From Caulobacteraceae bacterium (GTDB lineage Bacteria; Pseudomonadota; Alphaproteobacteria; Caulobacterales; Caulobacteraceae), in assembly GCA_947476325.1 (NCBI GenBank), contig CANJPZ010000012.1, forward strand, positions 1 to 64,000: a DNA stretch of 64,000 bases, read 5' to 3'. The notes beneath the pieces were generated by a model that did not search any database, was not told the origin of the DNA, and saw nothing but the letters and a program-made list of their open reading frames with translations. Below, piece by piece: positions 1-64,000 of the stretch. The position numbers and the translations under genes are program-made. Numbering within the stretch: position 1 is the first letter of the stretch; every line of letters begins with the position of its first letter.

Positions 1-11
1 CAGTTTCATTG

Positions 12-216
12 TTAGTACACGGCGGTCTGTAACGCCATGGTCGGGGTGGGCGAGCGCGCGCCTCCAACAGCTGGCGCGCTCGCCCATGGCACGATGCCGC
101 CGCTGCGGGGGACGAACGATTCAGGCGCTGGCGGCCGGTAGTTCAGGGAGCTGTGCGGTCGCACGCCGTTGTAGTGCCGCCGCCAGGCTTCGATCACGAC
201 CTGGGCCTCGGCCAGG
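12..216 (-). pseudogene. IS3-family transposase C-terminal fragment
   Basis: The minus strand reads as the tail of an IS3-type OrfB/integrase-core transposase: an IEAWRRHYNGVRPHSSLNYR-type motif followed by PPAPES and a stop at 12-14. This is the last conserved block (rve_3) of these transposases. Upstream homology stops near 216, where the opposite strand becomes a receiver domain, so the catalytic DDE core is absent and the copy is dead. A TG-starting end near 10 could be the element terminus, but with only one side in view and no second inverted repeat I cannot define it. Confidence 0.8.
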
Positions 217-539
217 CCGAAAGTGGCAAAGCCGCCATCGCCGCCTGCAGCCACACGCGCTTTGATGTCATCCTGTTGGACCTCAACATGCCCCGGATGC
301 ACGGTACGGAAGTGGCGAGCCGGCTTCGGGATCAACGTGGGCCGAACAGCGAGACGCCCATCGTTACCTGTACGGCCAAGGCTGATCTTGACCGTTCGCA
401 ACTGCGCGCCGCGGGGCTCAACGGTTGTCTGATCAAACCCTTTCGCGCCAGGGACCTGGTCGACGTGGTCTCGCAGAGTCTGGGCGCGCTGCACGACAGT
501 GAGGCTGCGCCGTCCAGGGCCGCCTCCTTCGCCCCTTGA
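216..539 (+). pseudogene. Response-regulator receiver domain, N-terminally truncated
   Basis: From about 216 the plus strand encodes the C-terminal two thirds of a CheY-like receiver. It keeps the phosphoacceptor Asp in VILLDLNMP, the switch-region Thr in IVTCTAKA and the conserved Lys in LIKPF. The first strand and helix, with the acidic pair that binds Mg2+, are missing. Sequence before 216 is the reverse complement of transposase, so the frame open from 153 has no native start there. An IS insertion or deletion probably removed the 5-prime end. The remnant cannot fold as a working receiver unless fused to something unseen. Its original partner kinase is unknown. Confidence 0.75.
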
Positions 540-571
540 AACCGCCACAAAGGCGGGCCTAGCTTGCCCCC

Positions 572-1816
572 ATGAATCGCCGACTGTTTTTCGCTTGCGC
601 CGGAGCCGCCGCCGTCTATCCGGGGCTTCTCGGGTGCCGGGCCCAGCCTGCCGGCGCTCCGCCAGGGCTCGCCGCTTCGGGCGACGCCGCATTCGACGCC
701 TGGCTGAACGGCTTTTACCTCAAGGCCGTGGCTACCGGACTGCCAAACGAGGTCCTCGACCGCGAACTGGCCGGCCTGACGCCGAACCCGGCCATCATCG
801 CCGCCGACCGCAACCAGCCGGAAATCGCCCGCCCGGTCAGCAGCTACATCAAGGGCGCGGTTTCGGACGCCCGCGTGGCCACGGGCACCGCCAAGCGCGC
901 AGATCTGGGCTGGCTGGTCGACGTCGAGACCCGCTACGGCGTGCCGCCAGAGGTTCTGATCGCCATCTGGGGTCTTGAGTCATCCTTTGGCGCCGTGCAG
1001 GGCGACTTTGACATAATCCGCACCGACGCGACCCTGGCAGCTGACGGTCGGCGGCGGGCTCTGTTCGAGGAAAACCTTCTGGCGGCCCTGCGCATCATCG
1101 CATCCGGCGAGGCGGTCCGCACCCAGCTCAAGGGCTCGAATGCCGGCGCCATGGGCCAGACCCAGTTCTCGCCCGCCGATTATCTCAAGACCGCGGTTGA
1201 CGCCGATGGCGACGGCAAGCGCGACCTGTGGGGCTCGGCCCAGGACGCCCTGGCCTCATCGGCCAATCTGCTGGCCAAGGCCGGCTGGAAACGCGGCGAA
1301 AGCTGGCAGCGCGAGGTCACCTTGCCGGGCGGCTTTGACTACAGCGTCGTCGAGGGCCCGCGCCAGGCGCCTGCAGAGTGGCTGGCCCTGGGCGTGCGCG
1401 CCACCGACGGAGCCGGCTGGAAGCCCGAAGACGCCCGCTCGACCGCCCAGCTGATCACGCCTTCGGGGGCTGCGGGCCCGGCCTTCCTGATCTTCCCCAA
1501 TCACTTCACCATTCGCGCCTACAACAACTCGACGTCCTATGCCCTGGGGGTCGGACTGCTGGCCTCACGCATCGCCGGCGAGCCCGGCGTGATCAAGTCC
1601 TGGCCGCAGGAGTCGGGCCTGTCCGCAGCAGAGCGAACCGGGGCCCAGGAAGCGCTGAGCAAGCTGGGCTTCGACCCGGGCGGCGTCGACGGCATCGTCG
1701 GCGTCGGTACGCGCGCGGCGGTCCGCAAATGGCAGAAGGACCGCGGCATCACCGCCGACGGCTATCTGACGCCGGATCTGGTGAAGCGGCTGCAGGCCGA
1801 GGCGGCCGCGCTCTAG
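572..1816 (+). CDS. Lytic murein transglycosylase B family lipoprotein
   Basis: A 414-residue MltB-type lytic transglycosylase, which cleaves the MurNAc-GlcNAc bond of peptidoglycan in the periplasm and forms 1,6-anhydro ends. The N-terminus is a lipoprotein signal with lipobox LLGC (Cys22). The SLT_2 domain spans about 36-340, with the catalytic Glu136 in the GLESSFG motif and the AMGQTQFSP segment typical of the family. A PG_binding_1 domain occupies about 354-410. Its stop codon shares a CTAG with the convergent transporter gene. Family assignment is firm. The physiological role (division, recycling or flagellar assembly) is not shown. Confidence 0.93.
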   Translation: MNRRLFFACAGAAAVYPGLLGCRAQPAGAPPGLAASGDAAFDAWLNGFYLKAVATGLPNEVLDRELAGLTPNPAIIAADRNQPEIARPVSSYIKGAVSDARVATGTAKRADLGWLVDVETRYGVPPEVLIAIWGLESSFGAVQGDFDIIRTDATLAADGRRRALFEENLLAALRIIASGEAVRTQLKGSNAGAMGQTQFSPADYLKTAVDADGDGKRDLWGSAQDALASSANLLAKAGWKRGESWQREVTLPGGFDYSVVEGPRQAPAEWLALGVRATDGAGWKPEDARSTAQLITPSGAAGPAFLIFPNHFTIRAYNNSTSYALGVGLLASRIAGEPGVIKSWPQESGLSAAERTGAQEALSKLGFDPGGVDGIVGVGTRAAVRKWQKDRGITADGYLTPDLVKRLQAEAAAL

Positions 1817-3150
1817 AATCCGCTCGAGGCGTCGTTGCGCTCAACCGACTTGGCGGTCTGGCGCTCGGTGGTGGGCGCAACGCCCGCGTGGCGCAGCAGG
1901 GGCTCCTTCAGCACATAGACCGCCATGGCGCCGAGAATGACGACGTTCATGACATAGGGCCCGGGGTGGAAGTGCTGGTAGACGAAGACGAACAGGGGCG
2001 CGGCGATGACGTTCAGCCCGTTGACGGCCGCCACGGCGCCGGCCGCCCGGGCCTGGTCCTTTTCGGGCACCGCCAGTGACGCGCCGGCCGTAAAGCCGGG
2101 ACGGGCGAATCCGTAGCCCAGGCTGGACAGGCCGAACGCCACCACGACGATCCAGTAGCTGGGCATCAGGGCGGTCATGATGTTGGCGACGCAGGCCAGA
2201 ATCACACCCCAGCGCAGCAACAGGCGCGGGCCCAGCTTGAATACCCGGATGAGCCCCCACTGGGCGAACAGGCCGGCCACCGCCCCGCCCATCATGGCCA
2301 CGGCCGTGAACGGCTGGGCGGCCATGGGCGAGACGCCCAGCTTGTCGATGATCAGGAATCCGAGGGTCTGGTACTGCGCCGTCTGGCAGGTGGAGACGAG
2401 AAAGCCGTAGATCAGGAAGGGCCGCACGCGCGGGTCCTTCCACATGGGCGAGCGTTCGTCCTTGTGTTGGGCGGCGTGCACGGGCCCGGCGCCCGGACGG
2501 GGCCAGGTTTCCGGCAGCTTGAAGATCACCCAGGCCATGACCCCCAGCGCCATCAGGGCAAAGGCGAAGGTCGGACCGGCCAGGCCAAGGATCGGCAGGA
2601 TGAACAGAGGCGCGATGGCCGGCCCGATGATGGTGCCAAGGCCAAAGGCGCCGGCCAGACCCGCGATGGCGTCGGTGCGCTTTTCCCGGTGGGTGCGCTC
2701 GGTCAGATAGGCCTGGCTGGCCGCAGGAGAGGCCGAGCCCAGCCAGCCGAACAGGGCGCGGGCCAGCAGGAACAGCACGAAGATCAGGATCGGCGGGAAC
2801 AGGTGCTTGGCACCGACGAAGATCACCGCCGTGCACAGCAGCATGGAGACCGCAAAACCGATGAGGCCTAGGACCATCAGGGGCTTGCGGCCCTTGATGT
2901 CGGCCCGCACCGCCCAGTGAGGCGCGCCGGCCGCCCACAGCAGGGCCGACAGCGAATAGATCGCCGCCACCATCCAGTCGCGGACTCCGATCTCACGGCC
3001 GATCGCGGGCAGGACCGATTGCAGCCCGGTGTTGCCCACGGCAGTGACGAACGAGACCGAAAAGACGATCGCGAAGGCACCCCTAGCGAGGGATTCGACC
3101 GTCCCGTCTGAGTGTTCGGTCGCCTCGCGCGCCATGGGTTGGTCCGTCAC
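1813..3150 (-). CDS. MFS transporter (TetA/DHA1-like)
   Basis: A 445-residue polytopic protein with about 12 hydrophobic segments and the major-facilitator motif A (RADIKGRKP) in the loop between TM2 and TM3. Overall form resembles DHA1/tetracycline-exporter-like proton antiporters, so drug or metabolite efflux is plausible, but the substrate cannot be read from sequence. The frame opens with GTG at 3150; an ATG five codons later (3135) is an alternative start. It converges on the transglycosylase gene and is divergent from motA, with 74 bases between. Confidence 0.85.
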   Translation of the reverse strand: MTDQPMAREATEHSDGTVESLARGAFAIVFSVSFVTAVGNTGLQSVLPAIGREIGVRDWMVAAIYSLSALLWAAGAPHWAVRADIKGRKPLMVLGLIGFAVSMLLCTAVIFVGAKHLFPPILIFVLFLLARALFGWLGSASPAASQAYLTERTHREKRTDAIAGLAGAFGLGTIIGPAIAPLFILPILGLAGPTFAFALMALGVMAWVIFKLPETWPRPGAGPVHAAQHKDERSPMWKDPRVRPFLIYGFLVSTCQTAQYQTLGFLIIDKLGVSPMAAQPFTAVAMMGGAVAGLFAQWGLIRVFKLGPRLLLRWGVILACVANIMTALMPSYWIVVVAFGLSSLGYGFARPGFTAGASLAVPEKDQARAAGAVAAVNGLNVIAAPLFVFVYQHFHPGPYVMNVVILGAMAVYVLKEPLLRHAGVAPTTERQTAKSVERNDASSGF

Positions 3151-3224
3151 GGTGAAAACCCGGAATTAAGCATTAACGGCCAAGGTCCGAGTCGAACACC
3201 CACCCCAACCCGCGCGGGACCTCA

Positions 3225-4094
3225 ATGTTTCAGATAATCGGCATCGTCCTGTTATTCGCCATGGTATTCGGCAGTTACCTGATGTCGCACGGCAAGCTGG
3301 AGGTGATCCTTGAGGCCGCGCCGCACGAATTGATGGCGATCATGGGCGCGGCGGTCGCGGCCCTGCTGATTTCCAATTCGGTGGCGACCCTGAAGAAGAC
3401 GGCCGGCGGGATCGCCAAGGTCTTCAAGGGGCCCAGCTGGAAGGCCAAGGACTATACCGATCTGCTCAGCTTGTTGTTCCTGCTGACCAAGACCATGAAG
3501 TCCAAGGGCGTCATCGCCCTGGAGAGCCACATCGAGAACCCGCACGACAGCACGATCTTCTCGCGCTACCCCAAGATTTCGAAGGACCACTTCGCGGTCG
3601 ACTTCATCTGCGACACCCTGCGGATGATGACCATGAACCTGGAAGATCCGCACCAGGTCGAAGACGCGATGGAAAACCAGCTCGAAAAGCATCACCATGA
3701 AGCGCAGGGCCCCTCCCACGCCCTGGCCGCCATGGCCGACGGTCTACCGGCGCTCGGCATCGTCGCCGCCGTGCTGGGCGTCATCAAGACCATGGGCTCG
3801 ATCACCGAGCCGCCGGAAGTGCTGGGCGGCATGATCGGCGGCGCCCTGGTCGGCACCTTCCTGGGCGTGTTCCTCGCCTATGGCATCGTCGGCCCCATGG
3901 CCAACCGGCTGAAGGAGATCGTCGACGAGGACGGCGCCTTCTATAAGATCATCCAGTCGGTTCTGGTCGCCCACCTGCACGGGAACGCCGCCCAGATCTC
4001 GGTCGAAATCGGCCGCGGCAATGTGCCCTCGCCGGCTCAGCCCAGCTTCCTGCAGCTGGAAGAAGCGCTCAATAATATCCCCGCGGAGGGGTAG
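3225..4094 (+). CDS. motA: Flagellar motor stator protein MotA
   Basis: A 289-residue inner-membrane stator protein that with MotB forms the proton channel driving flagellar rotation. Four hydrophobic segments are visible, two near the N-terminus and two around 170-230, separated by a large charged cytoplasmic loop (about 55-165) that contacts the rotor. Pro175 in LPALGIV corresponds to the conserved proline of MotA; the following IKTMGSI and GALVGTFLGVFLAYG segments are typical. motB is not adjacent; in Caulobacter the two genes are also unlinked. Length is normal. Confidence 0.96.
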   Translation: MFQIIGIVLLFAMVFGSYLMSHGKLEVILEAAPHELMAIMGAAVAALLISNSVATLKKTAGGIAKVFKGPSWKAKDYTDLLSLLFLLTKTMKSKGVIALESHIENPHDSTIFSRYPKISKDHFAVDFICDTLRMMTMNLEDPHQVEDAMENQLEKHHHEAQGPSHALAAMADGLPALGIVAAVLGVIKTMGSITEPPEVLGGMIGGALVGTFLGVFLAYGIVGPMANRLKEIVDEDGAFYKIIQSVLVAHLHGNAAQISVEIGRGNVPSPAQPSFLQLEEALNNIPAEG

Positions 4095-4219
4095 TCACGC
4101 CCACGTGAAGCAAGATCACGCTTGCGTGTTCCGTAAAATTAGTCCAGATTCGCTCTGCGCTCGAACGACCGTCATCCCGGCGGCTCCGGGGCGTATTGAT
4201 CATTTCAGGGGACCTCCAC

Positions 4220-4441
4220 ATGATCCGCAAAATCGTCATCGCCGGCGCCGCGTTCGCCGCTCTCTCCATCGCAGCCTGCAGCAAGCCCGCCGAAGAAGTT
4301 CCGGCCGCTCCGGCTCCGGAAGCCGCTCCGGCCGCCCCGGCCGCTGACGCCGCCGCTGCTCCGGCCGCTGACGCCGCCGCTGCTCCGGCCGCTGGCGCTA
4401 TGGCCACGACCCCGGCCGCTCCGGCCGCCCCGGCGAAGTAA
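4220..4441 (+). CDS. Small Ala/Pro-rich lipoprotein
   Basis: A 73-residue predicted lipoprotein. The chosen ATG at 4220 follows a GGGGA ribosome-binding sequence and gives a signal peptide ending in the lipobox SIAAC, so Cys18 would be acylated. The mature part is almost only Ala, Pro and a few acidic residues: a disordered tether, with no domain. A 24-base tandem repeat encodes part of it. A perfect terminator follows. The next reading frame (4544-4711) encodes a related small lipoprotein. Function unknown. Confidence 0.75.
   Translation: MIRKIVIAGAAFAALSIAACSKPAEEVPAAPAPEAAPAAPAADAAAAPAADAAAAPAAGAMATTPAAPAAPAK
4340..4387 (+). repeat. 24-bp perfect tandem duplication inside lipoprotein gene
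   Basis: Two identical 24-base units (4340-4363 and 4364-4387) encode two copies of an eight-residue Ala/Asp/Pro block. The unit length is a multiple of three, so gain or loss changes tether length without shifting frame. Confidence 0.9.
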
Positions 4442-4466
4442 GATCTTCCACCAGGAAGTTCTACGG

Positions 4467-4492
4467 AAAGGCCGCCCTTCGGGGCGGCCTTT
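4467..4492 (+). terminator. Rho-independent terminator
   Basis: A perfect 11-bp stem (4467-4477 with 4482-4492) closed by a TTCG tetraloop, followed by CTTGTTTT. It lies 25 bases after the small lipoprotein stop. The left arm begins with AAA, so weak bidirectional function is possible. Confidence 0.93.
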
Positions 4493-4543
4493 CTTGTTTT
4501 CAGGACCTTTCATAGGCCGATCAGGCCTGTAAGGATTGACTGC

Positions 4544-4711
4544 ATGAACCGCGCCCTTGTGACTGCCACCCTTTGACTTGCCGCACTCGGCCCCTCGGCG
4601 TGCAGCAAGCCCGCTGATCCGACTGCGTCCGCTCCGATCACCGGCGCTGTGGCGGCCTCCACGCCAGGCGCCACCGTCGAAGCCGCGCCGTCGGCGCCCG
4701 CACCCAAATAG
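4544..4711 (+). pseudogene. Small lipoprotein gene interrupted by in-frame TGA
   Basis: From ATG 4544 the frame reads MNRALVTATL, then TGA at 4574-4576, then LAALGPSACSKPADP and an Ala/Pro-rich tail to TAG at 4709-4711: 56 codons in one frame apart from the TGA. The stop sits inside a normal signal peptide just before lipobox PSAC. The CSKPA sequence after the acylation site is the same as in the lipoprotein at 4220-4441, so this is a paralogue. A single TGG (or CGA, GGA) to TGA change would explain it. It may be a recent pseudogene or a sequencing error. Confidence 0.7.
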
Positions 4712-4758
4712 CGCAGGCGACAGTTGCGCAGGCCGCCTGCGCCGGGCCAATAGAGGCC

Positions 4759-6513
4759 ATGCAAACCGCCCCGCCCCACGCCCCGGTCGTCTGGCAGGAC
4801 GGCGTTCTTCGCTCGACCCTCTATGGCGACATCTATTTTTCCCAGGAAGACGGACTGGCTGAATCGCGCGCCGTCTTTCTCGATGGCTGCGACCTGCCGG
4901 AGGGCTGGAGGGACCGCACGCGATTCACCGTCGCTGAACTGGGTTTTGGCACGGGCCTGAACATCGCCGCCCTTCTGGATTTGTGGTCGAAAACCCGTCC
5001 GGCCGGCGGTCATCTGCATATCTTCAGCATTGAAGCTCATCCCATGGCCCGGGAAGATGCAGCCCGGGCGCTGCTGGCCTGGCCGCAAATCGGCTCCGCC
5101 GCACAGGCGCTGCTGGCCCGGTGGCCGAGCGTTCGGCGCGGATTTCAGCGTATCGATCTGCCCGGCTGGAACGCCACATTCGATCTGGCGGTGATGGAGG
5201 TCGGCGAGGCCCTTCAGCAATGGCAGGGCCGCGCCGATGCGTGGTTCCTCGACGGCTTCTCGCCGGCGTCCAATCCGGACATGTGGCGCGGCGAGGTTCT
5301 GGCGCTGATCGCCGCCCGCTCGGCGCCGGGCGCACGGGCCGCGACCTTCACCATCGCCGGCGCGGTGCGTCGCGGTCTCGAGGCCGAGGGATTCGAAATT
5401 GCCCGCAGGCCAGGCTTTGGTCGCAAGAAGGAGCGTCTTGAGGCGCGCTTTTCTGGCCCTGCGCCCCGGCACAGCGCCGACCCACGTGTGGTAGTCATCG
5501 GCGGCGGGATCGCCGGAGCCAGTCTTGCGCGCGCCTTCGCAGAGCTTGGCCTTCCGGCTCGGGTTGTGACACCGCCCGAGAGATCCGCGTCCGGCAATCC
5601 GGCGGCGCTGGTCATGCCGGGCCTGGACGCGTCAGGCAACGCCCGTGCTCGCCTCTATGCGGCCAGCCTGCTGCGCGCGACGCAGCTCTATGACCAGGTT
5701 CCGGGCGGCGTGATCGCGCACGGCGCCCTTCTGGTCGAATACGAAGAACGCGATCCGCGACGCCATGCGGCCATCGCACGCCAGGACGCCTTCGAGCCCG
5801 GCGCCGTCGAAAAGGCCAGCCCGGGCCGGGCCGCCGTCTGGCTGAATGAGCCGCAAGCATCAGCGGGTCTGATCTTCCACGACGGGCGGGTTATCGAGCC
5901 GGCGGCGGTGATCAACGCATGGCTGGGTGAGGCGGTCATTCCGGGTTGCGCGACGGGTTTAGCGCGATCCGGCGACGCCTGGGTCATTACCTTGGCCAGC
6001 GGCGAGGTCCTTGAAGCTGATTTCGTGGTGGTGGCCGCCGGCTGGGACGCGAGTGCACTGATCCCCGGACTGCCATTACAGGCGATCCGCGGACAGGCAA
6101 CCTGGATGGATCTGGACGATCCTCCTGCACCAGCCTCATTCGGCGGCTACGCCATCCCGACCCGGACGGGCGTTCTGTTCGGCGCAACTCACGACCGGGA
6201 CGATGTCTCGACCGACATCCGGCCGGAGGACGATGCGCGCAATCTTTCGTCAATCGCCGGCGTGCGGTCGACCCTGGCCGCCCGGATCGACCTTGCCGCG
6301 ACCCAGGCCCGGGCGGCGATTCGCGCCGCCACCCCGGACCAGCTGCCCCTGGCGGGTGAACTTTCCCCGGGATTGTTCATTCTGGGCGGTCTGGGCTCAC
6401 GCGGGTTTGCTACGGCGCCCCTGCTGGCCGAGCATCTGGCGGCCCTGATCTGCGGTGCGCCATCGCCCCTCGCCGCCGAGGCGGCGGCCCTTGTCGACCC
6501 CAAAAGACTTTGA
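4759..6513 (+). CDS. mnmC: Bifunctional tRNA mnm5s2U34 biosynthesis protein MnmC
   Basis: A 584-residue fusion of two enzymes that finish the 5-methylaminomethyl-2-thiouridine at the tRNA wobble position. Residues about 1-235 form the MnmD methyltransferase with SAM-binding LGFGTGLNIA (61-70) and the WFLDGFSPASNP active-site loop. From about 245 an FAD-dependent oxidoreductase (MnmC1) begins with the dinucleotide motif VVVIGGGIAGAS; it removes the carboxymethyl group of cmnm5U. Both halves look intact and length is close to the family norm of about 600. The gene starts at ATG 4759 and stands alone. Confidence 0.94.
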   Translation: MQTAPPHAPVVWQDGVLRSTLYGDIYFSQEDGLAESRAVFLDGCDLPEGWRDRTRFTVAELGFGTGLNIAALLDLWSKTRPAGGHLHIFSIEAHPMAREDAARALLAWPQIGSAAQALLARWPSVRRGFQRIDLPGWNATFDLAVMEVGEALQQWQGRADAWFLDGFSPASNPDMWRGEVLALIAARSAPGARAATFTIAGAVRRGLEAEGFEIARRPGFGRKKERLEARFSGPAPRHSADPRVVVIGGGIAGASLARAFAELGLPARVVTPPERSASGNPAALVMPGLDASGNARARLYAASLLRATQLYDQVPGGVIAHGALLVEYEERDPRRHAAIARQDAFEPGAVEKASPGRAAVWLNEPQASAGLIFHDGRVIEPAAVINAWLGEAVIPGCATGLARSGDAWVITLASGEVLEADFVVVAAGWDASALIPGLPLQAIRGQATWMDLDDPPAPASFGGYAIPTRTGVLFGATHDRDDVSTDIRPEDDARNLSSIAGVRSTLAARIDLAATQARAAIRAATPDQLPLAGELSPGLFILGGLGSRGFATAPLLAEHLAALICGAPSPLAAEAAALVDPKRL

Positions 6514-6551
6514 CAAAGTCGGCAGCTAAGATACAGTTTCACAATTGAAAC
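6506..6551. promoter_or_regulatory. AT-rich region with two adjacent palindromes
   Basis: Two inverted repeats lie between mnmC and the next gene: GACTTTG-A-CAAAGTC (6506-6520), which includes the mnmC stop, and GTTTCA-CAAT-TGAAAC (6536-6551). The stretch is unusually AT-rich for this window and sits 30-75 bases before the next start. It may be a promoter with operator sites or a weak terminator. No regulator can be named. Confidence 0.4.
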
Positions 6552-6580
6552 ATTTGAAATATGACGGAAAGATAAGGGCG

Positions 6581-7006
6581 ATGTCCTCCCCCCTCAGAAA
6601 TTTCGCGATCCTCTCGGGGATGGGCGCCGTTCTGGTGCTCGCGGGTGCTGCGTCTCCGGACCCTTCGTTTACGCGCAATACCGAGTCCGCCGCGCGAACA
6701 TGCTTCCATATCCGTGACGTCGAGGGTTACAGCCCGGCGAAGATCGGCGAGCGCGATGGCGTCAACCTGCGCATCAAGAATCAGGACGTGTTCCAGGTGG
6801 AATTCGTCGCCCCCTGCCCTGAAGCCGGCACGGCCGCCCGGGTCAAGCTGACGTCGAATTCAGCGACCGATTTTGTCTGCACCGGCGCCGATGCGACACT
6901 TGTCGCTTTCGCCGAGTCCGGTCCGACCCGTCAGTGCGCCATCAGCGGCCTGCGCAAGCTCGACAAGGGCCAGGTCGCGGCCTTGCCGGAAAACGAACTT
7001 CCCTGA
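6581..7006 (+). CDS. DUF6491-like exported protein
   Basis: A 141-residue protein from ATG 6581, preceded by AAGGG. An upstream in-frame TTG at 6545 would add 12 residues and spoil the signal peptide. The N-terminus has a hydrophobic export signal ending around AGAAS. The mature part carries RTCFHIRDVEGY near its start and three more Cys residues spaced through the domain, matching my recollection of the DUF6491 family of Caulobacter-like bacteria. Two disulfides in the periplasm are likely. Function unknown; family name is from memory of the motif. Confidence 0.65.
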   Translation: MSSPLRNFAILSGMGAVLVLAGAASPDPSFTRNTESAARTCFHIRDVEGYSPAKIGERDGVNLRIKNQDVFQVEFVAPCPEAGTAARVKLTSNSATDFVCTGADATLVAFAESGPTRQCAISGLRKLDKGQVAALPENELP

Positions 7007-7008
7007 TC

Positions 7009-7040
7009 GCGTACCCCTCCCGTTGCCGGGAGGGGTACGC
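7009..7040. terminator. Strong hairpin between convergent genes
   Basis: A perfect 14-bp GC-rich stem (7009-7022 with 7027-7040) with a TTGC loop starts two bases after the DUF6491-like gene stop and ends five bases before the stop of the convergent DUF465 gene. There is no T-run on either side, so it may act as a bidirectional barrier or transcript-end protector rather than a classical intrinsic terminator. Confidence 0.7.
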
Positions 7041-7045
7041 CTAAG

Positions 7046-7219
7046 TCAATGAGCGCTGCGGCCCAGCGCTTCCATCTCTTCCTTCAGGCGCAGTTTCTGT
7101 CGTTTCATCTGTCGAAGCTTGAGATCATCGAACGCCGGATGTCGGTTGGCGTCTTCAATGCTTTTGTCGAGATCGCGGTGCCGGTGGCGCAGTTCACGAA
7201 TTCGCGCTTCGATCGCCAT
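7046..7219 (-). CDS. DUF465 (YdcH-family) small protein
   Basis: A 57-residue protein starting MAIEARIREL at 7219, with AGGGAT in the ribosome-binding position. It is a charged helix with the family pattern: IRELRHRHRDLDKSIED, a short turn around HPAFDD, then LKLRQMKRQKLRLKEEMEAL. This is the DUF465/YdcH antiparallel helical hairpin of small alphaproteobacterial proteins. Function unknown. It is divergent from ubiX, and a second DUF465 gene overlaps the end of ubiX. Confidence 0.85.
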   Translation of the reverse strand: MAIEARIRELRHRHRDLDKSIEDANRHPAFDDLKLRQMKRQKLRLKEEMEALGRSAH

Positions 7220-7348
7220 AGGGATATCGCTCCTTGTTGGCCTCTACATGTGGAAGTAGACGCCTGAATTCGCAGCTTGTCAGTTCACATTGCCTTGCTT
7301 CGGAGGCGGGTTGACACGATTGTCCAGCTTTCAGGCTCAGGGTCGAAA

Positions 7349-7924
7349 ATGATGTCGCAGCCAGGGCTGATTGTCGGGATTTCGGGTGCCTCGGGCGCAG
7401 CCCTCGGCGTGCGCTGCCTCGAGGCCTGTCGCGAATTGGGCGTGACCACCCACCTTGTCGTCTCAAAGGCCGGTGCCCTGACCATCGTTGAGGAAACGGG
7501 CCTGTCCGTCGCACAGGTGAACGCCAGGGCCGATGTCATCCACAAGGTCTCCGATGTCGGGGCATGCGTCGCTTCCGGGTCCTGGCGGTCCATGGGCATG
7601 ATCATCGCCCCCTGCTCGGTGCGCACCATGTCCGAGATCGCAACCGGCGTGACCTCCAGCCTGCTGACCCGCGCGGCGGACGTGACCTTGAAGGAGCGCC
7701 GGCCCCTCGTCCTGATGGTCCGCGAGACCCCCCTGCACCTGGGCCACCTGCGCACCATGACGCAGCTTGCCGAGATGGGCGCGATCATCGCCCCGCCCCT
7801 ACCGGCCTTCTATACCAAACCGAAATCGATTGAGGACATCATCGATCAGTCGGTCGGACGGGCGCTGGACATGTTCGGTCTGTCGTGGTCGGCGACTTCA
7901 CGGTGGAGCGGTTTGAAGACATGA
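7349..7924 (+). CDS. ubiX: Flavin prenyltransferase UbiX
   Basis: A 191-residue flavoprotein that attaches dimethylallyl phosphate to FMN, making the prenylated cofactor for the UbiD decarboxylase of ubiquinone synthesis. Motifs seen are the N-terminal GISGASGAALG phosphate-binding loop, the PCSVRTMSEIATG segment, and VRETPLHLGHLRTM near the C-terminal half, all standard. Start is ATG 7349. Its final codons overlap the start of the downstream DUF465 gene (ATGA), so the two are translationally coupled. ubiD is not in the window. Confidence 0.95.
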   Translation: MMSQPGLIVGISGASGAALGVRCLEACRELGVTTHLVVSKAGALTIVEETGLSVAQVNARADVIHKVSDVGACVASGSWRSMGMIIAPCSVRTMSEIATGVTSSLLTRAADVTLKERRPLVLMVRETPLHLGHLRTMTQLAEMGAIIAPPLPAFYTKPKSIEDIIDQSVGRALDMFGLSWSATSRWSGLKT

Positions 7925-8133
7925 GTGAGGATGCCGCCAACGACGAAGGCCTCCTGTCCCGGATCGTAGCCCTGCGCGTCGAACACGAAGATCTGGGCGC
8001 CGCGATTGAAGCCCTTTCTGGCAAGGCCAACCCGGACCAGCTTCAGCTGGCCCGCCTGAAAAAGAAGAAACTGGCCCTGCGCGACGAGATCGCGCGCCTG
8101 TCCGAACGCATCACGCCCGACATCATCGCCTGA
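7921..8133 (+). CDS. DUF465 (YdcH-family) small protein
   Basis: A 70-residue helical protein beginning MSEDAAND at 7921 inside the ubiX stop (ATGA overlap). The core reads [22 protein letters not shown], then [18 protein letters not shown], which fits the DUF465 hairpin: first helix with an ExxDL pattern, second with a basic KKKKL motif. It is a distant paralogue of the gene at 7046-7219. Function unknown; the coupling to ubiX suggests common expression, not necessarily common function. Confidence 0.88.
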
Positions 8134-8143
8134 GGGCGCGGGC

Positions 8144-8860
8144 CTAGCCGACCGCCCGCTTGCGCACGTACATGGCCGCATCGGCGGCAGCCAGCATGTC
8201 TTCCGGCGTCAGCGCTGGGTCGATTTGACGCACGCCCCAGCTGATGTGCAAGGGCACCATCCACTCACCGCTCTGTACCGGCTCGGCCTGGACCATCGCG
8301 CCCAGCTGAGCGGCCTTGGACAAGGCCGCGGGCTCGTCGGCCTGGGCCAGAATCACGCCGAACTCATCTCCGCCGAGTCGTCCGACGATGTCGGTTTCGC
8401 GAACATTGGCGGTCAGCCTGCGGGCCACCGCCTTGAGGGCTTCATCCCCGCCCGCGTGGCCGAAGCGGTCGTTTACCGCCTTGAGCCCATCGACGTCGAA
8501 ATAAACCAGGCTGGCGCTGGCCCCATAGCGTTGGGCGAAAGCCATGGTGCGGCCCAGCTCGCGCACAAAGGCGCGCCTGTTCAGCAAAGGGGTCAGCACA
8601 TCCTGGTCCGCTGCTTCCTCGGCGTCGGCAAGGTGGGCCTTGAGCCGGGTCACCTCCTTGCGCAGCTCGTCAATCTCGGTGAGCAACTGTCCGAGCGCGG
8701 CCTGAACCTGGGGCGACATGTCGGTTTCCGTCAGCCCCAGAAAAGCGGCGCTGTCCGGCGCGCGCGCCGTCGCCAGTCCACTGGCATCGGCCGCGCTCTG
8801 CAAGGCGACGCGCCTGCGCACGCCTGCAAGCGGGTCAGCCCTGACGCCGGAAATTTTCAT
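8144..8860 (-). CDS. GGDEF-domain diguanylate cyclase
   Basis: A 238-residue soluble protein with an N-terminal unstructured part, a short coiled coil (about 50-80) and a GGDEF domain (about 85-235). The catalytic motif is canonical GGDEF in [10 protein letters not shown], with the metal-binding Asp in VYFDVDGLK and an [13 protein letters not shown] segment, so it should make c-di-GMP. No obvious RxxD inhibitory site sits just before GGDEF. No membrane segment or sensory domain is visible. It is divergent from purE. Confidence 0.9.
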
Positions 8861-8923
8861 AGGTCCGCCTCAAAGTGCGTCCACAGAATCGCGTGTGTTA
8901 ACTGGGATTCTGAAGGGGATCGG

Positions 8924-8951
8924 TTGCGAGCGCAATGCGCACGCCTATACT
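8924..8951 (+). promoter_or_regulatory. Candidate sigma-70-type promoter of purEK
   Basis: TTGCGA (8924-8929) and TATACT (8946-8951) are separated by 16 bases and lie about 45 bases upstream of the purE ATG. This is the best match to a housekeeping promoter in the divergent GGDEF/purE gap. It is a sequence match only. Confidence 0.5.
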
Positions 8952-8995
8952 CCGCCGCCTTCCGGGGCGATGGTGCCGCGGGCAGGGATTACATC

Positions 8996-9484
8996 ATGGC
9001 CAAGTCACCACCGGTCGCAATCATCATGGGCAGCCGGTCGGACTGGCCCACCATGAAGGCGGCGGCCGACGCCCTCGACCAGCTCGGGGTCGCCTATGAG
9101 GCCAAGGTGGTTTCCGCCCACCGGACGCCCGATCGGCTATTCTCGTTCGCCAAGGGCGCGAAGGCCGCTGGCGTCAAAGTGATCATCGCCGGCGCTGGCG
9201 GCGCCGCTCATCTGCCCGGCATGGCCGCCTCCATGACCGAGCTGCCAGTTCTGGGCGTACCGGTCCGGTCCAAGGCGCTCGACGGCCTCGATTCGCTGTT
9301 GTCCATCATCCAGATGCCGGGCGGCGTTCCGGTCGGAACCCTGGCCATCGGCGAGGCGGGCGCCCGTAACGCCGGTCTCCTGGCAGCCCAGATCCTGGCC
9401 TTGTCCGACGAGGCTCTGGCCGCGCGCGTCACCGCCTTCCGTGCGGCGCAGACCGCATCGGTCGCCGAAACCTTGGCCGATTAG
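8996..9484 (+). CDS. purE: N5-carboxyaminoimidazole ribonucleotide mutase PurE
   Basis: A 162-residue class I PurE that converts N5-CAIR to 4-carboxy-5-aminoimidazole ribonucleotide in purine synthesis. Visible motifs are the phosphate-binding [10 protein letters not shown], the active-site [10 protein letters not shown] with its catalytic His, and [14 protein letters not shown]. The start is ATG 8996; the frame is open far upstream but lacks homology there. The stop TAG abuts the purK ATG directly. Confidence 0.97.
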
Positions 9485-10570
9485 ATGTCGAATTTTCCAC
9501 TCCCGCCGGGCTCGACCATCGGCATACTGGGCGGCGGTCAACTGGGACGCATGCTCGCTCTGGCGGCCGCCAGGCTGGGATTTGCCACCGTTATCCTGAC
9601 CCCGGAAAAAGGCTCTTGCGCCGGTCAGGTCGCCAGCATGACAATCATTGGCGCCTACGATGACCCTTTCGCCCTCAAGCGGCTGGCCAAGGCCGCTGAT
9701 GTCGTTACCTTCGAATTCGAAAACGTGCCCGCCGCGGCCTTGGAAATCCTTGGCGATCTGGGCTGTCCGACCGCACCGAATGCGCGGGCCCTAGCCATCG
9801 CTCAGGACCGGGTGGACGAAAAGGTTTTCCTGAACACCGCGGGCGCGGCGACCGTGGACTTTGAGCCGGTGTACAATGCCGCCGACATCGCGCCGGCGCT
9901 CGACCGCCTCGGCGCACCCGCCCTTTTGAAGACCCGCCGCGAAGGCTACGACGGCAAGGGCCAGACCTGGGTCGACAATCACGCCGACGCCGCCGCCGCA
10001 CAGGGTCGCATCGGGGACAAGCCGGCGATACTCGAAGCCGCCGCCGATTTTGTACGCGAGGTTTCCGTCATCGCCGCCCGGGGGCGCGACGGTGAGGTCG
10101 CCTGCTATCCGATCGGCGAGAACCACCATGAGGACGGCATTTTGCGCCGCACCAGCGCGCCGGCCAGGACGTCCGACAGCACCATGGCTCAAGCGCAGAC
10201 CATCGCCGCCCGCATCCTGACGGCGCTGGACTATGTCGGTGTTATGGGCGTTGAGATGTTTGAGTTGGCGGACGGCCGCCTTCTGGTCAACGAGATCGCC
10301 CCACGCGTTCACAACTCCGGCCACTGGACCCTGGACGGTTGCGAGGTCGATCAGTTCGAACAGCATGTCCGCGCCGTGGCCGGCTGGCCGCTGGGGCCCA
10401 CGACGGCGCTGGCCCATGTTGAGATGACCAATCTGATCGGACCCGAATCCGACGACTGGAAAAAACTGGCTGGCGAACAGGAAGCGCGCGTCTGGTTCTA
10501 TGGCAAGGGCGAAGCCCGGGCCGGCCGCAAGATGGGCCACATCAACCGGCTTGGCCCGCTGAAAGGCTAA
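9485..10570 (+). CDS. purK: N5-carboxyaminoimidazole ribonucleotide synthase PurK
   Basis: A 361-residue ATP-grasp enzyme that uses ATP and bicarbonate to make N5-CAIR from AIR, feeding PurE. The N-terminal GILGGGQLGRMLALAA nucleotide-fold motif, TREGYDGKGQ lid segment and the metal-binding LLVNEIAPRVHNSGHWT block are all present. It starts directly after purE with no gap, so the two are co-translated. The stop overlaps the convergent histidine-kinase stop by four bases. Confidence 0.97.
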   Translation: MSNFPLPPGSTIGILGGGQLGRMLALAAARLGFATVILTPEKGSCAGQVASMTIIGAYDDPFALKRLAKAADVVTFEFENVPAAALEILGDLGCPTAPNARALAIAQDRVDEKVFLNTAGAATVDFEPVYNAADIAPALDRLGAPALLKTRREGYDGKGQTWVDNHADAAAAQGRIGDKPAILEAAADFVREVSVIAARGRDGEVACYPIGENHHEDGILRRTSAPARTSDSTMAQAQTIAARILTALDYVGVMGVEMFELADGRLLVNEIAPRVHNSGHWTLDGCEVDQFEQHVRAVAGWPLGPTTALAHVEMTNLIGPESDDWKKLAGEQEARVWFYGKGEARAGRKMGHINRLGPLKG

Positions 10571-12081
10571 CCGCGCGCTTTGCGGATGGGTGTGGGCGCC
10601 GGCTCTGGCGCGCCCGGCAGCGTGACCTCAAAGGTCGAACCCACCGGACCGGTCTTCTTCAGAACGAGATTACCGCCATGAGCTTGGGCCAGTTCCCGGG
10701 CGATAGCAAGGCCAAGGCCTGTTCCGCCGGGACGGCCCGATCCCGTAAAGGGCTGGAAAAGGTTTTCCAGGGTTCTGGCGGGAACGCCCGGACCATCGTC
10801 GGCGATGGAGATGATGCTGTCGTCATCGCTACGCTTCAAAACCACGCGGACGGTCCCCGGATTGCGCCGGTCAGGACCGCTGACCGCCTGGCGGGCGTTT
10901 TTCAGCAGGTTGAGCAGGATGCGGTGCAGATGGTCCGGATCGGCCATCACCCGGTCACCCGCCTTCACATTAGTCACCAGGGTCACGCCGTTGCGCTCGA
11001 TGCCGGCGTCCTCGGCCGCCGCCTCCAGCGCCAGCTTCAGGCTGATCGTGGACGGCGTCGGCGTTGGCTCCTCGCTCTTGCCGTAGGCCAGAACCTCTGT
11101 GGTCAGCTTGGCGGCGCGATCGAGGGCTCGCTCCAGCCTGGGCAGGGCGCTGGCCACCGACGGGTCGGCAGACATGGCAAGGCGCTCTGAGGCCAGCTGC
11201 GCGCTGGTCAGCATATTGCGCAGATCGTGATTGATCTTGGCCACGGCTTCACCCAGGGCGGCCAGGCGGGATCGGGAATTCAGGGCGACGCTGACATCGG
11301 CCTGCATGCGGTTCAGCTCAACCTCGGCCCGGCCGATTTCATCGCGCCGCCCCGAGGGCTCGATGTAGGCTTCCGGATCGTCCGGATCGGCGCGGAACCG
11401 CTCCATGGCCAGGGTAATTCGCTGCATGGGACGCACCAGCAGGAAGTTCAGGGACAGGTAGACAAGCGCGCCGGCTCCGGCAGAAATCAGGATCGTCAGC
11501 CACAAAAGCCGGGTCACATAGCTGACCAGTTCCTGTTTCAGCTGGGCATCGGGCGCGACAATCTCGAGGTAATTGGGGCTGGGATAAGTGGGCGTGTAGC
11601 CAAACACCCGCACGTTACTGCCAGGTCGGCTGGTCAGGGTCAGCAGCGGCGCCGTCAGCCAGGTCAAGAAGGACGGCCGCCGAAGGTCGACGTTGTAGGG
11701 CGTATTGTAGGCCGGCGGGCCGAAATAGATGGCGCGGATGCCGTCCTTCTGGAACGCCACCCGGATCACGCCGGCGCGATCCTGTATCTGCTTCTTGCGG
11801 GTGTCCGTAACAACCTGCTCGGGCGCGGTCTCGTAGGCCAGGATGGCGATCTCTGCCCGGGCGATGCGGTCCTTCAACCAACCCTCTTCAAAGGTCGCCA
11901 GCGATGTGGCCAGGATCAGGAATTCAGCGACCAGGACAAAGACCGCCGTCAGCACCAGCAGGCGGGCCGACAGGCCGCCGGGCCAGAGCAGGCGGCGCGC
12001 GGTTTCCCCCTGCCTGACGCTTGGCAATATCAGCTTTCGCCAGCGCGGCGGGCGCGGCACGGAAGGAGCACCTTCGGTCAT
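10567..12081 (-). CDS. Membrane sensor histidine kinase (orphan)
   Basis: A 504-residue inner-membrane kinase. TM1 lies at about 41-63 and TM2 at about 192-215, enclosing a roughly 125-residue periplasmic sensor. A HAMP domain (about 216-270) leads to the phosphoacceptor His285 in AKINHDLRNM, and the ATPase domain has the N box (LLNLLKNARQAV), ADDGPGVP and GTGLGLAI. The HDLRN box groups it with HisKA kinases of the NtrB/atypical kind. No response regulator gene is adjacent, so partner and signal are unknown. Confidence 0.9.
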   Translation of the reverse strand: MTEGAPSVPRPPRWRKLILPSVRQGETARRLLWPGGLSARLLVLTAVFVLVAEFLILATSLATFEEGWLKDRIARAEIAILAYETAPEQVVTDTRKKQIQDRAGVIRVAFQKDGIRAIYFGPPAYNTPYNVDLRRPSFLTWLTAPLLTLTSRPGSNVRVFGYTPTYPSPNYLEIVAPDAQLKQELVSYVTRLLWLTILISAGAGALVYLSLNFLLVRPMQRITLAMERFRADPDDPEAYIEPSGRRDEIGRAEVELNRMQADVSVALNSRSRLAALGEAVAKINHDLRNMLTSAQLASERLAMSADPSVASALPRLERALDRAAKLTTEVLAYGKSEEPTPTPSTISLKLALEAAAEDAGIERNGVTLVTNVKAGDRVMADPDHLHRILLNLLKNARQAVSGPDRRNPGTVRVVLKRSDDDSIISIADDGPGVPARTLENLFQPFTGSGRPGGTGLGLAIARELAQAHGGNLVLKKTGPVGSTFEVTLPGAPEPAPTPIRKARG

Positions 12082-12126
12082 AACGGAAACGTTACCTGAC
12101 CCGCGCGCCTACAGCAAACACGCTTA

Positions 12127-13185
12127 TCAACGCAGGGCGGCGCCGACGGCCTCGGACACGGCTGAAAATCCCTCGGCCTTAAGCCGGGCGGCCAGATCAG
12201 CCTTGACCTTCACGACAAGTCCCGGACCTTCATAGATCATGGCTGAGTATAGCTGCACCGCCGTGGCCCCTGAACGAATCTTGGCGTAGGCATCCGCGCC
12301 CGAAGCGATACCGCCAACGCCGATCAGCGGGATCCGCCCTTCGGCCGCTTCATAAAAGCGCCTTAGTATGTCCGTGGAAGGGCCCATGAGTGGCGCACCG
12401 GATAGACCGCCCGCCTCGCTCCTGGACGAGGATCGCAGACTGTCCGGCCTCGACAGGGTCGTATTACCCACCATAAGGGCGTCCAGGCCATGAGCGATGG
12501 TCGCCTCGGTGATCGCTGCGATCTCGACATCCGTCAGGTCCGGCGCGACCTTGAGGAAAACCGGAAAATCCCCGTCGGCTTTCAACCCCTCACGCGCTTC
12601 CCTGAGCCGGCCCAGCAGTTCCTCCAGGGCGGCTCTGGTCTGCAGCCCCCGTAATCCCGGCGTGTTGGGTGACGAGATATTGACCGTGAAGTAATCAGCC
12701 AGACCCCACAACCGGGTCAGACCTTTTACATAGTCGTCAGCCCGGTCGGTGGTGTCCTTGTTCGCCCCGATATTGGCGCCAACAACGCCCTTGCGCGGCC
12801 GCGAGGCCATCCGGCCCGCGAAAACCTCCAGGCCTTCATTATTGAATCCCAGACGGTTGATCACCGCCCGGTCAGGCGTAAGTCGAAACAGGCGCGGTTT
12901 GGGGTTTCCCTCCTGGGGCAGGGGCGTAACGGTGCCGCATTCTGCGAAGCCGAAACCTGCACGCAGCATGGCGTTGGCAGCCTCTGCGTTCTTGTCGAAA
13001 CCGGCCGCCAGACCGACTGGATTGGTCAGGTCCAGCCCGGCAAGCCGGGTGGCCAGAACGGGATCGTCGACGTGCGGATCTTTTGGCCCAAAGCCGGCCT
13101 TCAGGCCCGAAATGGCAAGGCGATGAGCTTCCTCGGAGTCCAGCAAGCTAAAGGCCGCGCTGGCCAGATCATGCAATCCACTCAT
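12127..13185 (-). CDS. pyrD: Dihydroorotate dehydrogenase (quinone), class 2
   Basis: A 352-residue flavoenzyme that oxidises dihydroorotate to orotate in pyrimidine synthesis and passes electrons to ubiquinone at the inner membrane. The extended N-terminal helix (about 1-40) marks class 2. The catalytic base is Ser in NISSPNTPGLR. FMN-binding segments include NRLGFNNEG and VGGIASGADAYAKI, and the C-terminal TAVQLYSAMIYEGP is typical. Its ATG overlaps the sixA stop (ATGA), indicating coupled translation. Confidence 0.96.
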   Translation of the reverse strand: MSGLHDLASAAFSLLDSEEAHRLAISGLKAGFGPKDPHVDDPVLATRLAGLDLTNPVGLAAGFDKNAEAANAMLRAGFGFAECGTVTPLPQEGNPKPRLFRLTPDRAVINRLGFNNEGLEVFAGRMASRPRKGVVGANIGANKDTTDRADDYVKGLTRLWGLADYFTVNISSPNTPGLRGLQTRAALEELLGRLREAREGLKADGDFPVFLKVAPDLTDVEIAAITEATIAHGLDALMVGNTTLSRPDSLRSSSRSEAGGLSGAPLMGPSTDILRRFYEAAEGRIPLIGVGGIASGADAYAKIRSGATAVQLYSAMIYEGPGLVVKVKADLAARLKAEGFSAVSEAVGAALR

Positions 13186-13691
13186 TCGCCGCCCCCGCCG
13201 CCATGATCCGCGGCCAGGAACAGGCCGTCATAGTTCGCCCGTCCAGCTTCATCGATGGCGAATACGGCGGCGGTAGAGGTCGGAAACCCGCGCTCAAATC
13301 GCGCCATGACCGACGCCGGCTCTGACGCGGCCTTCAGCAGGCGCAGGGCCAGGGCGTGTATCCCGGGATTGTGGGCGACAATCATCAGGGTGTCCGCGTC
13401 GTCCTCGGTCTCGACCAGACCCAGAATCACATCAGGTTCTGCGTGATAGAGGGCGCGCAATGAAATCGCCTTCGCCTCGGGAAGGGAATCGGCCATCGCC
13501 GCCCAGGTTTGCTGGGTCCGGACGGCCGACGAGACCAATACGCGATCCGGGCTGACACCGGCCTTTGCCAGAACACGCCCCATGAGAGCGGCGTCCGACC
13601 TGCCCCGCTCGGTGAGGGCCCGGTCGAAATCGCTGCCTCCGGCGCTGTGTCGCTCGGCCTTTGAATGTCGCATGAGCACCAACCGGCGCAA
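13182..13691 (-). CDS. SixA-type phosphohistidine phosphatase
   Basis: A 169-residue histidine phosphatase. Using the TTG at 13691 gives [14 protein letters not shown], the expected first strand with catalytic RHS motif, and places GGGAGG five bases upstream; the internal ATG would remove the first strand. A second catalytic His lies in IVAHNPGIH. The family removes phosphate from phosphohistidine (SixA acts on ArcB-type HPt domains and NPr), but the target here is unknown. It is the first gene of a two-gene unit with pyrD and is divergent from metX. Confidence 0.87.
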
Positions 13692-13787
13692 TCTCGCCTC
13701 CCGCAATCCCTGCCTGCTCTTAGCCGCGTTTTGACAGATGCGGTAGCAGCGGTTGACAGCGGCAAAGCCGCGCGGTCCAAGCATGCC

Positions 13788-14945
13788 ATGTCTGTGACTA
13801 CGGAACGTCCGAAGGATCCTGCCCGTGAGTCGGAAATCATGCGATTTCCGGACGGCAAGCCCCTGCGCCTCGACTCCGGCGCCAGGCTTGAGAATTTCCA
13901 GATCGCCTACAAGACCTGGGGCGAATTGAATGCTGACAAGACCAACGCGGTTCTCATCTGTCATGCCCTGACTCTGGACCAGTACGTCACAGGCAAGCAC
14001 CCGATTTCCGGCAAACCCGGATGGTGGTCTCGGGTGGTGGGCCCCGGCATGCCGGTAGATCCAGCCCGTCACTTCATCATCTGCGCCAATGTGGTCGGCG
14101 GCTGCATGGGTTCTACAGGACCAGCTTCGCTGAACCCGGCTACGGGCGCGCCTTATGGCTTGTCGTTTCCCGTCCTGACCATTGGCGACATGGTGCGGGC
14201 CCAGGCGATGCTCGTCGAAGCCCTGGGAATTGAGACCCTGTTCTCGGTGATCGGCGGGTCCATGGGCGGCATGCAGGTGCTGCAGTGGGCGACCGACTAC
14301 CCAGAGCGCCTGTTTTCGGCGATCTGCGTCGCCGCCACCGCCCGCCATTCGGCCCAGAACATCGCCCTGCACGAGGTCGGCCGCCAGGCGATCATGGCCG
14401 ATCCAGACTGGCGCGCCGGCGAATACGCCCTGGCCGGAGTCCGGCCAGAAAAGGGTCTCGCCGTTGCGCGCATGGGTGCGCACATCACCTATGTTTCCGA
14501 GGACGCCCTGCAGCGAAAGTTCGGGCGCGGGCTGCAGCGCGACGGTCTGTCCTGGGGATTTGACGCGGACTTCCAGGTGGAGAGTTATCTGCGCCACCAG
14601 GGCGTCTCGTTTGTCGACCGCTTTGACGCAAACGCCTACCTCTACATCACCCGGGCCATGGACTATTTCGACCTGTCGGCGGCGCACGGCGGTCAGCTTT
14701 CAAAGGCTTTCCTGCCGGCGCGAGACGTGCGGTTCTGTGTGGTCAGCTTTACCTCTGACTGGCTCTATCCGACCCGTGAAAGCCGCGAGATCGTGCGGGC
14801 CCTCAACGCCGCCGGTGCGCGCGTCAGCTTTCTTGAGGTGGTCAGCGACAAGGGCCATGACGCCTTCCTGCTCGACGAGCCCGAGATGCACGCAGCCCTG
14901 GCTGGATTCCTGGGCGCCACGGGTCAGGAGCGCGGCCTGACATGA
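13788..14945 (+). CDS. metX: Homoserine O-acyltransferase MetX
   Basis: A 385-residue alpha/beta-hydrolase enzyme that acylates homoserine in methionine synthesis. The nucleophile Ser is in GGSMGGMQ, the acid Asp in TSDWLYP and the His in [11 protein letters not shown]. Start ATG 13788 was chosen because the MSVTTERP reading precedes the conserved LRLDSGARL segment. Acetyl- and succinyl-CoA-using members of this family look alike, so acetyltransferase is the default name only. It overlaps metW by ATGA. I looked for a SAM riboswitch in the 96-base leader and saw none. Confidence 0.93.
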
Positions 14946-15595
14946 ACGACCAGCGCGAGGACTTTCTCGAGATTCTCAAGCTGGTGCGCCCAGGCGCACG
15001 GGTACTCGATATCGGCTGCGGCGAAGGCGCGCTTCTGGAGCTTCTGGCTCGCGAGAAGCAGGTCGACGGACGGGGCCTGGAAATCAGCCAGGCCGGGGTC
15101 TCGGCCGCATTGGCTCGCGGCCTGGCGGTGGTTCAGGGCGATGCCGACCGCGAGCTGGCCGATTATCCGGATGACGCCTTTGACTATGCAATCCTGTCCC
15201 AGACCCTGCAGACCGTGCGCGATCCCCGGTCCGTACTGGTCGAGCTCTTGCGCATCGCCAAGGGCGCGATTGTGTCCTTCCCCAATTTCGGTCACTGGCG
15301 GGTGCGCGCATCGCTGCTGACCAAAGGCCGAATGCCGACGACCAAGGCCTTGCCGACGCCCTGGTGGGAAACGCCGAACATACACCTGTGCACCCTGCTG
15401 GACTTCACTGATCTGGTTGAGGATCTCGGCTTTCGTATAGAAGCCGCTTCAGCGCTGATCCGCGGAAAGCCGGCGCGTCCCATGACACCAGGCCGGCCTT
15501 TGGAAAACTGGCGGGCGGAAGCCGCCATATTCCTGCTGACACGGGGCGAACAGTCCGCGACCCCGATCAAACCGGCTCCGGACAAATTGATCTAG
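14942..15595 (+). CDS. metW: Methionine biosynthesis protein MetW
   Basis: A 217-residue protein with a class I methyltransferase-like fold: [15 protein letters not shown] binds the nucleotide, and [12 protein letters not shown] and [13 protein letters not shown] are MetW signatures. metX-metW is a conserved pair in proteobacteria, and MetW is needed for homoserine acylation in several of them, apparently by acting with MetX. The ATGA overlap supports a joint role here. Confidence 0.94.
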
Positions 15596-15616
15596 GCTGA
15601 AGAAACGACCGTCTGT

Positions 15617-18600
15617 CTAGAAGACGAACCGGACGACGAAGCGCGCGGTATAGGCCTCATAATTGCTGCCGATCTCGCCGCCAGCCTCAAAGGCCAGATT
15701 TGAATAGGCGCCCTGACCCCGCAAGGCCGCCCGAACGATCAACAGACCTTTTTCACGGTCAAGGCCTCCAAGCGTAAAGCTGGTGCCCGCCACGCTGGCG
15801 TACGAGGCTGTGGTCTGGCCATCGCCATTGGCCAGGATGGTGCGGTAGCCAATTTCGAATTCAGGACCCCAGCGGTAGGCGCGACCGAATAGCCCGCCCA
15901 CGACCACTCCAACCTGGGCTGCGGCCTCATAGTTGGTTCGGCTGGCGACATTCAGATTGACTGCAGAACCGCCGCCCGTCTCGGTATAGCCGCCTTCGCT
16001 CAGGTAAACGCCGTCGATCTCGGCGCTGGGGCGGACATAGAGCGTGCCGACCGGCACATTGAATGTTGCATCATATGTCGCGCCAAATCGCGCGGCCGCC
16101 AGAGCGCCGGTCCACTTTCCATCTGCCTGCCGCACCAGCAACTGGGCGCCGGCAGACGTCGCATCCACAATCTTGCGGCTGCTGTCGAACCAGGCGAGGC
16201 CGCCGGTGACGTCGGCATCCAGCGTCAGGTTTTGCATCGGCTGGCGCCAGTAGGCGCCCGCCGTTACCGCAGATGCGGCCAGATGCGAGCCGGTGAACCG
16301 GATCTGATTGCGGATCTCGGAGGTCATGTAGCTGCCGGAAACGCCGATATAGCCATCGTTGCCAATCGGCCGCTCATAGCCGCCGACCAGGCCGAAACCG
16401 CCGGTCTGATAGGGGACCTCGTTGATCGTTTCCTGCTTTACCGTCGCGCCCACTTCCTGAAGCCATGAGCGCGGCTGATCGTGCGGCAGTCCGACCGGGC
16501 TTTCCGCCTGCGCCCGCATCGTCTCGCGGGTGGTGCCGGAGAGCGCCTTGAACGCCCCCCCCGAATAGTCGGGCAGGAACTGGCTGTAGATCTTGCCGAA
16601 CGATGCGTCCGTAGTTTTCGACAGAATGTCGTTGGCGACGTCGGTGTCGGAATCGAACGCCTTGTAGAAGGCTTCGAACGCATCGGCGCGGGCGCCCACC
16701 AGTCCCAGTTCGCTGGCGGTCCGACGGCGAGCGGCGATGGTTATCGAATTGACGCCAACGGTCAATTGACCGTTGAACAGCGCCGGAAGTTGTTCAGCAA
16801 GACTGGCCGTAACGCCGTTGTTGACGAGGGTCCCGGCGGACACCACCGTAAAGGTCCCGTCCGCGAGAAGCTTGTGCAGGAACTTCAGCTTGATCTGGGA
16901 GCCTTCCTCGAACGTCGCCTGTCCGGCGACATTCAAGGACGAAATCCTCTGGAGAGGGTCCGCGTTGGTCGGATCCGTGGTCAAGGTCAGGATGCTCGTC
17001 GCCCCGACGTTGAGGGACGAAAGATTCGTTGAATTGGTCCGGTTCAGATCGAGCGTGCCCGCGGCAACGTCGACGGCCAGCGATCCGGAGCCTTTCCGCA
17101 GTCCACCCGTTAGCAGCGACCCGCCACTGATGGACAGGGCGTCCGTTCCTCCGCCGAAGGAAATCACACCCTTAGTGGCGCCGGCTCCGATAGCAACGGT
17201 GTCGTTAAAGGCGCCGTCCGAGAGAAGGATATCGCCCAGGATAATAGAATCGATACCCTCGACCGCGTTTTGAGTTTGATTGAGCGTTACACCTGTCGTG
17301 TTGGCGCGAAGATCCAAGGCGATCGCATTTCCGACGGCCGTTACCGTCTTGTCGGTAGAAATGACCGTCGCTTGAATGGTGTTGGTGTTGTTGATCACCG
17401 ACAACAGTCCGGCATTATCAAGCACTGCAGTGGCGTTGCCTGCCGGGCCGTTTAGTCCGGCCTTGATCGTACCGGCGTTATTGAGCGTTGAGAGACTGGC
17501 CCCCGCATCGATCTGAACCGCACGGGCATCCACAACCGTGCCGGCGACTGTCTGGACGCCGGAGGAAATAAGGCCGCGATTCACATTCAGGACAGGAACT
17601 ACCGCGCCAGAGCCCAGCCGGATGCCCGTGGCGCCGGCGTTGAACGCGGCGGCGTTGACCTGACCCGTCACGCTCATGCCACCGGTGGTGTTGACCGCGC
17701 CGCCCAGGCCGGCAACCTGCACGCCTGTCGCCGAAACGCCGTCGTACACGCCGTTGCTCGACAGAATACCTCTGATAATCAGGCCGAACACATCGCGGCT
17801 GGCCGTCCCGGCATTTCCGAGAATTATCGCCGAGGCTCCGCCCGCCAAAAGACCCGGAGACGAACCATAGCTGTTGACGATGCCTGTGGTTTCCTGCGCG
17901 TCGGGAATGCCGTCAGCGTCCTGGTCGGTATTGTCAGGCACCCCGTCGCCGTTCGCATCGGTGGCGTCGGTGATTGGCGGCGGCGCATCGAGCACGACCC
18001 CGCGGCTGGCGCTTGCATTGATGCGGATAGCCGGTCCGCCGATCAGCAAATCGTCGGCGTCAAGGAGCTCAATGCCCTTGGGAGCGTCCGAGCGCTTGAG
18101 ATAACGAAAACCGGATGTCGAAAGGTTGCCGTCGATCCGGACCTGGCCTGTCACCGCGCCATCGATGGCGACCGAAGACGAATTCAGTCCTTGAACGTTC
18201 AAAACGCCGCCGATGCTGAGATCACCGGTGATCGTCCCGGTGGTGTGCAAAGCGTAGGAATTGTCGCCCAGGGCGCCCAGAGTGCCCTTGAGCACCACGT
18301 TACCTACCATGGGAGATTCAATGGAAACGGAAGTCGAGCCGCTATCGCCCACCACCGATATGACTGAACCAAAAGTCGTGCTGACATTGCCCGTGAGCGC
18401 GCCCGCGCCGGTCGTTCTGATGCCATAACGAACCATGCCAGGGGTCGCATAAGGACCGTCAAGATCGCCGTCGCCGTCGGTGTCGGTCAGGACGACATTG
18501 TCGTCTGCCGCGATATCGCCGGCGTTGCTGATGGTCGTGGTGCGGCCGGCGCCCGTGGTCACCAGAATGCCAGTACCGCCCGTCGTGCTGTTGCGCACGC

Positions 18601-18817
18601 TGATCGTACCGTTGTTGGTGACGGTGTTGTTGCTGTCGATGGTGACTGCCGGACCACCTGTGCGGACCGTCACGCCTGCCCCCGAGTTGACCAACAGGTC
18701 CCCGGATGTCGAGGTCGCCACAGGCGTCGTCGAGTTGGTGGAAATCGTCGTCTGGGCGAGCGCGGTTGAGGCGGCAAAAAACAGCGGCGCCGAGGCGGCG
18801 GCGAACAAACGCTTCAT
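15617..18817 (-). CDS. Autotransporter (type Va) with beta-barrel domain
   Basis: A 1066-residue secreted protein. Start ATG 18817 gives signal peptide MKRLFAAASAPLFFAASTALAQ. The passenger (about 22-760) is Thr/Asn/Gly-rich with repeated ITGDLSIGG / VTGQVRIDG type strands typical of a right-handed beta-helix. Two Asp/Gly-rich calcium-loop segments (about 111-121 and 283-309) resemble thrombospondin type 3 or dockerin-like loops. The last about 280 residues form the outer-membrane barrel and end in the expected aromatic ARFVVRFVF. Likely role is surface attachment or interaction; no protease triad is evident. Confidence 0.9.
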   Translation of the reverse strand: MKRLFAAASAPLFFAASTALAQTTISTNSTTPVATSTSGDLLVNSGAGVTVRTGGPAVTIDSNNTVTNNGTISVRNSTTGGTGILVTTGAGRTTTISNAGDIAADDNVVLTDTDGDGDLDGPYATPGMVRYGIRTTGAGALTGNVSTTFGSVISVVGDSGSTSVSIESPMVGNVVLKGTLGALGDNSYALHTTGTITGDLSIGGVLNVQGLNSSSVAIDGAVTGQVRIDGNLSTSGFRYLKRSDAPKGIELLDADDLLIGGPAIRINASASRGVVLDAPPPITDATDANGDGVPDNTDQDADGIPDAQETTGIVNSYGSSPGLLAGGASAIILGNAGTASRDVFGLIIRGILSSNGVYDGVSATGVQVAGLGGAVNTTGGMSVTGQVNAAAFNAGATGIRLGSGAVVPVLNVNRGLISSGVQTVAGTVVDARAVQIDAGASLSTLNNAGTIKAGLNGPAGNATAVLDNAGLLSVINNTNTIQATVISTDKTVTAVGNAIALDLRANTTGVTLNQTQNAVEGIDSIILGDILLSDGAFNDTVAIGAGATKGVISFGGGTDALSISGGSLLTGGLRKGSGSLAVDVAAGTLDLNRTNSTNLSSLNVGATSILTLTTDPTNADPLQRISSLNVAGQATFEEGSQIKLKFLHKLLADGTFTVVSAGTLVNNGVTASLAEQLPALFNGQLTVGVNSITIAARRRTASELGLVGARADAFEAFYKAFDSDTDVANDILSKTTDASFGKIYSQFLPDYSGGAFKALSGTTRETMRAQAESPVGLPHDQPRSWLQEVGATVKQETINEVPYQTGGFGLVGGYERPIGNDGYIGVSGSYMTSEIRNQIRFTGSHLAASAVTAGAYWRQPMQNLTLDADVTGGLAWFDSSRKIVDATSAGAQLLVRQADGKWTGALAAARFGATYDATFNVPVGTLYVRPSAEIDGVYLSEGGYTETGGGSAVNLNVASRTNYEAAAQVGVVVGGLFGRAYRWGPEFEIGYRTILANGDGQTTASYASVAGTSFTLGGLDREKGLLIVRAALRGQGAYSNLAFEAGGEIGSNYEAYTARFVVRFVF

Positions 18818-18928
18818 AGAGATCCCCGAAACCAAGACGCGCATCTCCCCGAACGCTGACAACCCGTCGGATAGGTTACAGATAAGGCGAAATAACGTCC
18901 CCATGGACGATCCGCCAGAGGAACTGGT

Positions 18929-19720
18929 CTAGCCGGTCGCCGGTGGGTTTGCCAGTTCGGCGACGCCAATTACCCGGTTTTCTTCGATATTTCTGCTCTG
19001 ACTCAAGGGTTGAGGGCTCAAGGCGCCTGGAGCGAACACGCGCGCCGGGGCCGCCCGCCCTTTGGGGCGCACTGCAAAGGTTTGCTTCACGGCTTCAAGC
19101 AGTATCAGACCTGACCACATTGGCCAGAACCACGGCCCCGCCTGTTCCAGGCCTTCGGCCCAGCGGGCGGTCCACCGCCAGGGCGGCGCATACAGGGCTC
19201 GCGACCAGGCTACGGGCTCCAGTTCGGCGTCGCGGACAAGCCGCTCCAGCTGGTGGATGGTATAGGGACGTCCGTGGCCGAAGGGCGTTGCGTCGGAGGT
19301 CGACCAGGGGCCACGGCGGTTGGCCGCGACAATGATCACCTTCCCTGACGGGGCCAGCACCCGCCAGACCTCGCGCATCATGGCCTCAGGGTCATCGCTT
19401 TCCTCGAGCGCGTGAATCAGCAGCACCCGGTCAAACAGGGCGTTGCGAAACGGCAGGGAGCCCTCGCTGGTCAGGCAGGACAGCACACGCGCGCCTGCGG
19501 GCCAGACTTCCACGCCCTGGGCGGCCGGCATGGCGGCGATCACACGCCGGGCCGTCAGCCTTCGGCTCTCCAGATGGGGCGTCGCATAGCCCAGCCCCAG
19601 GATGTCCAGACCCGATCCGTCGCCCCAGGCCTGGGCCAGCTTTCCGGCCACCATGCTTCGTGCGGCGCCGCCCAACGGGCCGGCGTAAAACTCTCTCAGC
19701 TTGAGGACATCCAGACGCAT
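18929..19720 (-). CDS. SAM-dependent methyltransferase (class I)
   Basis: A 263-residue predicted methyltransferase from ATG 19720. The fold is a type 11 methyltransferase: LDILGLGYATPHLE is the motif I glycine-rich loop, LPFRNALFDRVLLIHALEESDDP matches motif post-II to IV, and REVWRVLAPSGKVIIV motif V. A longer C-terminal tail (about 200-263) is specific to alphaproteobacterial homologues. It is divergent from gloB with 33 bases between, a pairing often seen in this group. Substrate unknown. Confidence 0.85.
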   Translation of the reverse strand: MRLDVLKLREFYAGPLGGAARSMVAGKLAQAWGDGSGLDILGLGYATPHLESRRLTARRVIAAMPAAQGVEVWPAGARVLSCLTSEGSLPFRNALFDRVLLIHALEESDDPEAMMREVWRVLAPSGKVIIVAANRRGPWSTSDATPFGHGRPYTIHQLERLVRDAELEPVAWSRALYAPPWRWTARWAEGLEQAGPWFWPMWSGLILLEAVKQTFAVRPKGRAAPARVFAPGALSPQPLSQSRNIEENRVIGVAELANPPATG

Positions 19721-19753
19721 TGCGATGGTATAAGCCGCGAAAGAGGAATCGTC

Positions 19754-20500
19754 ATGCCGCTCACTGTTCGTCAATTTGCCTGTCTTGAAGACAACTATGG
19801 CTTTCTTGTCCGCGACGACGAGACCGGCGTATGCGCCTGTATCGACACCCCGGATGCCGACGCCATCCTGCGCGAGGCCAAGGCGGCGGGCTGGACCCTG
19901 TCGTTTATCCTCAATACCCACTGGCATCCTGACCATGCCGGCGGAAACGCCGCCATAAAGGCGGCTACCGGCGCGGTGATCATCGGTCCGGCCGAGGTGG
20001 AAAAAATTGCCCCGGTCGACCGGATCGTGAAGGACGGAGACGTGGTCTCACTCGGCGTCACACGGCTGGCGGTGATGGACGTCGGAGGTCACACCAGCGG
20101 CCACATCGCCTATCACGACGCGATCGACGCCATTGCGTTCGTCGGAGACACCCTTTTCGCCATGGGTTGCGGGCGCCTGTTCGAGGGCACGCCCGAACAG
20201 ATGTGGGACAGCCTGGAAAGCCTGGCGCGCCTGCCGGACGGAACCACCGTTTACTGCGCGCACGAGTACACTGCCGCCAACGCCCGATTTGCCCTGTCAG
20301 TGGACCAGGCCGCAGCGGTCCGGACCCGGGCCGAGGCGATCTTTGCCGCCCGCGCCGCCGGCCGGCCAACGGTTCCGACGAGCATCGGCCTGGAAAAGGC
20401 GACCAATCCGTTTCTGCGCGCGCCCCTGCTGCGACCCGATCTGTCGCCAGCCCGCGCTTTTGCTGAAATCCGGGCCGCCAAGGACGTGTTCAAGGGGTGA
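19754..20500 (+). CDS. gloB: Hydroxyacylglutathione hydrolase (glyoxalase II)
   Basis: A 248-residue metallo-beta-lactamase-fold enzyme that hydrolyses S-lactoylglutathione to lactate and glutathione, finishing methylglyoxal detoxification. The metal motif is THWHPDH, with further ligands in GGHTSGHIAYH and the AHEYTAANARFAL segment; the HAGH C-terminal domain ends in KATNPFLR and a short helix. Start ATG 19754 has AGAGGA upstream. Its stop overlaps the following cupin gene (GTGA). Confidence 0.95.
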   Translation: MPLTVRQFACLEDNYGFLVRDDETGVCACIDTPDADAILREAKAAGWTLSFILNTHWHPDHAGGNAAIKAATGAVIIGPAEVEKIAPVDRIVKDGDVVSLGVTRLAVMDVGGHTSGHIAYHDAIDAIAFVGDTLFAMGCGRLFEGTPEQMWDSLESLARLPDGTTVYCAHEYTAANARFALSVDQAAAVRTRAEAIFAARAAGRPTVPTSIGLEKATNPFLRAPLLRPDLSPARAFAEIRAAKDVFKG

Positions 20501-20919
20501 TCGTCGAGGATTTGATCGCGCGGCTTGGTCTGGCTCCCCATCCCGAGGGGGGCTGGTATTGCGAAACCTTCAGGGATCCCGGGTCGGGCGGAGGACGGGC
20601 CCCGTCGACCGCAATCTATTATCTGCTGGCATCAGGCCAGCGTTCGCACTGGCATCGGGTGGACGCCGCCGAGATCTGGCACTTCTATGCGGGCGCGCCC
20701 TTGCGGCTGGGCATCAGCGAGCACGGTACGAGAGTCCGAACGGTCATCCTGGGCGTCGACCTGGCCGCCGGCCAGTTTCCCCAGGCCGTCGTGCCCGCCG
20801 GCGCCTGGCAGTCGGCCGAAAGTCTTGGAGACTGGACGCTTGTAGGCTGCACAGTGGCGCCAGGCTTTGAGTTTTCAAAATTCGAAATCGCGCCGCCCGG
20901 CTGGAGCCCCGCGGACTAG
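20497..20919 (+). CDS. Cupin, DUF985 family
   Basis: A 140-residue cupin starting at GTG 20497 within the gloB stop. LGLAPHPEGGWYCETFRD is the family N-terminus, and SHWHRVDAAEIWHFYAGAPLRL is the first cupin motif; GCTVAPGFEFSKFEI closes the barrel. Structures of this family suggest sugar-nucleotide or small-ligand binding, but no reaction is established. Translational coupling with gloB suggests a detoxification link, by inference only. It converges on the next gene with a shared CTAG. Confidence 0.88.
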   Translation: MIVEDLIARLGLAPHPEGGWYCETFRDPGSGGGRAPSTAIYYLLASGQRSHWHRVDAAEIWHFYAGAPLRLGISEHGTRVRTVILGVDLAAGQFPQAVVPAGAWQSAESLGDWTLVGCTVAPGFEFSKFEIAPPGWSPAD

Positions 20920-21677
20920 CGTCCCAGCACCCTTGCGATCTTGGCCGACGATGGGCGTCCGGCGATGCCCAGGTCGGGCGTGACGGTAATCTTGAGCGTT
21001 GCATCTTCGATTCGAACTTCGGATCGAGGCCCGTCGTCCACCTCGATGTGCTTGATCTGAAGCAGATGCGATTGGGTGTCGCTGGCCTGGACCCGCTCCA
21101 TGGCGTCAGCCGTCAGGTTCAGGACATCGATGACCAGGTTTCTGGCTTCGGGCGGGACATCGAAGTCCACCGTAGTCGCGTGCCCAAGGGCGGCCCTCAA
21201 TCGGTAACCGACCCGGTTCAACTGCTCTCCAAGAATGGGCAGTTCACGCGGGTCAAGATGCAGAGGGTCACCCATGCCGACCATGGAAGCCGGCGCGCCC
21301 GCTGGCCGGCCAGGGGTATAAACCGTCCAGCCGCCCAGGCCCGAAGCTCTCAGCACGACATCGCCAACATCATTCTTGAACACCAGGTCGCCGCGCGGAG
21401 CGCTCTGGGATTCAAGCACGATGATCTCGTGGCTTCCCTGAAACTGGACCATCGGCCTTGAGTTCGAGCGGTCCAGGGTGAACTGGGTCACGCCATCTGC
21501 AACAAAGCGGGCCACGGCGGGAACACCGCTGAGCGCCTGTCTCGCACGGCCAAATTTTTCGGCAAAACTGTTGGGACGAGGCGGATGCGGCGGCTGGGCC
21601 GCGGCGGCGGACGCCACGACCGAGCCGGCGAATACAATCGCGGCCGCACAAACCAGGGAAACTGCGCCTCGCGCCAT
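20916..21677 (-). CDS. Secreted protein, DUF4908-like
   Basis: A 253-residue exported protein; ATG 21677 begins MARGAVSLVCAAAIVFAGSV, a clear signal peptide cut near AAAAQ. The mature protein has RFVADGVTQFTLDRSN, then strands rich in V and G, a helical middle (LGEQLNRVGYRLRAALG), and a C-terminal strand DLGIAGRPSSAKIARVLGR. This fits my memory of DUF4908 of Caulobacterales, but I cannot run the match. The neighbour at 21733-22218 shares the C-terminal pattern. Function unknown. Confidence 0.65.
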   Translation of the reverse strand: MARGAVSLVCAAAIVFAGSVVASAAAAQPPHPPRPNSFAEKFGRARQALSGVPAVARFVADGVTQFTLDRSNSRPMVQFQGSHEIIVLESQSAPRGDLVFKNDVGDVVLRASGLGGWTVYTPGRPAGAPASMVGMGDPLHLDPRELPILGEQLNRVGYRLRAALGHATTVDFDVPPEARNLVIDVLNLTADAMERVQASDTQSHLLQIKHIEVDDGPRSEVRIEDATLKITVTPDLGIAGRPSSAKIARVLGR

Positions 21678-21732
21678 TCTTATTGCTTTAGCATCTGGAT
21701 CGGGGCGGATTTTGGACCGGGCGCCGGAAGCG

Positions 21733-22218
21733 TCAGGTCGGAGCCTGCGTGGCCAAAAGATGGAATATCCGCTCAGGCGTAGGCCGCCCCGCAGCGCCCA
21801 TCCCGGTTGAAAACGAGATCCTGAGGACATCGCCCTCCAGGCGGGCGTCCGGTTTGCCCCCCTCTACAAACAACACCCGGCGAATGGCGATGGTTTTTTC
21901 CCGTCCGTTCAGCACCAGCGCGCTGTTTTCAAATGCCTGGGCGGTGACGTCAGCCACATCGGCAACCAGATCGGCGGCATCTGAATCCAGACCTGGGGCA
22001 TCGAACAGGATGCTGTGCCCCACCACCCTGCTGGCCCGGTTCGAGGCCCTGGCCATGGTTCGCCCAAGGTCGGCGGTCGATGAAATATCCAGCGCGGGAG
22101 ACGACATCTGGGAAAAAACGGAGGGCCCCGACATCAGCGAGATAGCCGCATGCGCAGGCGCTACCGCCGCGAACAAGGCGGCGGGCGCAATCAGACAGCC
22201 CAGGCTGAAGCGTCCCAT
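21733..22218 (-). CDS. Secreted protein related to the adjacent DUF4908-like protein
   Basis: A 161-residue exported protein with signal peptide MGRFSLGCLIAPAALFAAVAPAHA. Like its neighbour it has a helical segment ahead of strands and ends with a strand-turn-helix reading FSTGMGAAGRPTPERIFHLLA, comparable to TPDLGIAGRPSSAKIARVLGR next door. It looks like a shorter, diverged paralogue. The two genes lie in tandem on the minus strand, 55 bases apart, and are probably co-transcribed. No catalytic motif seen. Confidence 0.6.
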   Translation of the reverse strand: MGRFSLGCLIAPAALFAAVAPAHAAISLMSGPSVFSQMSSPALDISSTADLGRTMARASNRASRVVGHSILFDAPGLDSDAADLVADVADVTAQAFENSALVLNGREKTIAIRRVLFVEGGKPDARLEGDVLRISFSTGMGAAGRPTPERIFHLLATQAPT

Positions 22219-22264
22219 AGCGGACCTTGATCAGAGAATCGGGGCGATTTTTGGACAAGCCCAC

Positions 22265-22990
22265 CTAGGTGGTGATGTACTGGCCGCCATTCATGGTCAG
22301 TGTCGCGCCGGTTATGAAACCTGCGTCATCGCGGGCCAGGAAGGCGACGCCGGCGGCGATTTCGTCCGCGCGACCGAGACGACCCACGGGAATCGCCGAA
22401 ATGATTCCCGCCAGCACAGCCTCAGGCACCGCCTGCACCATTTCAGTGTCGATGTAGCCCGGCGCGATGGCATTGACGGTGATGCCCTTCTTAGCATTTT
22501 CCTGGGCCAGAGCCTTGGTGAATCCAATCAGGCCGGCCTTGGCGGCCGAATAGTTGGTCTGGCCCATCTGGCCCTTCTGGCCATTGATCGAGCTGATGTT
22601 AATGATCCGGCCCCAGTTGCGCTCTCGCATGCCGTCGATCACCTGGCGTGTCATGTTGAACGCCGAGTTCATGTTCACGCTGATGACCTCGCTCCATTGC
22701 TCGGGAGTCATCCGGTGGAATACGGCATCGCGGGTGATGCCGGCGTTGTTGACCAGAACATCGATGGGTCCAAGTTCCGCTTCGACCTCCTTGGCGGCGC
22801 GGGCGCAATCCTCGAACGAGCCGACATTGCCCTTGACCACCATGGTGCCGATCTCGTCGGCGCAGGCCTTGGCGGCGGCTTCATTGCCGGAATAGCCGGC
22901 GGCGACCGCGAATCCGTCAGCCTTCAGGCGCTCTGTAATTGCGCGCCCGATTCCGCGGGTCCCGCCCGTGACAAAAGCAACTTTGGTCAT
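22265..22990 (-). CDS. phbB: Acetoacetyl-CoA reductase PhbB
   Basis: A 241-residue short-chain dehydrogenase that reduces acetoacetyl-CoA to (R)-3-hydroxybutyryl-CoA with NADPH, the second step of polyhydroxybutyrate synthesis. The NADP site is VTGGTRGIGRAI; the catalytic Ser, Tyr and Lys lie in NISSINGQ and NYSAAKAG. The C-terminal DDAGFITGATLTMNGGQYI is characteristic. Start ATG 22990 follows AGGAAGAGGA. The gene lies 37 bases after phbA on the same strand, an operon. Confidence 0.95.
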   Translation of the reverse strand: MTKVAFVTGGTRGIGRAITERLKADGFAVAAGYSGNEAAAKACADEIGTMVVKGNVGSFEDCARAAKEVEAELGPIDVLVNNAGITRDAVFHRMTPEQWSEVISVNMNSAFNMTRQVIDGMRERNWGRIINISSINGQKGQMGQTNYSAAKAGLIGFTKALAQENAKKGITVNAIAPGYIDTEMVQAVPEAVLAGIISAIPVGRLGRADEIAAGVAFLARDDAGFITGATLTMNGGQYITT

Positions 22991-23027
22991 AATCGTCCTC
23001 TTCCTGGAAAGTTTCGGCTGGACGGTA

Positions 23028-24203
23028 TCAGACCGCCTCAACACACATCGCAACGCCCATGCCCCCGCCGACGCAAAGCGTAGCCGCGCCCTTCTTTGCC
23101 CCGGACCGCTTCATCTCGTGCAGCAAGGTTGTTAGGATGCGGGCGCCCGAGGCGCCGATCGGGTGACCGATGGCGATTGCCCCGCCGTTGACGTTGGTCT
23201 TGGCCGGATCGAGACCAAGCTCGCGAACGACGCTCAGGGACTGGGCGGCAAAGGCCTCGTTGGATTCCACCAGATCGAGGTCCGAGACTTTCCAGCCGGC
23301 CTTTTCCAGCGCCTTCTTCATGGCCGGGATCGGCCCCGTTCCCATGACCTCCGGCGCGACACCGGCGTTGGCCCAGGAGACGATGCGGGCCAAGGGCTTG
23401 AGGCCCCGGCGGGACGCTTCGTCGGCGCTCATCAGAACCAGCGCCGCAGCCCCATCGTTGATGCCCGAGGCATTGGCGGCGGTAACCGAGCCATCCTTGG
23501 CAAAGGCGGGTCGAAGGCCGCTTATGCTTTCATAGGTCACGCCCGCTTTGATGAACTCGTCGGCATCGACAACCGTATCGCCCTTGCGGCCCTTGATGGT
23601 GACGGGTGCGATTTCGTCTCTGAACTTGCCGGCCTTCTGCGCCGCCTCGGCGCGGTTTTGCGAGGTCACGGCGAAGCGATCCTGGTCTTCGCGCGTGATC
23701 TGATACGCCGAAGCGACGTTTTCTGCGGTCTGGCCCATGTGGTAACCGTGGAAGGCATCCCACAGGCCGTCCTTGATCATGGTGTCGATGAAAGCCAGGT
23801 CGCCCATTTTCTGGCCGCCACGGATGTTGGCCGCATGCGGCGACTGGCTCATGCTTTCCTGGCCGCCAGCCACGATGACCAGTGACGGGTCTTCGGCGAT
23901 CTGCTGGGCCGCCAGCGCCACGGCGCGCAGGCCCGAACCACAAAGTTGGTTGAGGCTCCATGCCGGGCTTTCCACCGGAATGCCGGCGTTTATCGAAGCC
24001 TGCCGCGCAGGGCCCTGGCCGGCGCCGGCCTGCAGCACCTGACCCAGGATCACCTCGTTGACATCGCCGGCCACAATGCCGGCCCGTTCGATCGCCGCCT
24101 GGATGGCGATCCTGCCCAGGTCGTGGGCGGGCACGCTGGACAGCGAGCCGTTGAACGAGCCGACCGGGGTGCGAGCGGCGGAGACGATGACGATGTCGGT
24201 CAT
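23028..24203 (-). CDS. phbA: Acetyl-CoA C-acetyltransferase (thiolase)
   Basis: A 391-residue biosynthetic thiolase that joins two acetyl-CoA to acetoacetyl-CoA for PHB. The first catalytic Cys is in [11 protein letters not shown], the His in [13 protein letters not shown] and the second Cys in TLCVGGGMG. Start ATG 24203 ([15 protein letters not shown]) matches family N-termini. It is the first gene of the operon with phbB. A TTGCA-N4-TGCAA dyad lies upstream at 24269, where the PHA regulator encoded nearby might bind. Confidence 0.95.
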
Positions 24204-24268
24204 GAAAAGCCTTGGTTTCCAGCATTGGGTTTTCGCGGCCCCGCGGGAGCCGCGCATCTGCTGTGTAA

Positions 24269-24282
24269 TTGCATATTTGCAA
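24269..24282. promoter_or_regulatory. Dyad TTGCA-TATT-TGCAA upstream of phbA
   Basis: A perfect 5-bp inverted repeat with a 4-base AT spacer in the divergent gap between phbA and the PPC gene, 66 bases before the phbA start. It shares the TGC/GCA half-sites found before phaR, so it is a candidate PhaR operator. Inference only. Confidence 0.4.
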
Positions 24283-24384
24283 AGTGGGAGTCATCCGTTT
24301 CTGGCGCAGCGAATGCGCCTGTTCCCGGTCGTGATGACCGGCTATGCACATGGAGGACCGCAACAGGAGGCGTTGACGGGCGGC

Positions 24385-25557
24385 ATGGGCATAGATCGGT
24401 GCAGAACTATCCTGGCATTGTACGCGGGCCTCGCGCTTGCGGCGGCCGGTGCGCCATCTCACGCCCAGCCCGCCCCGGCTTCGCCGAATTCGCGCCAGAC
24501 GGCAGCTGCGGCTCTCGCCCAGCCCCCTCGCCAGATCGGCGTTGGAGAAACCCTGCGAGGTGAGCTTGCCGCGGGCGATCCCCGTTCCCCAAACGGCAGC
24601 TATTTTGATCTCTATGCTTTCCAGGCTGTGGCGGGACAAAGCTATGTGGTGGCGCTGACCTCGGATGAGTTCGACACCTATCTCTACGTCACCGGCCCGG
24701 GTGGGCTGGTCGCTGAAAACGACGATGCCGACGCCGGGGTGACTAACTCTCGCCTCGCGTTCACCGCACCGCAGACAGGTGAAATCCAGATCAGGACCAA
24801 CAGCCTGGCGCGGAGGGAGTCGGGCGGCTACAGCGTCTCGCTCCAGGCCGGCGTCGCCAGCCGCAGGATCGCGCTGAGCCAGTCGCTGCAAGGCGAAATC
24901 ACGGCCGCCTCGCCCAAGCAGACGGACGGCACGCCCTATCAGGCCTTTGTGTTCGAAGGTCAGGCCGGCCAGAGTGTGACCATCGACCTAAGCTCCAGAG
25001 ACTTCGATCCCTTCCTTGTTTTGCGCAAGGGCGGCGCAAGCGAAGACCTGGTGTCAGACGACGATGGCGGAGGCGGCGCCGACGCGCAGATCCTGTTCAC
25101 CCTGCCGTCGGCGGGGGCCTACGAAATTCGCGCCAATGCGATTTCCACGTCAGCACGCGGCCGCTTCACCCTCAAGCTCGCCAAAGGCCTGGCGGCCCGG
25201 AAGCCGACGCCGACCCAGATCACCTATGGGCGCGTTGTGCGGGGTGAACTCAATACCAGCGCGGGCCGCGACGCCGGGGGTCTATTCTATGACGTCTACG
25301 CCTTCACCGGCCAAAAAGGCGACAAGGTCACCATCAGCGCGGCCTCTGATGATTTCGATCCGGTGCTGGACCTTGGGCTGGCCGGACACGTCGATGAGGA
25401 TTCCTGGCTCGACACCAATGACGACGGGGCCGGCGGGGGAACCGACGCCCTCATCCAGTATGTCCTGCCCCAGGACGGCGCCTATGAAGTCCATCTGGTG
25501 TCGTACACGCCCGGCGAGGCGGGACATTACATTCTGGGCCTCAGCGTCGCGCGCTGA
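24385..25557 (+). CDS. Secreted protein with three PPC-type domains
   Basis: A 390-residue exported protein (ATG 24385; an in-frame TTG at 24373 sits only two bases after AGGAGG, so the start is uncertain). A signal peptide ends near SHAQ. The rest is three repeats of the bacterial pre-peptidase C-terminal beta-sandwich, each opening with a GE(L/I) strand (LRGEL, LQGEI, VRGEL) and carrying a (D)(E/D)FD(T/P) motif and an acidic turn (ENDDADAGV, SDDDGGGGAD, TNDDGAGGGTD). Such domains usually accompany a peptidase, but none is present. Calcium or polymer binding is possible. Confidence 0.82.
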   Translation: MGIDRCRTILALYAGLALAAAGAPSHAQPAPASPNSRQTAAAALAQPPRQIGVGETLRGELAAGDPRSPNGSYFDLYAFQAVAGQSYVVALTSDEFDTYLYVTGPGGLVAENDDADAGVTNSRLAFTAPQTGEIQIRTNSLARRESGGYSVSLQAGVASRRIALSQSLQGEITAASPKQTDGTPYQAFVFEGQAGQSVTIDLSSRDFDPFLVLRKGGASEDLVSDDDGGGGADAQILFTLPSAGAYEIRANAISTSARGRFTLKLAKGLAARKPTPTQITYGRVVRGELNTSAGRDAGGLFYDVYAFTGQKGDKVTISAASDDFDPVLDLGLAGHVDEDSWLDTNDDGAGGGTDALIQYVLPQDGAYEVHLVSYTPGEAGHYILGLSVAR

Positions 25558-25602
25558 TCGGGCCGCCTGACGCCTCAAAAAATCAGACTGGCGAAGTCGC
25601 GT

Positions 25603-25626
25603 TGCATCCGCAATACTGCACCGCAG
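25603..25626. promoter_or_regulatory. phaR: Two TGC-N(3-4)-GCA dyads upstream of phaR
   Basis: TGC-ATCC-GCA (25603-25612) and CTGC-ACC-GCAG (25616-25626) lie 27-50 bases before the phaR ATG. The second matches the CTGC-N(3-4)-GCAG operator described for Rhodobacter PhaR, so negative autoregulation is likely. The match is seen directly; binding is inferred. Confidence 0.6.
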
Positions 25627-25652
25627 CGAAAATTATTGTGCAGGACGCATCG

Positions 25653-26303
25653 ATGGCCAAGAGCGCGAAGGACGGCAGCGAGGGCTCTGAAAAAGTCGTC
25701 ATCCAGAAGTATGCCAATCGCCGCCTCTACAACAAGGCGACCAGCACCTACATCACCCTCGACAACCTTGCCGAGATGGTCAGGGATGGTGTCGATTTCG
25801 TCGTTTATGACGCCAAGACCAATGAGGACATCACCCGCAAGGTCCTCACCCAGATCATCTTCGAGGAAGAAAACAGCGCCGAGGGCGAGAGCCTCTTGCC
25901 GGTGCAGTTCCTGCGTCAGTTGATCGGGTTCTACGGAAATTCCATGCAGTCATTCCTGCCGGCCTATCTGGAGATGTCCCTCGACAGCTTCACCCGCCAG
26001 CAGGAACAGTTCCGAAAGCAGTTTGCCGGCGCGGGGCTTCCCGGCGTCGCCGGCATGCCGGGAATTGGCGGCATCAAGCCTGTTGAGGATCAGGTTCGCC
26101 AGAACATGCAGATGTTCGAGCAGGCCATGAAGATGTTCACGCCCTTCGGCTTTGCTGCTCAGGCCACACAGGCCGCGGCCGAGCGCAAGACTGACCCGTC
26201 GAGAGCCGAGCCCCCCGCCCAGGGGGACACGGCCCTGGATGACCTCAAGGCCCAGCTGTCAGCTATGCAGGCCCAGATCGAAAAGCTGGCATCCAAACCC
26301 TGA
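25653..26303 (+). CDS. phaR: Polyhydroxyalkanoate synthesis repressor PhaR
   Basis: A 216-residue regulator that binds both PHB granules and DNA and represses phasin and synthesis genes until granules form. The N-terminal PHB_acc_N DNA-binding domain is complete (IQKYANRRLYNKATSTYITL, then KTNEDITRKVLTQIIFEEE), followed by the PHB_acc segment around LPVQFLRQLIGFYG and SFTRQQEQFRKQF. The tail is Ala/Gln-rich with a coiled coil (LDDLKAQLSAMQAQIEKL). Start ATG 25653. Dyads upstream suggest autoregulation. phaC is not in the window. Confidence 0.95.
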   Translation: MAKSAKDGSEGSEKVVIQKYANRRLYNKATSTYITLDNLAEMVRDGVDFVVYDAKTNEDITRKVLTQIIFEEENSAEGESLLPVQFLRQLIGFYGNSMQSFLPAYLEMSLDSFTRQQEQFRKQFAGAGLPGVAGMPGIGGIKPVEDQVRQNMQMFEQAMKMFTPFGFAAQATQAAAERKTDPSRAEPPAQGDTALDDLKAQLSAMQAQIEKLASKP

Positions 26304-26343
26304 GCGCTACGCCATCTTAACCATCGCCGCCTAGACAGGCGTC

Positions 26344-26673
26344 ATGGCTGATTACCTGTCGCCCGTAAGCGGACTGGGTCCCGAGCGTCGCGCGGGCCGT
26401 CGAAGCACCGACCCTTCCCTGGCCCATGAAGACCACGAGCCGATTTCTTCATCCGGGACAAATCTGCCGGTCCCGGTCGCGCCTTTGCGCCAGGAAGAGC
26501 CCTCGGCCGCCGCCTTCGACGCCCAGCTTCTGGGACAGGAGGGTCAAAAACGCGGCCTGCGCGGCGGTGCGGCGGTGCTGAATCACGCCCGTTCAGCCTA
26601 TCTCGACGCCGAATGGTCCGGACCGGCCGATCGCCGGCCGCCCAAGGGGCTGTTCTCGAAAACGGAAATCTGA
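26344..26673 (+). CDS. Hypothetical protein, soluble and polar
   Basis: A 109-residue protein from ATG 26344. It has no signal peptide or membrane segment. The first half is polar and Pro/Ser-rich, probably disordered; the second half (about 55-100) has a helix around AAFDAQLLGQEGQKRGLRGGAAVLNHARSAYLDAEW. A short Pro-rich basic end follows. I do not recognise a family. It lies 40 bases after phaR in the same direction and may be co-transcribed. Confidence 0.6.
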   Translation: MADYLSPVSGLGPERRAGRRSTDPSLAHEDHEPISSSGTNLPVPVAPLRQEEPSAAAFDAQLLGQEGQKRGLRGGAAVLNHARSAYLDAEWSGPADRRPPKGLFSKTEI

Positions 26674-26740
26674 AGGCGCCCGGGACTGGCGCGCATCTTG
26701 CTTTGCCGATGGAAGCATTCGCTTCCGAGGCACGGCATAA

Positions 26741-26830
26741 ATGGCCCGCACATTTCGTAAGATCGTCTCACGCGGCGCCCAGGCCCTCGACATCGCTATC
26801 GTGGTCCTGATCTTCACCGCCCTTACCTGA
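26741..26830 (+). CDS. Possible 29-residue single-span membrane peptide
   Basis: ATG 26741 to TGA 26830 encodes a basic N-terminus (MARTFRKIVSRGAQ) then one hydrophobic span (ALDIAIVVLIFTALT). The positive-inside layout fits a small inner-membrane protein. No strong ribosome-binding sequence is visible and coding cannot be shown from one sequence. It converges on the membrane gene at 26837. Confidence 0.3.
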   Translation: MARTFRKIVSRGAQALDIAIVVLIFTALT

Positions 26831-26836
26831 CGCCGC

Positions 26837-27262
26837 CTAGTTTCCGCTGTTGAAGTCCACGTCGCGGCGCGCCGACATGATGGTGACAATGAAGCCGGCC
26901 AGCACATCCAGCAGGACCATCAGTGTCAGCAGGAAAAAGGTCGAGGTCGCAAAGGCTGGAGCCAGCAGAAACTCCATAAGGCAGATCACAAACACCACCA
27001 TCGACAGCGAGTGATTGACGATGGCCACCTTCTGGCTGTTGGTCGATTTGAGCAGTTCGACGAACAGCACCACCAGAGCGCCGGCCAGGATCAGGTCGCC
27101 AAGGTCTACCTGCCAGGCCGCGCCGGAAGCCATTCGCACCGAAAACAACGGCGCCGACAGCTGGTCCTTGGCGTAAACAGCTTCGAAGCCGCCGCGCAAA
27201 AAAAGAACAATGACGTTGTAGATCAGCACTGGCAGGGCCAGGAGCGGCAGGGCTGCGAACAT
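26837..27262 (-). CDS. Four-span inner-membrane protein of unknown function
   Basis: A 141-residue membrane protein with about four hydrophobic segments: 1-24, around 52-70, 82-103 and 106-128, with a periplasmic-type loop RGGFEAVYAKDQLSAPLFSV between the first two. The sequence VDLGDLILAGALVVLFVELLKSTNSQKVAIVNHSLSMVVF is strongly conserved-looking, like widespread alphaproteobacterial membrane proteins I cannot name. No motif for transport or catalysis. Divergent from the glycosyltransferase gene. Confidence 0.75.
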   Translation of the reverse strand: MFAALPLLALPVLIYNVIVLFLRGGFEAVYAKDQLSAPLFSVRMASGAAWQVDLGDLILAGALVVLFVELLKSTNSQKVAIVNHSLSMVVFVICLMEFLLAPAFATSTFFLLTLMVLLDVLAGFIVTIMSARRDVDFNSGN

Positions 27263-27393
27263 TTATCATTCCCCCGTATCGCACGCTGTGCGGCACCCGA
27301 GGCCCGACTCAGGTCCGAAAGCAGCGTGAAGCCGAAGGGTTAATCGCTTTGCGGCCTTAGGCAATCCCGCACCCGTGATAAGGTCTCCCCGTT

Positions 27394-29019
27394 ATGGAAT
27401 CGCCTCGATCCTTGATCAGTGGATGGCGGGGGGCCGCCCTGGCGGCCCTGATCGCGGTTTCCTGCGCCTTGCCGGGTCTCATCGTCCTGCCGACCGTGGA
27501 CCGCAACGAAGCGGTCTTTGCCCAGGCCAGCGCCCAGATGCTGGACGAGCACAATCCCACCGATATCCGGTTTCAGGACTATCTGAGGCGTGGGTCCATG
27601 CCGGCCGCGCACTGGCTTCAGGCGGCGAGCGTGGCGGCGACATCCCACGCTGAAGCCCGGAAAATATGGGCCTACCGGCTGCCTTCCCTGTTGGGGCTGG
27701 CCCTGCTGGTCGCGGCTACGGTGTCAGGCGGCGGACGCCTTTTCGGCGAAAGAGCGGGATTTCTGTCAGGCGTTCTCCTGGGAACCAGCATCCTTGGCCT
27801 GTCGCTGGCGAACCTGGCGACTGCCGAAGCTTTGTTCGCGGCCGCCGCCGCAGTGATGCTGTCGGCTTTTGCCCACCTCTACGCAGCGCACCGCGAAGGC
27901 GGGCGCCTGCGGAAACGCGACAAACTTCTTTTCTGGATCGGACTGATCGCTGCCTTCCTGGTCAAGGGTCCGATTATTCTGGCCCTGTCCGGGCTGACGG
28001 GCCTTTGCCTCATAGCCATGGATCGCCACGTCAGCTGGCTGGGCAGCCTGGGCTGGAGCTGGGGTCTGATTGCCCTTGCAGCCATGGCAGGGCCCTGGCT
28101 TGTCGCCGTCACCGTGTCCACCGACGGACAGTTCTGGCAGGGCGCCGAGGCGTTTGTCATCCGCGGGTCGGGTATCGGATTTCAGACCTTGGTTGCCCCG
28201 GCATTGCTGTTCCCGGGGGTTTTTCTGCTGCCCTTCGCCGCCGCGTTCGCGTTCCGCCGGCGCGAGACAGCGGGGGTGAGGCTTGCAGTGGCCTGGCTGG
28301 TTCCTGCATGGATCGCGCTGGAATGCCTGCCGGGCTTCCAGTTGCATGGCGCAGCGGCCCTCTACATTGCCCTGGCCTGGCTTGGCGCAGCGGGGCTAAC
28401 CGGCGAGGCAAACGGGGCGATCGTCCGGGTTCTGGGCGGCGCCATTTCCATCGCTACCGGCGCCCTCATCGCCTGTGTCAGCCTTTGGCTCGTCTGGCGG
28501 TTTGACGACCTGAACGCCGGTTGGCTCGGCGCGGGCATCGCCGCCGCCCTTGCGGTCAGCGCAGGCCTGGCAGGGGCCGCGGCGGCCTGGCGTCCCACCG
28601 CCCTGCGCCGCAGCCTTCGCGCGGCGGGGCTGGGTGTGGCCGCGAGCATTGCGCTGCTGGTCGTCGTGTTGCCAGGCCTGGATCGATTGTGGCCAACACA
28701 AAACCTGCTGCACGGCCTCTCTGCGGCTGGTGTCGATCCGAGGGGCGGACTTGCCCGCGGTCCGGTCGCCGCCGCCGGCTATGCAGAACCCAGCCTTGTC
28801 TTCCACCTGGGCGCCGAGACCCAGCTTGGGGACGCCCAGACGGCCGCCGACGCCATTCTCGACAGCCGTCCAGCCATTGTATCAAACGACCAACTGGCGG
28901 CAGTGAGCCGTATCCTTTCACAGCACGGCCTCGCTGCACGAACCGTCTATCGCTTCGAAGGCTATGATCCGGCCGAGGCTGAGCCCGTGAACCTGTCCAT
29001 CCTGAGCCGAGCGCCATGA
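27394..29019 (+). CDS. Membrane glycosyltransferase, GT39/ArnT-like
   Basis: A 541-residue polytopic protein with about 12 hydrophobic segments. Near the N-terminus, DRNEAVFAQASAQML in the first periplasmic loop matches the Asp/Glu catalytic motif of the GT39/GT83 (PMT, ArnT) superfamily, which moves sugars from undecaprenyl or dolichyl phosphate onto lipids or proteins. The C-terminal 90 residues form a soluble periplasmic part. Lipid A or glycolipid decoration is likely; the sugar is unknown. Its stop overlaps the next gene (ATGA). Confidence 0.83.
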   Translation: MESPRSLISGWRGAALAALIAVSCALPGLIVLPTVDRNEAVFAQASAQMLDEHNPTDIRFQDYLRRGSMPAAHWLQAASVAATSHAEARKIWAYRLPSLLGLALLVAATVSGGGRLFGERAGFLSGVLLGTSILGLSLANLATAEALFAAAAAVMLSAFAHLYAAHREGGRLRKRDKLLFWIGLIAAFLVKGPIILALSGLTGLCLIAMDRHVSWLGSLGWSWGLIALAAMAGPWLVAVTVSTDGQFWQGAEAFVIRGSGIGFQTLVAPALLFPGVFLLPFAAAFAFRRRETAGVRLAVAWLVPAWIALECLPGFQLHGAAALYIALAWLGAAGLTGEANGAIVRVLGGAISIATGALIACVSLWLVWRFDDLNAGWLGAGIAAALAVSAGLAGAAAAWRPTALRRSLRAAGLGVAASIALLVVVLPGLDRLWPTQNLLHGLSAAGVDPRGGLARGPVAAAGYAEPSLVFHLGAETQLGDAQTAADAILDSRPAIVSNDQLAAVSRILSQHGLAARTVYRFEGYDPAEAEPVNLSILSRAP

Positions 29020-29906
29020 CCCGCCGTATAGAGATCGTTGAAGTCGGCCCTCGCGACGGCCTGCAGAACGAGGCTGTCGTGTTGCCTGTGGAGGCCCGTA
29101 TCGAGCTGATAGCGCGGCTTGAAGCCGCTGGCGCTCGGCGAATCGAGGCCGCGAGTTTCGTCAACGAACGGCGCGTGCCGCAGATGGCCGGGGCTGAGGC
29201 GATCCTGGCCGCCCTGCCGCGTGATCCGTCCCGCCGGCGCGTGGGCCTTGTCCTCAACCAGCGTGGCTGGGACCGGGCCGTGGCCAGCGGCTGCGACGAG
29301 GCCAATGTTGTGATTACCGCCACCGACGGCTTTGGCATTGCCAACCAGGGCACAAGCCGGGCTGAACAGCTGGCTGGCCTGCCGGCCATGAAGAATGGCC
29401 CGCCGATCACCCTGACCATCGCCGTGACTTTTGGCTGTCCGTTCGAAGGGGAAGTGAGCGAAGGCGCCGTACGCGAGGTGGCCGAAGAGGCCTACCGCCT
29501 GGGCATCCGTGAGATCGCCCTGGCCGACACCATCGGGGTGGCTGATCCCTGGGCGGTGCGACGCCGTATTGATGTTGTGCGGAAGGCTGCGCCGGACGCG
29601 CAGTTGCGGGCCCACTTTCACAATACCCGCAACACCGGCATCGCCAACGCATTCGCAGCGGTCGAGGCGGGTCTGGACAGGCTGGATTCGTCGGTGGGCG
29701 GTCTTGGCGGTTGCCCCTTCGCGCCGGGGGCAACGGGCAATATCGCCACCGAAGACCTAGTCTACATGCTGGACCGGGCCGATTTCGAGACCGGCTATGA
29801 ACTGGGCGCAGTGATTGACACGGCGCGCTGGGTCTGCGGACTGCTTGGCAAGCCTCCCGCTTCGGCGCTGAGCCGGGCGGGAGGGTTTCCAGTCTCGAGG
29901 GCTTAG
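29016..29906 (+). CDS. Hydroxymethylglutaryl-CoA lyase
   Basis: A 296-residue HMGL-like TIM barrel that cleaves HMG-CoA to acetoacetate and acetyl-CoA in leucine and ketone-body breakdown. Evidence: VGPRDGLQNE at the N-terminus with substrate Arg and metal Asp, RAHFHNTRNTG with the metal-binding His pair, and the signature GGLGGCPFAPGATGNIATED with the active-site Cys. It overlaps the glycosyltransferase gene by four bases, although the functions are unrelated. Confidence 0.94.
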   Translation: MTRRIEIVEVGPRDGLQNEAVVLPVEARIELIARLEAAGARRIEAASFVNERRVPQMAGAEAILAALPRDPSRRRVGLVLNQRGWDRAVASGCDEANVVITATDGFGIANQGTSRAEQLAGLPAMKNGPPITLTIAVTFGCPFEGEVSEGAVREVAEEAYRLGIREIALADTIGVADPWAVRRRIDVVRKAAPDAQLRAHFHNTRNTGIANAFAAVEAGLDRLDSSVGGLGGCPFAPGATGNIATEDLVYMLDRADFETGYELGAVIDTARWVCGLLGKPPASALSRAGGFPVSRA

Positions 29907-29909
29907 GAT

Positions 29910-30758
29910 CTAGCCGTCGATAATCCATTGGCCGGCCGCGTTCTGGCAGGCGGTGTAGCGTTGGGTTTCGCCACGATAGCCTTTGCGGCGAACGGTTTGA
30001 TCGAAGGTGCGGCAAACCTGGCGCTCGCTGACCCGCTGGGGCGGCGGGCGGCTGCTGTAGGCATAGAGGTCAGCGCGGCCCTGACGGTCGGCCCAGCTTT
30101 CGATGATGTAACCGACGGCCATGCCGTTCTGGCCGGCCAGCAGCCACCTGCCGCTGACCCGAGCCAGGCCGTCGAATTCCTCGCCCTCGCGCACCTGGCC
30201 CAGAATGGCTGAGCGCGGATCGGGCGTGGCGTAGATATTGGCCCGGCCATAGCCGACGACATAGCGGTCCTGCAGGAGATCATATGAGCCCGGCATGCCG
30301 ACACCGCGCGCAAAGCGGATGTCATTCAAGCTGCGCGGCGGGCCGTTATAATCCGGAACCCTGCTGGCCACGCCGCCGCGATAGAAGGTGTTGACGATGT
30401 CGATCCGCCCTGAATAGCCCGAACGCGAGTTCGACCAGGTCGTCGAGAGATTGTTGTTCAGGGCGGTGCGGGTCGCGGTCTCGGCGCGCGTAGAGTCGGC
30501 CGGGGCCATGTTGCAGCCAACCGACGAGCCAACCGCTGCGCCAACACCGGCGCCAAGCACAGTCCCGGCAATGCGGTCGCGGCGATCATCGCCGGCGATG
30601 CCGTTACCGATCAGGTCGCCTATAACGGCGCCCGATCCGGAGCTGTTGCCCGGCTTGTTACAGTTGAACAGGCCCTGGGCCTGGGCTGTTGTGGCTGTGG
30701 TCACGATCGGCGCGGTCAGGGCGCCTGCGCCGAAAAATGCGAGCATGATTTTTCGCAT
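29910..30758 (-). CDS. Glycine-zipper / SH3 / 17-kDa-antigen-like exported protein
   Basis: A 282-residue exported protein with signal peptide ending TAQAQ. After a short Cys-containing segment, a glycine zipper (about 42-80, GSGAVIGDLIGNGIAG and GTVLGAGVGAAVGSSVG) could insert in the outer membrane. An SH3-like domain follows (about 165-225, ANIYATPDPRSAILGQV). The C-terminal 40 residues (VCRTFDQTV to YTACQNAAGQWII) resemble the surface-antigen-2 ending, with a Cys pair. Probably an outer-membrane-associated structural protein. It converges on HMG-CoA lyase with a 3-base gap. Confidence 0.75.
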   Translation of the reverse strand: MRKIMLAFFGAGALTAPIVTTATTAQAQGLFNCNKPGNSSGSGAVIGDLIGNGIAGDDRRDRIAGTVLGAGVGAAVGSSVGCNMAPADSTRAETATRTALNNNLSTTWSNSRSGYSGRIDIVNTFYRGGVASRVPDYNGPPRSLNDIRFARGVGMPGSYDLLQDRYVVGYGRANIYATPDPRSAILGQVREGEEFDGLARVSGRWLLAGQNGMAVGYIIESWADRQGRADLYAYSSRPPPQRVSERQVCRTFDQTVRRKGYRGETQRYTACQNAAGQWIIDG

Positions 30759-30847
30759 GGGAAGTCTCCTTGTTCAGCCCCGGGGGAGAGGGGCGCATGG
30801 AGACTCAAACGCCGCGAAGGCCAATTGGTTCGACGCCGTCAGGTCGT

Positions 30848-32380
30848 CTATTTCACGATCCGGGGCTTTGGCGGCGCGGTGCGCCGCAAACTGGGACGGC
30901 GACGCTCGGCGGCGGGCGGCGGGCCGGACGGGGTGTCGGCATCATCAAACGCGCCAGCGAAAAAGCCGGGATCGTCTGCGATCGGCGCGTGCGTAAGACC
31001 TGTGTCGGCGGCTCGGACGATGGTCTGGGCGGCGGAGTAGGCGACGGGCAGGCGTGGCAGTTCGCTGATCACCGCCTCGCGCCGTTCAAAACGCGGGTGG
31101 ATCAGTTCACCGGTCTCGGCATAGGTCGACACAAGCCGCGCCCAGTCGGCTGGCGTATAGCTGAACGCCTTGCCCTGCGGATTGATATCGGACCATTCCG
31201 GCTCCTGCGGCGCAGAGGCCCCGCGCGCCATCCAGGCCCGCGCGCCGTCAACATTGCCGCCTGCGTTAGAAAGGCGAGCCCAAAGGCCGGCCAGGCGAGC
31301 GGTCAAGGGTTCGTCCTTCAGACCTTCCGATGCGGCGCGCGCGTCAGCGTAGCTGCCGGCGATCAGGGCCTGCTCGACTGCCAGAATGCGGGTCTCACGC
31401 GCCTGCGGATTGAGGGTGGCCAGGTTCGAAAGCCGCTGGGCCCGTTCCTTGGGCGTTTCGGCCATGGTCAGGTCGCGGTAGGCCAGCCACAGCGCCGGAT
31501 GAGGCGCTTCCTTCCAGGCCGCCTCAATGACACCGGCCGCCTTGGCAATCCGCCCCTCGGCGGCGAGGCGGCGTGATGCGATCAGGGCACCGGGCGCGAA
31601 TCCGGGCTTCAGCTTTGCCGATTGCGAAGCAAAATCCAGGGCCTGGGCCGGTTTGGTTTCTTCCAGGCTGGCGGCGGAAGCGGCCAGCAACGCCGCACGC
31701 GCCCGTTCAGCGACAATCGGGCTGACGATCTTGCGGGCCAGCGCAGTCTTGACCAGATCCAGCGCCGCCGGCCAGTCGCCGTTGCCCAGACGATCTTCCA
31801 GGATGGCGCGCCACGCCCAGCGCGCCGTGCGCTCCAGACTGTAGGCCTCTTCAGCGTTTTTCAGGGCCTCAGCGCGGTGGTTCTGCGCCAGGGCCGTCTG
31901 CATCAGGCCGCGCAGGGCGGCCAGGCGCATGTCAGGAAATCCCAGCATGCCCGTATACGCGATCCTGGCTGCGGTCAGGTCGCCCGCCGCCTCAGCCGCC
32001 TGGGCGCTCAAAACGCGCACGAGCGCGGGCGAGTCCTGCACGAGTTCCGAGGCGCGCTGGGCCATTCTGCGGGCCTCGGCGCCATCCCCGGCGGCAGCGG
32101 CCAGGAAGCCCTTGGTCAAGACTTCGACGCCTTGCTTGCGGTGATTTTCGGCGCGCTCGCGCGCTGCCCGTTTCGGCGTCGTCGCCACCCAGAGCACGAC
32201 CCGCCAGAAGATTGCCGCCAGCAGGGCGCCGAAAAACACCATCAAAACGGCGACAGCTGCGGTTGTGTGAATTTCGCGGCCCAACCACACCAAATTGGCG
32301 GAACCTGCATCGCCCGTCAGCGCCAGACCAGCGACAATGATGAGGGCGATTACGAACAGGATAAGCGAGACGCGGATCAT
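30848..32380 (-). CDS. hemY: HemY-type inner-membrane TPR protein
   Basis: A 510-residue protein of the HemY_N family found in proteobacterial haem operons. Two N-terminal membrane segments (about 4-24 and 40-66, AVLMVFFGALLAAIFWRVV) precede a large helical repeat domain (about 80-430) with alternating TPR-like Ala-rich helices. The C-terminus is Pro/Arg-rich and probably cytoplasmic. This HemY is not the protoporphyrinogen oxidase of the same name in Bacillus; its role in haem synthesis is unclear. It overlaps the previous gene by ATGA. Confidence 0.88.
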   Translation of the reverse strand: MIRVSLILFVIALIIVAGLALTGDAGSANLVWLGREIHTTAAVAVLMVFFGALLAAIFWRVVLWVATTPKRAARERAENHRKQGVEVLTKGFLAAAAGDGAEARRMAQRASELVQDSPALVRVLSAQAAEAAGDLTAARIAYTGMLGFPDMRLAALRGLMQTALAQNHRAEALKNAEEAYSLERTARWAWRAILEDRLGNGDWPAALDLVKTALARKIVSPIVAERARAALLAASAASLEETKPAQALDFASQSAKLKPGFAPGALIASRRLAAEGRIAKAAGVIEAAWKEAPHPALWLAYRDLTMAETPKERAQRLSNLATLNPQARETRILAVEQALIAGSYADARAASEGLKDEPLTARLAGLWARLSNAGGNVDGARAWMARGASAPQEPEWSDINPQGKAFSYTPADWARLVSTYAETGELIHPRFERREAVISELPRLPVAYSAAQTIVRAADTGLTHAPIADDPGFFAGAFDDADTPSGPPPAAERRRPSLRRTAPPKPRIVK

Positions 32381-33249
32381 TGGGCGGCCGCCAGGGAAGC
32401 GTTGAGGGCCCGAAGCGAACTTGCCCGGATGTTGGCGAGCCCCCGGTCGATTTCGACACGGCTGCGCGCCCGGTCCATCCAGCCTTTCATGGCGTCCCGC
32501 GCCGAGACGGGCAGATTTCCGAGTTCAGTCAGGGCCTGTTCCAGATCGCCATCCTGGGCGCGCAACTCAGCGCGAGCGAGCACAGCATCGGCAGCCTTGC
32601 CACCTATGCTTCCGACACGGCGAACCGTGACCACGGACGAGACCGCATACGCGATGCGCTGCACCAGGCTGGCGTTGGCGGCCGGCTTGCTTGCCGCGGC
32701 GACAGCGCTCGACGCGGCGTCGGAGAAATCGGCCGCCAGAACCTGGCGGGTGGGCGCGCCGGTGCGGGCCAGGGTGCGCAGGGCCGCCACGTCAGCCGAA
32801 TCAGGAAGCAGGTGCTCAACCTGGGCCAACTCGGAATTGAACGGCCGCGAGGTCTGAGCGGCCTCGACAAGGGCGGCGGTGGCCAAGGCTGTGCTGGCGG
32901 CCTCAACGGTGCGTGACTGCATGGATTCCAGCCGTTCGATCCGCGATTTCAGACTGGTCAAATCAGACCCGATCGGGGCCGGCGTCAAAGCACTGACTGC
33001 AGCGGTGATCGCCGGCGGCTCGGCGGCCGGTTCTACAGGTTCAGCCGCAGATGACTTCCAGGGAATGGGCGGAATGGTGATTGTCGACTTTTCGTCGACG
33101 GGAAACAGGGCCGGCACAAAGCGTGCGATGAAGATTCCACCGGCGATGCACAGCAGGCAAGCGACCATCATCGCCCAGAATCCGAAACCAAGGCCTCGGC
33201 GTCGGTAGCTGGTCGGGTCCGCGGGAGGAGCGGGCTCTGGCGAAGTCAT
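32377..33249 (-). CDS. Mitofilin-like (COG4223) inner-membrane protein
   Basis: A 290-residue protein from ATG 33249. A Pro-rich cytoplasmic start leads to one membrane span (about 24-47, FWAMMVACLLCIAGGIFIARF), then a Pro-rich linker and a long periplasmic helical region with a coiled coil (about 85-115) and Ala-rich helices ending LRALNASLAAAQ. This is the alphaproteobacterial relative of mitochondrial Mic60, which sits next to hemY in many genomes and shapes the intracytoplasmic or inner membrane. It overlaps hemY by four bases. Confidence 0.85.
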   Translation of the reverse strand: MTSPEPAPPADPTSYRRRGLGFGFWAMMVACLLCIAGGIFIARFVPALFPVDEKSTITIPPIPWKSSAAEPVEPAAEPPAITAAVSALTPAPIGSDLTSLKSRIERLESMQSRTVEAASTALATAALVEAAQTSRPFNSELAQVEHLLPDSADVAALRTLARTGAPTRQVLAADFSDAASSAVAAASKPAANASLVQRIAYAVSSVVTVRRVGSIGGKAADAVLARAELRAQDGDLEQALTELGNLPVSARDAMKGWMDRARSRVEIDRGLANIRASSLRALNASLAAAQ

Positions 33250-33363
33250 GTCCCTTGGTTCGCGCCTGTGGCTCAGGGGGTCAAGCCGCAAGCAGGCCTC
33301 GCCGCGCGGTTTCCGCCGAGCGCGGCGCCGCGGACACACGCAAAAGAGCTCGTTCTGGCTGAT

Positions 33364-34341
33364 CTAGCCGCAGAACAGGCCCGCCGGCAGATAGGGCGGC
33401 TGGTGATGAAAGGGCGCGAACGTCACTATCGCGCGAGCCGACTTGTCCGGTTTGGGCGCGAGGGTCACGACAAACGGCACGCTCCCGTGAGCTGCGATTT
33501 TCGGCGCGCGGATCGGCGCCTCCATCTGCTGGGCTTTCAGCGAAGTGCCGAACCTGTCTACCGCCGCAACCCACAGCGGCGGAACATTGATCGGCCGGCG
33601 CCGGGTGTTGACGATCTTGCCTGTCACCCGCAGCACACGGGCGCCGGCTTCATACTGTTCGCGCACCACAATGTCCGACAGCCGTAGATCGGCGAACACG
33701 CCCGGCACATAGACACCGGCCACGCCCATGTTGTTTTCGCGCTCCAGCGTCCGAAGATTGATCTGAACCATCAGTTCTCGATCTGTGGCGTCTGGATCGA
33801 TCTGGGCCAGATCCTGGTAGTCCGCGACCCGCAGGTGGGCTTCGCTTGCAAGGCTCTGGGCTGTCTGAAAGGCCTTGACCGCCGCCTGACGCGCCAACTC
33901 GGTGGCCTTCAACACTTCAGTGTCACCTTCGCCGCGAGCTGCAGCAGCCCGCGCGGCGATCGCGGCCTGCTTCACCGTCTCGGCCGTTTCTCCGGCCCGC
34001 CACATGGCGATCTGCGCCTCATATTCGGAGTTGTAGAGTGCTTCCAGGCTGACATCACCGAGATCTTCACGCTGGCGGGGGGCGAAGGTGGGCCGGCATT
34101 CGTTGCGCGAATCCCGCGCCTCGAAGGCCTCCATATGGGCGGCCTGGGCGCTGTCCTTGAGTTCCTGCGGCATGAAGTAGGTTGCGCCGTCTCCGATCTC
34201 GGGCACGGGCGCCAGGGCATTGATGATCAGGGGCGAGACAGTGGTCACTGTCTCTTCCGGCGCGGCGCTGGCGACGGAACCGCACAGGGCTAGGGCGCAG
34301 ACCCCGGCCAGACAGGCCTGTAAAAAACAGTTTGGAGTCAT
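33364..34341 (-). CDS. Exported protein of unknown family (paralogue of 59414-60625)
   Basis: A 325-residue exported protein, ATG 34341 with GGGAGG upstream and signal peptide ending VASA. Residues about 25-60 hold VTTVSPLIINALAPV and GDGATYFMPQEL; about 60-190 is an Ala/Glu-rich helical region with ELARQAAVKAFQ and EAHLRVAD; about 225-325 is a beta domain (LRVTGKIVNTRRRP, then VPPLWVAAVDRFGTSLK) that looks like DUF3426/FxLYD. One Cys near 80 and one at the end could pair. It sits inside the otherwise standard hemC-hemD-mitofilin-hemY cluster. A full-length paralogue lies at 59414-60625. Function unknown. Confidence 0.75.
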   Translation of the reverse strand: MTPNCFLQACLAGVCALALCGSVASAAPEETVTTVSPLIINALAPVPEIGDGATYFMPQELKDSAQAAHMEAFEARDSRNECRPTFAPRQREDLGDVSLEALYNSEYEAQIAMWRAGETAETVKQAAIAARAAAARGEGDTEVLKATELARQAAVKAFQTAQSLASEAHLRVADYQDLAQIDPDATDRELMVQINLRTLERENNMGVAGVYVPGVFADLRLSDIVVREQYEAGARVLRVTGKIVNTRRRPINVPPLWVAAVDRFGTSLKAQQMEAPIRAPKIAAHGSVPFVVTLAPKPDKSARAIVTFAPFHHQPPYLPAGLFCG

Positions 34342-34363
34342 AACCCGCCTCCCTAGCGCACTG

Positions 34364-34393
34364 TTATATTGCTTTATATTGCTTTATATTGCG
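34364..34393. repeat. Three 10-bp AT-rich tandem repeats in promoter region
   Basis: TTATATTGCT, TTATATTGCT and TTATATTGCG in tandem. On the minus strand each unit contains AATATAA, a good -10-like element, and the last copy is 23 bases before the start of the gene ending at 34341. In a GC-rich genome this 10-bp AT periodicity suggests a curved or multi-start promoter. Confidence 0.8.
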
Positions 34394-34456
34394 CTTTTGC
34401 TATTTTTCTTGGGAGTCGGATTTTCTTCTTCTTGTTCAGGGGGGTATGCGACCTGA

Positions 34457-35119
34457 TCAGGCGTTGATCAAAGCCAGAAGCGCCGTCTCGTCCGGGTGGG
34501 GAGCAACCGACACCCTCACAAAGGGCAGGGCCGCGAGCGGCGCCGCGGCGGCCGGGGAAATCGCGAACAGCTCAAGCTGCTCTGCGGCCTGGGGGCTGAT
34601 CATTCCGGCCAGCAGCCTGGCGGCCCGGGGCGAGTGGACCAGGACGGCATCAATGGCGGTCGGCGCCGCTGAATGAACCGGAACCGTCTCGTAGACCAGA
34701 ACCCGCCTGGCCTTCACGCCACCGGCCTGCAGCAGGGCGGCAAGGTCGCCGGCAGGCTCGGCCGGGCCCGGCCACACCACCACCCCGTCCGGCCGCTGCG
34801 CGAGGATCAGGCCGGCCAGGGCTTCCACGTCGCCATCGGCGGATGTCACGGCGCCAAAGCCCGCAGCCCGCGCCGCACCCGCCGTCGCCTCGCCGGTCGC
34901 AAACACGGGAAGATCCCGGCGCAGCGTCAGGACGGCAAAGGCGTCCACCGCGTTCTGGCTGGTGAAGGCGATCGCGGACGCGTCAGACAGATCGATCGCC
35001 ACATCCGGCAAGGACCGACTGGCCAGGACAGGTTGAACGACGGGCTGGTGACCGGCGCGACGCAGGCGCATCGCGGTGGCCTCCGCCTGGGGCTGGGTCC
35101 GGGTGACCCAGACGCGCAT
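34457..35119 (-). CDS. hemD: Uroporphyrinogen-III synthase HemD
   Basis: A 220-residue protein that cyclises hydroxymethylbilane to uroporphyrinogen III. Sequence conservation in HemD is low, but the pattern is right: RVWVTRTQPQAEATAMRL at the N-terminus, IAFTSQNAVDAF, then VFATGEATAGAARAAGF and a second lobe with VLVHSPRAARLL and FAISPAAAAPLA. The ATG overlaps the hemC stop by one base (TAATG), the usual hemC-hemD arrangement, which supports the call. Confidence 0.9.
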   Translation of the reverse strand: MRVWVTRTQPQAEATAMRLRRAGHQPVVQPVLASRSLPDVAIDLSDASAIAFTSQNAVDAFAVLTLRRDLPVFATGEATAGAARAAGFGAVTSADGDVEALAGLILAQRPDGVVVWPGPAEPAGDLAALLQAGGVKARRVLVYETVPVHSAAPTAIDAVLVHSPRAARLLAGMISPQAAEQLELFAISPAAAAPLAALPFVRVSVAPHPDETALLALINA

Positions 35120-36087
35120 TAGCCGCCGAACGGCAGGGCGAGCACCCCGCCGGCTTCCTCGGCGATGGAGCGGCCGAGCTCCAGCCCCAGAGCGCGTGCA
35201 GGACCGAGGCCGGTCATCCGCACCGAGGCTTCACGGCGGAACCGCGTCTTGCCGTCCGGCGTCAGAGCCTCGACGACGATATCAAGGTCATCGCCGAGAA
35301 TGCGGGCGTGGGCGCCGATCGCTGTGCGGCACGAGCCTTCCAGCGCTTCCAGCGCGCCACGCTCGGCGGCGACGGTCAATGCGGTATGCGGATCGTGAAG
35401 CGCCTTCAGCCAGGAAGCGTCGAGGAACTCGGCGCGGGTTTCGATCGCCAGGGCGCCTTGCCCCGGGGCCGGCGGCGATTCAATCGGATCGATCACGCTG
35501 GCCACCACGTGCGACAGGCCCAGGCGGTTGAGGCCCGAAAGCGCCAGCAGGGTCGCGTCCACGACTCCGGCTTCCAGCTTGGCCAGTCGCGTATCGACAT
35601 TGCCGCGGAACAGCTCGACCACCAGATCGGGCCGTTTGAACAGGCACTGGGTCTGGCGGCGCAGGGATGCCGTGCCAAGCTTGGCGCCATGGGGCAGGTC
35701 TTCGAACCTTGCCGCCTTGTGGCTGATGAAAGCGTCGCGCGGGTCTTCCCGCTCCGGGATCGCACCGATGGACAGGCCGTGAGGGAGTTCGGCCGGGACA
35801 TCCTTCATCGAGTGGATGGCGCAGTCGATACGTCCGTCCAGCAGGGCTTCCTCGATTTCCTTGATGAACAGGCCCTTGCCGCCGGCCTCCAGCAGACGGC
35901 GATCCTGGATGATGTCGCCGGACGTGGTGATGATCACCAGGGGACAGATCTCGTCGGCATCGTCCGGGTCTTCGCCCAAGGCGGCGCAGATAAGCTTCTG
36001 CATCATGCGGGACTGGGTCACCGCGAGCTTTGAGCCTCTGCTGCCGATGCGCAGCTTGGGCGTTTTCGAGAATGATTGCGTTGTCAC
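35119..36087 (-). CDS. hemC: Hydroxymethylbilane synthase (porphobilinogen deaminase)
   Basis: A 322-residue enzyme (GTG 36087) that joins four porphobilinogens into hydroxymethylbilane. Motifs: [15 protein letters not shown] at the N-terminus, [11 protein letters not shown] with catalytic Asp, [25 protein letters not shown], and the cofactor-carrying Cys in [16 protein letters not shown] 36114 in the same frame is an alternative start but would overlap the divergent tsaD start by two bases and precede the conserved region by 20 residues or more. Confidence 0.95.
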
Positions 36088-36112
36088 GGTCGGCCAGATA
36101 CCCCGATCAGCC

Positions 36113-37207
36113 ATGACGCGCCATACCACCCTGACAGTCCTGGGTATCGAAACCAGCTGCGATGAGACTGCGGCGGCGGTTTTGCGCCTCGATGAGGACG
36201 GCCGGGCCCACGTCCTGTCGTCGATTGTCGCCAGCCAGATCGCCGATCATGCGCCTTTCGGCGGCGTGGTGCCCGAGATCGCGGCGCGCGCCCATGTCGA
36301 GGTTATCGAAGGCGTAATCGCTCAGGCCATGGCCGGCGCCGGAACAAGTTTCGGCGCATTATCCGGCGTTGCCGCGACGGCGGGGCCCGGTCTGGTGGGC
36401 GGGGTGATGGTCGGCCTTTCCGCCGGCAAGGCCATTTCGCTGGCCCGCGGCATTCCCCTGATCGCCGTCAACCATCTCGAGGGCCATGCCCTTTCGGCGC
36501 GGCTGGACGCCGATGTGCCCTACCCCTTCCTTCTGCTGCTGGTTTCGGGTGGCCACTGCCAACTGTTGTCCGTGGCCGGCATCGGCGCCTGCACGCGGCT
36601 TGGCTCAACCATCGACGATGCGGCCGGGGAGGCCTTCGACAAGATCGCCAAAACCCTGGGTCTGCCCTATCCGGGCGGACCAGAGCTGGAAAAGCTGGCG
36701 GTGGGAGGCGATTCTAGCCGGTATCCCCTGCCCCGGGCGTTGCTGGGCCGCGAGGGGTGCGATTTTTCATTCTCGGGCCTGAAGACCGCCGCAGCGCGTA
36801 TCGCCGAATCCCTGATCACCGTCGCCGAAAAGCGCGACCTCGCCGCCTGCGTCCAGACCGCCATCGCGCGTCAACTATCCGAGCGCACCGTGCATGCCAT
36901 GGGCGTTTATGCTGCGCAGCATAAAGGCGATCGACGTTTCGTCGTGGCGGGCGGTGTTGCTGCAAATGCTGCAGTCCGCGCGGCCCTGCAGCATGAAGCT
37001 CTGGCCAGGGGCTTTTCCTTCCACGCACCATCCCTGAAATATTGCACCGACAACGCCGCCATGATCGCCTTGGCCGGCGCCGAGCGCCTGGCCGAAGGTC
37101 TGACGGACAGCCTCGACGCCCCCGCCCGCCCGCGCTGGCCGCTGGACGAGGCCGCCGCAATCGCCAATCCTGTCGGGACTTACGGCCGCAAGGGAGCCAA
37201 GGCTTGA
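36113..37207 (+). CDS. tsaD: tRNA N6-adenosine threonylcarbamoyltransferase TsaD
   Basis: A 364-residue Kae1/TsaD protein that transfers the threonylcarbamoyl group onto A37 of ANN-reading tRNAs, with TsaB and Tsa[15 protein letters not shown] opens the ASKHA fold; the metal-binding HxxxH is in [24 protein letters not shown] and [13 protein letters not shown] are further signatures. Start ATG 36113. It is divergent from hemC with almost no gap and overlaps gpsA (TTGA). Confidence 0.96.
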
Positions 37208-38202
37208 GCGCCTATTCATCGGTTGGCGTGATCGGCGCCGGCGCGTGGGGAACGGCCCTGGCGCAGGTTTGTGCGCGCGCCGGCATGGACGTAACGCTGT
37301 GGGCGCATGAGCCTAGTGTCCGCGATGACATCGCGGCGACCCGCATCAATTCAGCCTTTCTGCCTGGGGTCGTGCTGGACGACAGGATCGCGGTCACGGG
37401 CAGCTTCGCGGCCCTTGCGAACTCAGGCTTCATTCTGGCCGTCGCCCCGGCGCAGCATTTGCGCACAACCCTGGCCGCCTTTGCACCCCATGCTGCGCCC
37501 AGTCTGCCCATCGTATTGTGCGCAAAGGGCGTCGAGCAGAGCTCGCTCAAGTTAATGACTCAGGTGCTGGAGGACGAGATTCCTCACGCCCGCCCCGCCG
37601 TCCTGTCCGGTCCCAGTTTCGCCGGAGAGGTGGCGCGCGGACTGCCCACCGCAGTCACCCTCGCCTGTCACGACGCCGGGATGGGCGCCGTGCTGGCCGA
37701 ATCCATCGCCACCGCCACCTTCCGCCCCTATCAGTCCCGCGACATCATCGGGGCCGAGGCCGGAGGAGCGATCAAGAACGTGCTGGCCATAGCCTGCGGC
37801 ATCGCCGAGGGCCGGGGACTGGGCCGCTCGGCTCACGCAGCCCTGATCACGCGCGGGTTTGCCGAGATGACCCGCTTTGCCGTCGCGCTTGGCGCTGAAG
37901 CCGAAACCCTCGCCGGCCTGTGCGGCCTGGGCGACCTGGTGCTCACCTGCTCCAGCCCGCAATCGCGCAACATGAGCGTCGGTCTGGCGCTGGGCCGGGG
38001 CGCCAGCCCTGCCGAAGCCTTGCCCCCCGGCCGGGCCGTCGCCGAGGGCGTAGCCAGCGCGCCGGCGGTGCGCGATCTTGCCAGGCGCCTGGGCGTCGAG
38101 CTGCCGATTTGTGAGGCCGTCGCCGCCATTCTGGCCGGTCAGACCGATCTTGACCAGGCGATCGCTTCCCTGCTTTCCCGTCCCCTCAAGTCTGAATTCT
38201 AG
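37204..38202 (+). CDS. gpsA: Glycerol-3-phosphate dehydrogenase [NAD(P)+] GpsA
   Basis: A 332-residue enzyme that reduces dihydroxyacetone phosphate to sn-glycerol-3-phosphate for phospholipid synthesis. Start is TTG 37204 within the tsaD stop, placing [15 protein letters not shown] at the N-terminus as expected. Other motifs: [19 protein letters not shown], and the catalytic Lys in [35 protein letters not shown] follows. The TTGA overlap with tsaD implies reinitiation-coupled translation. Confidence 0.96.
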
Positions 38203-38213
38203 GATCACTGCCC

Positions 38214-38501
38214 ATGGCGCTCTTTACCCTCGTCTGCCGCGACAAACCCGGCGCGCTCGACGCCCGCATGGCCGCACGGGCCGACCATCTGGCCTTTGTT
38301 GACGGCTATGGCGCGGCGGTGAAGCTGGCCGGCCCGTTCCTTTCGGATGATGGCGGCATGATCGGCTCGCTGCTGGTGCTGGACCTTGAAGACCGCGCCG
38401 CCGCCGACGCCTTTGTAGCGGGCGATCCCTATAGAAAAGCTGGCGTTTTCGCCAGCGTGGACGTCTTTCCGTTCAAGGTCACGCGAGGCGCGATCGGTTG
38501 A
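38214..38501 (+). CDS. YciI-family protein
   Basis: A 95-residue ferredoxin-like-fold protein. The conserved His is in ARADHLAFVDGYG, followed by LAGPFLSDDGGMIGSLLVLDLEDRAAADAFVAGDPY, the full YciI pattern. Members act as small dehalogenase- or isomerase-like enzymes or unknown ligand binders; the reaction here is not known. It lies 11 bases after gpsA, a neighbourhood common in alphaproteobacteria, and overlaps the Rieske gene (TTGA). Confidence 0.9.
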   Translation: MALFTLVCRDKPGALDARMAARADHLAFVDGYGAAVKLAGPFLSDDGGMIGSLLVLDLEDRAAADAFVAGDPYRKAGVFASVDVFPFKVTRGAIG

Positions 38502-38854
38502 GTACAAACCCGGCCAGACCGCCGTTCGGAGCCGCGCTCTGCCGGCTGGATGACCTGCCGAGCCCGGGGTCGAAGGGCTTTGTGTTCCGCCAGGGCGATG
38601 CCCTGTTCGCCGGATTCGTGCTGCGCGAGGGCAATGGCGTCAAAGGCTTCGTCGATCATTGCCCGCACGCCGGCTGGCCCATGGCCTCGGGCCCGGACCG
38701 CTACCTCACGCGGGACAAGAAATTCATCCTCTGCGCAGGTCACGGCGCCCTGTTTCAGAAAACCGACGGTCTGTGCGTTTCCGGTCCCTGCTTTGGCGAA
38801 CATCTGGAAGACTGGCCGGTGGAAGTGGTTCGCGGTGTGATCAGAACCGGCTAG
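38498..38854 (+). CDS. Rieske [2Fe-2S] ferredoxin-like protein
   Basis: A 118-residue single-domain Rieske protein starting at TTG 38498 inside the yciI stop. Cluster ligands are clear: DHCPHAGWP gives C-x-H and LCAGHGALF gives C-x2-H, 44 residues apart or so, followed by a SGPCFGEHLEDWPVEV closing segment. No membrane anchor or oxygenase domain is attached. It probably shuttles electrons to an unknown oxidoreductase. Part of the tsaD-gpsA-yciI-Rieske run. Confidence 0.9.
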   Translation: MSTNPARPPFGAALCRLDDLPSPGSKGFVFRQGDALFAGFVLREGNGVKGFVDHCPHAGWPMASGPDRYLTRDKKFILCAGHGALFQKTDGLCVSGPCFGEHLEDWPVEVVRGVIRTG

Positions 38855-38863
38855 GATTGCGCC

Positions 38864-39604
38864 ATGAACTTTTCCGATGAAGAGGTCGAACGTTACGCCC
38901 GCCATCTGGTGCTGCGCGAGATCGGCGGGCCGGGCCAGCAGGCGCTTGCCGCCGCCAAGGTTCTGATCGTCGGGGCCGGCGGTCTGGGCTGTCCGGCCGC
39001 CCTCTACCTGGCTGCGGCCGGGGTCGGCGTCATCGGCCTTGTCGATGACGATGCGGCAGCCTTGTCAAACCTGCAGCGTCAGGTGCTTTACACCGGCGAG
39101 GACCTCGGACGGCTCAAGGTGGATGCTGCGGCCGAACACTTGTCGGGCATCAACCCGCACGTCTTCATCGAGCCGATTGCTGCAAAAATTGTTGCGCACA
39201 ATTCCCGCAGCATAATTTCGCGTTTTGACGTGGTTCTGGATGGCACGGACGACTTTGGCGCGCGGTTCTGCGTCAACGAAGCCTGCGTCGCAGAGGGCAA
39301 GCCACTCGTCTCCGGCGCCATCGGCCGCTGGACTGGCCAGATCGGCGTCTACGCCGGTAAGCCCTGCTACCGCTGCCTGGTGCCGGAAACACCGCCCGGG
39401 GCCGAAACCTGCTCGGCTGTGGGCGTGGTGGGCGCTCTGGCGGGCGTCATCGGCTCCATGATGGCCCTCGAGGCGATCAAGCTGATCACCGGCGCCGGCG
39501 AGCCTCTGGTCGGCCGCATGATGATCTATGACGGACTGTCAGGCGAAACCCGGACGGTCAGGGTCGGGGCCGACCCTGATTGTCCCGTTTGCGCCGGCGC
39601 CTAG
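38864..39604 (+). CDS. moeB: MoeB/ThiF-family adenylyltransferase
   Basis: A 246-residue E1-like enzyme that adenylates the C-terminus of a ubiquitin-like sulfur carrier (MoaD or ThiS). The N-terminus ERYARHLVLREIGGPGQQ, nucleotide motif GAGGLGCPAALYLAAAG and DGTDDFGARFCVNEAC are diagnostic. Zinc ligands are CYRC and the C-terminal CPVC. There is no rhodanese domain. MoeB, HesA and ThiF are hard to tell apart; no sulfur-carrier gene is nearby to decide. It ends with a CTAG shared with the convergent FMN-reductase frame. Confidence 0.88.
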   Translation: MNFSDEEVERYARHLVLREIGGPGQQALAAAKVLIVGAGGLGCPAALYLAAAGVGVIGLVDDDAAALSNLQRQVLYTGEDLGRLKVDAAAEHLSGINPHVFIEPIAAKIVAHNSRSIISRFDVVLDGTDDFGARFCVNEACVAEGKPLVSGAIGRWTGQIGVYAGKPCYRCLVPETPPGAETCSAVGVVGALAGVIGSMMALEAIKLITGAGEPLVGRMMIYDGLSGETRTVRVGADPDCPVCAGA

Positions 39605-40158
39605 TCGACGAATCGGGCGATCCACACCTCAAACGCCTGCATGAACTTGCCGAGAAAGCTGCGTGTGCCCTCGTTTATCAGCACGCCAGATTCGTCGAAC
39701 AGGCTATTGGCCTAGCCTATATAGGCCTCAGGCTGCTGCAGGGTCGGCATGTCGAGGAACACCAGCGACTGGCGCAGGTGATGATTGGCCCCGAACCCCG
39801 AGATCGCCCCGGGCGAGACGCTGACCACCGCGGCCGGCTTTCCGCTCCAGATGCTCTTGCCATAGGGCCGTGATCCCACGTCGATGGCGTTTTTCAGCAG
39901 GCCGGGGACCGATCGGTTATATTCCGGCGTTGCGAACAGCACGACCTGGGCCTTGGCCATTTCGCCTCGGAACCTGACCCAGGAGGCGGGCGGCGAGGCT
40001 TCGCTGTCTTCATTGTAGGCCTCCAGATCACCGATCTCGACAAAATCGAAGCTGAGGCCGGGCGGTGCGACTTCAATCAGGGCCTTGGCCGTCTTTCGCG
40101 TGAAGGACCCTGCCCGCAGGCTTCCGACCACGACGGCGACTTTGACAGTTTTGGGCAT
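39601..40158 (-). pseudogene. NADPH-dependent FMN reductase with in-frame amber codon
   Basis: From ATG 40158 the frame encodes a flavodoxin-like FMN reductase: VVVGSLRAGSFTRKTA at the FMN loop, FATPEYNRSVPGLLKNAID in the middle. Codon 149 is TAG (39712-39714), but the same frame then continues for 36 codons reading ANSLFDESGVLINEGTRSFL and QAFEVWIARFVD to a second TAG at 39601-39603. That is the normal C-terminal helix of the family, so the full product would be about 185 residues. One base change (for example AAG to TAG) explains it. The truncated 148-residue product would lack the last helix. Confidence 0.8.
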
Positions 40159-40220
40159 TGGCTTTCCTTGAGCATGACGCTGTTCAGAAAGCTAACGCGC
40201 GGGCGGCCTTATGGTCGCGC

Positions 40221-41207
40221 CTAGAGCATCGAGGGGATGACGCGATCGGGCGGACGGTGCCCGTCCATGAAGGTCTTGATATTGACGATGACCTTCTCGC
40301 CCATATCGATGCGGCCCTCGACTGTGGCCGAGCCCATGTGGGGCAACAGCACGACGTTCGGCAGCTTCAGCAACTTGGGATTCACAGCCGGCTCGTGCTC
40401 GAAGACGTCCAGGCCGGCGCCGGCGATCTCTCCCCGGGCCAGGGCGTTGGCCAGAGCCGCCTCGTCGATCACCTCGCCGCGCGCCGTGTTCACGACGATG
40501 GCGTGGGGCTGCAGCAATTTTAGGCGGCGCGCCGAGAGCAGGTGGTAGGTGCCGGGCGTGTGCGGGCAGTTGACGGAAATTACGTCCATCCGCGCCAGCA
40601 TCTGATCCAGGCTTTCCCAGTAGGTCGCGCCCAGCTCTTCCTCGATGCGCGGACTAACCGGCTTGCGATTATGGTAATGAATTTGCAGTCCAAACGCAGC
40701 TGCGCGGCGGGCGACGGCCTGGCCGATACGGCCCATGCCGACGATTCCCAGGCGCTTGCCCCAGATCCGTCGGCCCAGCATCCAGGTCGGCGCCCAGCCG
40801 TGAAAATCGCCGCTCTGGATCACGCCCGCGCCTTCAACGACGCGGCGGGCAGAGGCCAGGATCAGGGCCATGGTCATGTCGGCGGTGTCTTCAGTCAGCA
40901 CGCCGGGGGTGTTGGTGACGATGATGCCGCGCGCATTGGCGGTGGCCACGTCGATATTGTCGACGCCGGCTCCGAAGTTGGCGATCAGCTTCAAGCCTTC
41001 GCCCGCCCGGGTCAGAACTTTGGAATCCAGCCGGTCGGTGATGGTTGGCACCAGCACTTCGGCCCGTCCGACCGCCTCGATCAGCTCGTCCGGGCCCATC
41101 GGGTGGTCATCGAGATTGAGTTCGGTGTCGAACAATTCGCGCAGGCGTGTTTCAACCGCGTCAGGCAGCTTGCGGGTGACGATGACTTTCGGCTTGCGGA
41201 CGGCCAT
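40221..41207 (-). CDS. D-2-hydroxyacid dehydrogenase (glyoxylate/hydroxypyruvate reductase type)
   Basis: A 328-residue NAD(P)-dependent dehydrogenase. GMGRIGQAVARRAAAFG is the Rossmann loop; the catalytic Arg lies in VNTARGEVIDEAAL, the Glu in GAGLDVFEHEP and the His in VVLLPHMGSAT. The adaptation after the loop (HYHNRKPVS) suggests NADPH preference. The N-terminal TRKLPDAVETRLRE is shared with GyaR-like glyoxylate reductases. Substrate is inferred from similarity only. Single gene, promoter presumably in the 118-base gap before the SH3 lipoprotein. Confidence 0.9.
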   Translation of the reverse strand: MAVRKPKVIVTRKLPDAVETRLRELFDTELNLDDHPMGPDELIEAVGRAEVLVPTITDRLDSKVLTRAGEGLKLIANFGAGVDNIDVATANARGIIVTNTPGVLTEDTADMTMALILASARRVVEGAGVIQSGDFHGWAPTWMLGRRIWGKRLGIVGMGRIGQAVARRAAAFGLQIHYHNRKPVSPRIEEELGATYWESLDQMLARMDVISVNCPHTPGTYHLLSARRLKLLQPHAIVVNTARGEVIDEAALANALARGEIAGAGLDVFEHEPAVNPKLLKLPNVVLLPHMGSATVEGRIDMGEKVIVNIKTFMDGHRPPDRVIPSML

Positions 41208-41325
41208 GGGCTCTAAGCTAATATTCCGGAAAGGCGCGTCGGCGCGCGGGGCATCGGGGAACCTCTAGCAAAGGGGCGCCCCGGGGCCAAGCGCTGACAG
41301 GCCTTTAAGGCGATTGGGACGGTGA

Positions 41326-41901
41326 ATGTTCAAAGGCAAGACCCTGGCGTCCCTGTTCGCAGCCCTGGCGCTGGTCGGCGGCTGCGGCGGCGAGCGGGCG
41401 GGACGGGACGTCTCCACGCCGTCGGGCTTTGCCGTGCCGCGCTATCTGATGCTGCGATTTGGCGAGATCAACGCCCGCGCCGGGCCCAGCGAAGACCATG
41501 CCAGGCTGTGGACCTATCACGCCAAGGGGATGCCGGTTCAGGTCATCGCCGAGACGAAAGAGTGGCGGCGCATCTGTGACCCCGAAGGCGGCATCAGCTG
41601 GGTCGCCTCTCGCATGCTCGAAGGCGGCGACGGCGTCATCCGCATCAAACCGGGCACCTTGCCACTGCGCCGCAGCGCCAGCCCGGCATCCGGCGTGGTC
41701 GCCAGCCTTGCGCCCCGGGGCCTTGCGCACCTCGATCGCTGCGAGAATGGCTGGTGCCGCGTAAAGGTCGGCCGCGCGGTTGGCTGGGCCCCGATGACGG
41801 AACTGTGGGGCGCGGATCCCGCCGTTCAGTGCGCCGGTCTGCCGGCGCCCGCGGCTGGGCTCGATCAGGGCGCACGGCGAATGGGTGGTGCGGGGCCATA
41901 G
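41326..41901 (+). CDS. SH3-domain lipoprotein (COG3807-like)
   Basis: A 191-residue predicted lipoprotein with lipobox LVGGC at about 17-21. Two bacterial SH3-like repeats follow: LMLRFGEINARAGPS to GGISWVASRMLEG, and TLPLRRSASPASGVV to VKVGRAVGWAPMTELWG. Proteins of this type are periplasmic and thought to bind peptidoglycan or partner proteins. The C-terminal 25 residues overlap the end of the minus-strand repeat-protein gene (41865-42260) by 37 bases. Confidence 0.85.
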   Translation: MFKGKTLASLFAALALVGGCGGERAGRDVSTPSGFAVPRYLMLRFGEINARAGPSEDHARLWTYHAKGMPVQVIAETKEWRRICDPEGGISWVASRMLEGGDGVIRIKPGTLPLRRSASPASGVVASLAPRGLAHLDRCENGWCRVKVGRAVGWAPMTELWGADPAVQCAGLPAPAAGLDQGARRMGGAGP

Positions 41902-42260
41902 GTTCCGGTGACTGACAACTGTCCGGCTTCCACAGTTTTTGTACCGGTCCCGGCGGTTCCCAGCCCAACCACGCCCAGCTGACCTACATCAACGGATTTA
42001 GACCCTGTTCCGGCGGCGCCCAGCCCAACGACACTGAGTTGACCTGCCTCAATGGTCTTCACACCGTTTGTCGCGCCCAGCCCAACAACACTCAACTCTC
42101 CGGCGACGACCGTTCGCGCTCCCGAGGGGACGACGGGTCGCAAAGCACCCTGGGGCGCCTGAATACGAGGCGGCTGGGGCGCGGCCCGGGGTTGAAACTG
42201 GGCCAGGGAAGCTCCCGCCTGCAAAAAGATAGCGGCGATCAGCAGAGCTTGCCACCTCAC
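41865..42260 (-). CDS. Secreted tandem-repeat protein (AGELSVVGLG repeats)
   Basis: A 131-residue exported protein starting at GTG 42260 in the stop of the preceding secreted-protein gene (GTGA overlap). Signal peptide MRWQALLIAAIFLQAGASLA. After a Pro/Arg-rich linker come four repeats of 19-20 residues: TVVAGELSVVGLGATNGVK, TIEAGQLSVVGLGAAGTGSK, SVDVGQLGVVGLGTAGTGTK and a partial TVEAGQLSVTG. Alternating small and hydrophobic residues suggest stacked beta turns, a short beta-solenoid or fibre. I recognise no family. The 3-prime end overlaps the convergent SH3 lipoprotein gene. Confidence 0.7.
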   Translation of the reverse strand: MRWQALLIAAIFLQAGASLAQFQPRAAPQPPRIQAPQGALRPVVPSGARTVVAGELSVVGLGATNGVKTIEAGQLSVVGLGAAGTGSKSVDVGQLGVVGLGTAGTGTKTVEAGQLSVTGTYGPAPPIRRAP

Positions 42261-42679
42261 GGCACCGTCCCGTTCAGTTCAAGAGTCCCAGCTGACGCCC
42301 GCCGCGACTGTGGTGACGAGGCGTAGGACTGGTCCTTGGGCAGATAGAAGCCGGAAGTCCCGCCGCCCGGATAGCTGCTCCCAAGACCGCAGGACCAGTA
42401 TTTCGCCTCCGGAACCCAGTTGGCGATCGTCACGGTCACCGTGCCGTCGGCAGTTCCGGCCGCTGTGCGCGGCACGGTGTTGGAGAAGGTCGGAAAAGGT
42501 CCATAACGCTGCTGCCGGGCGGCATCGAAATAGACGCTGCAGGCCACATGCACGCCGGACAGTTCCGGCGACAGATTGGTTGCGTGGACCTTGACGTTCA
42601 GGTTCAGGGTCTCGGCCATAGCCGGTACGGCAGCGGTCACGACGGCGGCGGCCAGGATAGTTGTGCAGAACAGGCGCAT
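42257..42679 (-). CDS. Secreted protein of unknown function
   Basis: A 140-residue exported protein; ATG 42679 is favoured over 42685 because GGAAGG lies seven bases upstream. Signal peptide MRLFCTTILAAAVVTAAVPAMA. The mature part has beta-strand-like stretches (LNLNVKVHATNLSPEL, VTVTIANWVP) and one Cys in HVACSVYF plus one in YWSCGLGSS, probably paired. The ending TLELNGTVP is coupled by GTGA to the repeat-protein gene, so the two products are likely made together. No known family seen. Confidence 0.7.
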   Translation of the reverse strand: MRLFCTTILAAAVVTAAVPAMAETLNLNVKVHATNLSPELSGVHVACSVYFDAARQQRYGPFPTFSNTVPRTAAGTADGTVTVTIANWVPEAKYWSCGLGSSYPGGGTSGFYLPKDQSYASSPQSRRASAGTLELNGTVP

Positions 42680-42874
42680 GTGCATTCCTTCCGTGCTCAA
42701 GCTGGGGACAAATGAACGCCGACCCAACGCCTTGGTCCAGCCAAAAATCGCAAACTTGAGTAATGGAGTCCGGCTTGAACTCAGGCCAGTCACGCGATCC
42801 TTGTTGAGCCTTGCGCCTGCATCGTGCTAACCCGCCATGCCCAAGGGGCAGCGTAACAGAGCTATCGGGACCGG

Positions 42875-43387
42875 ATGACCTTCACGCCGAAGAACGCCTA
42901 CAACACCGACGAGCTGCTGGCCTGCGGACGCGGCGAGATGTTCGGGCCGGGCAACGCCCAGCTGCCCATGCCGCCGATGCTGATGTTCGATCGCATCAAC
43001 CTGATCAACGCCGATGGCGGTCAGTACGGCAAAGGCGTCATCGAGGCCGAGTTCGATATCGACCCGACCCTGTGGTTCTTTCAGTGCCATTTCATCGGCG
43101 ATCCGGTGATGCCCGGCTGCCTGGGGCTCGACGCCCTCTGGCAATTGGTCGGCTTTTATCTGGGCTGGATCGGGGCTCAGGGTCGCGGCAGGGCGCTGGG
43201 CGTCGGCGAGGTGAAATTCTCCGGCCAGGTGACCCCGGACGTTAAACGAGTGACCTACAAGATCGAACTGAAACGCGTGATCAACCGCCGCCTCGTCATG
43301 GGCGTCGGCGACGGCGTCGTCCTTGCGGACGGCGTCCAGATCTACGAGGCCAACGACCTGAGAGTCGGCCTGTTTCAGGCGCCATAA
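42875..43387 (+). CDS. fabA: 3-hydroxydecanoyl-ACP dehydratase/isomerase FabA
   Basis: A 170-residue hot-dog-fold enzyme that dehydrates 3-hydroxydecanoyl-ACP and isomerises the trans-2 to the cis-3 double bond, the branch point to unsaturated fatty acids. The catalytic His is in [34 protein letters not shown] and [16 protein letters not shown] are also typical. Followed after 17 bases by fabB. Confidence 0.97.
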
Positions 43388-43404
43388 GGACCAAGGGGAA
43401 GACA

Positions 43405-44625
43405 ATGCGCCGCGTCGCGGTCACGGGAATCGGTATCGTTTCATCGATCGGCACGAATGCGGCCGACGTTACGGCTTCGCTCCGCGAGGCCCGCTCGGGC
43501 GTGCGGTTCGCTCCCACCTATGCGGAGATGGATTTCCGCTGTCAGGTCGAGGCCGCGCCCGACATTGACTGGGAAGCCCTGGTCGACCGCCGCGCGGCGC
43601 GGTTCCTGGCCCCGGGCACGGCCTATGCCCACATCGCCATGGACCAGGCCATCGCCGATTCCGGCCTGACCGAGGCTGACATCAGCAACGAGCGCACCGG
43701 CCTGATTGTCGGCGAGGGCGGCCCGTCCACCCACGCCATCGTCCATGCGGCCGAGACCACCCGCGAGAAAGGCCCCAGGCGGATCGGCCCCTTCGCCGTA
43801 CCGAAGGCCATGTGCTCGGGTCCGTCGGCCGTACTGTCGACCTGGTTCAAGATTCTCGGCGTCAACTATTCGATCAGCTCTGCCTGCGCGACATCGGCCC
43901 ACTGCATCGGCGCAGCCGCCGAACAGATCATCATGGGCAAGCAGGACGTGGTCTTCGCCGGCGGCTGCGAGGAGCTGGACTGGACCCTGTCCAACCTGTT
44001 CGACGCCATGGGCGCGATGAGCAGCAAGTACAACGACACCCCGCAAAAGGCCTCGCGGGCCTATGACGTCAACCGCGACGGCTTTGTCATCGCCGGCGGG
44101 GCCGGGATCGTGGTGCTCGAGGAAATGGAGCACGCCAAGGCCCGCGGCGCGAAGATTTACGGCGAACTGATCGGCTACGGCGCCAATTCCGACGGTTACG
44201 ACATGGTCGCGCCCTCGGGTGAAGGCGCGGTGCGCTGCATGAAGATCGCCTTGGCCGGCATCACCGGCAAACCGGTCGGGCCCATCGACTATCTGAACCC
44301 ACACGGCACCTCGACGCCGGTGGGCGACGAAAAGGAAATGGGCGCCGTGCGCGCCGTGTTCGGCGACAAGGCTCCGATGATCAGTTCGACAAAGTCCCTG
44401 ACAGGCCACAGCCTCGGCGCCGCCGGGGCCCAGGAAGCTATCTATTGCCTGTTGATGATGCAGGCCGGCTTCGCCGCTGAAAGCGCCAACATCGAGACCC
44501 TGGACCCGGCCTTCGAAGGCCTGCCCATCCTGCGCGCCCGCAAGGACGGCGACCTGACCACGGTGATGAGCAACAGCTTCGGGTTTGGCGGGACCAACGC
44601 GACTCTGGTGTTCGGGAAGGTTTAG
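43405..44625 (+). CDS. fabB: 3-oxoacyl-ACP synthase I FabB
   Basis: A 406-residue ketoacyl synthase that elongates cis-3-decenoyl-ACP and other acyl-ACPs. The active-site Cys is in [16 protein letters not shown], with His in [12 protein letters not shown] and in [15 protein letters not shown]. fabA-fabB adjacency is the standard unsaturated fatty acid module. The C-terminal [17 protein letters not shown] is intact. Confidence 0.97.
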
Positions 44626-44677
44626 AGCGTTCCCCACGACCTGTGCTAGCCTTGTGCGCTGAGCCGTGGATCGAATC

Positions 44678-45841
44678 ATGACCGACCAGACCCGCATCCA
44701 GTCCATCGACGCCGTGCGGGGATTTGCCGTCCTCGGCATCCTTTTGATGAACATCGTCGGCATGGGGCTGCCGTCGGGGGCCTATATCGATCCGACCTAC
44801 GCCGGCGGCGCGACCGGGGCGAATTTCTGGATGTGGGCGGTCAATTTTGTCGTCAGCGACGGCAAGATGCGGGCGCTGTTTTCCATGCTCTTCGGCGCCT
44901 CGATGTATCTGATCGCCGAGGGTGCCGAGGGCAAAAGCCCGGGACCGGCCGCACTGCACTACCGGCGGATGGCCTGGCTGCTGGTCATAGGCCTGGCCCA
45001 CGCCCTGCTGCTGTGGTGGGGCGATATCTTGGTCTATTACGCCATCGCCGGCGCCTTGGCCTTTCTGCTGCGCAAGCTTCCAGCCCGGGCGCAGCTGGCC
45101 GTCGGGGCCATGCTGCTGGCCCTGTCCATGGCCAGCACGCTTTTGCCGGCGGTGGTCGCCGCCAAGGCCAGCCTGGAGATGCCGAGCGACGCCCTGAGCG
45201 AAATCCGCGCCATGCACGGCGGCTTTCTTGACACCGTCGGCGCCCGCATCACCAACCTTGCCTATCTCTACCCCCAGCTGATCATCCCCGAGGGGCTTGA
45301 GGCGGTGGGGCAGATGCTGGTCGGCATGGCCCTGTTCCGCATGGGCTTTTTCTCGCTGGGCTGGTCGAGCCGCGCCTACGGGGCCGTGATCGCCGCCGGC
45401 TATCTGATCGGCCTGCCGATCACCATCTGGCTGGCCTGGCGCATCGCCGCCAGCCGGTTCCACTGGTCGGTGCTGGGCGTCATGGACGGCTGGAGCGCGG
45501 CCCTGCACCCCTTCATCGCCCTGGCCCACGCCAGCATCCTGTTGCTGCTGATCCGGTCGGGCCGCCTGACCGGACTGACCAACCGTCTGGCGGCGGCGGG
45601 GCGCATGGCGTTGTCGAACTATCTGGCCACCTCGGCCATCACCATGATCGTCTTTTGCGGCTTTGGTTTCGGCCTGTTCGCCCGGCTGGAGCGGGCGCAA
45701 CTGATGTTCGTTGTCGCGGGCGTCTGGGCCTTCATCCTGATCTGGTCGAAGCCTTGGCTGGCCCAGTTTCACTATGGTCCGGCAGAATGGCTGTGGCGCA
45801 GCCTGGTCCTCTGGCGGCCCCAGCCCTTCGTGCGGCGCTAG
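44678..45841 (+). CDS. DUF418 (YeiB-like) membrane protein
   Basis: A 387-residue polytopic protein with about nine to ten hydrophobic segments. The N-terminus RIQSIDAVRGFAVLGILLMN and ALFSMLFGASMYLIAEG are YeiB hallmarks, and the C-terminal half is the DUF418 domain (GRMALSNYLATSAITMIVFCGFGFGL, then FHYGPAEWLWRSLVL). The family is related to acyltransferase-3-like membrane enzymes; function is unproved. ATG 44678 is preferred to GTG 44666. The next gene starts four bases after its stop. Confidence 0.9.
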   Translation: MTDQTRIQSIDAVRGFAVLGILLMNIVGMGLPSGAYIDPTYAGGATGANFWMWAVNFVVSDGKMRALFSMLFGASMYLIAEGAEGKSPGPAALHYRRMAWLLVIGLAHALLLWWGDILVYYAIAGALAFLLRKLPARAQLAVGAMLLALSMASTLLPAVVAAKASLEMPSDALSEIRAMHGGFLDTVGARITNLAYLYPQLIIPEGLEAVGQMLVGMALFRMGFFSLGWSSRAYGAVIAAGYLIGLPITIWLAWRIAASRFHWSVLGVMDGWSAALHPFIALAHASILLLLIRSGRLTGLTNRLAAAGRMALSNYLATSAITMIVFCGFGFGLFARLERAQLMFVVAGVWAFILIWSKPWLAQFHYGPAEWLWRSLVLWRPQPFVRR

Positions 45842-45844
45842 GTC

Positions 45845-46969
45845 TTGGCCGCCGCGCTCTATCCCGGCCTGTCGCCCCTCATCCGGTCCCAGATTATTGA
45901 GGACGTCAACGGCCTGTCCATGCACATCCTCGAGGCCGGGTTCGAGCGCCCGCACCGTCCGGTCATCCTGTTGATCCACGGATTTCCCGAGCTGGCCTAT
46001 TCCTGGCGCGAGATCATGCCGGCCCTGGCGCAGGCCGGCTATCGCGTCATCGCGCCGGACATGCGCGGCTATGGCTTCACCACTGGATGGGACGCCGACT
46101 ACAACGGCGACATCTCGGCGTTCGGCTACATCAATCTGGTTCAGGACCTTGTCTCGCTCGTCGAAACGCTGGGACTGAAAGAGGTCGCCTGCATCGTGGG
46201 CCACGACTTCAGCTCACCGGTGGCCGCCCACTGTGCCCTGATCCGGCCCGACCTCTTTCGCGCTGTCGTGTTGATGAGCGCCCCCTATGAAGGCCCTCCC
46301 GAGGCGGCGCCGGCCCCCACGCCTTCGTTCGACGACCTGCAGACAGCGTTGGCCGCCCTGATCCCGCCGCGCAAACACTATCAGGGCTACTATTCAGACC
46401 CTGAAGCGGACGGCGACATGACCGGCGCGCCCCAGGGGCTGCACGCCTTCCTGCGTGGCTACTATCACGTCAAGAGCGCCGACTGGGCCGGGAACCGGCC
46501 TCATCCGCTGGCCGGTCGCACCGCCCAGGCCCTGGCCGTCGTCCTGCCTGACTACTATTTGATGCCGCTGGACGCGACCATGGCCCAGATCGCCGCCATC
46601 CACGCGCCAACGCCGGCCGAGATCTCGGTCTGCGCCTGGCTCCCGGACGCAGACCTGGCGGTCTATGCCGACAGCTTCTCCCGCACCGGATTCCAGGGCG
46701 GCCTGAACTGGTACCGCTGCGGAACCAGCGGCCGCAATGCCGCCGACGTCCGCAGTTTCGCCGGCGCCGCCTTCGACCGCCCCTGCCTGTTCATCTCCGG
46801 AGCCAGCGACTGGGGGACGTACCAGTCACCGGGCGTGTTTGAGCGCATGGCGTCCGTTTGCGGCGATTTTCGCGGGGCCATGCTGATCGAGGGCGCCGGA
46901 CACTGGGTTCAGCAGGAACAACCCGGGGCCGTGATCGACCGGCTCCAGGCCTTCCTCGCAACGCTCTAG
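45845..46969 (+). CDS. Epoxide-hydrolase-like alpha/beta hydrolase
   Basis: A 374-residue protein from TTG 45845, three bases after the DUF418 stop. HGFPELAYSWRE is the oxyanion-hole motif, the nucleophile Asp sits in IVGHDFSSPVAA (where most relatives have GHDWG), and the His in GAGHWVQQEQP. Lid tyrosines in YYSDPEADG and DYYLMPLDATM fit epoxide hydrolases. Hydrolysis of an epoxide to a diol is likely; the change after the nucleophile may alter the pocket. It ends in a CTAG shared with the convergent gene. Confidence 0.85.
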   Translation: MAAALYPGLSPLIRSQIIEDVNGLSMHILEAGFERPHRPVILLIHGFPELAYSWREIMPALAQAGYRVIAPDMRGYGFTTGWDADYNGDISAFGYINLVQDLVSLVETLGLKEVACIVGHDFSSPVAAHCALIRPDLFRAVVLMSAPYEGPPEAAPAPTPSFDDLQTALAALIPPRKHYQGYYSDPEADGDMTGAPQGLHAFLRGYYHVKSADWAGNRPHPLAGRTAQALAVVLPDYYLMPLDATMAQIAAIHAPTPAEISVCAWLPDADLAVYADSFSRTGFQGGLNWYRCGTSGRNAADVRSFAGAAFDRPCLFISGASDWGTYQSPGVFERMASVCGDFRGAMLIEGAGHWVQQEQPGAVIDRLQAFLATL

Positions 46970-47532
46970 CGCAGAAACTGCCCGGCCGTGGCTTCCAGCT
47001 CACGGTGTTCGGCCTCGCAGATGTCTTCGTAGACGGTCTCCATCATCACGTCCGAACCCACCGGCCGCCAGTCCTCGGTTACCGGCTTTGTCGCCGACGC
47101 GCCGGCCGTGTTGCGGTTGGTGAACTCGGTAACCTGGACCTGACGCAGGATCTTGCGGTTACAGCTGATATCGTAGTCGGTCGTCTCCGAAATCGTCGGC
47201 GCGCCGCCCGCCTTCGACGGTGCGGGCCCGTAGCGCTCCAGCCGCAGCACGGCCCGGGGCGTCACCCGGGACTGGCGCTCGTAGCTTTGCAGATAGCGCT
47301 TCACGAACACGGCGCCCTCGGACGTAAAGCCCAGCAATAGCCAGGCAGGGTCGCTCGGCGGACCCAGATCGATGTTCTGATCCCGAATCCAGCGGTTGCC
47401 GGCCGCGTCGTTGTGAATGTCGAACGGCTCGGGTGTCGCGGCGGGCTGGGCCAGACTCGCGCCCGCCAGCGAAAGGGCGATGGCCGCCGCGATCGAGACG
47501 GTGGAAATGCGCTGGAGCATGGCCAGAATCAT
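46966..47532 (-). CDS. Exported hypothetical protein, surface-adhesin-like
   Basis: A 188-residue exported protein with signal peptide ending ASLAQ. The mature domain starts around FDIHNDAAGNRWIRDQ and contains TTDYDISCNRKILRQVQVTEF and a second Cys in YEDICEAEH, the layout of small surface-adhesin-E or CNP1-like periplasmic proteins with one disulfide. The start may be 47532 or 47520. Function unknown. Convergent with the epoxide hydrolase gene. Confidence 0.68.
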   Translation of the reverse strand: MILAMLQRISTVSIAAAIALSLAGASLAQPAATPEPFDIHNDAAGNRWIRDQNIDLGPPSDPAWLLLGFTSEGAVFVKRYLQSYERQSRVTPRAVLRLERYGPAPSKAGGAPTISETTDYDISCNRKILRQVQVTEFTNRNTAGASATKPVTEDWRPVGSDVMMETVYEDICEAEHRELEATAGQFLR

Positions 47533-47652
47533 AAGCCGGGACGGCCGGGCGGGCGAGCGAAATTGTCCAGTCGCCGTCCCCCGTTCAGGGGCTTGCCAAG
47601 CGGCCCGGGCGGGTGCGTGGTCGGCGGCGAAACTTGCCGGAGCACACTATCC

Positions 47653-48324
47653 ATGAAGCCCTTGATCAGCGCCTTGTGCGCCCTGCTTTGCCTGTCGGCC
47701 GCCGCCGGCGCGCAGGCCGCGTCCGCGCGCGTATGGGCCGACAAGGGCGGGGTTTTCTATCAGGGCGAAGACGGCAGGGCCCGTCGGATCACCAACAGTT
47801 CCGGCGACCGTGACCCGGCCCTGTCGCCCGACGGCCGCCGCATCGCCTATGTCCATTTCGCCAACCCGAATGGCGCGCCCAGCCAGGCTGACCGCAGCAC
47901 CCTGTGGGTCTACGACCTGACCCGAAACTCAACCGAGCGGGCGGCGGCGCCCAGGGCCAGCACCCGGCCGGGCCGCGATTTTACGCGCCTGCATTCGCCG
48001 ACGTTCTCCAATGATGGACGTACGGTCTATGTCATGGCCCTGGCCTGGGTGACGTCGGACTCGATCCATGCGGTGGACCTGCAGGCCCACGCCGAACATT
48101 TCGTCACCGAAGGCAACAGCCTGTCGGTCATTCGCAACGGGCCCTACCGCAGCGACCTGCTGGTCTCTCAGCACCGCTACAAGGCCGAAGGCGGCGCGAT
48201 CGATCCGACCTTTGTCATCAAGCCTGACGGCAAGGAAGTGATGATGGTTCCCGGCTCTGACGGGGCCAACGACGAGGCGGCGGTGGCCGCCTGGCTGCGC
48301 AAGGGCGGCTGGTCGGCGGACTAG
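47653..48324 (+). CDS. Exported TolB/WD40-like beta-propeller fragment protein
   Basis: A 223-residue exported protein from ATG 47653 with signal peptide ending GAQA. The sequence has PD40-type blades: RRITNSSGDRDPALSPDGRRIAYVHF and LHSPTFSNDGRTVYVMALAW, as in TolB and DPP-IV-like propellers. Only three or so blades fit in this length, so it is either a short propeller or needs a partner. No catalytic domain. Function unknown. Confidence 0.7.
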   Translation: MKPLISALCALLCLSAAAGAQAASARVWADKGGVFYQGEDGRARRITNSSGDRDPALSPDGRRIAYVHFANPNGAPSQADRSTLWVYDLTRNSTERAAAPRASTRPGRDFTRLHSPTFSNDGRTVYVMALAWVTSDSIHAVDLQAHAEHFVTEGNSLSVIRNGPYRSDLLVSQHRYKAEGGAIDPTFVIKPDGKEVMMVPGSDGANDEAAVAAWLRKGGWSAD

Positions 48325-48388
48325 GTTTTGCTAGCCATTGGGTGCACTGTCCAGGCGAACGCAGATTCACCTCGGGGAAAAAACCACC

Positions 48389-48949
48389 ATGAAGTTTCCG
48401 ATCGCCACCGCCTTGGCCTGTGGCCTGGCCGGCCTGACCGCCGCTGCGGCCCTGGCTCAACCCGCCGCCGCGCCCGCGCCCCAGAGCACCGCCGCGCCCA
48501 AGGCGCCGACGCCGCGTCCGACGCCGACGCCGGCCACCGGCGAAGTCACCAAAATCCCGGCCAATCTGGCCCCCGCCCGCATCCAGAGCGCGGCCCTGAC
48601 GGTGGCTGACCTGCCCGGCGAGCAGAAGTGGTACGAAACCGTGCTTGGCATGGTGAAGGTGCGCGACGTCGGCGCCAACGAGATCGTGCTGTCGATGGAG
48701 CCGAACAATCCCAACGCCGCCAATGTCGTTCTGCAGCGGGGAACCCGTCAGCCGGGCGCGACGTCCTACGGCCGCCTCATCCTCAATGTGAAGAACGCCA
48801 GGGACACGGCTGCTTTTCTGCAGACCCATGGCGTGACGACCCGCGCGGTGATCCCGAACCAGGCCTATTTCTTCGCCGACCCGGAAGGCAACCAGATCGA
48901 GATCTACCAGCCCGACTACGTGGCCCCGGCCGCCGCGCCTGCGCGCTAG
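48389..48949 (+). CDS. Exported VOC (glyoxalase-fold) protein
   Basis: A 186-residue protein from ATG 48389. A signal peptide ending ALAQ and a Pro/Ala-rich linker (about 22-55) precede one VOC domain (about 60-180): SAALTVADLPGEQKWYETVLGMVKV at the start and FFADPEGNQIEIYQPDYV at the end with the usual metal-binding Glu. Export of a glyoxalase-fold enzyme is uncommon; metal dioxygenase, lyase or binding functions are all possible. Confidence 0.82.
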   Translation: MKFPIATALACGLAGLTAAAALAQPAAAPAPQSTAAPKAPTPRPTPTPATGEVTKIPANLAPARIQSAALTVADLPGEQKWYETVLGMVKVRDVGANEIVLSMEPNNPNAANVVLQRGTRQPGATSYGRLILNVKNARDTAAFLQTHGVTTRAVIPNQAYFFADPEGNQIEIYQPDYVAPAAAPAR

Positions 48950-48970
48950 CACGGCCAGGGCCGGCGCCGC

Positions 48971-50905
48971 TCATCGCGGGGTTAGCTTGATGTCGACGCC
49001 GCCGTGCCGGCCGCACAGGCCCAGAAGGGTCGTGCTGCTGGTATAGGTTCCATCCTTGCAGCGGAACGTCGATCCGGGCGGAATCGTGTCCGGCGCGGCC
49101 TTGGCGGCCGCCGTCGGGGCTGCAGGCGCGGGCTCGGCCGCTTTGGGTTCAGGCGCTTTGGGTTCAGGCACCCTCGGTTCAGGGGCCCTGGCCTCTGCCG
49201 CAGGCGCCGGACCACGGCCTCTGGCGTCGCCGCGTCCAGGCGCATCGCCGCCCCGTCCGCCGCCGCGGCCATTTTGCCGACCGTCAGCGGCGGGCGGCGC
49301 CGCTGCGGGCGCAGGCGCGGGTGTAGCCGCTGGCGCTGGCGCGGGTGCAGGAGGCTCGACCCTGCGGACCGGCGGCGACGGCGTTTGACCTTGAGCGGGC
49401 GTCTGCGCCTCAGCCGCAGGTCCGCCCCGGCTGCCTCGACCCCCGCGATCGTCGCCGCCATCCCGTCCGCCACGCCCATTCTGACGGCCCTCGTCGGACG
49501 GGTCCTGACGCGCGGCATCGGCGCGAGCCCTCGCCTGGGCATCAAGCTGGGCCTGGCGATCGGCTGCAGCGGCGCGTTCGCGCGCCTGGGCGTCCGCCTG
49601 CCTCTGACGCTCGGCAGCGGCGGCGGCGCGCTCACGGGCCTGAAGATCGACCTGCCTTTGACGTTCCGCGGCGGCGGCCGCCGCCTGGGCCCGGTCATCG
49701 GCGGCGGCGCGCTCACGCGCCTGGGCCTCGGCCTGCCGCTGGCGTTCCGCGGCGGCCTGTTGCGCGGCCAGCTGGCCAAAGCTGCTGGGCGGGCGATTGT
49801 CGCGGTTGGTCTGGTCATTCCGGAACGGCGGAAGGGGCGGCGGCGGCGGCGGCGCGTTGCGATTTCCGTCAAACGGTCCGCGCTGATCGCGATCCTGCCT
49901 GTCGTTGCGCTCGCCCGGGCGACCGTCGCGCCCGCCGTTCTGACGGCCTTGCCGCTCGTCGCGCGCCTGGCGGTCAAGCTGGTCCTGACGGGCCTGTTGC
50001 TCCGCCCGCGCCTGACGATCGATCTGATCCTGGCGAGCCTGCGCATCAAAGCGGTCGCGGTCACGCCGGTCCTGCTCGGCGCGTTGCGCATCCTCGCGGG
50101 CATAGCGCTGGGCCTGGGCTTCGCGACGGGCGCGTTCGTCACGCCAATAGGCATCGTCCTGTTGCTGACGCTGATCATGATAGGCCTGCCAGTCCCGATT
50201 GGCGGCCTGAGCCGCCTCCTGGCGGGCGCGCTCGGCGTCCAGCTTGTCGCGGCGGGCATCCCAGTTGCCCTGGGCCACAGCCTGGCGATGCTGGCGCTGG
50301 GAGGCCGCATAGAGCGCGATGGCGCGGACCAGCAGCTGGCCGGCCGTCCCGGCCTGGCGGCTTACATAGTCAGGCGACAGGGCGCGGCCATTGCGGTCGT
50401 AAACCACTGTCAGGACACCCTTGTCGTAGCCGTACCCATAGTCCTCGTCGCGAACATAGTAGGGCGTGTCTGCGTCGGGGTCGTAATAGTAATAGCGCTG
50501 ATCGCCGCCGCTCAGTGGCTCGGCCAGACGCGTGGAGCGGTCATCGGCGCGCCAAACCCAGGGGCGCTCGCCGCCTCCATAATCGAACATGTAGTCGGGC
50601 GGCGAGCCCTGGAAAGCCGAGGTCAAGGCATAGGCGCGGTCGGCATAGGCATAGCGCTGGCTCTGGTCGGCAAGGCGGCCCACCCGGGCGGGCGGCGCCG
50701 GCGCCAGATTCCGCGTCGAGGGTGCGGCTTCGACCGGCAAGGCGTCGGTCGTCACCAGCGGCAGGGCCGCCAGAGGCGCGGGCGGCGGCGGCGGGGTCGC
50801 GGCTTGCTGGGCGGCGGGCTGGCAGCCGGCCAGGGATAGGCTGGCCAACAGGGCCGCGACGGTCAGGCGCGAGGCGCCGCTCATCAGTGTCTGCCGGTCA
50901 ATCAT
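48971..50905 (-). CDS. Arg/Gln/Ala-rich lipoprotein with DUF3761-like C-terminus
   Basis: A 644-residue predicted lipoprotein (lipobox SLAGC, about 24-28; GGAGA before ATG 50905). After a Pro-rich linker, a Tyr-rich segment (about 80-170, with DQRYYYYDPDADTPYYV) is followed by a very long charged helix (about 195-480) with repeats such as AAAERQRQAEAQARERA. Then come Gly/Arg-rich and Pro/Ala-rich low-complexity stretches with an APEPKAPEPKAAEP tract. The last 35 residues (STFRCKDGTYTSSTTLLGLC, then GRHGGV) match DUF3761. A periplasm-spanning tether ending in a small disulfide domain is plausible. Confidence 0.8.
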   Translation of the reverse strand: MIDRQTLMSGASRLTVAALLASLSLAGCQPAAQQAATPPPPPAPLAALPLVTTDALPVEAAPSTRNLAPAPPARVGRLADQSQRYAYADRAYALTSAFQGSPPDYMFDYGGGERPWVWRADDRSTRLAEPLSGGDQRYYYYDPDADTPYYVRDEDYGYGYDKGVLTVVYDRNGRALSPDYVSRQAGTAGQLLVRAIALYAASQRQHRQAVAQGNWDARRDKLDAERARQEAAQAANRDWQAYHDQRQQQDDAYWRDERARREAQAQRYAREDAQRAEQDRRDRDRFDAQARQDQIDRQARAEQQARQDQLDRQARDERQGRQNGGRDGRPGERNDRQDRDQRGPFDGNRNAPPPPPPLPPFRNDQTNRDNRPPSSFGQLAAQQAAAERQRQAEAQARERAAADDRAQAAAAAAERQRQVDLQARERAAAAAERQRQADAQARERAAAADRQAQLDAQARARADAARQDPSDEGRQNGRGGRDGGDDRGGRGSRGGPAAEAQTPAQGQTPSPPVRRVEPPAPAPAPAATPAPAPAAAPPAADGRQNGRGGGRGGDAPGRGDARGRGPAPAAEARAPEPRVPEPKAPEPKAAEPAPAAPTAAAKAAPDTIPPGSTFRCKDGTYTSSTTLLGLCGRHGGVDIKLTPR

Positions 50906-51005
50906 GGCTGGTCTCCAATCGTCTCGCGATATTCATGACGCCCAGGCTCGCAGGTGTCACATGAACACAGGCCCAACGGATCAGAACCCGTTCCGTTCAA
51001 GCCCC

Positions 51006-51422
51006 TCATGTGGCGAACAGGCGGTTGATGTCGGCAAAGGCCTTGAACTCCAGGGCGTTGCCCGCCGGGTCCAGGAAAAACATCGTCGCCTGCTCACCGG
51101 GCTGACCGGGAAAGCGCACGTGGGGCGGAATGATGAACGCCGTTCCCGCTGCGGTCAGGCGCGCGGCCAGGGCGTCGAACTGATCCGGGGCGAGCACAAC
51201 GCCGAAATGCGGCACCGGCACTTCGTGGCCATCGACCGGGTTGGTCGGCGGCGCGGCGGCGCGCGGCGCCAGATGGGCAACGATCTGATGGCCGAACAGG
51301 TCAAAATCGATCCAGCGCGCCGACGAGCGTCCTTCGGGACACCCCAGAACGCCGCCGTAAAACGCACGGGCGGCGGCCAGGTCATCGACCGGGAAGGCGA
51401 TGTGGAACGGGGCCAGGCCCAT
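51006..51422 (-). CDS. VOC-family protein (glyoxalase/dioxygenase superfamily)
   Basis: A 138-residue VOC protein from ATG 51422: [23 protein letters not shown] at the start with a metal-ligand His, [20 protein letters not shown] in the middle and [16 protein letters not shown] at the end with the Glu ligand. It resembles a small family of lyase or dioxygenase-like proteins. The start overlaps the stop of the TauD-like gene (TAATG), so the two are a coupled pair. Substrate unknown. Confidence 0.88.
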
Positions 51423-52345
51423 TACGCCGGCGCTTCGCCCGCCAGGGTCGTGCGGTAAAGCTCGCGGCGGAAGGCATCGTGGTCGTTGAACGCCTGGTGC
51501 ACGCACAGGCGGTTGTCCCACAGGGCCAGCGTCTTCGGCGCCCACCGCAGCCGGGCGGTAAAGGCCGGCTGGGTGATGTGGGCGACCAGGAATTTCAGCA
51601 GCGGCTCGGCCTCGGCCGGCGTCAGACCCTCGATCCCGGCGGAATAGGTCTGGTCGCAATAAAGCGATTTCTCGCCGGTCACCGGATGGGTGCGCACCAG
51701 CGGGTGGTAGGCGCCGGCCACCTTGCGGGCCACGTCATCCGGCAGGGCGTCCATGTCCCGCGTCGCCGCCAGCCGCCCGATCGCGGTATCGTCGGCCTTC
51801 TGGTAAGTGCGGGCCGAGGCCAGCACCAGGGCCATGGACATGTGCACCTTCAGCGGCGCGATCATCGTCTTCATGGTGTCGCTGAGCATGGCGTAGGCCA
51901 GGGCCGCGTTGGCCCAGATGGTGTCCCCGCCGTAAGGGGGGATGTCGACGCCGTAGAGGGTGCTGATCGCCGGCGGCGTTGCGAGAAAAGGCGAGTCGGT
52001 GTGCCAGCCGGCCCCGAATATCACCCCGGCCCGCGTGCCGGCCTCCTTGAGCAGGGGCTGGACGTTCGGATAGCCCGGCACGCCCTTTGTATAGGCATCC
52101 TCGGCGAAGGGTCCGAAACGGGCGCTGAAATCATTATGGTCGGCGTGACTGAGGTCCTGGTCACGGAAATAGATCATCTTGTGCCTGAACAGGGCCGCGC
52201 GCACCTCGGCGAAGGCCTCATCGCTCAGACTGGCGGCCTGCACGCCGCAAATCTCGGCCCCCATGGCCGCCGCCAGGGGCCGCACCTCGATAAACCGGTT
52301 GTCGGCCGGCGCATTGTCGAACTTGCCGGTGGGGTGAACGATCAT
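51422..52345 (-). CDS. TauD/TfdA-family 2-oxoglutarate dioxygenase
   Basis: A 307-residue Fe(II)/2-oxoglutarate dioxygenase. The metal H-x-D is in AGWHTDSPF, the distal His in [13 protein letters not shown], and the 2-oxoglutarate-binding Arg in [15 protein letters not shown]. The N-terminus [21 protein letters not shown] is a standard TauD opening. Taurine, alkylsulfonate or an aryloxy acid are possible substrates; no sulfonate transporter is nearby. Its end overlaps the VOC gene. Confidence 0.9.
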
Positions 52346-52372
52346 CGGCGCATCCTGCCCGGTTCCGGAAAT

Positions 52373-53179
52373 TCAGATCGCATGGGCAAAGGCCGCGTCC
52401 AGGCGTTCGAACCGCCGGCGGACCGAGCCTTGCGATTCAGTGTGGGTGACGATGAACAGGTCGCCGCGCCGCAGGGCGGCCAGCACCATTCCGGCGACCT
52501 CGTCAGCCTCCAGGGTGCGGGCGGCGACCATCTTGTCGGGCGCCGCCTGGGGGGCGGCTTGCGGCGCAAGGACAGCCGGGCGGTTTCGGCCGCTGTCGTC
52601 GATGTGGCTGGTCACTCGCTGGGGACAGAGCACAGACACGCCGATCGGCGTGCCCTTGAGGTCGCGCCACAGCGATTCGGCCAGGGCCACGACGCCGGCC
52701 TTGGTGACATTGTACGGCCCCAGATGCAGGTTCGGCGCGATGCCTGCGAAACTGGCGGTGAATAGGATGTGGCCCTCCTGCCCCTGCGCCAGCATGCGGG
52801 GGACAAAAATCTCCGTTCCATGGATCGGACCCCACAGATTGACGTCCATCACCCAGCGCCAGTCGGCGTGGCTCATGTCCTGGGTCGGACCAAACACCGC
52901 CACGCCGGCGTTGTTGAACAGGATGTGGACCGCCCCGAACCGGTCCCAGGCAAAGTCTGCCAGGGCCAGCATCGCCTCGCGGTCCGAGACGTCGACCACC
53001 ATGCCGGCGGCCTCGACGCCCTGGGCGGCAAAGTCGGCCAGCACCTGATCAAGCGCCGGCCCCTCGATGTCGGCCAGCACCAGACGCGCGCCCTCTCGGG
53101 CCAGGGCCCGGGCGACAGCCAGCCCTATGCCGCTGGCACCCCCGGTAATGACGGCGACCTTGCCTTCGAAATCCTGCAT
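52373..53179 (-). CDS. Short-chain dehydrogenase/reductase
   Basis: A 268-residue SDR: NAD(P) loop VITGGASGIGLAVARALA, catalytic Ser in LFTASFAGIAP, and Tyr and Lys in GPYNVTKAGVVAL. The NNAGVAVFGP segment is complete. ADIEGPALDQ after the first strand has an Asp at the position that usually favours NAD. The substrate is unknown; position before a TauD-VOC pair on the same strand, 27 bases apart, suggests one catabolic operon. Confidence 0.88.
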   Translation of the reverse strand: MQDFEGKVAVITGGASGIGLAVARALAREGARLVLADIEGPALDQVLADFAAQGVEAAGMVVDVSDREAMLALADFAWDRFGAVHILFNNAGVAVFGPTQDMSHADWRWVMDVNLWGPIHGTEIFVPRMLAQGQEGHILFTASFAGIAPNLHLGPYNVTKAGVVALAESLWRDLKGTPIGVSVLCPQRVTSHIDDSGRNRPAVLAPQAAPQAAPDKMVAARTLEADEVAGMVLAALRRGDLFIVTHTESQGSVRRRFERLDAAFAHAI

Positions 53180-53202
53180 CGCCGTCTCGCGGTAAAAAGA
53201 GT

Positions 53203-53628
53203 TTAGGGGGCAGCCTTGAACTGGCCGCGAATTTCACCGCCGGGATGGGCGGCTGTGTGGACGTTCAGATAATACTTGCCGGCGGTCAGATCGGCGATCT
53301 GGGCGTCAGTCAGGGTGGCCGTTCCCTTGATGGGGCTGGCCGCCGAAGCGATCATCACCACGGGGCCCGCATTGGCGCCGGGCAGGGCCGCGCCGTGGAT
53401 GTGGGCGGCGGTGGCCGCACCGGACAGGCCCGAGTAGGTCGCGGAATATTCCAGCACCTTGGTGACCGTATCCAGGGTCGCAGTCGCCTGGCCGGTGGCC
53501 TTGGAATCGTTGGCCGGAACCGTCTCGGCCGCGCTGAGGGCCGCCGTAAACCGCAAGGTTGCGGCATTGGCGGTCCCGGCGACAAAAACCATAATCGCCG
53601 CCGCAGCAGCCAGTGTCTTGAATTGCAT
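53203..53628 (-). CDS. CHRD-domain exported protein
   Basis: A 141-residue protein from ATG 53628, with signal peptide ending GTANA. One CHRD domain fills the rest: LRFTAALSAAETVPANDSKATGQA, AAHIHGAALPGANAGPVV with the family HIHG motif, and YYLNVHTAAHPGGEIRGQF. The domain is found in chordin and many bacterial secreted proteins; its bacterial role is unknown. Probably transcribed ahead of the SDR gene, 23 bases downstream. Confidence 0.9.
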   Translation of the reverse strand: MQFKTLAAAAAIMVFVAGTANAATLRFTAALSAAETVPANDSKATGQATATLDTVTKVLEYSATYSGLSGAATAAHIHGAALPGANAGPVVMIASAASPIKGTATLTDAQIADLTAGKYYLNVHTAAHPGGEIRGQFKAAP

Positions 53629-53782
53629 GGGAGTTCCTCCGCTGGCCCCTGATGGGCAAAGATGTGTCCCTGACCGGCGGACGGTAGTCCTTCGCCACAG
53701 GTTCGACAACCTTGACCGAAGGGGGTGACGCGAGCTGAAGGCGTCCCTAAGTACGGGGCCCTTTCCTTACCCGAGACAGACC

Positions 53783-54289
53783 ATGACCCTTTCGATGTAC
53801 CAGGCTTCGGTTCCCGTTCTGCTGCGCGCCCTGAACAATCTTTCGGCGATCCTCACCAAGGGCGCGGCCTCCGCCGAGGCCCGGAAAATCGATCCTTCCG
53901 TACTGATCAACGATCGCCTCGCGCCTGACATGCTGCCCCTGTCGCGCCAGGTCCAGATCGCCTGCGATGGCGCGACGCGCGGCGCCTGCCGTCTGGCCGG
54001 CGAGCCGATTCCCTCGCGTCCCGACACCGAAACCACCTTCGATGAACTGCAGGCCCGCATCGCGGTGACCATCGAGTTCCTCAAGACCTTCAAGCCAGAG
54101 CAAATCGATGGCTCTGAAGGGCGCACCGTGGTCATGCCGATGCGCGATGGCGAGATCACTTTTACCGGCCAGGAATTCCTGTTCGGCTTTGTCCTGCCCA
54201 ATGTCTATTTCCACGTCACCACCGCCTACCTCATCCTGCGCCACAACGGCGTGGAACTGGGCAAGGCTGACTACATCGGCTCGAAGTAG
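53783..54289 (+). CDS. DUF1993-family protein
   Basis: A 168-residue cytoplasmic helical protein. MYQASVPVLLRALNNLSAIL, RLAPDMLPLSRQVQIACDGATRGACRLAG and LFGFVLPNVYFHVTTAYLILRHNGVELGKADYIG are the characteristic blocks. The fold is DinB-like (four-helix bundle), but the usual metal His triad is not obvious. Function unknown. A strong hairpin follows. Confidence 0.9.
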   Translation: MTLSMYQASVPVLLRALNNLSAILTKGAASAEARKIDPSVLINDRLAPDMLPLSRQVQIACDGATRGACRLAGEPIPSRPDTETTFDELQARIAVTIEFLKTFKPEQIDGSEGRTVVMPMRDGEITFTGQEFLFGFVLPNVYFHVTTAYLILRHNGVELGKADYIGSK

Positions 54290-54296
54290 GACGCTG

Positions 54297-54333
54297 AGCG
54301 GCGGAGGGGTTCTCTTTGCGCCCCCCCGCCGCT
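54297..54333 (+). terminator. GC-rich hairpin between DUF1993 gene and fabI
   Basis: An 8-bp stem (54297-54304 with 54326-54333), one mismatch, then four more G-C pairs (54306-54309 with 54321-54324) around an 11-base loop. It begins eight bases after the DUF1993 stop. No T-run follows, so termination is likely but not certain. Confidence 0.55.
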
Positions 54334-54365
54334 AAACCAGCGCCATAAAGAAGGAGCCCCGCGCC

Positions 54366-55187
54366 ATGGCCGACGATTACGCCTTTCCGACCGGAGATCT
54401 GATGCGGGGCAAGAAGGGCCTTGTCATGGGGGTCGCCAACCACAACTCCATCGCTTACGGCATCGCCGCCCAGCTGGCGGCCCAGGGCGCCGAGATGGCC
54501 TGGACCTACATGGGCGAGAGCCTCGAGCGGCGTGTGCGTCCCCTGGCCGAGGGGCTGGGCGTCAAGCACCTGATCGCCTGCGACGTCGCCGACGACGCCT
54601 CGATGGATTCAGCCTTCGCCGAAATCAGCAAGGTGCTGGGCGGCCTGGATTTCGTCGTCCACTCCATCGCCTTCGCCAACAAGGACGAGCTCAAGGGCAG
54701 CTTTGTCGACAACACCACCCGCGACGGGTTCCTGACCGCGATGAACATCTCGGCCTACAGCTTCGTCGACGTGGCGCGCCGGTCGGCCCCGCTGATGGCC
54801 AATGGCGGCTCGATGATCTGCATGACCTATCTGGGCGCAGAGCGGGTCATCCCCAACTACAACACCATGGGCGTGGCCAAGGCCGCGCTTGAGGCCTCGA
54901 CGCGCTACATCGCCCGCGACCTGGGACCGAAGGGGATCCGGGTCAACGCCATCTCGGCGGGCGCCATGCGCACCCTGTCCCTGGCCGGCATCTCCGGCGG
55001 GCGCGGGATGATCGCCCAGGGCCGCGCCTTCTCGGCCATGAAGGAAGACACCTCGATGGAAGGCGTGGCGGGCGCCGCTCTGTGGCTGCTGTCGGACCTT
55101 GGAAAATCCACCACCGGCGAAATCGTCCACGTCGACGCCGGCTTCCACATGATGGGCATGAGCGCCGACGACGAGGCTGAGGGCTAA
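54366..55187 (+). CDS. fabI: Enoyl-ACP reductase FabI
   Basis: A 273-residue NADH-dependent enoyl-ACP reductase that completes each elongation cycle of fatty acid synthesis. The atypical SDR glycine motif GVANHNSIAYGIAAQLA, the SIAFANKDELKG segment and the catalytic Tyr and Lys in YNTMGVAKAALEAS are present. AAGGAG sits nine bases before ATG 54366. It is monocistronic, between a hairpin and the long non-coding region. Triclosan-type inhibitors target this enzyme. Confidence 0.96.
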   Translation: MADDYAFPTGDLMRGKKGLVMGVANHNSIAYGIAAQLAAQGAEMAWTYMGESLERRVRPLAEGLGVKHLIACDVADDASMDSAFAEISKVLGGLDFVVHSIAFANKDELKGSFVDNTTRDGFLTAMNISAYSFVDVARRSAPLMANGGSMICMTYLGAERVIPNYNTMGVAKAALEASTRYIARDLGPKGIRVNAISAGAMRTLSLAGISGGRGMIAQGRAFSAMKEDTSMEGVAGAALWLLSDLGKSTTGEIVHVDAGFHMMGMSADDEAEG

Positions 55188-55222
55188 CCCGCGCTCAGGC
55201 CGCGAGGCCTAGACCCTTTATT

Positions 55223-55332
55223 CCGCTCATCCCGGCGAATGCCGGGAACCAGATCGTGTGACGATCAGATTGGGTGCTGACCTCAAAGCCGTCAGGCTGA
55301 ATCTGGGTCCCGGCAGTCGCCGGGATGAGCGG
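55223..55332. repeat. REP/BIME-like inverted repeat
   Basis: Two 32-base arms (55223-55254 and 55301-55332) are inverted copies with two mismatches, separated by 46 bases. Each arm itself contains a hairpin (CCCGGC-GAAT-GCCGGG and CCCGGC-AGTC-GCCGGG). This nested structure is typical of REP elements mobilised by RAYT transposases. A shorter related piece occurs at 4171-4193. Confidence 0.8.
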
Positions 55333-55340
55333 TTTGAGGG

Positions 55341-55402
55341 GGTAGCGCGACCCGCGGCGCTCAAGCAGCGAGGCAGCGCCGAGCGGTAGCGCAACGCAAG
55401 AT
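55341..55402 (+). repeat. Dispersed intergenic repeat, copy 1
   Basis: Contains GGCGCTCAAGCAGCG and AGCGGTAGCGCAACGCAAGATG, which recur with few changes at 62249-62307 after the GNAT gene (CGCGCTCAAGTAGCG and AGCGATAGCGCGACGCAAAAATG). The TAGCGC(G/A)AC decamer also appears within this copy near 55343. No coding potential seen. Confidence 0.6.
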
Positions 55403-55410
55403 GTCAAAAA

Positions 55411-55438
55411 GCCCGCACGCCAGGGGGGACGTGCGGGC
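55411..55438 (-). terminator. Intrinsic terminator facing the minus strand
   Basis: A 9-bp stem (55411-55419 with 55430-55438) around a 10-base loop. On the minus strand it is followed by TTTTTGACA, the signature of an intrinsic terminator for leftward transcripts. The nearest leftward gene ends at 55681, 243 bases away, which would mean a long 3-prime UTR or a separate small transcript. Confidence 0.7.
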
Positions 55439-55635
55439 CTTCAAGAGGGGCTTGCTGTCGGCCGGGCGACCCTGGCAATCCAGGGGGGCTGGGGGGGCTG
55501 TTCAGGATCCGGGACCTCCGGGGCCGTCCAGCCGACAATCGATTTATCGCGGCGCAAACTGGCGGGCGAAAGGCCGGAATAAGGTCATTTCGTGTTCCGG
55601 ATTACGCTGTTCGCATCGCAAATCGGCTTTGATTG

Positions 55636-55662
55636 GGCTAGGCGGCGGCGAACCGCCCAGCC
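55636..55662 (-). terminator. Hairpin after aminotransferase gene
   Basis: A 10-bp stem with one wobble pair (55636-55645 with 55653-55662) around a 7-base loop, 18 bases beyond the aminotransferase stop in its direction. No T-run follows, so it may stabilise the mRNA end rather than terminate. Confidence 0.45.
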
Positions 55663-55680
55663 TTCGCACTTATTGAAGCC

Positions 55681-56838
55681 CTAGCCGTTGAATCCGCAGA
55701 TCGCCGCGATGATTCGATCCTGGTCGGCCGGCGCCAGATAGGGATGCATGGGCAGGGCCAGCACCGTCCCGGCCTTGGCTTCCGTCACCGGCAGGCCGTT
55801 GGGCTGGGGAAAGTGGGCATAGGGCGCCTGCTGGTGCATGGGCACGGGATAATAGACCGCCGTCGGAATCTCGTGGGCGCGCAGGTGGGCCGCCAGGCCG
55901 TCGCGGTTCTCATGCTCGATGACGTACTGGGCCCAGACCGATGATCCGCCGGCGATCACCCTGGGCGCCGCCAGGATGCGCCCTGACAGGCCCGCAGCAT
56001 AGCGATCGGCCACGGCGTTCCGCAGGGCGATCTCGTCGGCGAAGATCGCCAGCTTCTCCAGCAGGATCGCCGCCTGGATGGTGTCCAGCCGCGAGTTCAT
56101 GCCGATGCGCATGTTCAGATATTTGGGGTCGTGTTCGAAACTGTGACCGGCGGTGTCGATCTTCACCGCCTTGCCGTGCACGCGGTAGCTGTCCATCAGA
56201 TCCCAGTCGGCGTCCGATTTGGTCAGCACCGCCCCGCCGTCGCCATAGGCGCCGAGCGGCTTGGCCGGAAAGAAGCTGGTGGTCGCCGCGTCGGCCCAGG
56301 CGATCGGATGTTTGCCGTTCAGGGTGCAGCCGAACCCTTGCGCCGAATCGGCGATCAGTTTCAGGCCATGCCTGTCACAGATGGCGCGGATGGCCGGATA
56401 GTCGGCCGGCTGACCGAACAGGTCGACCGCGATAACCACTTTTGGCGTGAAGCGTCCCTTGGTCTTCACCGCGGCGATTGCGGCCTCAAGGGCGGCTGGA
56501 TCCATGTTGAAGGTGACCGGGTCGATATCGACGAACACCGGCGTCGCGCCCAGCCACGGCACGATCTCGGGCGTGGCGGCGAAGGTGAAGGACGGACAGA
56601 AGACCGCATCGCCCTCGCCAACACCCCAGGCCATCAGCGGCAGGGCCAGGGCGTCGGTGCCGTTGGCGCAGGACAGGGCCCGGCCCTGATCGCAGAAATC
56701 GGCCAGCGCCTTTTCGAACTGGCCAACTTCGGGGCCCATCACATAGCCGCCGTGGGCCAGGACTTTCGCGATGGCGGCGTCCACGGCCGGCTTGATCCGG
56801 CGCTGCTGGGCGGCAAGGTCGATAAAGGGAAGCATCAT
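55681..56838 (-). CDS. DegT/DnrJ/EryC1-family sugar aminotransferase
   Basis: A 385-residue PLP enzyme (start ATG 56838 or the adjacent 56835). PFIDLAAQQRRIKPAVDAAI is the family N-terminus, SCANGTDALALPLMA binds PLP phosphate, DSAQGFG holds the ring-contact Asp, and the Schiff-base Lys is in TSFFPAKPLGAYGDGG. MNSRLDTIQAAIL is also typical. It resembles WbpE-like enzymes that aminate 3-keto or 4-keto nucleotide sugars for O-antigen or capsule. No other polysaccharide gene is next to it, so the sugar is unknown. Confidence 0.9.
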   Translation of the reverse strand: MMLPFIDLAAQQRRIKPAVDAAIAKVLAHGGYVMGPEVGQFEKALADFCDQGRALSCANGTDALALPLMAWGVGEGDAVFCPSFTFAATPEIVPWLGATPVFVDIDPVTFNMDPAALEAAIAAVKTKGRFTPKVVIAVDLFGQPADYPAIRAICDRHGLKLIADSAQGFGCTLNGKHPIAWADAATTSFFPAKPLGAYGDGGAVLTKSDADWDLMDSYRVHGKAVKIDTAGHSFEHDPKYLNMRIGMNSRLDTIQAAILLEKLAIFADEIALRNAVADRYAAGLSGRILAAPRVIAGGSSVWAQYVIEHENRDGLAAHLRAHEIPTAVYYPVPMHQQAPYAHFPQPNGLPVTEAKAGTVLALPMHPYLAPADQDRIIAAICGFNG

Positions 56839-56960
56839 GGCGCGCTGTCTAGTCGCCGCCGACTCCCAGGCCAAACAAAAACCTGTAACCGCTTGTAACC
56901 GATGGGCGTTGCGCGCCCGCTCAGCATCGGTAGTGTTCTGCTCAGCAGGAGTTTCCAATT

Positions 56961-58781
56961 TTGGCCAGCGCGTCCGAACCCGAAACCGTTCTCGAGATCG
57001 AAAACCTCGATGTCCGCTTTGATGTCTATGACGGCGAGGTCCACGCGGTGCGGGGCGTCTCCCTGAAAATTCACGCCGGCGAGACCCTCGGCGTGGTCGG
57101 CGAGAGCGGCTCGGGCAAGAGCCAGACCTTCCTGGCCGGCATGGGCCTGCTCGCCCGCAACGGCAGGGTCGGCGGCGCGTTCAGCTTCAAGGGCCAGAAC
57201 CTTCTCGGCCTGAGGGCCGCCGAATTGAACAAGGTGCGCGGCTCGAAGATCACCATGATCTTCCAGGACCCGCTCACGGCCCTGACCCCCCACATCCGCA
57301 TCGGCGACCAGATCGCCGAGCCCCTGCGCGAACACTTGGGGATGACCGATCAGGCCGCCCACAAGGAAGCTGCTGAGTGGCTCGGCCGCGTGCGCTTTTC
57401 CGACATCGCCCGGCGCATGACCCAGTATCCGCACGAATTGTCCGGCGGCATGCGTCAGCGTGTGATGATCGCCGCCGCCATGGCCTGCCGGCCGGCCCTG
57501 CTGATCGCTGACGAGCCGACCACGGCGCTGGACGTCACCGTCCAGGCCGAAATCCTCGACCTGATGGACGAGCTCAAGCGCCAGACCGGCACGGCCATGG
57601 CCCTGATCACCCACGACATGGGCGTCATCGCCCGGATGGCCGACCGTGTCTGCGTGATGAAGGACGGCGCCTATGTCGAGGAGGGCCCTGTCGCGACCAT
57701 CTTCACCCGCCCGAAATCGGACTACACCCAGCTGTTGCTGGCCGCCGTGCCCCGGCCCGACCGCGACGACCGCGGCGGCCGGCCCTCGCCCCGCCCGGTG
57801 GCCAGGGACGCGCCCATCGTCGTCGAGGGCCGCGACATCAAGGTCGACTTTGATCTGCGTGGCGGTTTCCTGAGCAGGAAGCAGACCCTGCACGCCGTCG
57901 ACGGCGTCAACCTGTTCATCCGCCAGGGCGAGACGCTGGGCGTGGTCGGTGAAAGCGGCTCAGGCAAGTCGACCCTGGCGCGCGCCATCCTGCAGCTGCT
58001 GCCGCTGGGCGCGGGCGCCCTGAGCGGTACGGTCACCGTCCTTGGCCGCGACCTGACCGCCGCCGACCAGGCGGCCTTGCGCGCCTCGCGCAAGGACCTG
58101 CAGATCGTCTTCCAGGATCCCCTGGCCAGTCTCGATCCGCGCATGACCATCGGCGAGTCCATCTCCGAGCCCCTGCGCGTCCACCAGCCCGGCCTCGACC
58201 GGGCCGGCCGCGAGGCCGCCGCCCGCGCCATGATGGGCGAGGTCGGTCTGGCCGAGGGCCTGATCAACCGCTATCCGCACGAGCTGTCCGGCGGCCAGAA
58301 CCAGCGGGTCGGCATCGCCCGGGCCATGATCCTGAAACCGAAACTGGTGATCTGCGACGAGGCGGTTTCCGCCCTCGATGTCTCGGTCCGCGCCCAGATC
58401 ATCGACCTTTTGATCGAGCTGCAGAAATCCATGGGCCTGGCCATGATGTTCATCAGCCACGACCTGGCCGTGGTCCGCGAGATCAGCCACCGGGTGATGG
58501 TCATGTATCTGGGCCGGGTCATGGAGCTGGCCAGCCGCGAGGCGCTCTATGGCGAGCCCGTGCACCCCTATACCCGCGCCCTGTTGTCAGCCGCCCCGAT
58601 CGCCGATCCGACCAAGGCGCGGCTTCGCGAGCGCATCCACCTTTCCGGCGATCAACCCAGTCCGCTCGACCCGCGCAGCGCCTTCCGCTTCCTGCCCAGC
58701 CGGGCCGACACGCCCGGCGCCGCCCTGCCGCAACTGAAGGAAGTCGCACCGGGGCATTGGGCCGCGGAGTTTGAGGGGTGA
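56961..58781 (+). CDS. Dual-ATPase oligopeptide-type ABC transporter protein
   Basis: A 606-residue fusion of two ABC ATPase domains, as in YejF and the DppD/DppF pair. First domain: Walker A GESGSGKSQ, signature LSGGMRQR, Walker B LLIADEPTTALD. Second: GESGSGKST, LSGGQNQR, LVICDEAVSALD. Both carry oligopeptide-type C-terminal extensions. The start is TTG 56961. It would energise peptide or microcin uptake, but no permease or binding-protein gene lies beside it. Both halves look catalytically competent. Confidence 0.92.
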   Translation: MASASEPETVLEIENLDVRFDVYDGEVHAVRGVSLKIHAGETLGVVGESGSGKSQTFLAGMGLLARNGRVGGAFSFKGQNLLGLRAAELNKVRGSKITMIFQDPLTALTPHIRIGDQIAEPLREHLGMTDQAAHKEAAEWLGRVRFSDIARRMTQYPHELSGGMRQRVMIAAAMACRPALLIADEPTTALDVTVQAEILDLMDELKRQTGTAMALITHDMGVIARMADRVCVMKDGAYVEEGPVATIFTRPKSDYTQLLLAAVPRPDRDDRGGRPSPRPVARDAPIVVEGRDIKVDFDLRGGFLSRKQTLHAVDGVNLFIRQGETLGVVGESGSGKSTLARAILQLLPLGAGALSGTVTVLGRDLTAADQAALRASRKDLQIVFQDPLASLDPRMTIGESISEPLRVHQPGLDRAGREAAARAMMGEVGLAEGLINRYPHELSGGQNQRVGIARAMILKPKLVICDEAVSALDVSVRAQIIDLLIELQKSMGLAMMFISHDLAVVREISHRVMVMYLGRVMELASREALYGEPVHPYTRALLSAAPIADPTKARLRERIHLSGDQPSPLDPRSAFRFLPSRADTPGAALPQLKEVAPGHWAAEFEG

Positions 58782-58866
58782 GCCGCTAGGCCCCACCATC
58801 GCAATCCCACCGCAATCTCCGCGCAGAACAGTCTGCGACATCCCCCGCCCCGCCCGGAGACCCGGC

Positions 58867-59334
58867 TTGAACAGACTGTCCGCCCTCTTCGTGCTCGCCC
58901 TGGCGATCTTCGCTGGCTCAGCCGCAGCCGCGAAACAGACCCCGGGTCCTGACCTGCGCGTCTTTGGCCTGCAGCCGCTGCACTGGGGCATGAGCGCCGA
59001 CGAGATCAGGGCCGCCTTGCCGGGCCTGACAGGCGACGGCGCGGCGATGCTGGAAAAGCCGGACTACGTCTTTTCCGGTTGCCACTTCGCCCTGCGGCTG
59101 GAGCTGGCCCGGAACCGTCTGGTCGCCATCACGATGAACTCCGACCTGGCCAACGCCACCTGCGACGTTCAGATCGGCGCGGTGATCGACGCCGCCTACG
59201 GCCCGGCCTACGACATGCAGCTGGGCACGGGCGATGCGCTGCTCAGCTGGCCTGGCGCCACCAACATCACCTTCTACCGCACCCTGGAAGACCTCACCCA
59301 CGGCGAGATCACATTCCGCCAGGACGGCAAATAG
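58867..59334 (+). CDS. Exported hypothetical protein
   Basis: A 155-residue exported protein. TTG 58867 is the likely start: GGAGA lies seven bases upstream and it gives signal peptide MNRLSALFVLALAIFAGSAAAA. The mature protein has GLQPLHWGMSADEIRAALPGL, a domain opening seen in several small periplasmic proteins, and two Cys residues (FSGCHFALRL, NATCDVQIG) likely to pair. I do not recognise a named family. Function unknown. Confidence 0.7.
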   Translation: MNRLSALFVLALAIFAGSAAAAKQTPGPDLRVFGLQPLHWGMSADEIRAALPGLTGDGAAMLEKPDYVFSGCHFALRLELARNRLVAITMNSDLANATCDVQIGAVIDAAYGPAYDMQLGTGDALLSWPGATNITFYRTLEDLTHGEITFRQDGK

Positions 59335-59413
59335 CTGCCGATCGTCCGTTTGGCCGCCACGCCATAACGCGCTAGGCTGAGCGTCTGGCGATCGTTCTTC
59401 GGGGAGGTTGAAG

Positions 59414-60625
59414 GTGAGCCGCAGACAACCAACGCGCACGTTCATGGTCGGGCTCTGCGCGGCCGGCGTCGCCGTGACTCCTTTCTGGACCAGCGCCAGC
59501 CTTGCGCAGCAGGCGGCCCAGACCGTCGATGTGACGACCGTCTCGCCCCTGGTCATCACCCCCGGACCTCAGGTCGGCGCCGGCGCGACCTTCTTCTCGC
59601 TTCAGGATCTCTCCACCGCGGCGCTCGACGCCCGGGCCGAGGCCGCGGCGGCGCGCGACGCCGGGCGCGAATGCAAGTCAAACCAGGACGGCGCCTCGCA
59701 GTCCGAAGCCAATGGCGACTTCACCCTGGAGGCGCTCTACAACACCGAAAGCACGGTCCAGTTTGCCCTGCAGACCGCCGCCGAGGCGGCCCAGGCCGCG
59801 ACGCAGGTCGCGCTGGACGCGCGGTCCGGCGGACGCGATTCCGCCGCCGCCGAACTGGCCCGGCAGACTGCGGTCAAGGCCTATCAGGCGGCCAGCGCCC
59901 GGGCGGTTGAGGCCCACCTTCGGGTCGCTGATCTGCAGGACCAGATGCGTCTGCACCGCGATGAGAATCCGCGCCAGCTGCAGGCCTATGTGGATGCGAA
60001 AACCCTGGAGCGCTCGCGCAACGGCGGCGTCGCCGGCGTGTTTGTGCCGGACCAGTACAAGGACCTGGCCCTGTCCGACATCGCCGCCCAGGCCGGGCAG
60101 GACAAGGGCGCCGAAGTGCTGAAGATATCGGGGCGCATCAGCAACCCGCGCAAGGGCGCCATCGCCATTCCGCCCATGTGGTTCACCGCTGTCGACCGCT
60201 ATGGCACGCCGCTGAAATCCCAGCAGACCATCCCTGAACATCAGGGCCGTATCCCGCCGGGCGGCAGCCTGCCCTTTACCTTTGAACTCAAGCCCATGCC
60301 CGACAAGACCGCGCGGGCGGTTGTCACCTTTGCGCCGCAGAACCGTCCGCCACTCTACATGCCGGCCTCGATGTTCTGCGCCGGCGCCGGCGCGGGCGGA
60401 ACACCGCCACCACCCGCCCAGACCGGACCGGGTGACGGCGGCGGCGGACGGGCTGGCGCAGGCGCCGGACGGGCAGGCGCCGGGCGCGCCGGCGGCGCGG
60501 GCCGTGGCGGCATCGGCGGCCGAGGTGGCGGGCGAGGCGGTCTGGGCGGAGGCCGGGGCGGCCTGGGTGGCGGACTGGGGGGCCGGGGCGGCGGCGGCGG
60601 AACGCCGGGCGTCACCGGCGGCTGA
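59414..60625 (+). CDS. Exported protein with Gly/Arg-rich tail (paralogue of 33364-34341)
   Basis: A 403-residue exported protein. GTG 59414 is chosen because GGGGAGG ends six bases upstream; TTG 59408 would be too close. Signal peptide ends SLAQ. Shared with the gene at 33364-34341: VTTVSPLVI, GAGATFF, LEALYNTE, ELARQTAVKAYQ, EAHLRVAD, GVAGVFVP, AVDRYGTPLK and DKTARAVVTFAP, ending in a final Cys. The helical middle and DUF3426/FxLYD-like beta domain are the same. Unique here is a 75-residue Gly/Arg/Ala tail (GRGG and GLGG repeats). Function unknown. Confidence 0.75.
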   Translation: MSRRQPTRTFMVGLCAAGVAVTPFWTSASLAQQAAQTVDVTTVSPLVITPGPQVGAGATFFSLQDLSTAALDARAEAAAARDAGRECKSNQDGASQSEANGDFTLEALYNTESTVQFALQTAAEAAQAATQVALDARSGGRDSAAAELARQTAVKAYQAASARAVEAHLRVADLQDQMRLHRDENPRQLQAYVDAKTLERSRNGGVAGVFVPDQYKDLALSDIAAQAGQDKGAEVLKISGRISNPRKGAIAIPPMWFTAVDRYGTPLKSQQTIPEHQGRIPPGGSLPFTFELKPMPDKTARAVVTFAPQNRPPLYMPASMFCAGAGAGGTPPPPAQTGPGDGGGGRAGAGAGRAGAGRAGGAGRGGIGGRGGGRGGLGGGRGGLGGGLGGRGGGGGTPGVTGG

Positions 60626-60636
60626 GGAACCCGGCT

Positions 60637-61023
60637 CTACGGCTTGATGATGTTCTGGGCGCCGTTGCGGACGCTCAGGGTGATGTTGGTGCCGGGCCGC
60701 TGGGTCGAGACGTTGACGCCGGAATAGAGGCGAATACCCGGATTGGTCTGGTTGTCCATGAAGGCCACGCCCGATCCGTCCTTGTTGGCCCCGAACTCGG
60801 TGCGGATATTGCCCTGCGCGTCCCACATGCTGAAGGTCACATCACCGCCGGCTTCGGCCTTGAGCTGGCCGCGCAGCTTGCCGGACGAGTCCACCAGCTC
60901 GATCAGCTGGGTGCGAACCACCGGCTGCACCGCATCGACGGCGTTGGCCCGGCTGACGGCCAGGCCGGCCAGCAGGACGAAATTGACGGCGGTCAGGGCG
61001 ATGACCAGGCGGTTGGCTTTCAT
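60637..61023 (-). CDS. Hypothetical exported or anchored protein
   Basis: A 128-residue protein from ATG 61023 (AAAGGAG upstream). One N-terminal hydrophobic segment (LVIALTAVNFVLLAGLAVSRA) is a signal peptide or anchor. The rest reads as short beta strands with turns: LIELVDSSGKLRGQLKAEAGG, VTFSMWDAQGNIRTEFGANKDGSG, GVNVSTQRPGTN. This style of D-x-x-G-x-x-R strand repeats is seen in several small bacterial exported proteins that I cannot name. Two CTGTCA pairs lie just upstream. Confidence 0.7.
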   Translation of the reverse strand: MKANRLVIALTAVNFVLLAGLAVSRANAVDAVQPVVRTQLIELVDSSGKLRGQLKAEAGGDVTFSMWDAQGNIRTEFGANKDGSGVAFMDNQTNPGIRLYSGVNVSTQRPGTNITLSVRNGAQNIIKP

Positions 61024-61042
61024 GAACAGGCGACTCCTTTTC

Positions 61043-61084
61043 GTGACAGCACCATGACAAGGGAGTGTGACAGTGGCTTGACAG
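61043..61084 (-). promoter_or_regulatory. Two candidate Pho boxes (CTGTCA direct repeats)
   Basis: On the minus strand: CTGTCAA-gcca-CTGTCAC (61084-61067), six bases, then TTGTCAT-ggtg-CTGTCAC (61060-61043). Each pair is two 7-mers with a 4-base spacer, i.e. 11-bp periodicity, which is the PhoB box layout. They lie 19 bases before the ATG at 61023 and 79 bases before the divergent GTG at 61163. The closeness to the minus-strand start leaves no room for a normal -10 there, so the regulated gene is unclear. Confidence 0.55.
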
Positions 61085-61162
61085 TGCAACGGCCGCTTAA
61101 ACCCATCTGCAACCTCTGGTGCGTTAACCTCATCCCCTGACCGGTCTTGAGGGGTTACGCCT

Positions 61163-62242
61163 GTGGAAATCGATGTCGTCCGTCCTGCGCAGCTTTCAGC
61201 GGAAGACATCGCGCTGTGGGCCGGCTTTCAGAAGACCGGCGAGAACCTGGGCAGCCCCTTCCTGTCGCCCTGGTGGGCCCGCACGGTCGAAGCCGCACAG
61301 TGCCCCGACAAGTCCTGCGTCCGCATCGCGGTTCTCAAGGAAGCCGGCCGCACCGTTGGCTTCTTCCCCGTCAAGGTCATGGGCGGCATGGCCATGCCGC
61401 CGGGCGCGCCGATGTGCGACTATCAGGGCCTGATCGCCCCGCCGCAGGTCACCGTCGATCCGCGCCGCCTGCTCGAAGCCCTCGGCGTCGCCCGCTACGA
61501 TTTCTGTCACATGCCGAAAAGTCAGGCGACCTTCGCGGGCCATCTGAGAGGCGCTTCGCCCTCGTGGATATCGCGCCTGCCGTTCGGATATGAGGCCTAC
61601 GCCCACGACAAGAACGCCGAGTCAGGCGTGCTGAAAGACCTCGATAAGCGCCGCCGCAAGGCCGAGAAGGACCTGGGCAAGGTAACCTTCACCGCCTTCT
61701 CGCGCTCGCAGTCCGACTTCGAGAAGATGATGGACTGGAAGCGCGGCCAGTACCGCGAAACCGGTCAGACCGACATCTTTGCCGCCGGCTGGACAACCCG
61801 GTTGATGCAGGAGCTGTTCGCCAGCCGCGACCCCGATTTCGGCGGCGCCCTGTTCACCCTGCACATCGACGATCAGCTGGCCGCCGCCCAGTTCCACCTG
61901 CGCGGCGCCGACGTGATCCACGCCTGGATCATAGCCCACGACGCTGGCTTTGAGCGCGTCTCGCCCGGACTGCTGCTGTTCCAGGACATCATGCGCTGGA
62001 TGGACGATACGCCCTACACCTCGATCGACTACGGCCCGGGCGAATACCGGTTCAAGAAGCAGCTGGCCAACGCCGAGTGCATGATGGGCCACGGCTTTGT
62101 CGGCCGGCCCAGCGCCTCGACCTTCCTGCGCGGCGCGGCCTACGGCATCCGCGAGGCGGCCGAGCGCCTGCCCCTGGGCAAGGTTTCGGCCCTTCCCGGC
62201 AAGGCCATGCGCCGCATGGACCTGATCCGTGGGCTGCGCTAG
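61163..62242 (+). CDS. GNAT-fold acetyltransferase, BcsL/CelD-like (HfsK-like?)
   Basis: A 359-residue protein from GTG 61163 with two GNAT-like halves, as in FemAB and BcsL/CelD proteins. The first half includes AVLKEAGRTVGFFPVKVMGG; the second has KDLDKRRRKAEKDLGKVTF, FDIDDQLAAAQFHL-type strands (LHIDDQLAAAQFHLRG), DVIHAWIIAHD and SIDYGPGEYRFKKQLAN, the family end motif. In Caulobacter a protein of this class, HfsK, acts on holdfast polysaccharide and binds c-di-GMP. Equivalence is an inference from family and host only. Confidence 0.8.
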   Translation: MEIDVVRPAQLSAEDIALWAGFQKTGENLGSPFLSPWWARTVEAAQCPDKSCVRIAVLKEAGRTVGFFPVKVMGGMAMPPGAPMCDYQGLIAPPQVTVDPRRLLEALGVARYDFCHMPKSQATFAGHLRGASPSWISRLPFGYEAYAHDKNAESGVLKDLDKRRRKAEKDLGKVTFTAFSRSQSDFEKMMDWKRGQYRETGQTDIFAAGWTTRLMQELFASRDPDFGGALFTLHIDDQLAAAQFHLRGADVIHAWIIAHDAGFERVSPGLLLFQDIMRWMDDTPYTSIDYGPGEYRFKKQLANAECMMGHGFVGRPSASTFLRGAAYGIREAAERLPLGKVSALPGKAMRRMDLIRGLR

Positions 62243-62248
62243 CGCTCG

Positions 62249-62307
62249 CCGCGCTCAAGTAGCGCAGCGATAGCGCGACACAAGAAGCGATAGCGCGACG
62301 CAAAAAT
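62249..62307 (+). repeat. Dispersed intergenic repeat, copy 2
   Basis: Between the GNAT gene and threonine ammonia-lyase. It holds CGCGCTCAAGTAGCG and two tandem 20-mers (62266-62285 and 62286-62305, 18 of 20 identical). The last unit and the GCGCTCAAG block recur at 55341-55402. Confidence 0.6.
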
Positions 62308-62385
62308 GCGCTTCCCCTCTGCGGACTGGATTTACGCACCCCCGCCCGCTAGTTTGCGCGACTTTTCGCGACCGGTAATCCCAAG

Positions 62386-63588
62386 ATGACCCTGACCTTC
62401 ACCGATATCGAGGCCGCCGCCGCGCGGCTGAAAGGCCACGTGGAGCGCACGCCTCTGCGCCATTCGGTGACGCTGTCGCAGATTACCGGCGCCCAAGTGT
62501 GGGTCAAATTCGAGAACCAGCAGTTCACCGCCGCCTACAAGGAGCGCGGCGCGCTCAACAAGTTGTTGCTGCTGACGGACGAGGAACGCGCCCGCGGGGT
62601 GATCGCCGCCTCGGCCGGCAACCACAGCCAGGGTCTGGCCTATCACGCCGCGCGCCTGGGCGTGCCGGTGACCATCGTCATGCCGCGCAACACGCCCTTC
62701 ACCAAGGTGCAGCACACTCGCGACTACGGCGCCGAGGTGGTGCTTGAGGGCGATTCCTACGACGAGGCCTATGGCCACGCCCTGGCGCTCAAACAGCTGC
62801 GCGGTCTGGTTCTGGTCCATCCGTTCGACGACTATGACGTCATGGCCGGCCAGGGCACGGTGGCGCTGGAAATGCTGCAGGACCAGCCCGATCTGGAGAT
62901 GCTAGCCATACCCGTCGGCGGCGGCGGCCTGATCGGCGGCATGGCCACGGCGGCCAAACACATGAACCCGAAGATCCGCATCTTCGGCGTCGAGCCGTCG
63001 ATGTACCCGTCGTTCTCGGCGCGCATGAAGGGCGTCGAGGCCGTGGTTGGCGGCCTGACCGTGGCCGAGGGCATCGCGGTCAAGACCATCGGCGAGCTGA
63101 CCTATGCGACGGCGGCCCCGCTCATCGAAGAGGTCCTGCTGGTCGACGAGCCCTATTTCGAGCGCGGCGTTGCGCTCTACTGCAATGTCGAAAAGACCAT
63201 CGCCGAGGGCGCCGGCGCAGCCTCGCTGGCGGCGCTGCTGCAGTACCCGGAAAAGTTCAAGGGCAAGCGGGTCGGGCTGATCCTGACCGGCGGCAATATC
63301 GACACGCGCCTTTTGGCCTCGGTGCTGACCCGCGAGCTGGTGCGCGACCAGCGTCTGGTCAGCTTGCGCATCGTCGGCGACGACCGGCCGGGCCTGCTCT
63401 CCAAGACATCCGAGCTGATCGGCCGGATGGGCGCCAACATCATCGAGGTAGCCCACAACCGCCTGGCCCTGGACGTGCCCGCCAAGGGCGCGGAGTTCGA
63501 CATCATGATCGAGACCCGCGATGCGCGGCACACCCAGGAAATCATCGACGCCCTGCGTGAAGCAGGCTATCCGCCAAGACCTGTCTAG
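62386..63588 (+). CDS. ilvA: Threonine ammonia-lyase with C-terminal ACT domain
   Basis: A 400-residue PLP enzyme that converts threonine to 2-oxobutyrate for isoleucine synthesis or threonine breakdown. PLP Lys is in QQFTAAYKERGALNK, with SAGNHSQGLAYHA and the phosphate loop GGGGLIGGMATA. A single ACT domain (about 325-400, LVSLRIVGDDRPGLLSKTSEL) follows, giving the 400-residue short type rather than the 510-residue biosynthetic IlvA with two ACT-like domains. Catabolic TdcB-like or biosynthetic use is undecided; the symbol follows common naming. Confidence 0.92.
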   Translation: MTLTFTDIEAAAARLKGHVERTPLRHSVTLSQITGAQVWVKFENQQFTAAYKERGALNKLLLLTDEERARGVIAASAGNHSQGLAYHAARLGVPVTIVMPRNTPFTKVQHTRDYGAEVVLEGDSYDEAYGHALALKQLRGLVLVHPFDDYDVMAGQGTVALEMLQDQPDLEMLAIPVGGGGLIGGMATAAKHMNPKIRIFGVEPSMYPSFSARMKGVEAVVGGLTVAEGIAVKTIGELTYATAAPLIEEVLLVDEPYFERGVALYCNVEKTIAEGAGAASLAALLQYPEKFKGKRVGLILTGGNIDTRLLASVLTRELVRDQRLVSLRIVGDDRPGLLSKTSELIGRMGANIIEVAHNRLALDVPAKGAEFDIMIETRDARHTQEIIDALREAGYPPRPV

Positions 63589-63601
63589 GGGACCTCATTC
63601 C

Positions 63602-64000
63602 ATGCGCCGTATTCTGATCGCCGGCTTTGCCGCCACGCTCATCGCAATGCCGCTCGCCGCCTGCAACAAGGCCCCGGCCGCCACCGGCGCCAGCGCCTCA
63701 GCCGCGGCCGCGGCCGCGGCCGCCGCCTCAAAGGCCTTCCTTGAGGAAAACGGCAAGAAGCCCGGTGTCACCACCCTGCCGTCGGGCGTGCAGTACAAGA
63801 TCACCACCTCGGGCCCGGCCACCGGCAAGAGCCCCGGCCCGCACGACGAGGTCAAGGTCCACTACGAGGGCAAGCTGATCAACGGCACGGTGTTCGATTC
63901 CTCGCTGGAGCGCGGCGTGCCCGCCTCGTTCGGCGTTGATCAGGTCATCCCCGGCTGGACCGAGATCCTGCAGCACATGAAGCCAGGCGATGACTGGATG
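63602..64000 (+). CDS. FKBP-type peptidyl-prolyl isomerase lipoprotein (partial)
   Basis: Starts at ATG 63602 and runs off the window end after 133 codons. Signal peptide with lipobox PLAAC (Cys21), then an Ala-rich linker encoded by repeated GCGGCC hexamers, then TLPSGVQYKITTSGPATGKSPGPHDEVKVHYEGKL and VFDSSLERGVPASFGVDQVIPGWTEILQHMKPGDDW, the FKBP fold up to the active-site Trp and beyond. A periplasmic folding helper like FkpA or Mip, but without room for a dimerisation domain. The C-terminus is missing here. Confidence 0.9.
   Translation, partial: MRRILIAGFAATLIAMPLAACNKAPAATGASASAAAAAAAAASKAFLEENGKKPGVTTLPSGVQYKITTSGPATGKSPGPHDEVKVHYEGKLINGTVFDSSLERGVPASFGVDQVIPGWTEILQHMKPGDDWM

Follow-up and report, generated by a model that had tools for sequence, protein, structure and literature searches.

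Exported, non-barrel proteins of a Caulobacteraceae genus carry putative TonB boxes in the style of their species' own receptors

Why should a gene for an exported protein of undescribed family stand inside a haem cluster, and what might its product do? The window analysed here, a stretch of 64,000 nucleotides, belongs to a Caulobacteraceae genome of 2.65 Mb in 39 contigs (G000), which was compared with that of a sister species (G001) and with the third genome of the genus (G002). An earlier note on this DNA had placed the gene at 33364-34341; it is present there on the minus strand, with an ATG start, and stops interrupt the plus strand of the same interval. The features of this gene product (W33) and of its paralogue in the window (W59) are as follows:

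33364..34341, minus strand: W33, a 325-aa exported protein with a putative TonB box, a helical region and a DUF3426/FxLYD-like domain
34264..34341, minus strand: signal peptide of W33, approximately residues 1-26, with an Ala-x-Ala type site (assigned by eye)
34216..34248, minus strand: putative TonB box of W33, VTTVSPLIINA, residues 32-42, in a disordered tail
33733..34170, minus strand: helical region of W33, residues 58-203, of which 99-181 form a long hairpin
34096-34098, minus strand: Cys82 of W33, within the helical region
33406..33702, minus strand: beta-sandwich of W33, DUF3426/FxLYD-like, residues 214-312
33370-33372, minus strand: Cys324 of W33, directly after the beta-sandwich
59414..60625, plus strand: W59, paralogue of W33, with the same architecture and in addition a Gly-rich C-terminal tail
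59531..59563, plus strand: putative TonB box of W59, VTTVSPLVITP, residues 40-50
60383..60622, plus strand: Gly/Arg/Ala-rich tail of W59, residues 324-403, largely predicted to be disordered

Directly upstream of W33, at positions 34363-34392, a 10-bp unit (AATATAAAGC, minus strand) is directly repeated almost three times. These repeats were considered as a conserved upstream element and rejected, being absent upstream of the paralogues and receptors inspected.

The gene does split the haem cluster, as had been proposed, with W33 sitting between hemD on one side and the mitofilin-like gene and hemY on the other. The mitofilin gene follows hemD in G001, in G002 and in four or more further relatives of this bacterial family, and no family member stands between the two genes. 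The insertion occurs in this species only and does not speak for a haem link, which we rejected as an explanation of W33. At the same junction G001 carries an unrelated, oppositely oriented ORF of 131 aa (L072:1100-1495) and no remnant of W33, and the hemD-mitofilin junction may be insertion-prone.

The architecture of W33 agrees with the earlier description of an exported protein with a helical region and a DUF3426/FxLYD-like domain. The protein begins with a signal peptide, and no zinc ribbon was matched in a Pfam scan. It was also considered as a lipoprotein, a candidate rejected by eye for want of a proper lipobox, an Ala-x-Ala site being found instead. An AlphaFold2 model of W33 (pLDDT 81) has helices and a beta-sandwich besides a disordered tail; that of W59 is alike, and in both the putative TonB box falls in the disordered tail. 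The domain aligns with ZitP-type DUF3426 in a profile-profile comparison (hhalign probability 98%, E=2e-13), with no direct match of W33 to PF11906 (DUF3426) in the Pfam scan. Against the FxLYD model NF038353, W33 scores 17.6 bits, under the curated cut-off of 23, and the two-domain relatives described below score 26.8, 28.8 and 35.1 bits, above it. An outer-membrane beta-barrel is not predicted for the family, whose modelled fold consists of helices and a small beta-sandwich. Likewise, the plug domain PF07715 is absent from family members in Pfam scans, and a genome-wide plug search misses the family loci. Fold identity of the hairpin with AcrA/HlyD-type proteins was rejected: the match is uninformative, because a Z of about 8 is common among helical hairpins. 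Across 14 members C82 never varies and C324 hardly does, and the two could pair in the disulfide that had been suggested.

W59 is a genuine paralogue (48% identity over residues 7-324, E=2.5e-74), and all six of the quoted motifs were found in both proteins. After one of these, the motif described as a terminal FC, W59 continues for about 80 Gly/Arg/Ala-rich residues. Gly/Arg/Pro-rich terminal tracts of the GGRGG type are common in exported proteins of this genus, W59 included (for example, 60383-60622, L012:2005-3192, L066:8597-10366 and L067:7351-8097).

The count of two paralogues 26 kb apart proved too low, since G000 has at least six copies: W33 and W59 on contig C12, a tandem pair on C3 and one each on C4 and C1. 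A further weak match at C4:134899 was judged spurious. One of the C3 paralogues (L004:485-1363) is missing a large part of the helical region but has kept its box, VTRVDPLIIRA, and the C-terminal domain. The sister species has about nine members, one of them interrupted by a stop codon (L015:1405-2034, contig C44), so that copies of the family decay as well as multiply. Synteny between G000 and G001 holds at three loci, the neighbouring genes being named by eye: CaiB-like and rhodanese-like genes flank the tandem copies, yebC and a gene for a TIGR00282-like phosphoesterase flank the C1 copy, and MBL-fold and epoxide-hydrolase-like genes lie near the C4 copy. In G002 there are two adjacent two-domain versions. 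A search of relatives' genomes had been proposed to gauge the spread of the family, and members do occur in other genomes of the genus. Full-length members were confined to this genus in an alignment search of 390 genomes of the bacterial family; the other genomes gave matches to the C-terminal domain only, which where inspected were zinc-ribbon DUF3426 proteins. It should be noted that five candidates were scored per genome in the searches of the family and the order, so that this spread is a lower bound. The description of the family as undescribed holds in profile scans, in which no Pfam or NCBIfam model covers it and the domain alone is FxLYD/DUF3426-like; a sequence-based search returned no solved structure among its relatives. 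A mobile or phage origin was rejected, no relatives having been found in viral contigs or plasmids.

The mature N-termini of the six G000 members contain VTTVSPLIINA, VTTVSPLVITP, VTTVSPLIITA, VTRVDPLIIRA, ITTVAPLIIHG and VTTVSPLTING. The earlier note had listed VTTVSPL as a shared motif and had not recognised a TonB box in it. The same genome encodes two TonB proteins of canonical layout (C5:82215 and C5:83702) and ten plug-domain receptors, whose boxes, directly behind the signal peptide, include VTTVAPLIITT, LTTVAPLIITG, VTTVDSLIISA, ITTVDALVVNA and VTTVDELIVVA. In W33 and W59 the segment starts about 4-8 residues into the mature protein, the distance found in the receptors. A matrix built from eight G000 receptor boxes alone gives 20-25.5 bits for all six paralogues, against 10.4 for the best of 429 unrelated ORFs, and none of 2000 shuffles reaches the score of any paralogue. 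Against this it counts that TonB boxes are short and degenerate and that the receptors behind the matrix number just eight. A search of G000 DNA for VTTV[AS]PL, allowing at most one mismatch, returned nine matches, comprising five family members, two receptors and others, and the reversed control returned none. Two of the boxes are weak, namely VTILSPLTAVG in G001 (5 bits) and DFVEGLNVAR in G002. The claim rests on G000, G001 and G588 (a genome introduced below), because the matrix from G002 receptors recognises the G002 members weakly. Fixed-position P values were set aside, since their null contained receptors and family members. Taken together, these sequence comparisons are strong evidence for the identity of the box.

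More distant relatives present a similar picture. A search of the order returned some domain matches from longer proteins, and the six taken are two-domain proteins of 558-700 aa (with uncertain start sites), which by eye are lipoproteins and carry the helix segment of the family along with the domain. In lipoprotein relatives of this kind from another family of the order, a box-like segment lies at the homologous position, about 100 residues behind the lipobox. In one such genome (G588), of which 400 kb with 347 ORFs were examined, the segment aligns with VTTVSPL of W33, and a shared [YFL][ST][PA] motif comes about 10 residues later. The pattern [DE]xV[VI][VI][TS][GASN] has four matches in these 347 ORFs, namely three receptors and the lipoprotein relative, a count that is descriptive only because the pattern was written after the relative had been seen. 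The lipoprotein relative and one G588 receptor share an identical DRVVVTG.

A box of this kind could be a relic, the exported N-terminus having been gained from a receptor gene by recombination, with no TonB function and all of the work left to the DUF3426-like domain. An N-terminal gene fusion would be an easy origin for a receptor-like box directly behind a signal peptide. Nevertheless, pN/pS is lower in the box than in any other family segment (0.46 in G000 and 0.58 overall, with flanks at 0.77-0.97), values that are only comparative because synonymous sites are near saturation, and the box is the most constrained segment although disordered. Synonymous codons differ within the box, and the likeness of the family to receptors stops at its end. 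These three observations indicate that selection keeps the box and that it is not a recent copy. A relic is also hard to reconcile with the distant lipoprotein relatives, in which the box is far from the signal peptide and in one case fits the style of that genome's own receptors, and we regard this explanation as unlikely.

Alternatively, the motif might be another N-terminal element common to exported proteins of both kinds, such as a site for a periplasmic chaperone, a protease or an outer-membrane targeting factor, which would account for its presence at an equal distance from the signal peptide in receptors and in the family. In receptors, however, both position and sequence mark this segment as the TonB box, and the forms found in other members, ETLTV in G001 and ETITV in G002, equal characterised boxes, ETLTV being the TonB box of colicin M (PMC11658791). 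The corresponding G588 segment, moreover, lies 107 residues into a lipoprotein, and we consider a non-TonB element distinctly improbable. To much the same low degree we credit the view that these are ordinary exported envelope proteins in a lineage-specific expansion, whose likeness to receptor boxes is due to chance. Duplication both in tandem and at dispersed sites, tails that vary and the stop-codon copy in G001 fit such an expansion, but the agreement of every G000 copy with the receptor-only matrix, far above all other ORFs, and the independent recurrence of the relation in G588 do not. Least probable by far is a bacteriocin-like product, exported and then using its box to enter relatives through a receptor: colicins that depend on TonB are the known box carriers besides receptors, and here too the box lies in a disordered N-terminus, but the signal peptide is cleavable, Pfam scans found no known killing domain, the inspected neighbourhoods of the copies contain no immunity-like or recurring partner gene, the DUF3426-like C-terminus is conserved and lipoprotein relatives exist.

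We are therefore left leaning, by a narrow balance, towards W33 and its paralogues being exported non-barrel clients of the Ton system, most likely docking on TonB as adaptors or competitors; that the family binds TonB, and with what partner and effect, is what we infer. Signal-peptide cleavage would leave a mature protein that starts with a flexible tail bearing the box, which, by analogy with receptors, would add a strand to the C-terminal domain of TonB (PMC11658791). The helical hairpin would act as a spacer. In Caulobacter, the DUF3426 domain of ZitP is required for CpaM recruitment and pilus assembly (PMC5182063), and by the same token the DUF3426/FxLYD-like domain probably binds a periplasmic or envelope partner. 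Docking could then recruit this partner to the motor or exert a pull on it, the docked protein would compete with receptors for TonB, and several paralogues could serve several partners. Because the single-domain form is soluble, recruitment or competition is more likely for it than pulling; without a membrane anchor, this form could pull only with a bound partner. The lipoprotein form could transmit force. The family loci show no genomic linkage to ton genes.

All three genomes of the genus also encode exported-looking proteins with roughly three to five TonB_C domains, accompanied in some of them by TPRs; they seem to lack TonB's membrane anchor and its Pro-rich spacer:

L147:1276-2409 (G000, C6:62134): multi-TonB_C protein, with three such domains
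L143:1342-2991 (G001): multi-TonB_C protein
L142:547-2172 (G002): multi-TonB_C protein

These periplasmic multi-TonB_C proteins are possible partners of the TonB-box proteins.

TonB is taken to energise receptors, and bacteriocins are regarded as parasites of the link between the two. If the client reading is true, these native box proteins that are not receptors, present at six to nine per genome and related to lipoproteins of a second bacterial family, would be further clients of the motor or competitors built into the cell. We would extend this, tentatively and at somewhat less than an even chance, to a third class of TonB-box proteins, next to receptors and bacteriocins. Such clients would be encoded by the cell itself, as periplasmic proteins or lipoproteins, and would link the Ton motor to something other than outer-membrane transport, whether that is the motor's target or its regulator; their boxes would keep pace with the receptor boxes of their species. 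In the open-access full-text literature, TonB boxes outside receptors were found in bacteriocins only.

Comparison with known systems shows how familiar the separate parts are. Like TonB-dependent receptors, the family has a signal peptide followed by a box of the same style 4-8 residues into the mature protein, but it has a helical region and a beta-sandwich in place of plug (PF07715) and barrel. With TonB-dependent bacteriocins such as colicin M (ETLTV; PMC11658791) it shares a non-barrel fold and a box in a disordered N-terminus, and differs from them in its signal peptides, its conserved DUF3426-like domain, its many chromosomal copies and its lack of a known toxin domain. By profile-profile match, the DUF3426-like domain is homologous to the periplasmic DUF3426 domain of ZitP-type zinc-ribbon proteins (PF11906; PMC5182063), whereas the family has neither zinc ribbon nor transmembrane helix and instead has a signal peptide, a putative TonB box and a helical hairpin. 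FxLYD proteins (NF038353) are of the same domain type, with box and hairpin lying outside the NF038353 model. A role for the Ton system beyond import is known from Myxococcus, in which secretion by Oar/PopC is TonB-dependent (PMC6434023), but there the box is that of the receptor Oar itself. Judged by its sequences, the family appears to be a new combination of known modules and, if the box works, would form a third class of TonB-box protein.

Follow-up and report, generated by a model that had tools for sequence, protein, structure and literature searches.

What two small, overlapping genes that match no family at cut-off encode, and whether their products act on one another, is the question raised by one locus in the window, by which is meant the whole stretch of 64,000 nucleotides of Caulobacteraceae bacterium DNA analyzed here (contig CANJPZ010000012.1, positions 1 to 64,000). 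The upstream gene, P0001 (42257-42679, minus strand), encodes 140 aa from an ATG start with GGAAGG 5' of it, and the downstream gene, P0002 (41865-42260, minus strand), encodes 131 aa from a GTG start. Both reading frames, and the GTGA overlap (42257-42260, minus strand) that joins the TGA stop of P0001 to the GTG start of P0002, are present as an earlier sequence-only reading of this DNA had given them. The overlap suggests coupled translation, from which joint export of the two products may follow. Judged by eye, both proteins have hydrophobic N-termini and are probably exported: in P0001 a signal-peptide-like N-terminus precedes an all-beta protein, and in P0002 it is followed by a Pro-rich stretch and four core repeats. 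The GC3 values are 0.61 for P0002 and 0.76 for P0001; seven other genes of the window used for comparison have 0.76-0.89. No promoter or terminator was detected on scanning 41700-42950, no unusual fold was seen upstream of P0001, and the window contains no tRNA.

The pair fills a gap between two genes that lie outside the module, an SH3-domain gene (PF06347; 41326-41901, plus strand) and fabA (PF07977; 42875-43387, plus strand). P0002 converges with the SH3-domain gene, and the two share 37 bases at their 3' ends (41865-41901), tail to tail. Compared with the nearest relative (G001), the stretch from about 41857 to 42798, which extends from the 3' end of the SH3-domain gene to a conserved CCTTGTTGAGCC upstream of fabA, is absent from the relative. 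Each flanking gene was looked for in 60 genomes and is present in 59; in 48 of the 59, the own genome included, the two share a contig and a strand and are no more than 3 kb apart, and in the remaining 11 they are not so arranged, some being on different contigs. Among the genomes examined, the pair at this site is specific to this lineage, since the distance between the SH3-domain and fabA matches is 22-667 bp (median 118) without the pair in the 47 other genomes and 976 bp, filled by the pair, in the window. The same-genus genomes G001 and G002 show distances of 99 and 58 bp, and the 667-bp case is G099, where a 187-aa ORF that we take to be a Fur/Irr-type regulator lies between the two genes. 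A gain of the pair at this site is the simpler reading. A mobile element was considered for the insert and rejected, as neither a target duplication nor matching end repeats were seen. Elsewhere in the window (46966-47532, minus strand), another exported-looking protein comes close to the cut-off for Surface-adhesin protein E (PF16747, 22.7 vs 23.7 bits).

The four core repeats of P0002 occupy residues 50-121 (41898-42113, minus strand), counting each core with one flanking residue per side. The cores start at residues 51, 70, 90 and 110 and read, in order, VVAGELSVVG, IEAGQLSVVG, VDVGQLGVVG and VEAGQLSVTG. The spacing of 19, 20 and 20 residues bears out the four 19-20-residue repeats noticed in the sequence-only reading. 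When the four 12-codon units are compared in all six pairs, codon positions 1, 2 and 3 differ 24, 15 and 49 times; 30 of the codon differences are synonymous and 26 non-synonymous, which supports translation in this frame, under selection. A 10-residue core common to the repeat proteins of the family described below can be written as [VIA]x[TAV]xx[LM]x[VILMA]x[GSAT]. P0002 has one further match to the pattern, in its signal-like segment, and P0006 has two, in its N-terminal region; these three were excluded from the core counts.

Relatives were searched for with sandwich sequences or profiles as the only queries, in genome samples that overlap. P0001 as a single sequence retrieved no other family member from 148 relatives, and two weak P0002 matches in the own genome (E 0.10 and 0.13) were read by eye and rejected. 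In a class sample of 385 genomes, two sandwich genes, P0003 (G376) and P0009 (G210), were detected, and P0003 as a query revealed a second copy in G376, P0005; the same query found nothing in 115 other relatives of G376. A three-row profile applied to 372 class genomes retrieved a second copy in the own genome on contig C4, P0007 (E 9.0e-8), and the G210 gene (E 1.1e-5). Later profiles added a G099 sandwich among 146 relatives (E 1.1e-4) and a G549 sandwich among 73 relatives of G099 (E 9.0e-7), and 106 relatives of G210 held no further sandwich gene. Overall, seven sandwich genes occur in five genomes: two each in the own genome and G376 and one each in G210, G099 and G549. Cys 47 and Cys 97 of P0001 are found in every one of the six aligned members and, by eye, in G549, so that the early description of P0001 as a Cys-pair protein outside known families agrees with the pair being kept in seven of seven members and with no Pfam or NCBIfam cut-off being reached. 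In the members from own C4, G210, G099 and G549, the Cys pair goes together with a match to a profile from which that member had been left out. Many weak hits were inspected by eye and discarded. The translations of 14 non-self places among relatives (E 7e-4 to 0.01; 8 loci read in six frames, 6 on the matched strand) contained no family member; the class scans gave 31 new loci and one place without a locus, and all 31 were read, of which only L079 and L083 (G210) are members; the weak profile matches L115-L119, L126-L131, L137 and L138 were rejected by eye.

Because only the sandwich was used as a query, the repeat genes found next to it are an independent observation. A separate same-strand repeat gene adjoins the sandwich gene at five of the seven loci. 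In the window the sandwich P0001 precedes the four-core P0002, and in G210 the sandwich P0009 precedes P0010 with nine cores. The reverse order occurs at own C4, where P0008 with three cores precedes P0007 with an ATGA overlap, and at both G376 loci, where P0004 (seven loose cores, none strict) precedes P0003 and P0006 (four cores in its tail) precedes P0005. Both pairs of the own genome thus share a four-base overlap, in opposite gene order. At the sixth locus (G549, L136:1462-3075, plus strand), a 537-aa protein without a Pfam match at cut-off comprises a P0001-type sandwich, a core TINTARLQAAGN and a long C-terminal part. At the seventh, the G099 neighbor (L125:1754-2911, minus strand) lies one base from the sandwich gene and has no recognized cores; this neighbor, which lacks a Pfam match, has Cys residues toward the N-terminus and, on inspection by eye, a further stretch resembling a sandwich. 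The proposal that the two genes co-occur elsewhere therefore stands for five of the seven loci, the exceptions being G099, without cores, and G549, where the core is fused, and the sandwich-repeat pairing is well supported. Judging by the ORF starts around six loci, no shared neighbors beyond the pair were seen.

The core remains recognizable across repeat proteins that are otherwise too diverged for alignment. Two controls, partly circular because the core pattern was derived from the family itself, gave the following results: among 2000 residue shuffles per protein, none reached the strict counts of P0002 (four cores; shuffle mean 0.09), P0006, P0008 or P0010, the loose pattern was never reached for P0002, P0004, P0006 and P0010 and once for P0008, and, of 1114 ORFs with an ATG start from redundant loci, 9 had at least three strict cores, all nine being copies of P0006, P0008 or P0010. 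P0002 lies outside this ORF set through its GTG start, and P0004 has zero strict cores. In addition, log-odds profiles were trained on the cores of one protein, scored as the sum of the best three places and ranked against 939 control ORFs of 100-600 aa, many of which are not real genes. With the P0010-core profile, P0002 and P0008 rank 1, P0006 and the G549 protein 2, P0004 31 (two of its three best places falling outside the repeats) and the G099 neighbor 302. The P0002-core profile places P0010 at 1, P0004 at 2, the G099 neighbor at 68, P0006 at 117, the G549 protein at 155 and P0008 at 234; a cruder scoring again has P0010 and P0004 as leaders, with P0006 at 218 and P0008 at 189. A joint P0002 and P0010 profile ranks P0008 1, P0004 4, P0006 and the G549 protein 11 and the G099 neighbor 303.

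The best explanation of the pair, to which we give a little under an even chance, is a two-gene alphaproteobacterial module in which a string of strand motifs offers 10-residue cores that are each captured by one beta-sandwich. The sandwich gene would supply an exported-looking beta-sandwich with a conserved Cys pair, and the repeat gene an exported-looking string with three to nine copies of the 10-residue strand motif, separated by variable linkers. Each core would act as a beta-strand that one sandwich molecule captures by strand addition or donor-strand pairing. The repeat protein would then be multivalent, holding roughly one displayed or stacked sandwich for each of its repeats, and the size of the heteropolymer would be set by the repeat number. 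What we infer here is that the two proteins bind each other, in what ratio they do so, and that they reside in the periplasm or at the cell surface. In single-chain models, P0001 forms seven strands (pLDDT 69.9 for the best of five models, 55-60 for the others) and P0002, modeled at low confidence (pLDDT 60.4), has a single strand of 10 residues in each repeat. A fold search showed that the P0001 model resembles common sandwich folds with no clear relative, and no sequence relatives of sandwich profile A3, P0010 or P0002 were found among solved structures. The steady pairing, the G549 fusion and the single strand modeled for each P0002 repeat together make strand capture the likeliest mechanism, and the varying gene order, together with sandwich and core in one G549 protein, suits a direct contact between the two.

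The main rival is a short beta-solenoid, in which the core would form a corner and the linker a variable loop, with the sandwich capping or decorating the repeat protein, much as in the fibre with a cap or chaperone suggested by the sequence-only reading; we consider it unlikely. Core parity switches between positions 3 and 6, so that the core, instead of being one alternating strand, may turn a corner between two short strands, which suits a solenoid. Bactofilin, spruce budworm antifreeze protein and GlmU, all solenoids, are among the top Foldseek neighbors of the P0002 model, and P0010 matches Bactofilin (PF04519; E 0.12), but none of this is significant: the best Foldseek E is 1.4, P0010 scores 13.1 bits against a gathering score of 27.9, and P0002 has no match at E 5. 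Spacing also argues against a solenoid. Adjacent cores lie 15 residues apart in P0004 and P0006, 29 in P0008, 19, 20 and 20 in P0002, and 17, 17, 17, 21, 17, 19, 19 and 29 in P0010. Core length is constant across the family, and the counts of 3-9 copies and linkers of 5-19 residues argue against fixed solenoid rungs. P0008 would moreover have three rungs only, joined by Pro-rich linkers of 19 residues. The beta-solenoid rungs of fixed length proposed from the sequence are accordingly not supported, as the spacings of P0002, P0004, P0006, P0008 and P0010 taken together vary from 15 to 29 residues between proteins and from 17 to 29 within P0010; solenoids with variable loops are possible.

Comparably improbable is a reading without any meeting through the core, in which the repeats form a flexible stalk or a spacer in the envelope, and the sandwich acts independently, as a co-expressed exported binding protein. 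The Gly-, Pro-, Ala- or Arg-rich linkers, the N-terminus of P0010, which by eye resembles a membrane anchor, and the additional N-terminal region of P0004 and P0006, presumably CARDB-like and without a Pfam match, all suit this reading, as do the weak structural neighbors of P0001, which include CBM20 domains (Z ~6). Two findings count against it: the core is recognizable between proteins too diverged to align, and it is fused to a sandwich in G549. A conflict module of some kind (toxin-immunity, inhibitor or other), spreading as a small cassette, is far less probable still. Patchy occurrence, the lineage-specific presence at the SH3-fabA site, the lack of a common neighbor between loci by ORF starts and the lower GC3 of P0002 would fit a cassette. 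P0001 is also the single match of P0001-P0010 to PHROGs, a non-significant one to phrog_23903, annotated as a toxin (E 0.069, 14.1 bits). Against this stand the exported look of both products, the absence of a Pfam or NCBIfam family at cut-off and the outcome of PADLOC, a collection of anti-phage defence systems, in which P0001-P0010 have no significant match and P0010 the single match (E 0.094).

The sandwich-repeat family appears to be undescribed. No Pfam-A cut-off was reached by P0001-P0010, the G099 sandwich and its neighbor or the G549 protein, and NCBIfam returned 0 families for P0001-P0010 at E <= 1. Matches were absent from plasmids for P0001, P0002, P0003, P0005, P0006, P0007, P0009 and P0010, from phages for P0001 and P0010, from viral contigs for P0001, P0002 and P0010, and from a genome contig collection for P0001 and P0002, in a pattern-based search that reaches close relatives only. 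The family may be missing from the searched libraries because of fast divergence and patchy occurrence. Among the literature matches listed, no title describes such a pair, which is thin evidence of absence. The working principle proposed for the module with strand capture would be akin to donor-strand and scaffold systems. Chaperone-usher pili use donor-strand exchange, in which a strand-accepting beta-sandwich is joined by a short donor strand; the proposed principle shares these two elements, whereas here a single separate protein would carry the donor strands one after another. The pair showed no sequence relation to these pili, and none of the four window neighbors scanned with Pfam is a chaperone or usher gene; beyond the window, the scan took in four ORFs of loci L139 and L122, and other neighbors were read as ORF starts. 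In cohesin-dockerin scaffoldins, a multivalent string fixes the number of partners assembled. Here, a string would likewise set the partner number, but it would carry short strand motifs and the partner would be the folded domain, and no sequence relation was found. The repeats of periscope proteins are folded domains, in contrast to the 10-residue cores and the separate partner gene found here. Periscope proteins are described as surface proteins with changeable repeat number (PMC9704523). Bactofilin and other beta-solenoids share the short hydrophobic repeats and the sub-threshold P0010 match and differ in the missed cut-off, the variable spacing and the exported look of the proteins studied here. 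With these findings, two orphan ORFs become a recognizable alphaproteobacterial family with a testable partner relation. If the cores bind sandwiches one to one, two small genes would suffice to build assemblies of defined size, and the module might serve as a tool for multivalent display.

A more specific version of strand capture, which is possible if doubtful, is that the pair forms a new exported heteropolymer, a donor-strand string with one separate sandwich per motif and a repeat number that sets the copy number, in which the motif may imitate the last strand of the sandwich and displacement of that strand would drive assembly. The best core-like stretch in P0001 is its own C-terminal strand (42266-42301, minus strand; residues 127-138, RASAGTLELNGT; model strand 130-138), with a score of 15.0 versus 5.5 for the next best. 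Shuffle p values for this mimicry are 0.06 with the partner's cores and 0.15 with other cores in P0001, and 0.022 with other cores in P0007, for which the value is 0.40 with the partner's cores and another stretch scores best. The two values are 0.33 and 0.10 for P0003, 0.44 and 0.74 for P0005, and 0.74 and 0.59 for P0009. Strand mimicry as a general rule was therefore rejected, given that the signal is confined to P0001 and P0007, both of the own genome, and in P0007 does not extend to its own partner. For P0001, and partly for P0007, a core that imitates the last strand of the sandwich is hinted at by these comparisons. The P0007-P0008 pair has as a neighbor a lipoprotein-like ORF (L121:911-1213, minus strand, G000:C4) that contains collagen-like Gly-x-Thr triplets GNTGNTGDTGATGSTG and adjoins a DUF3617 protein (PF12276); on the other side is a sulfotransferase-domain gene (PF17784).
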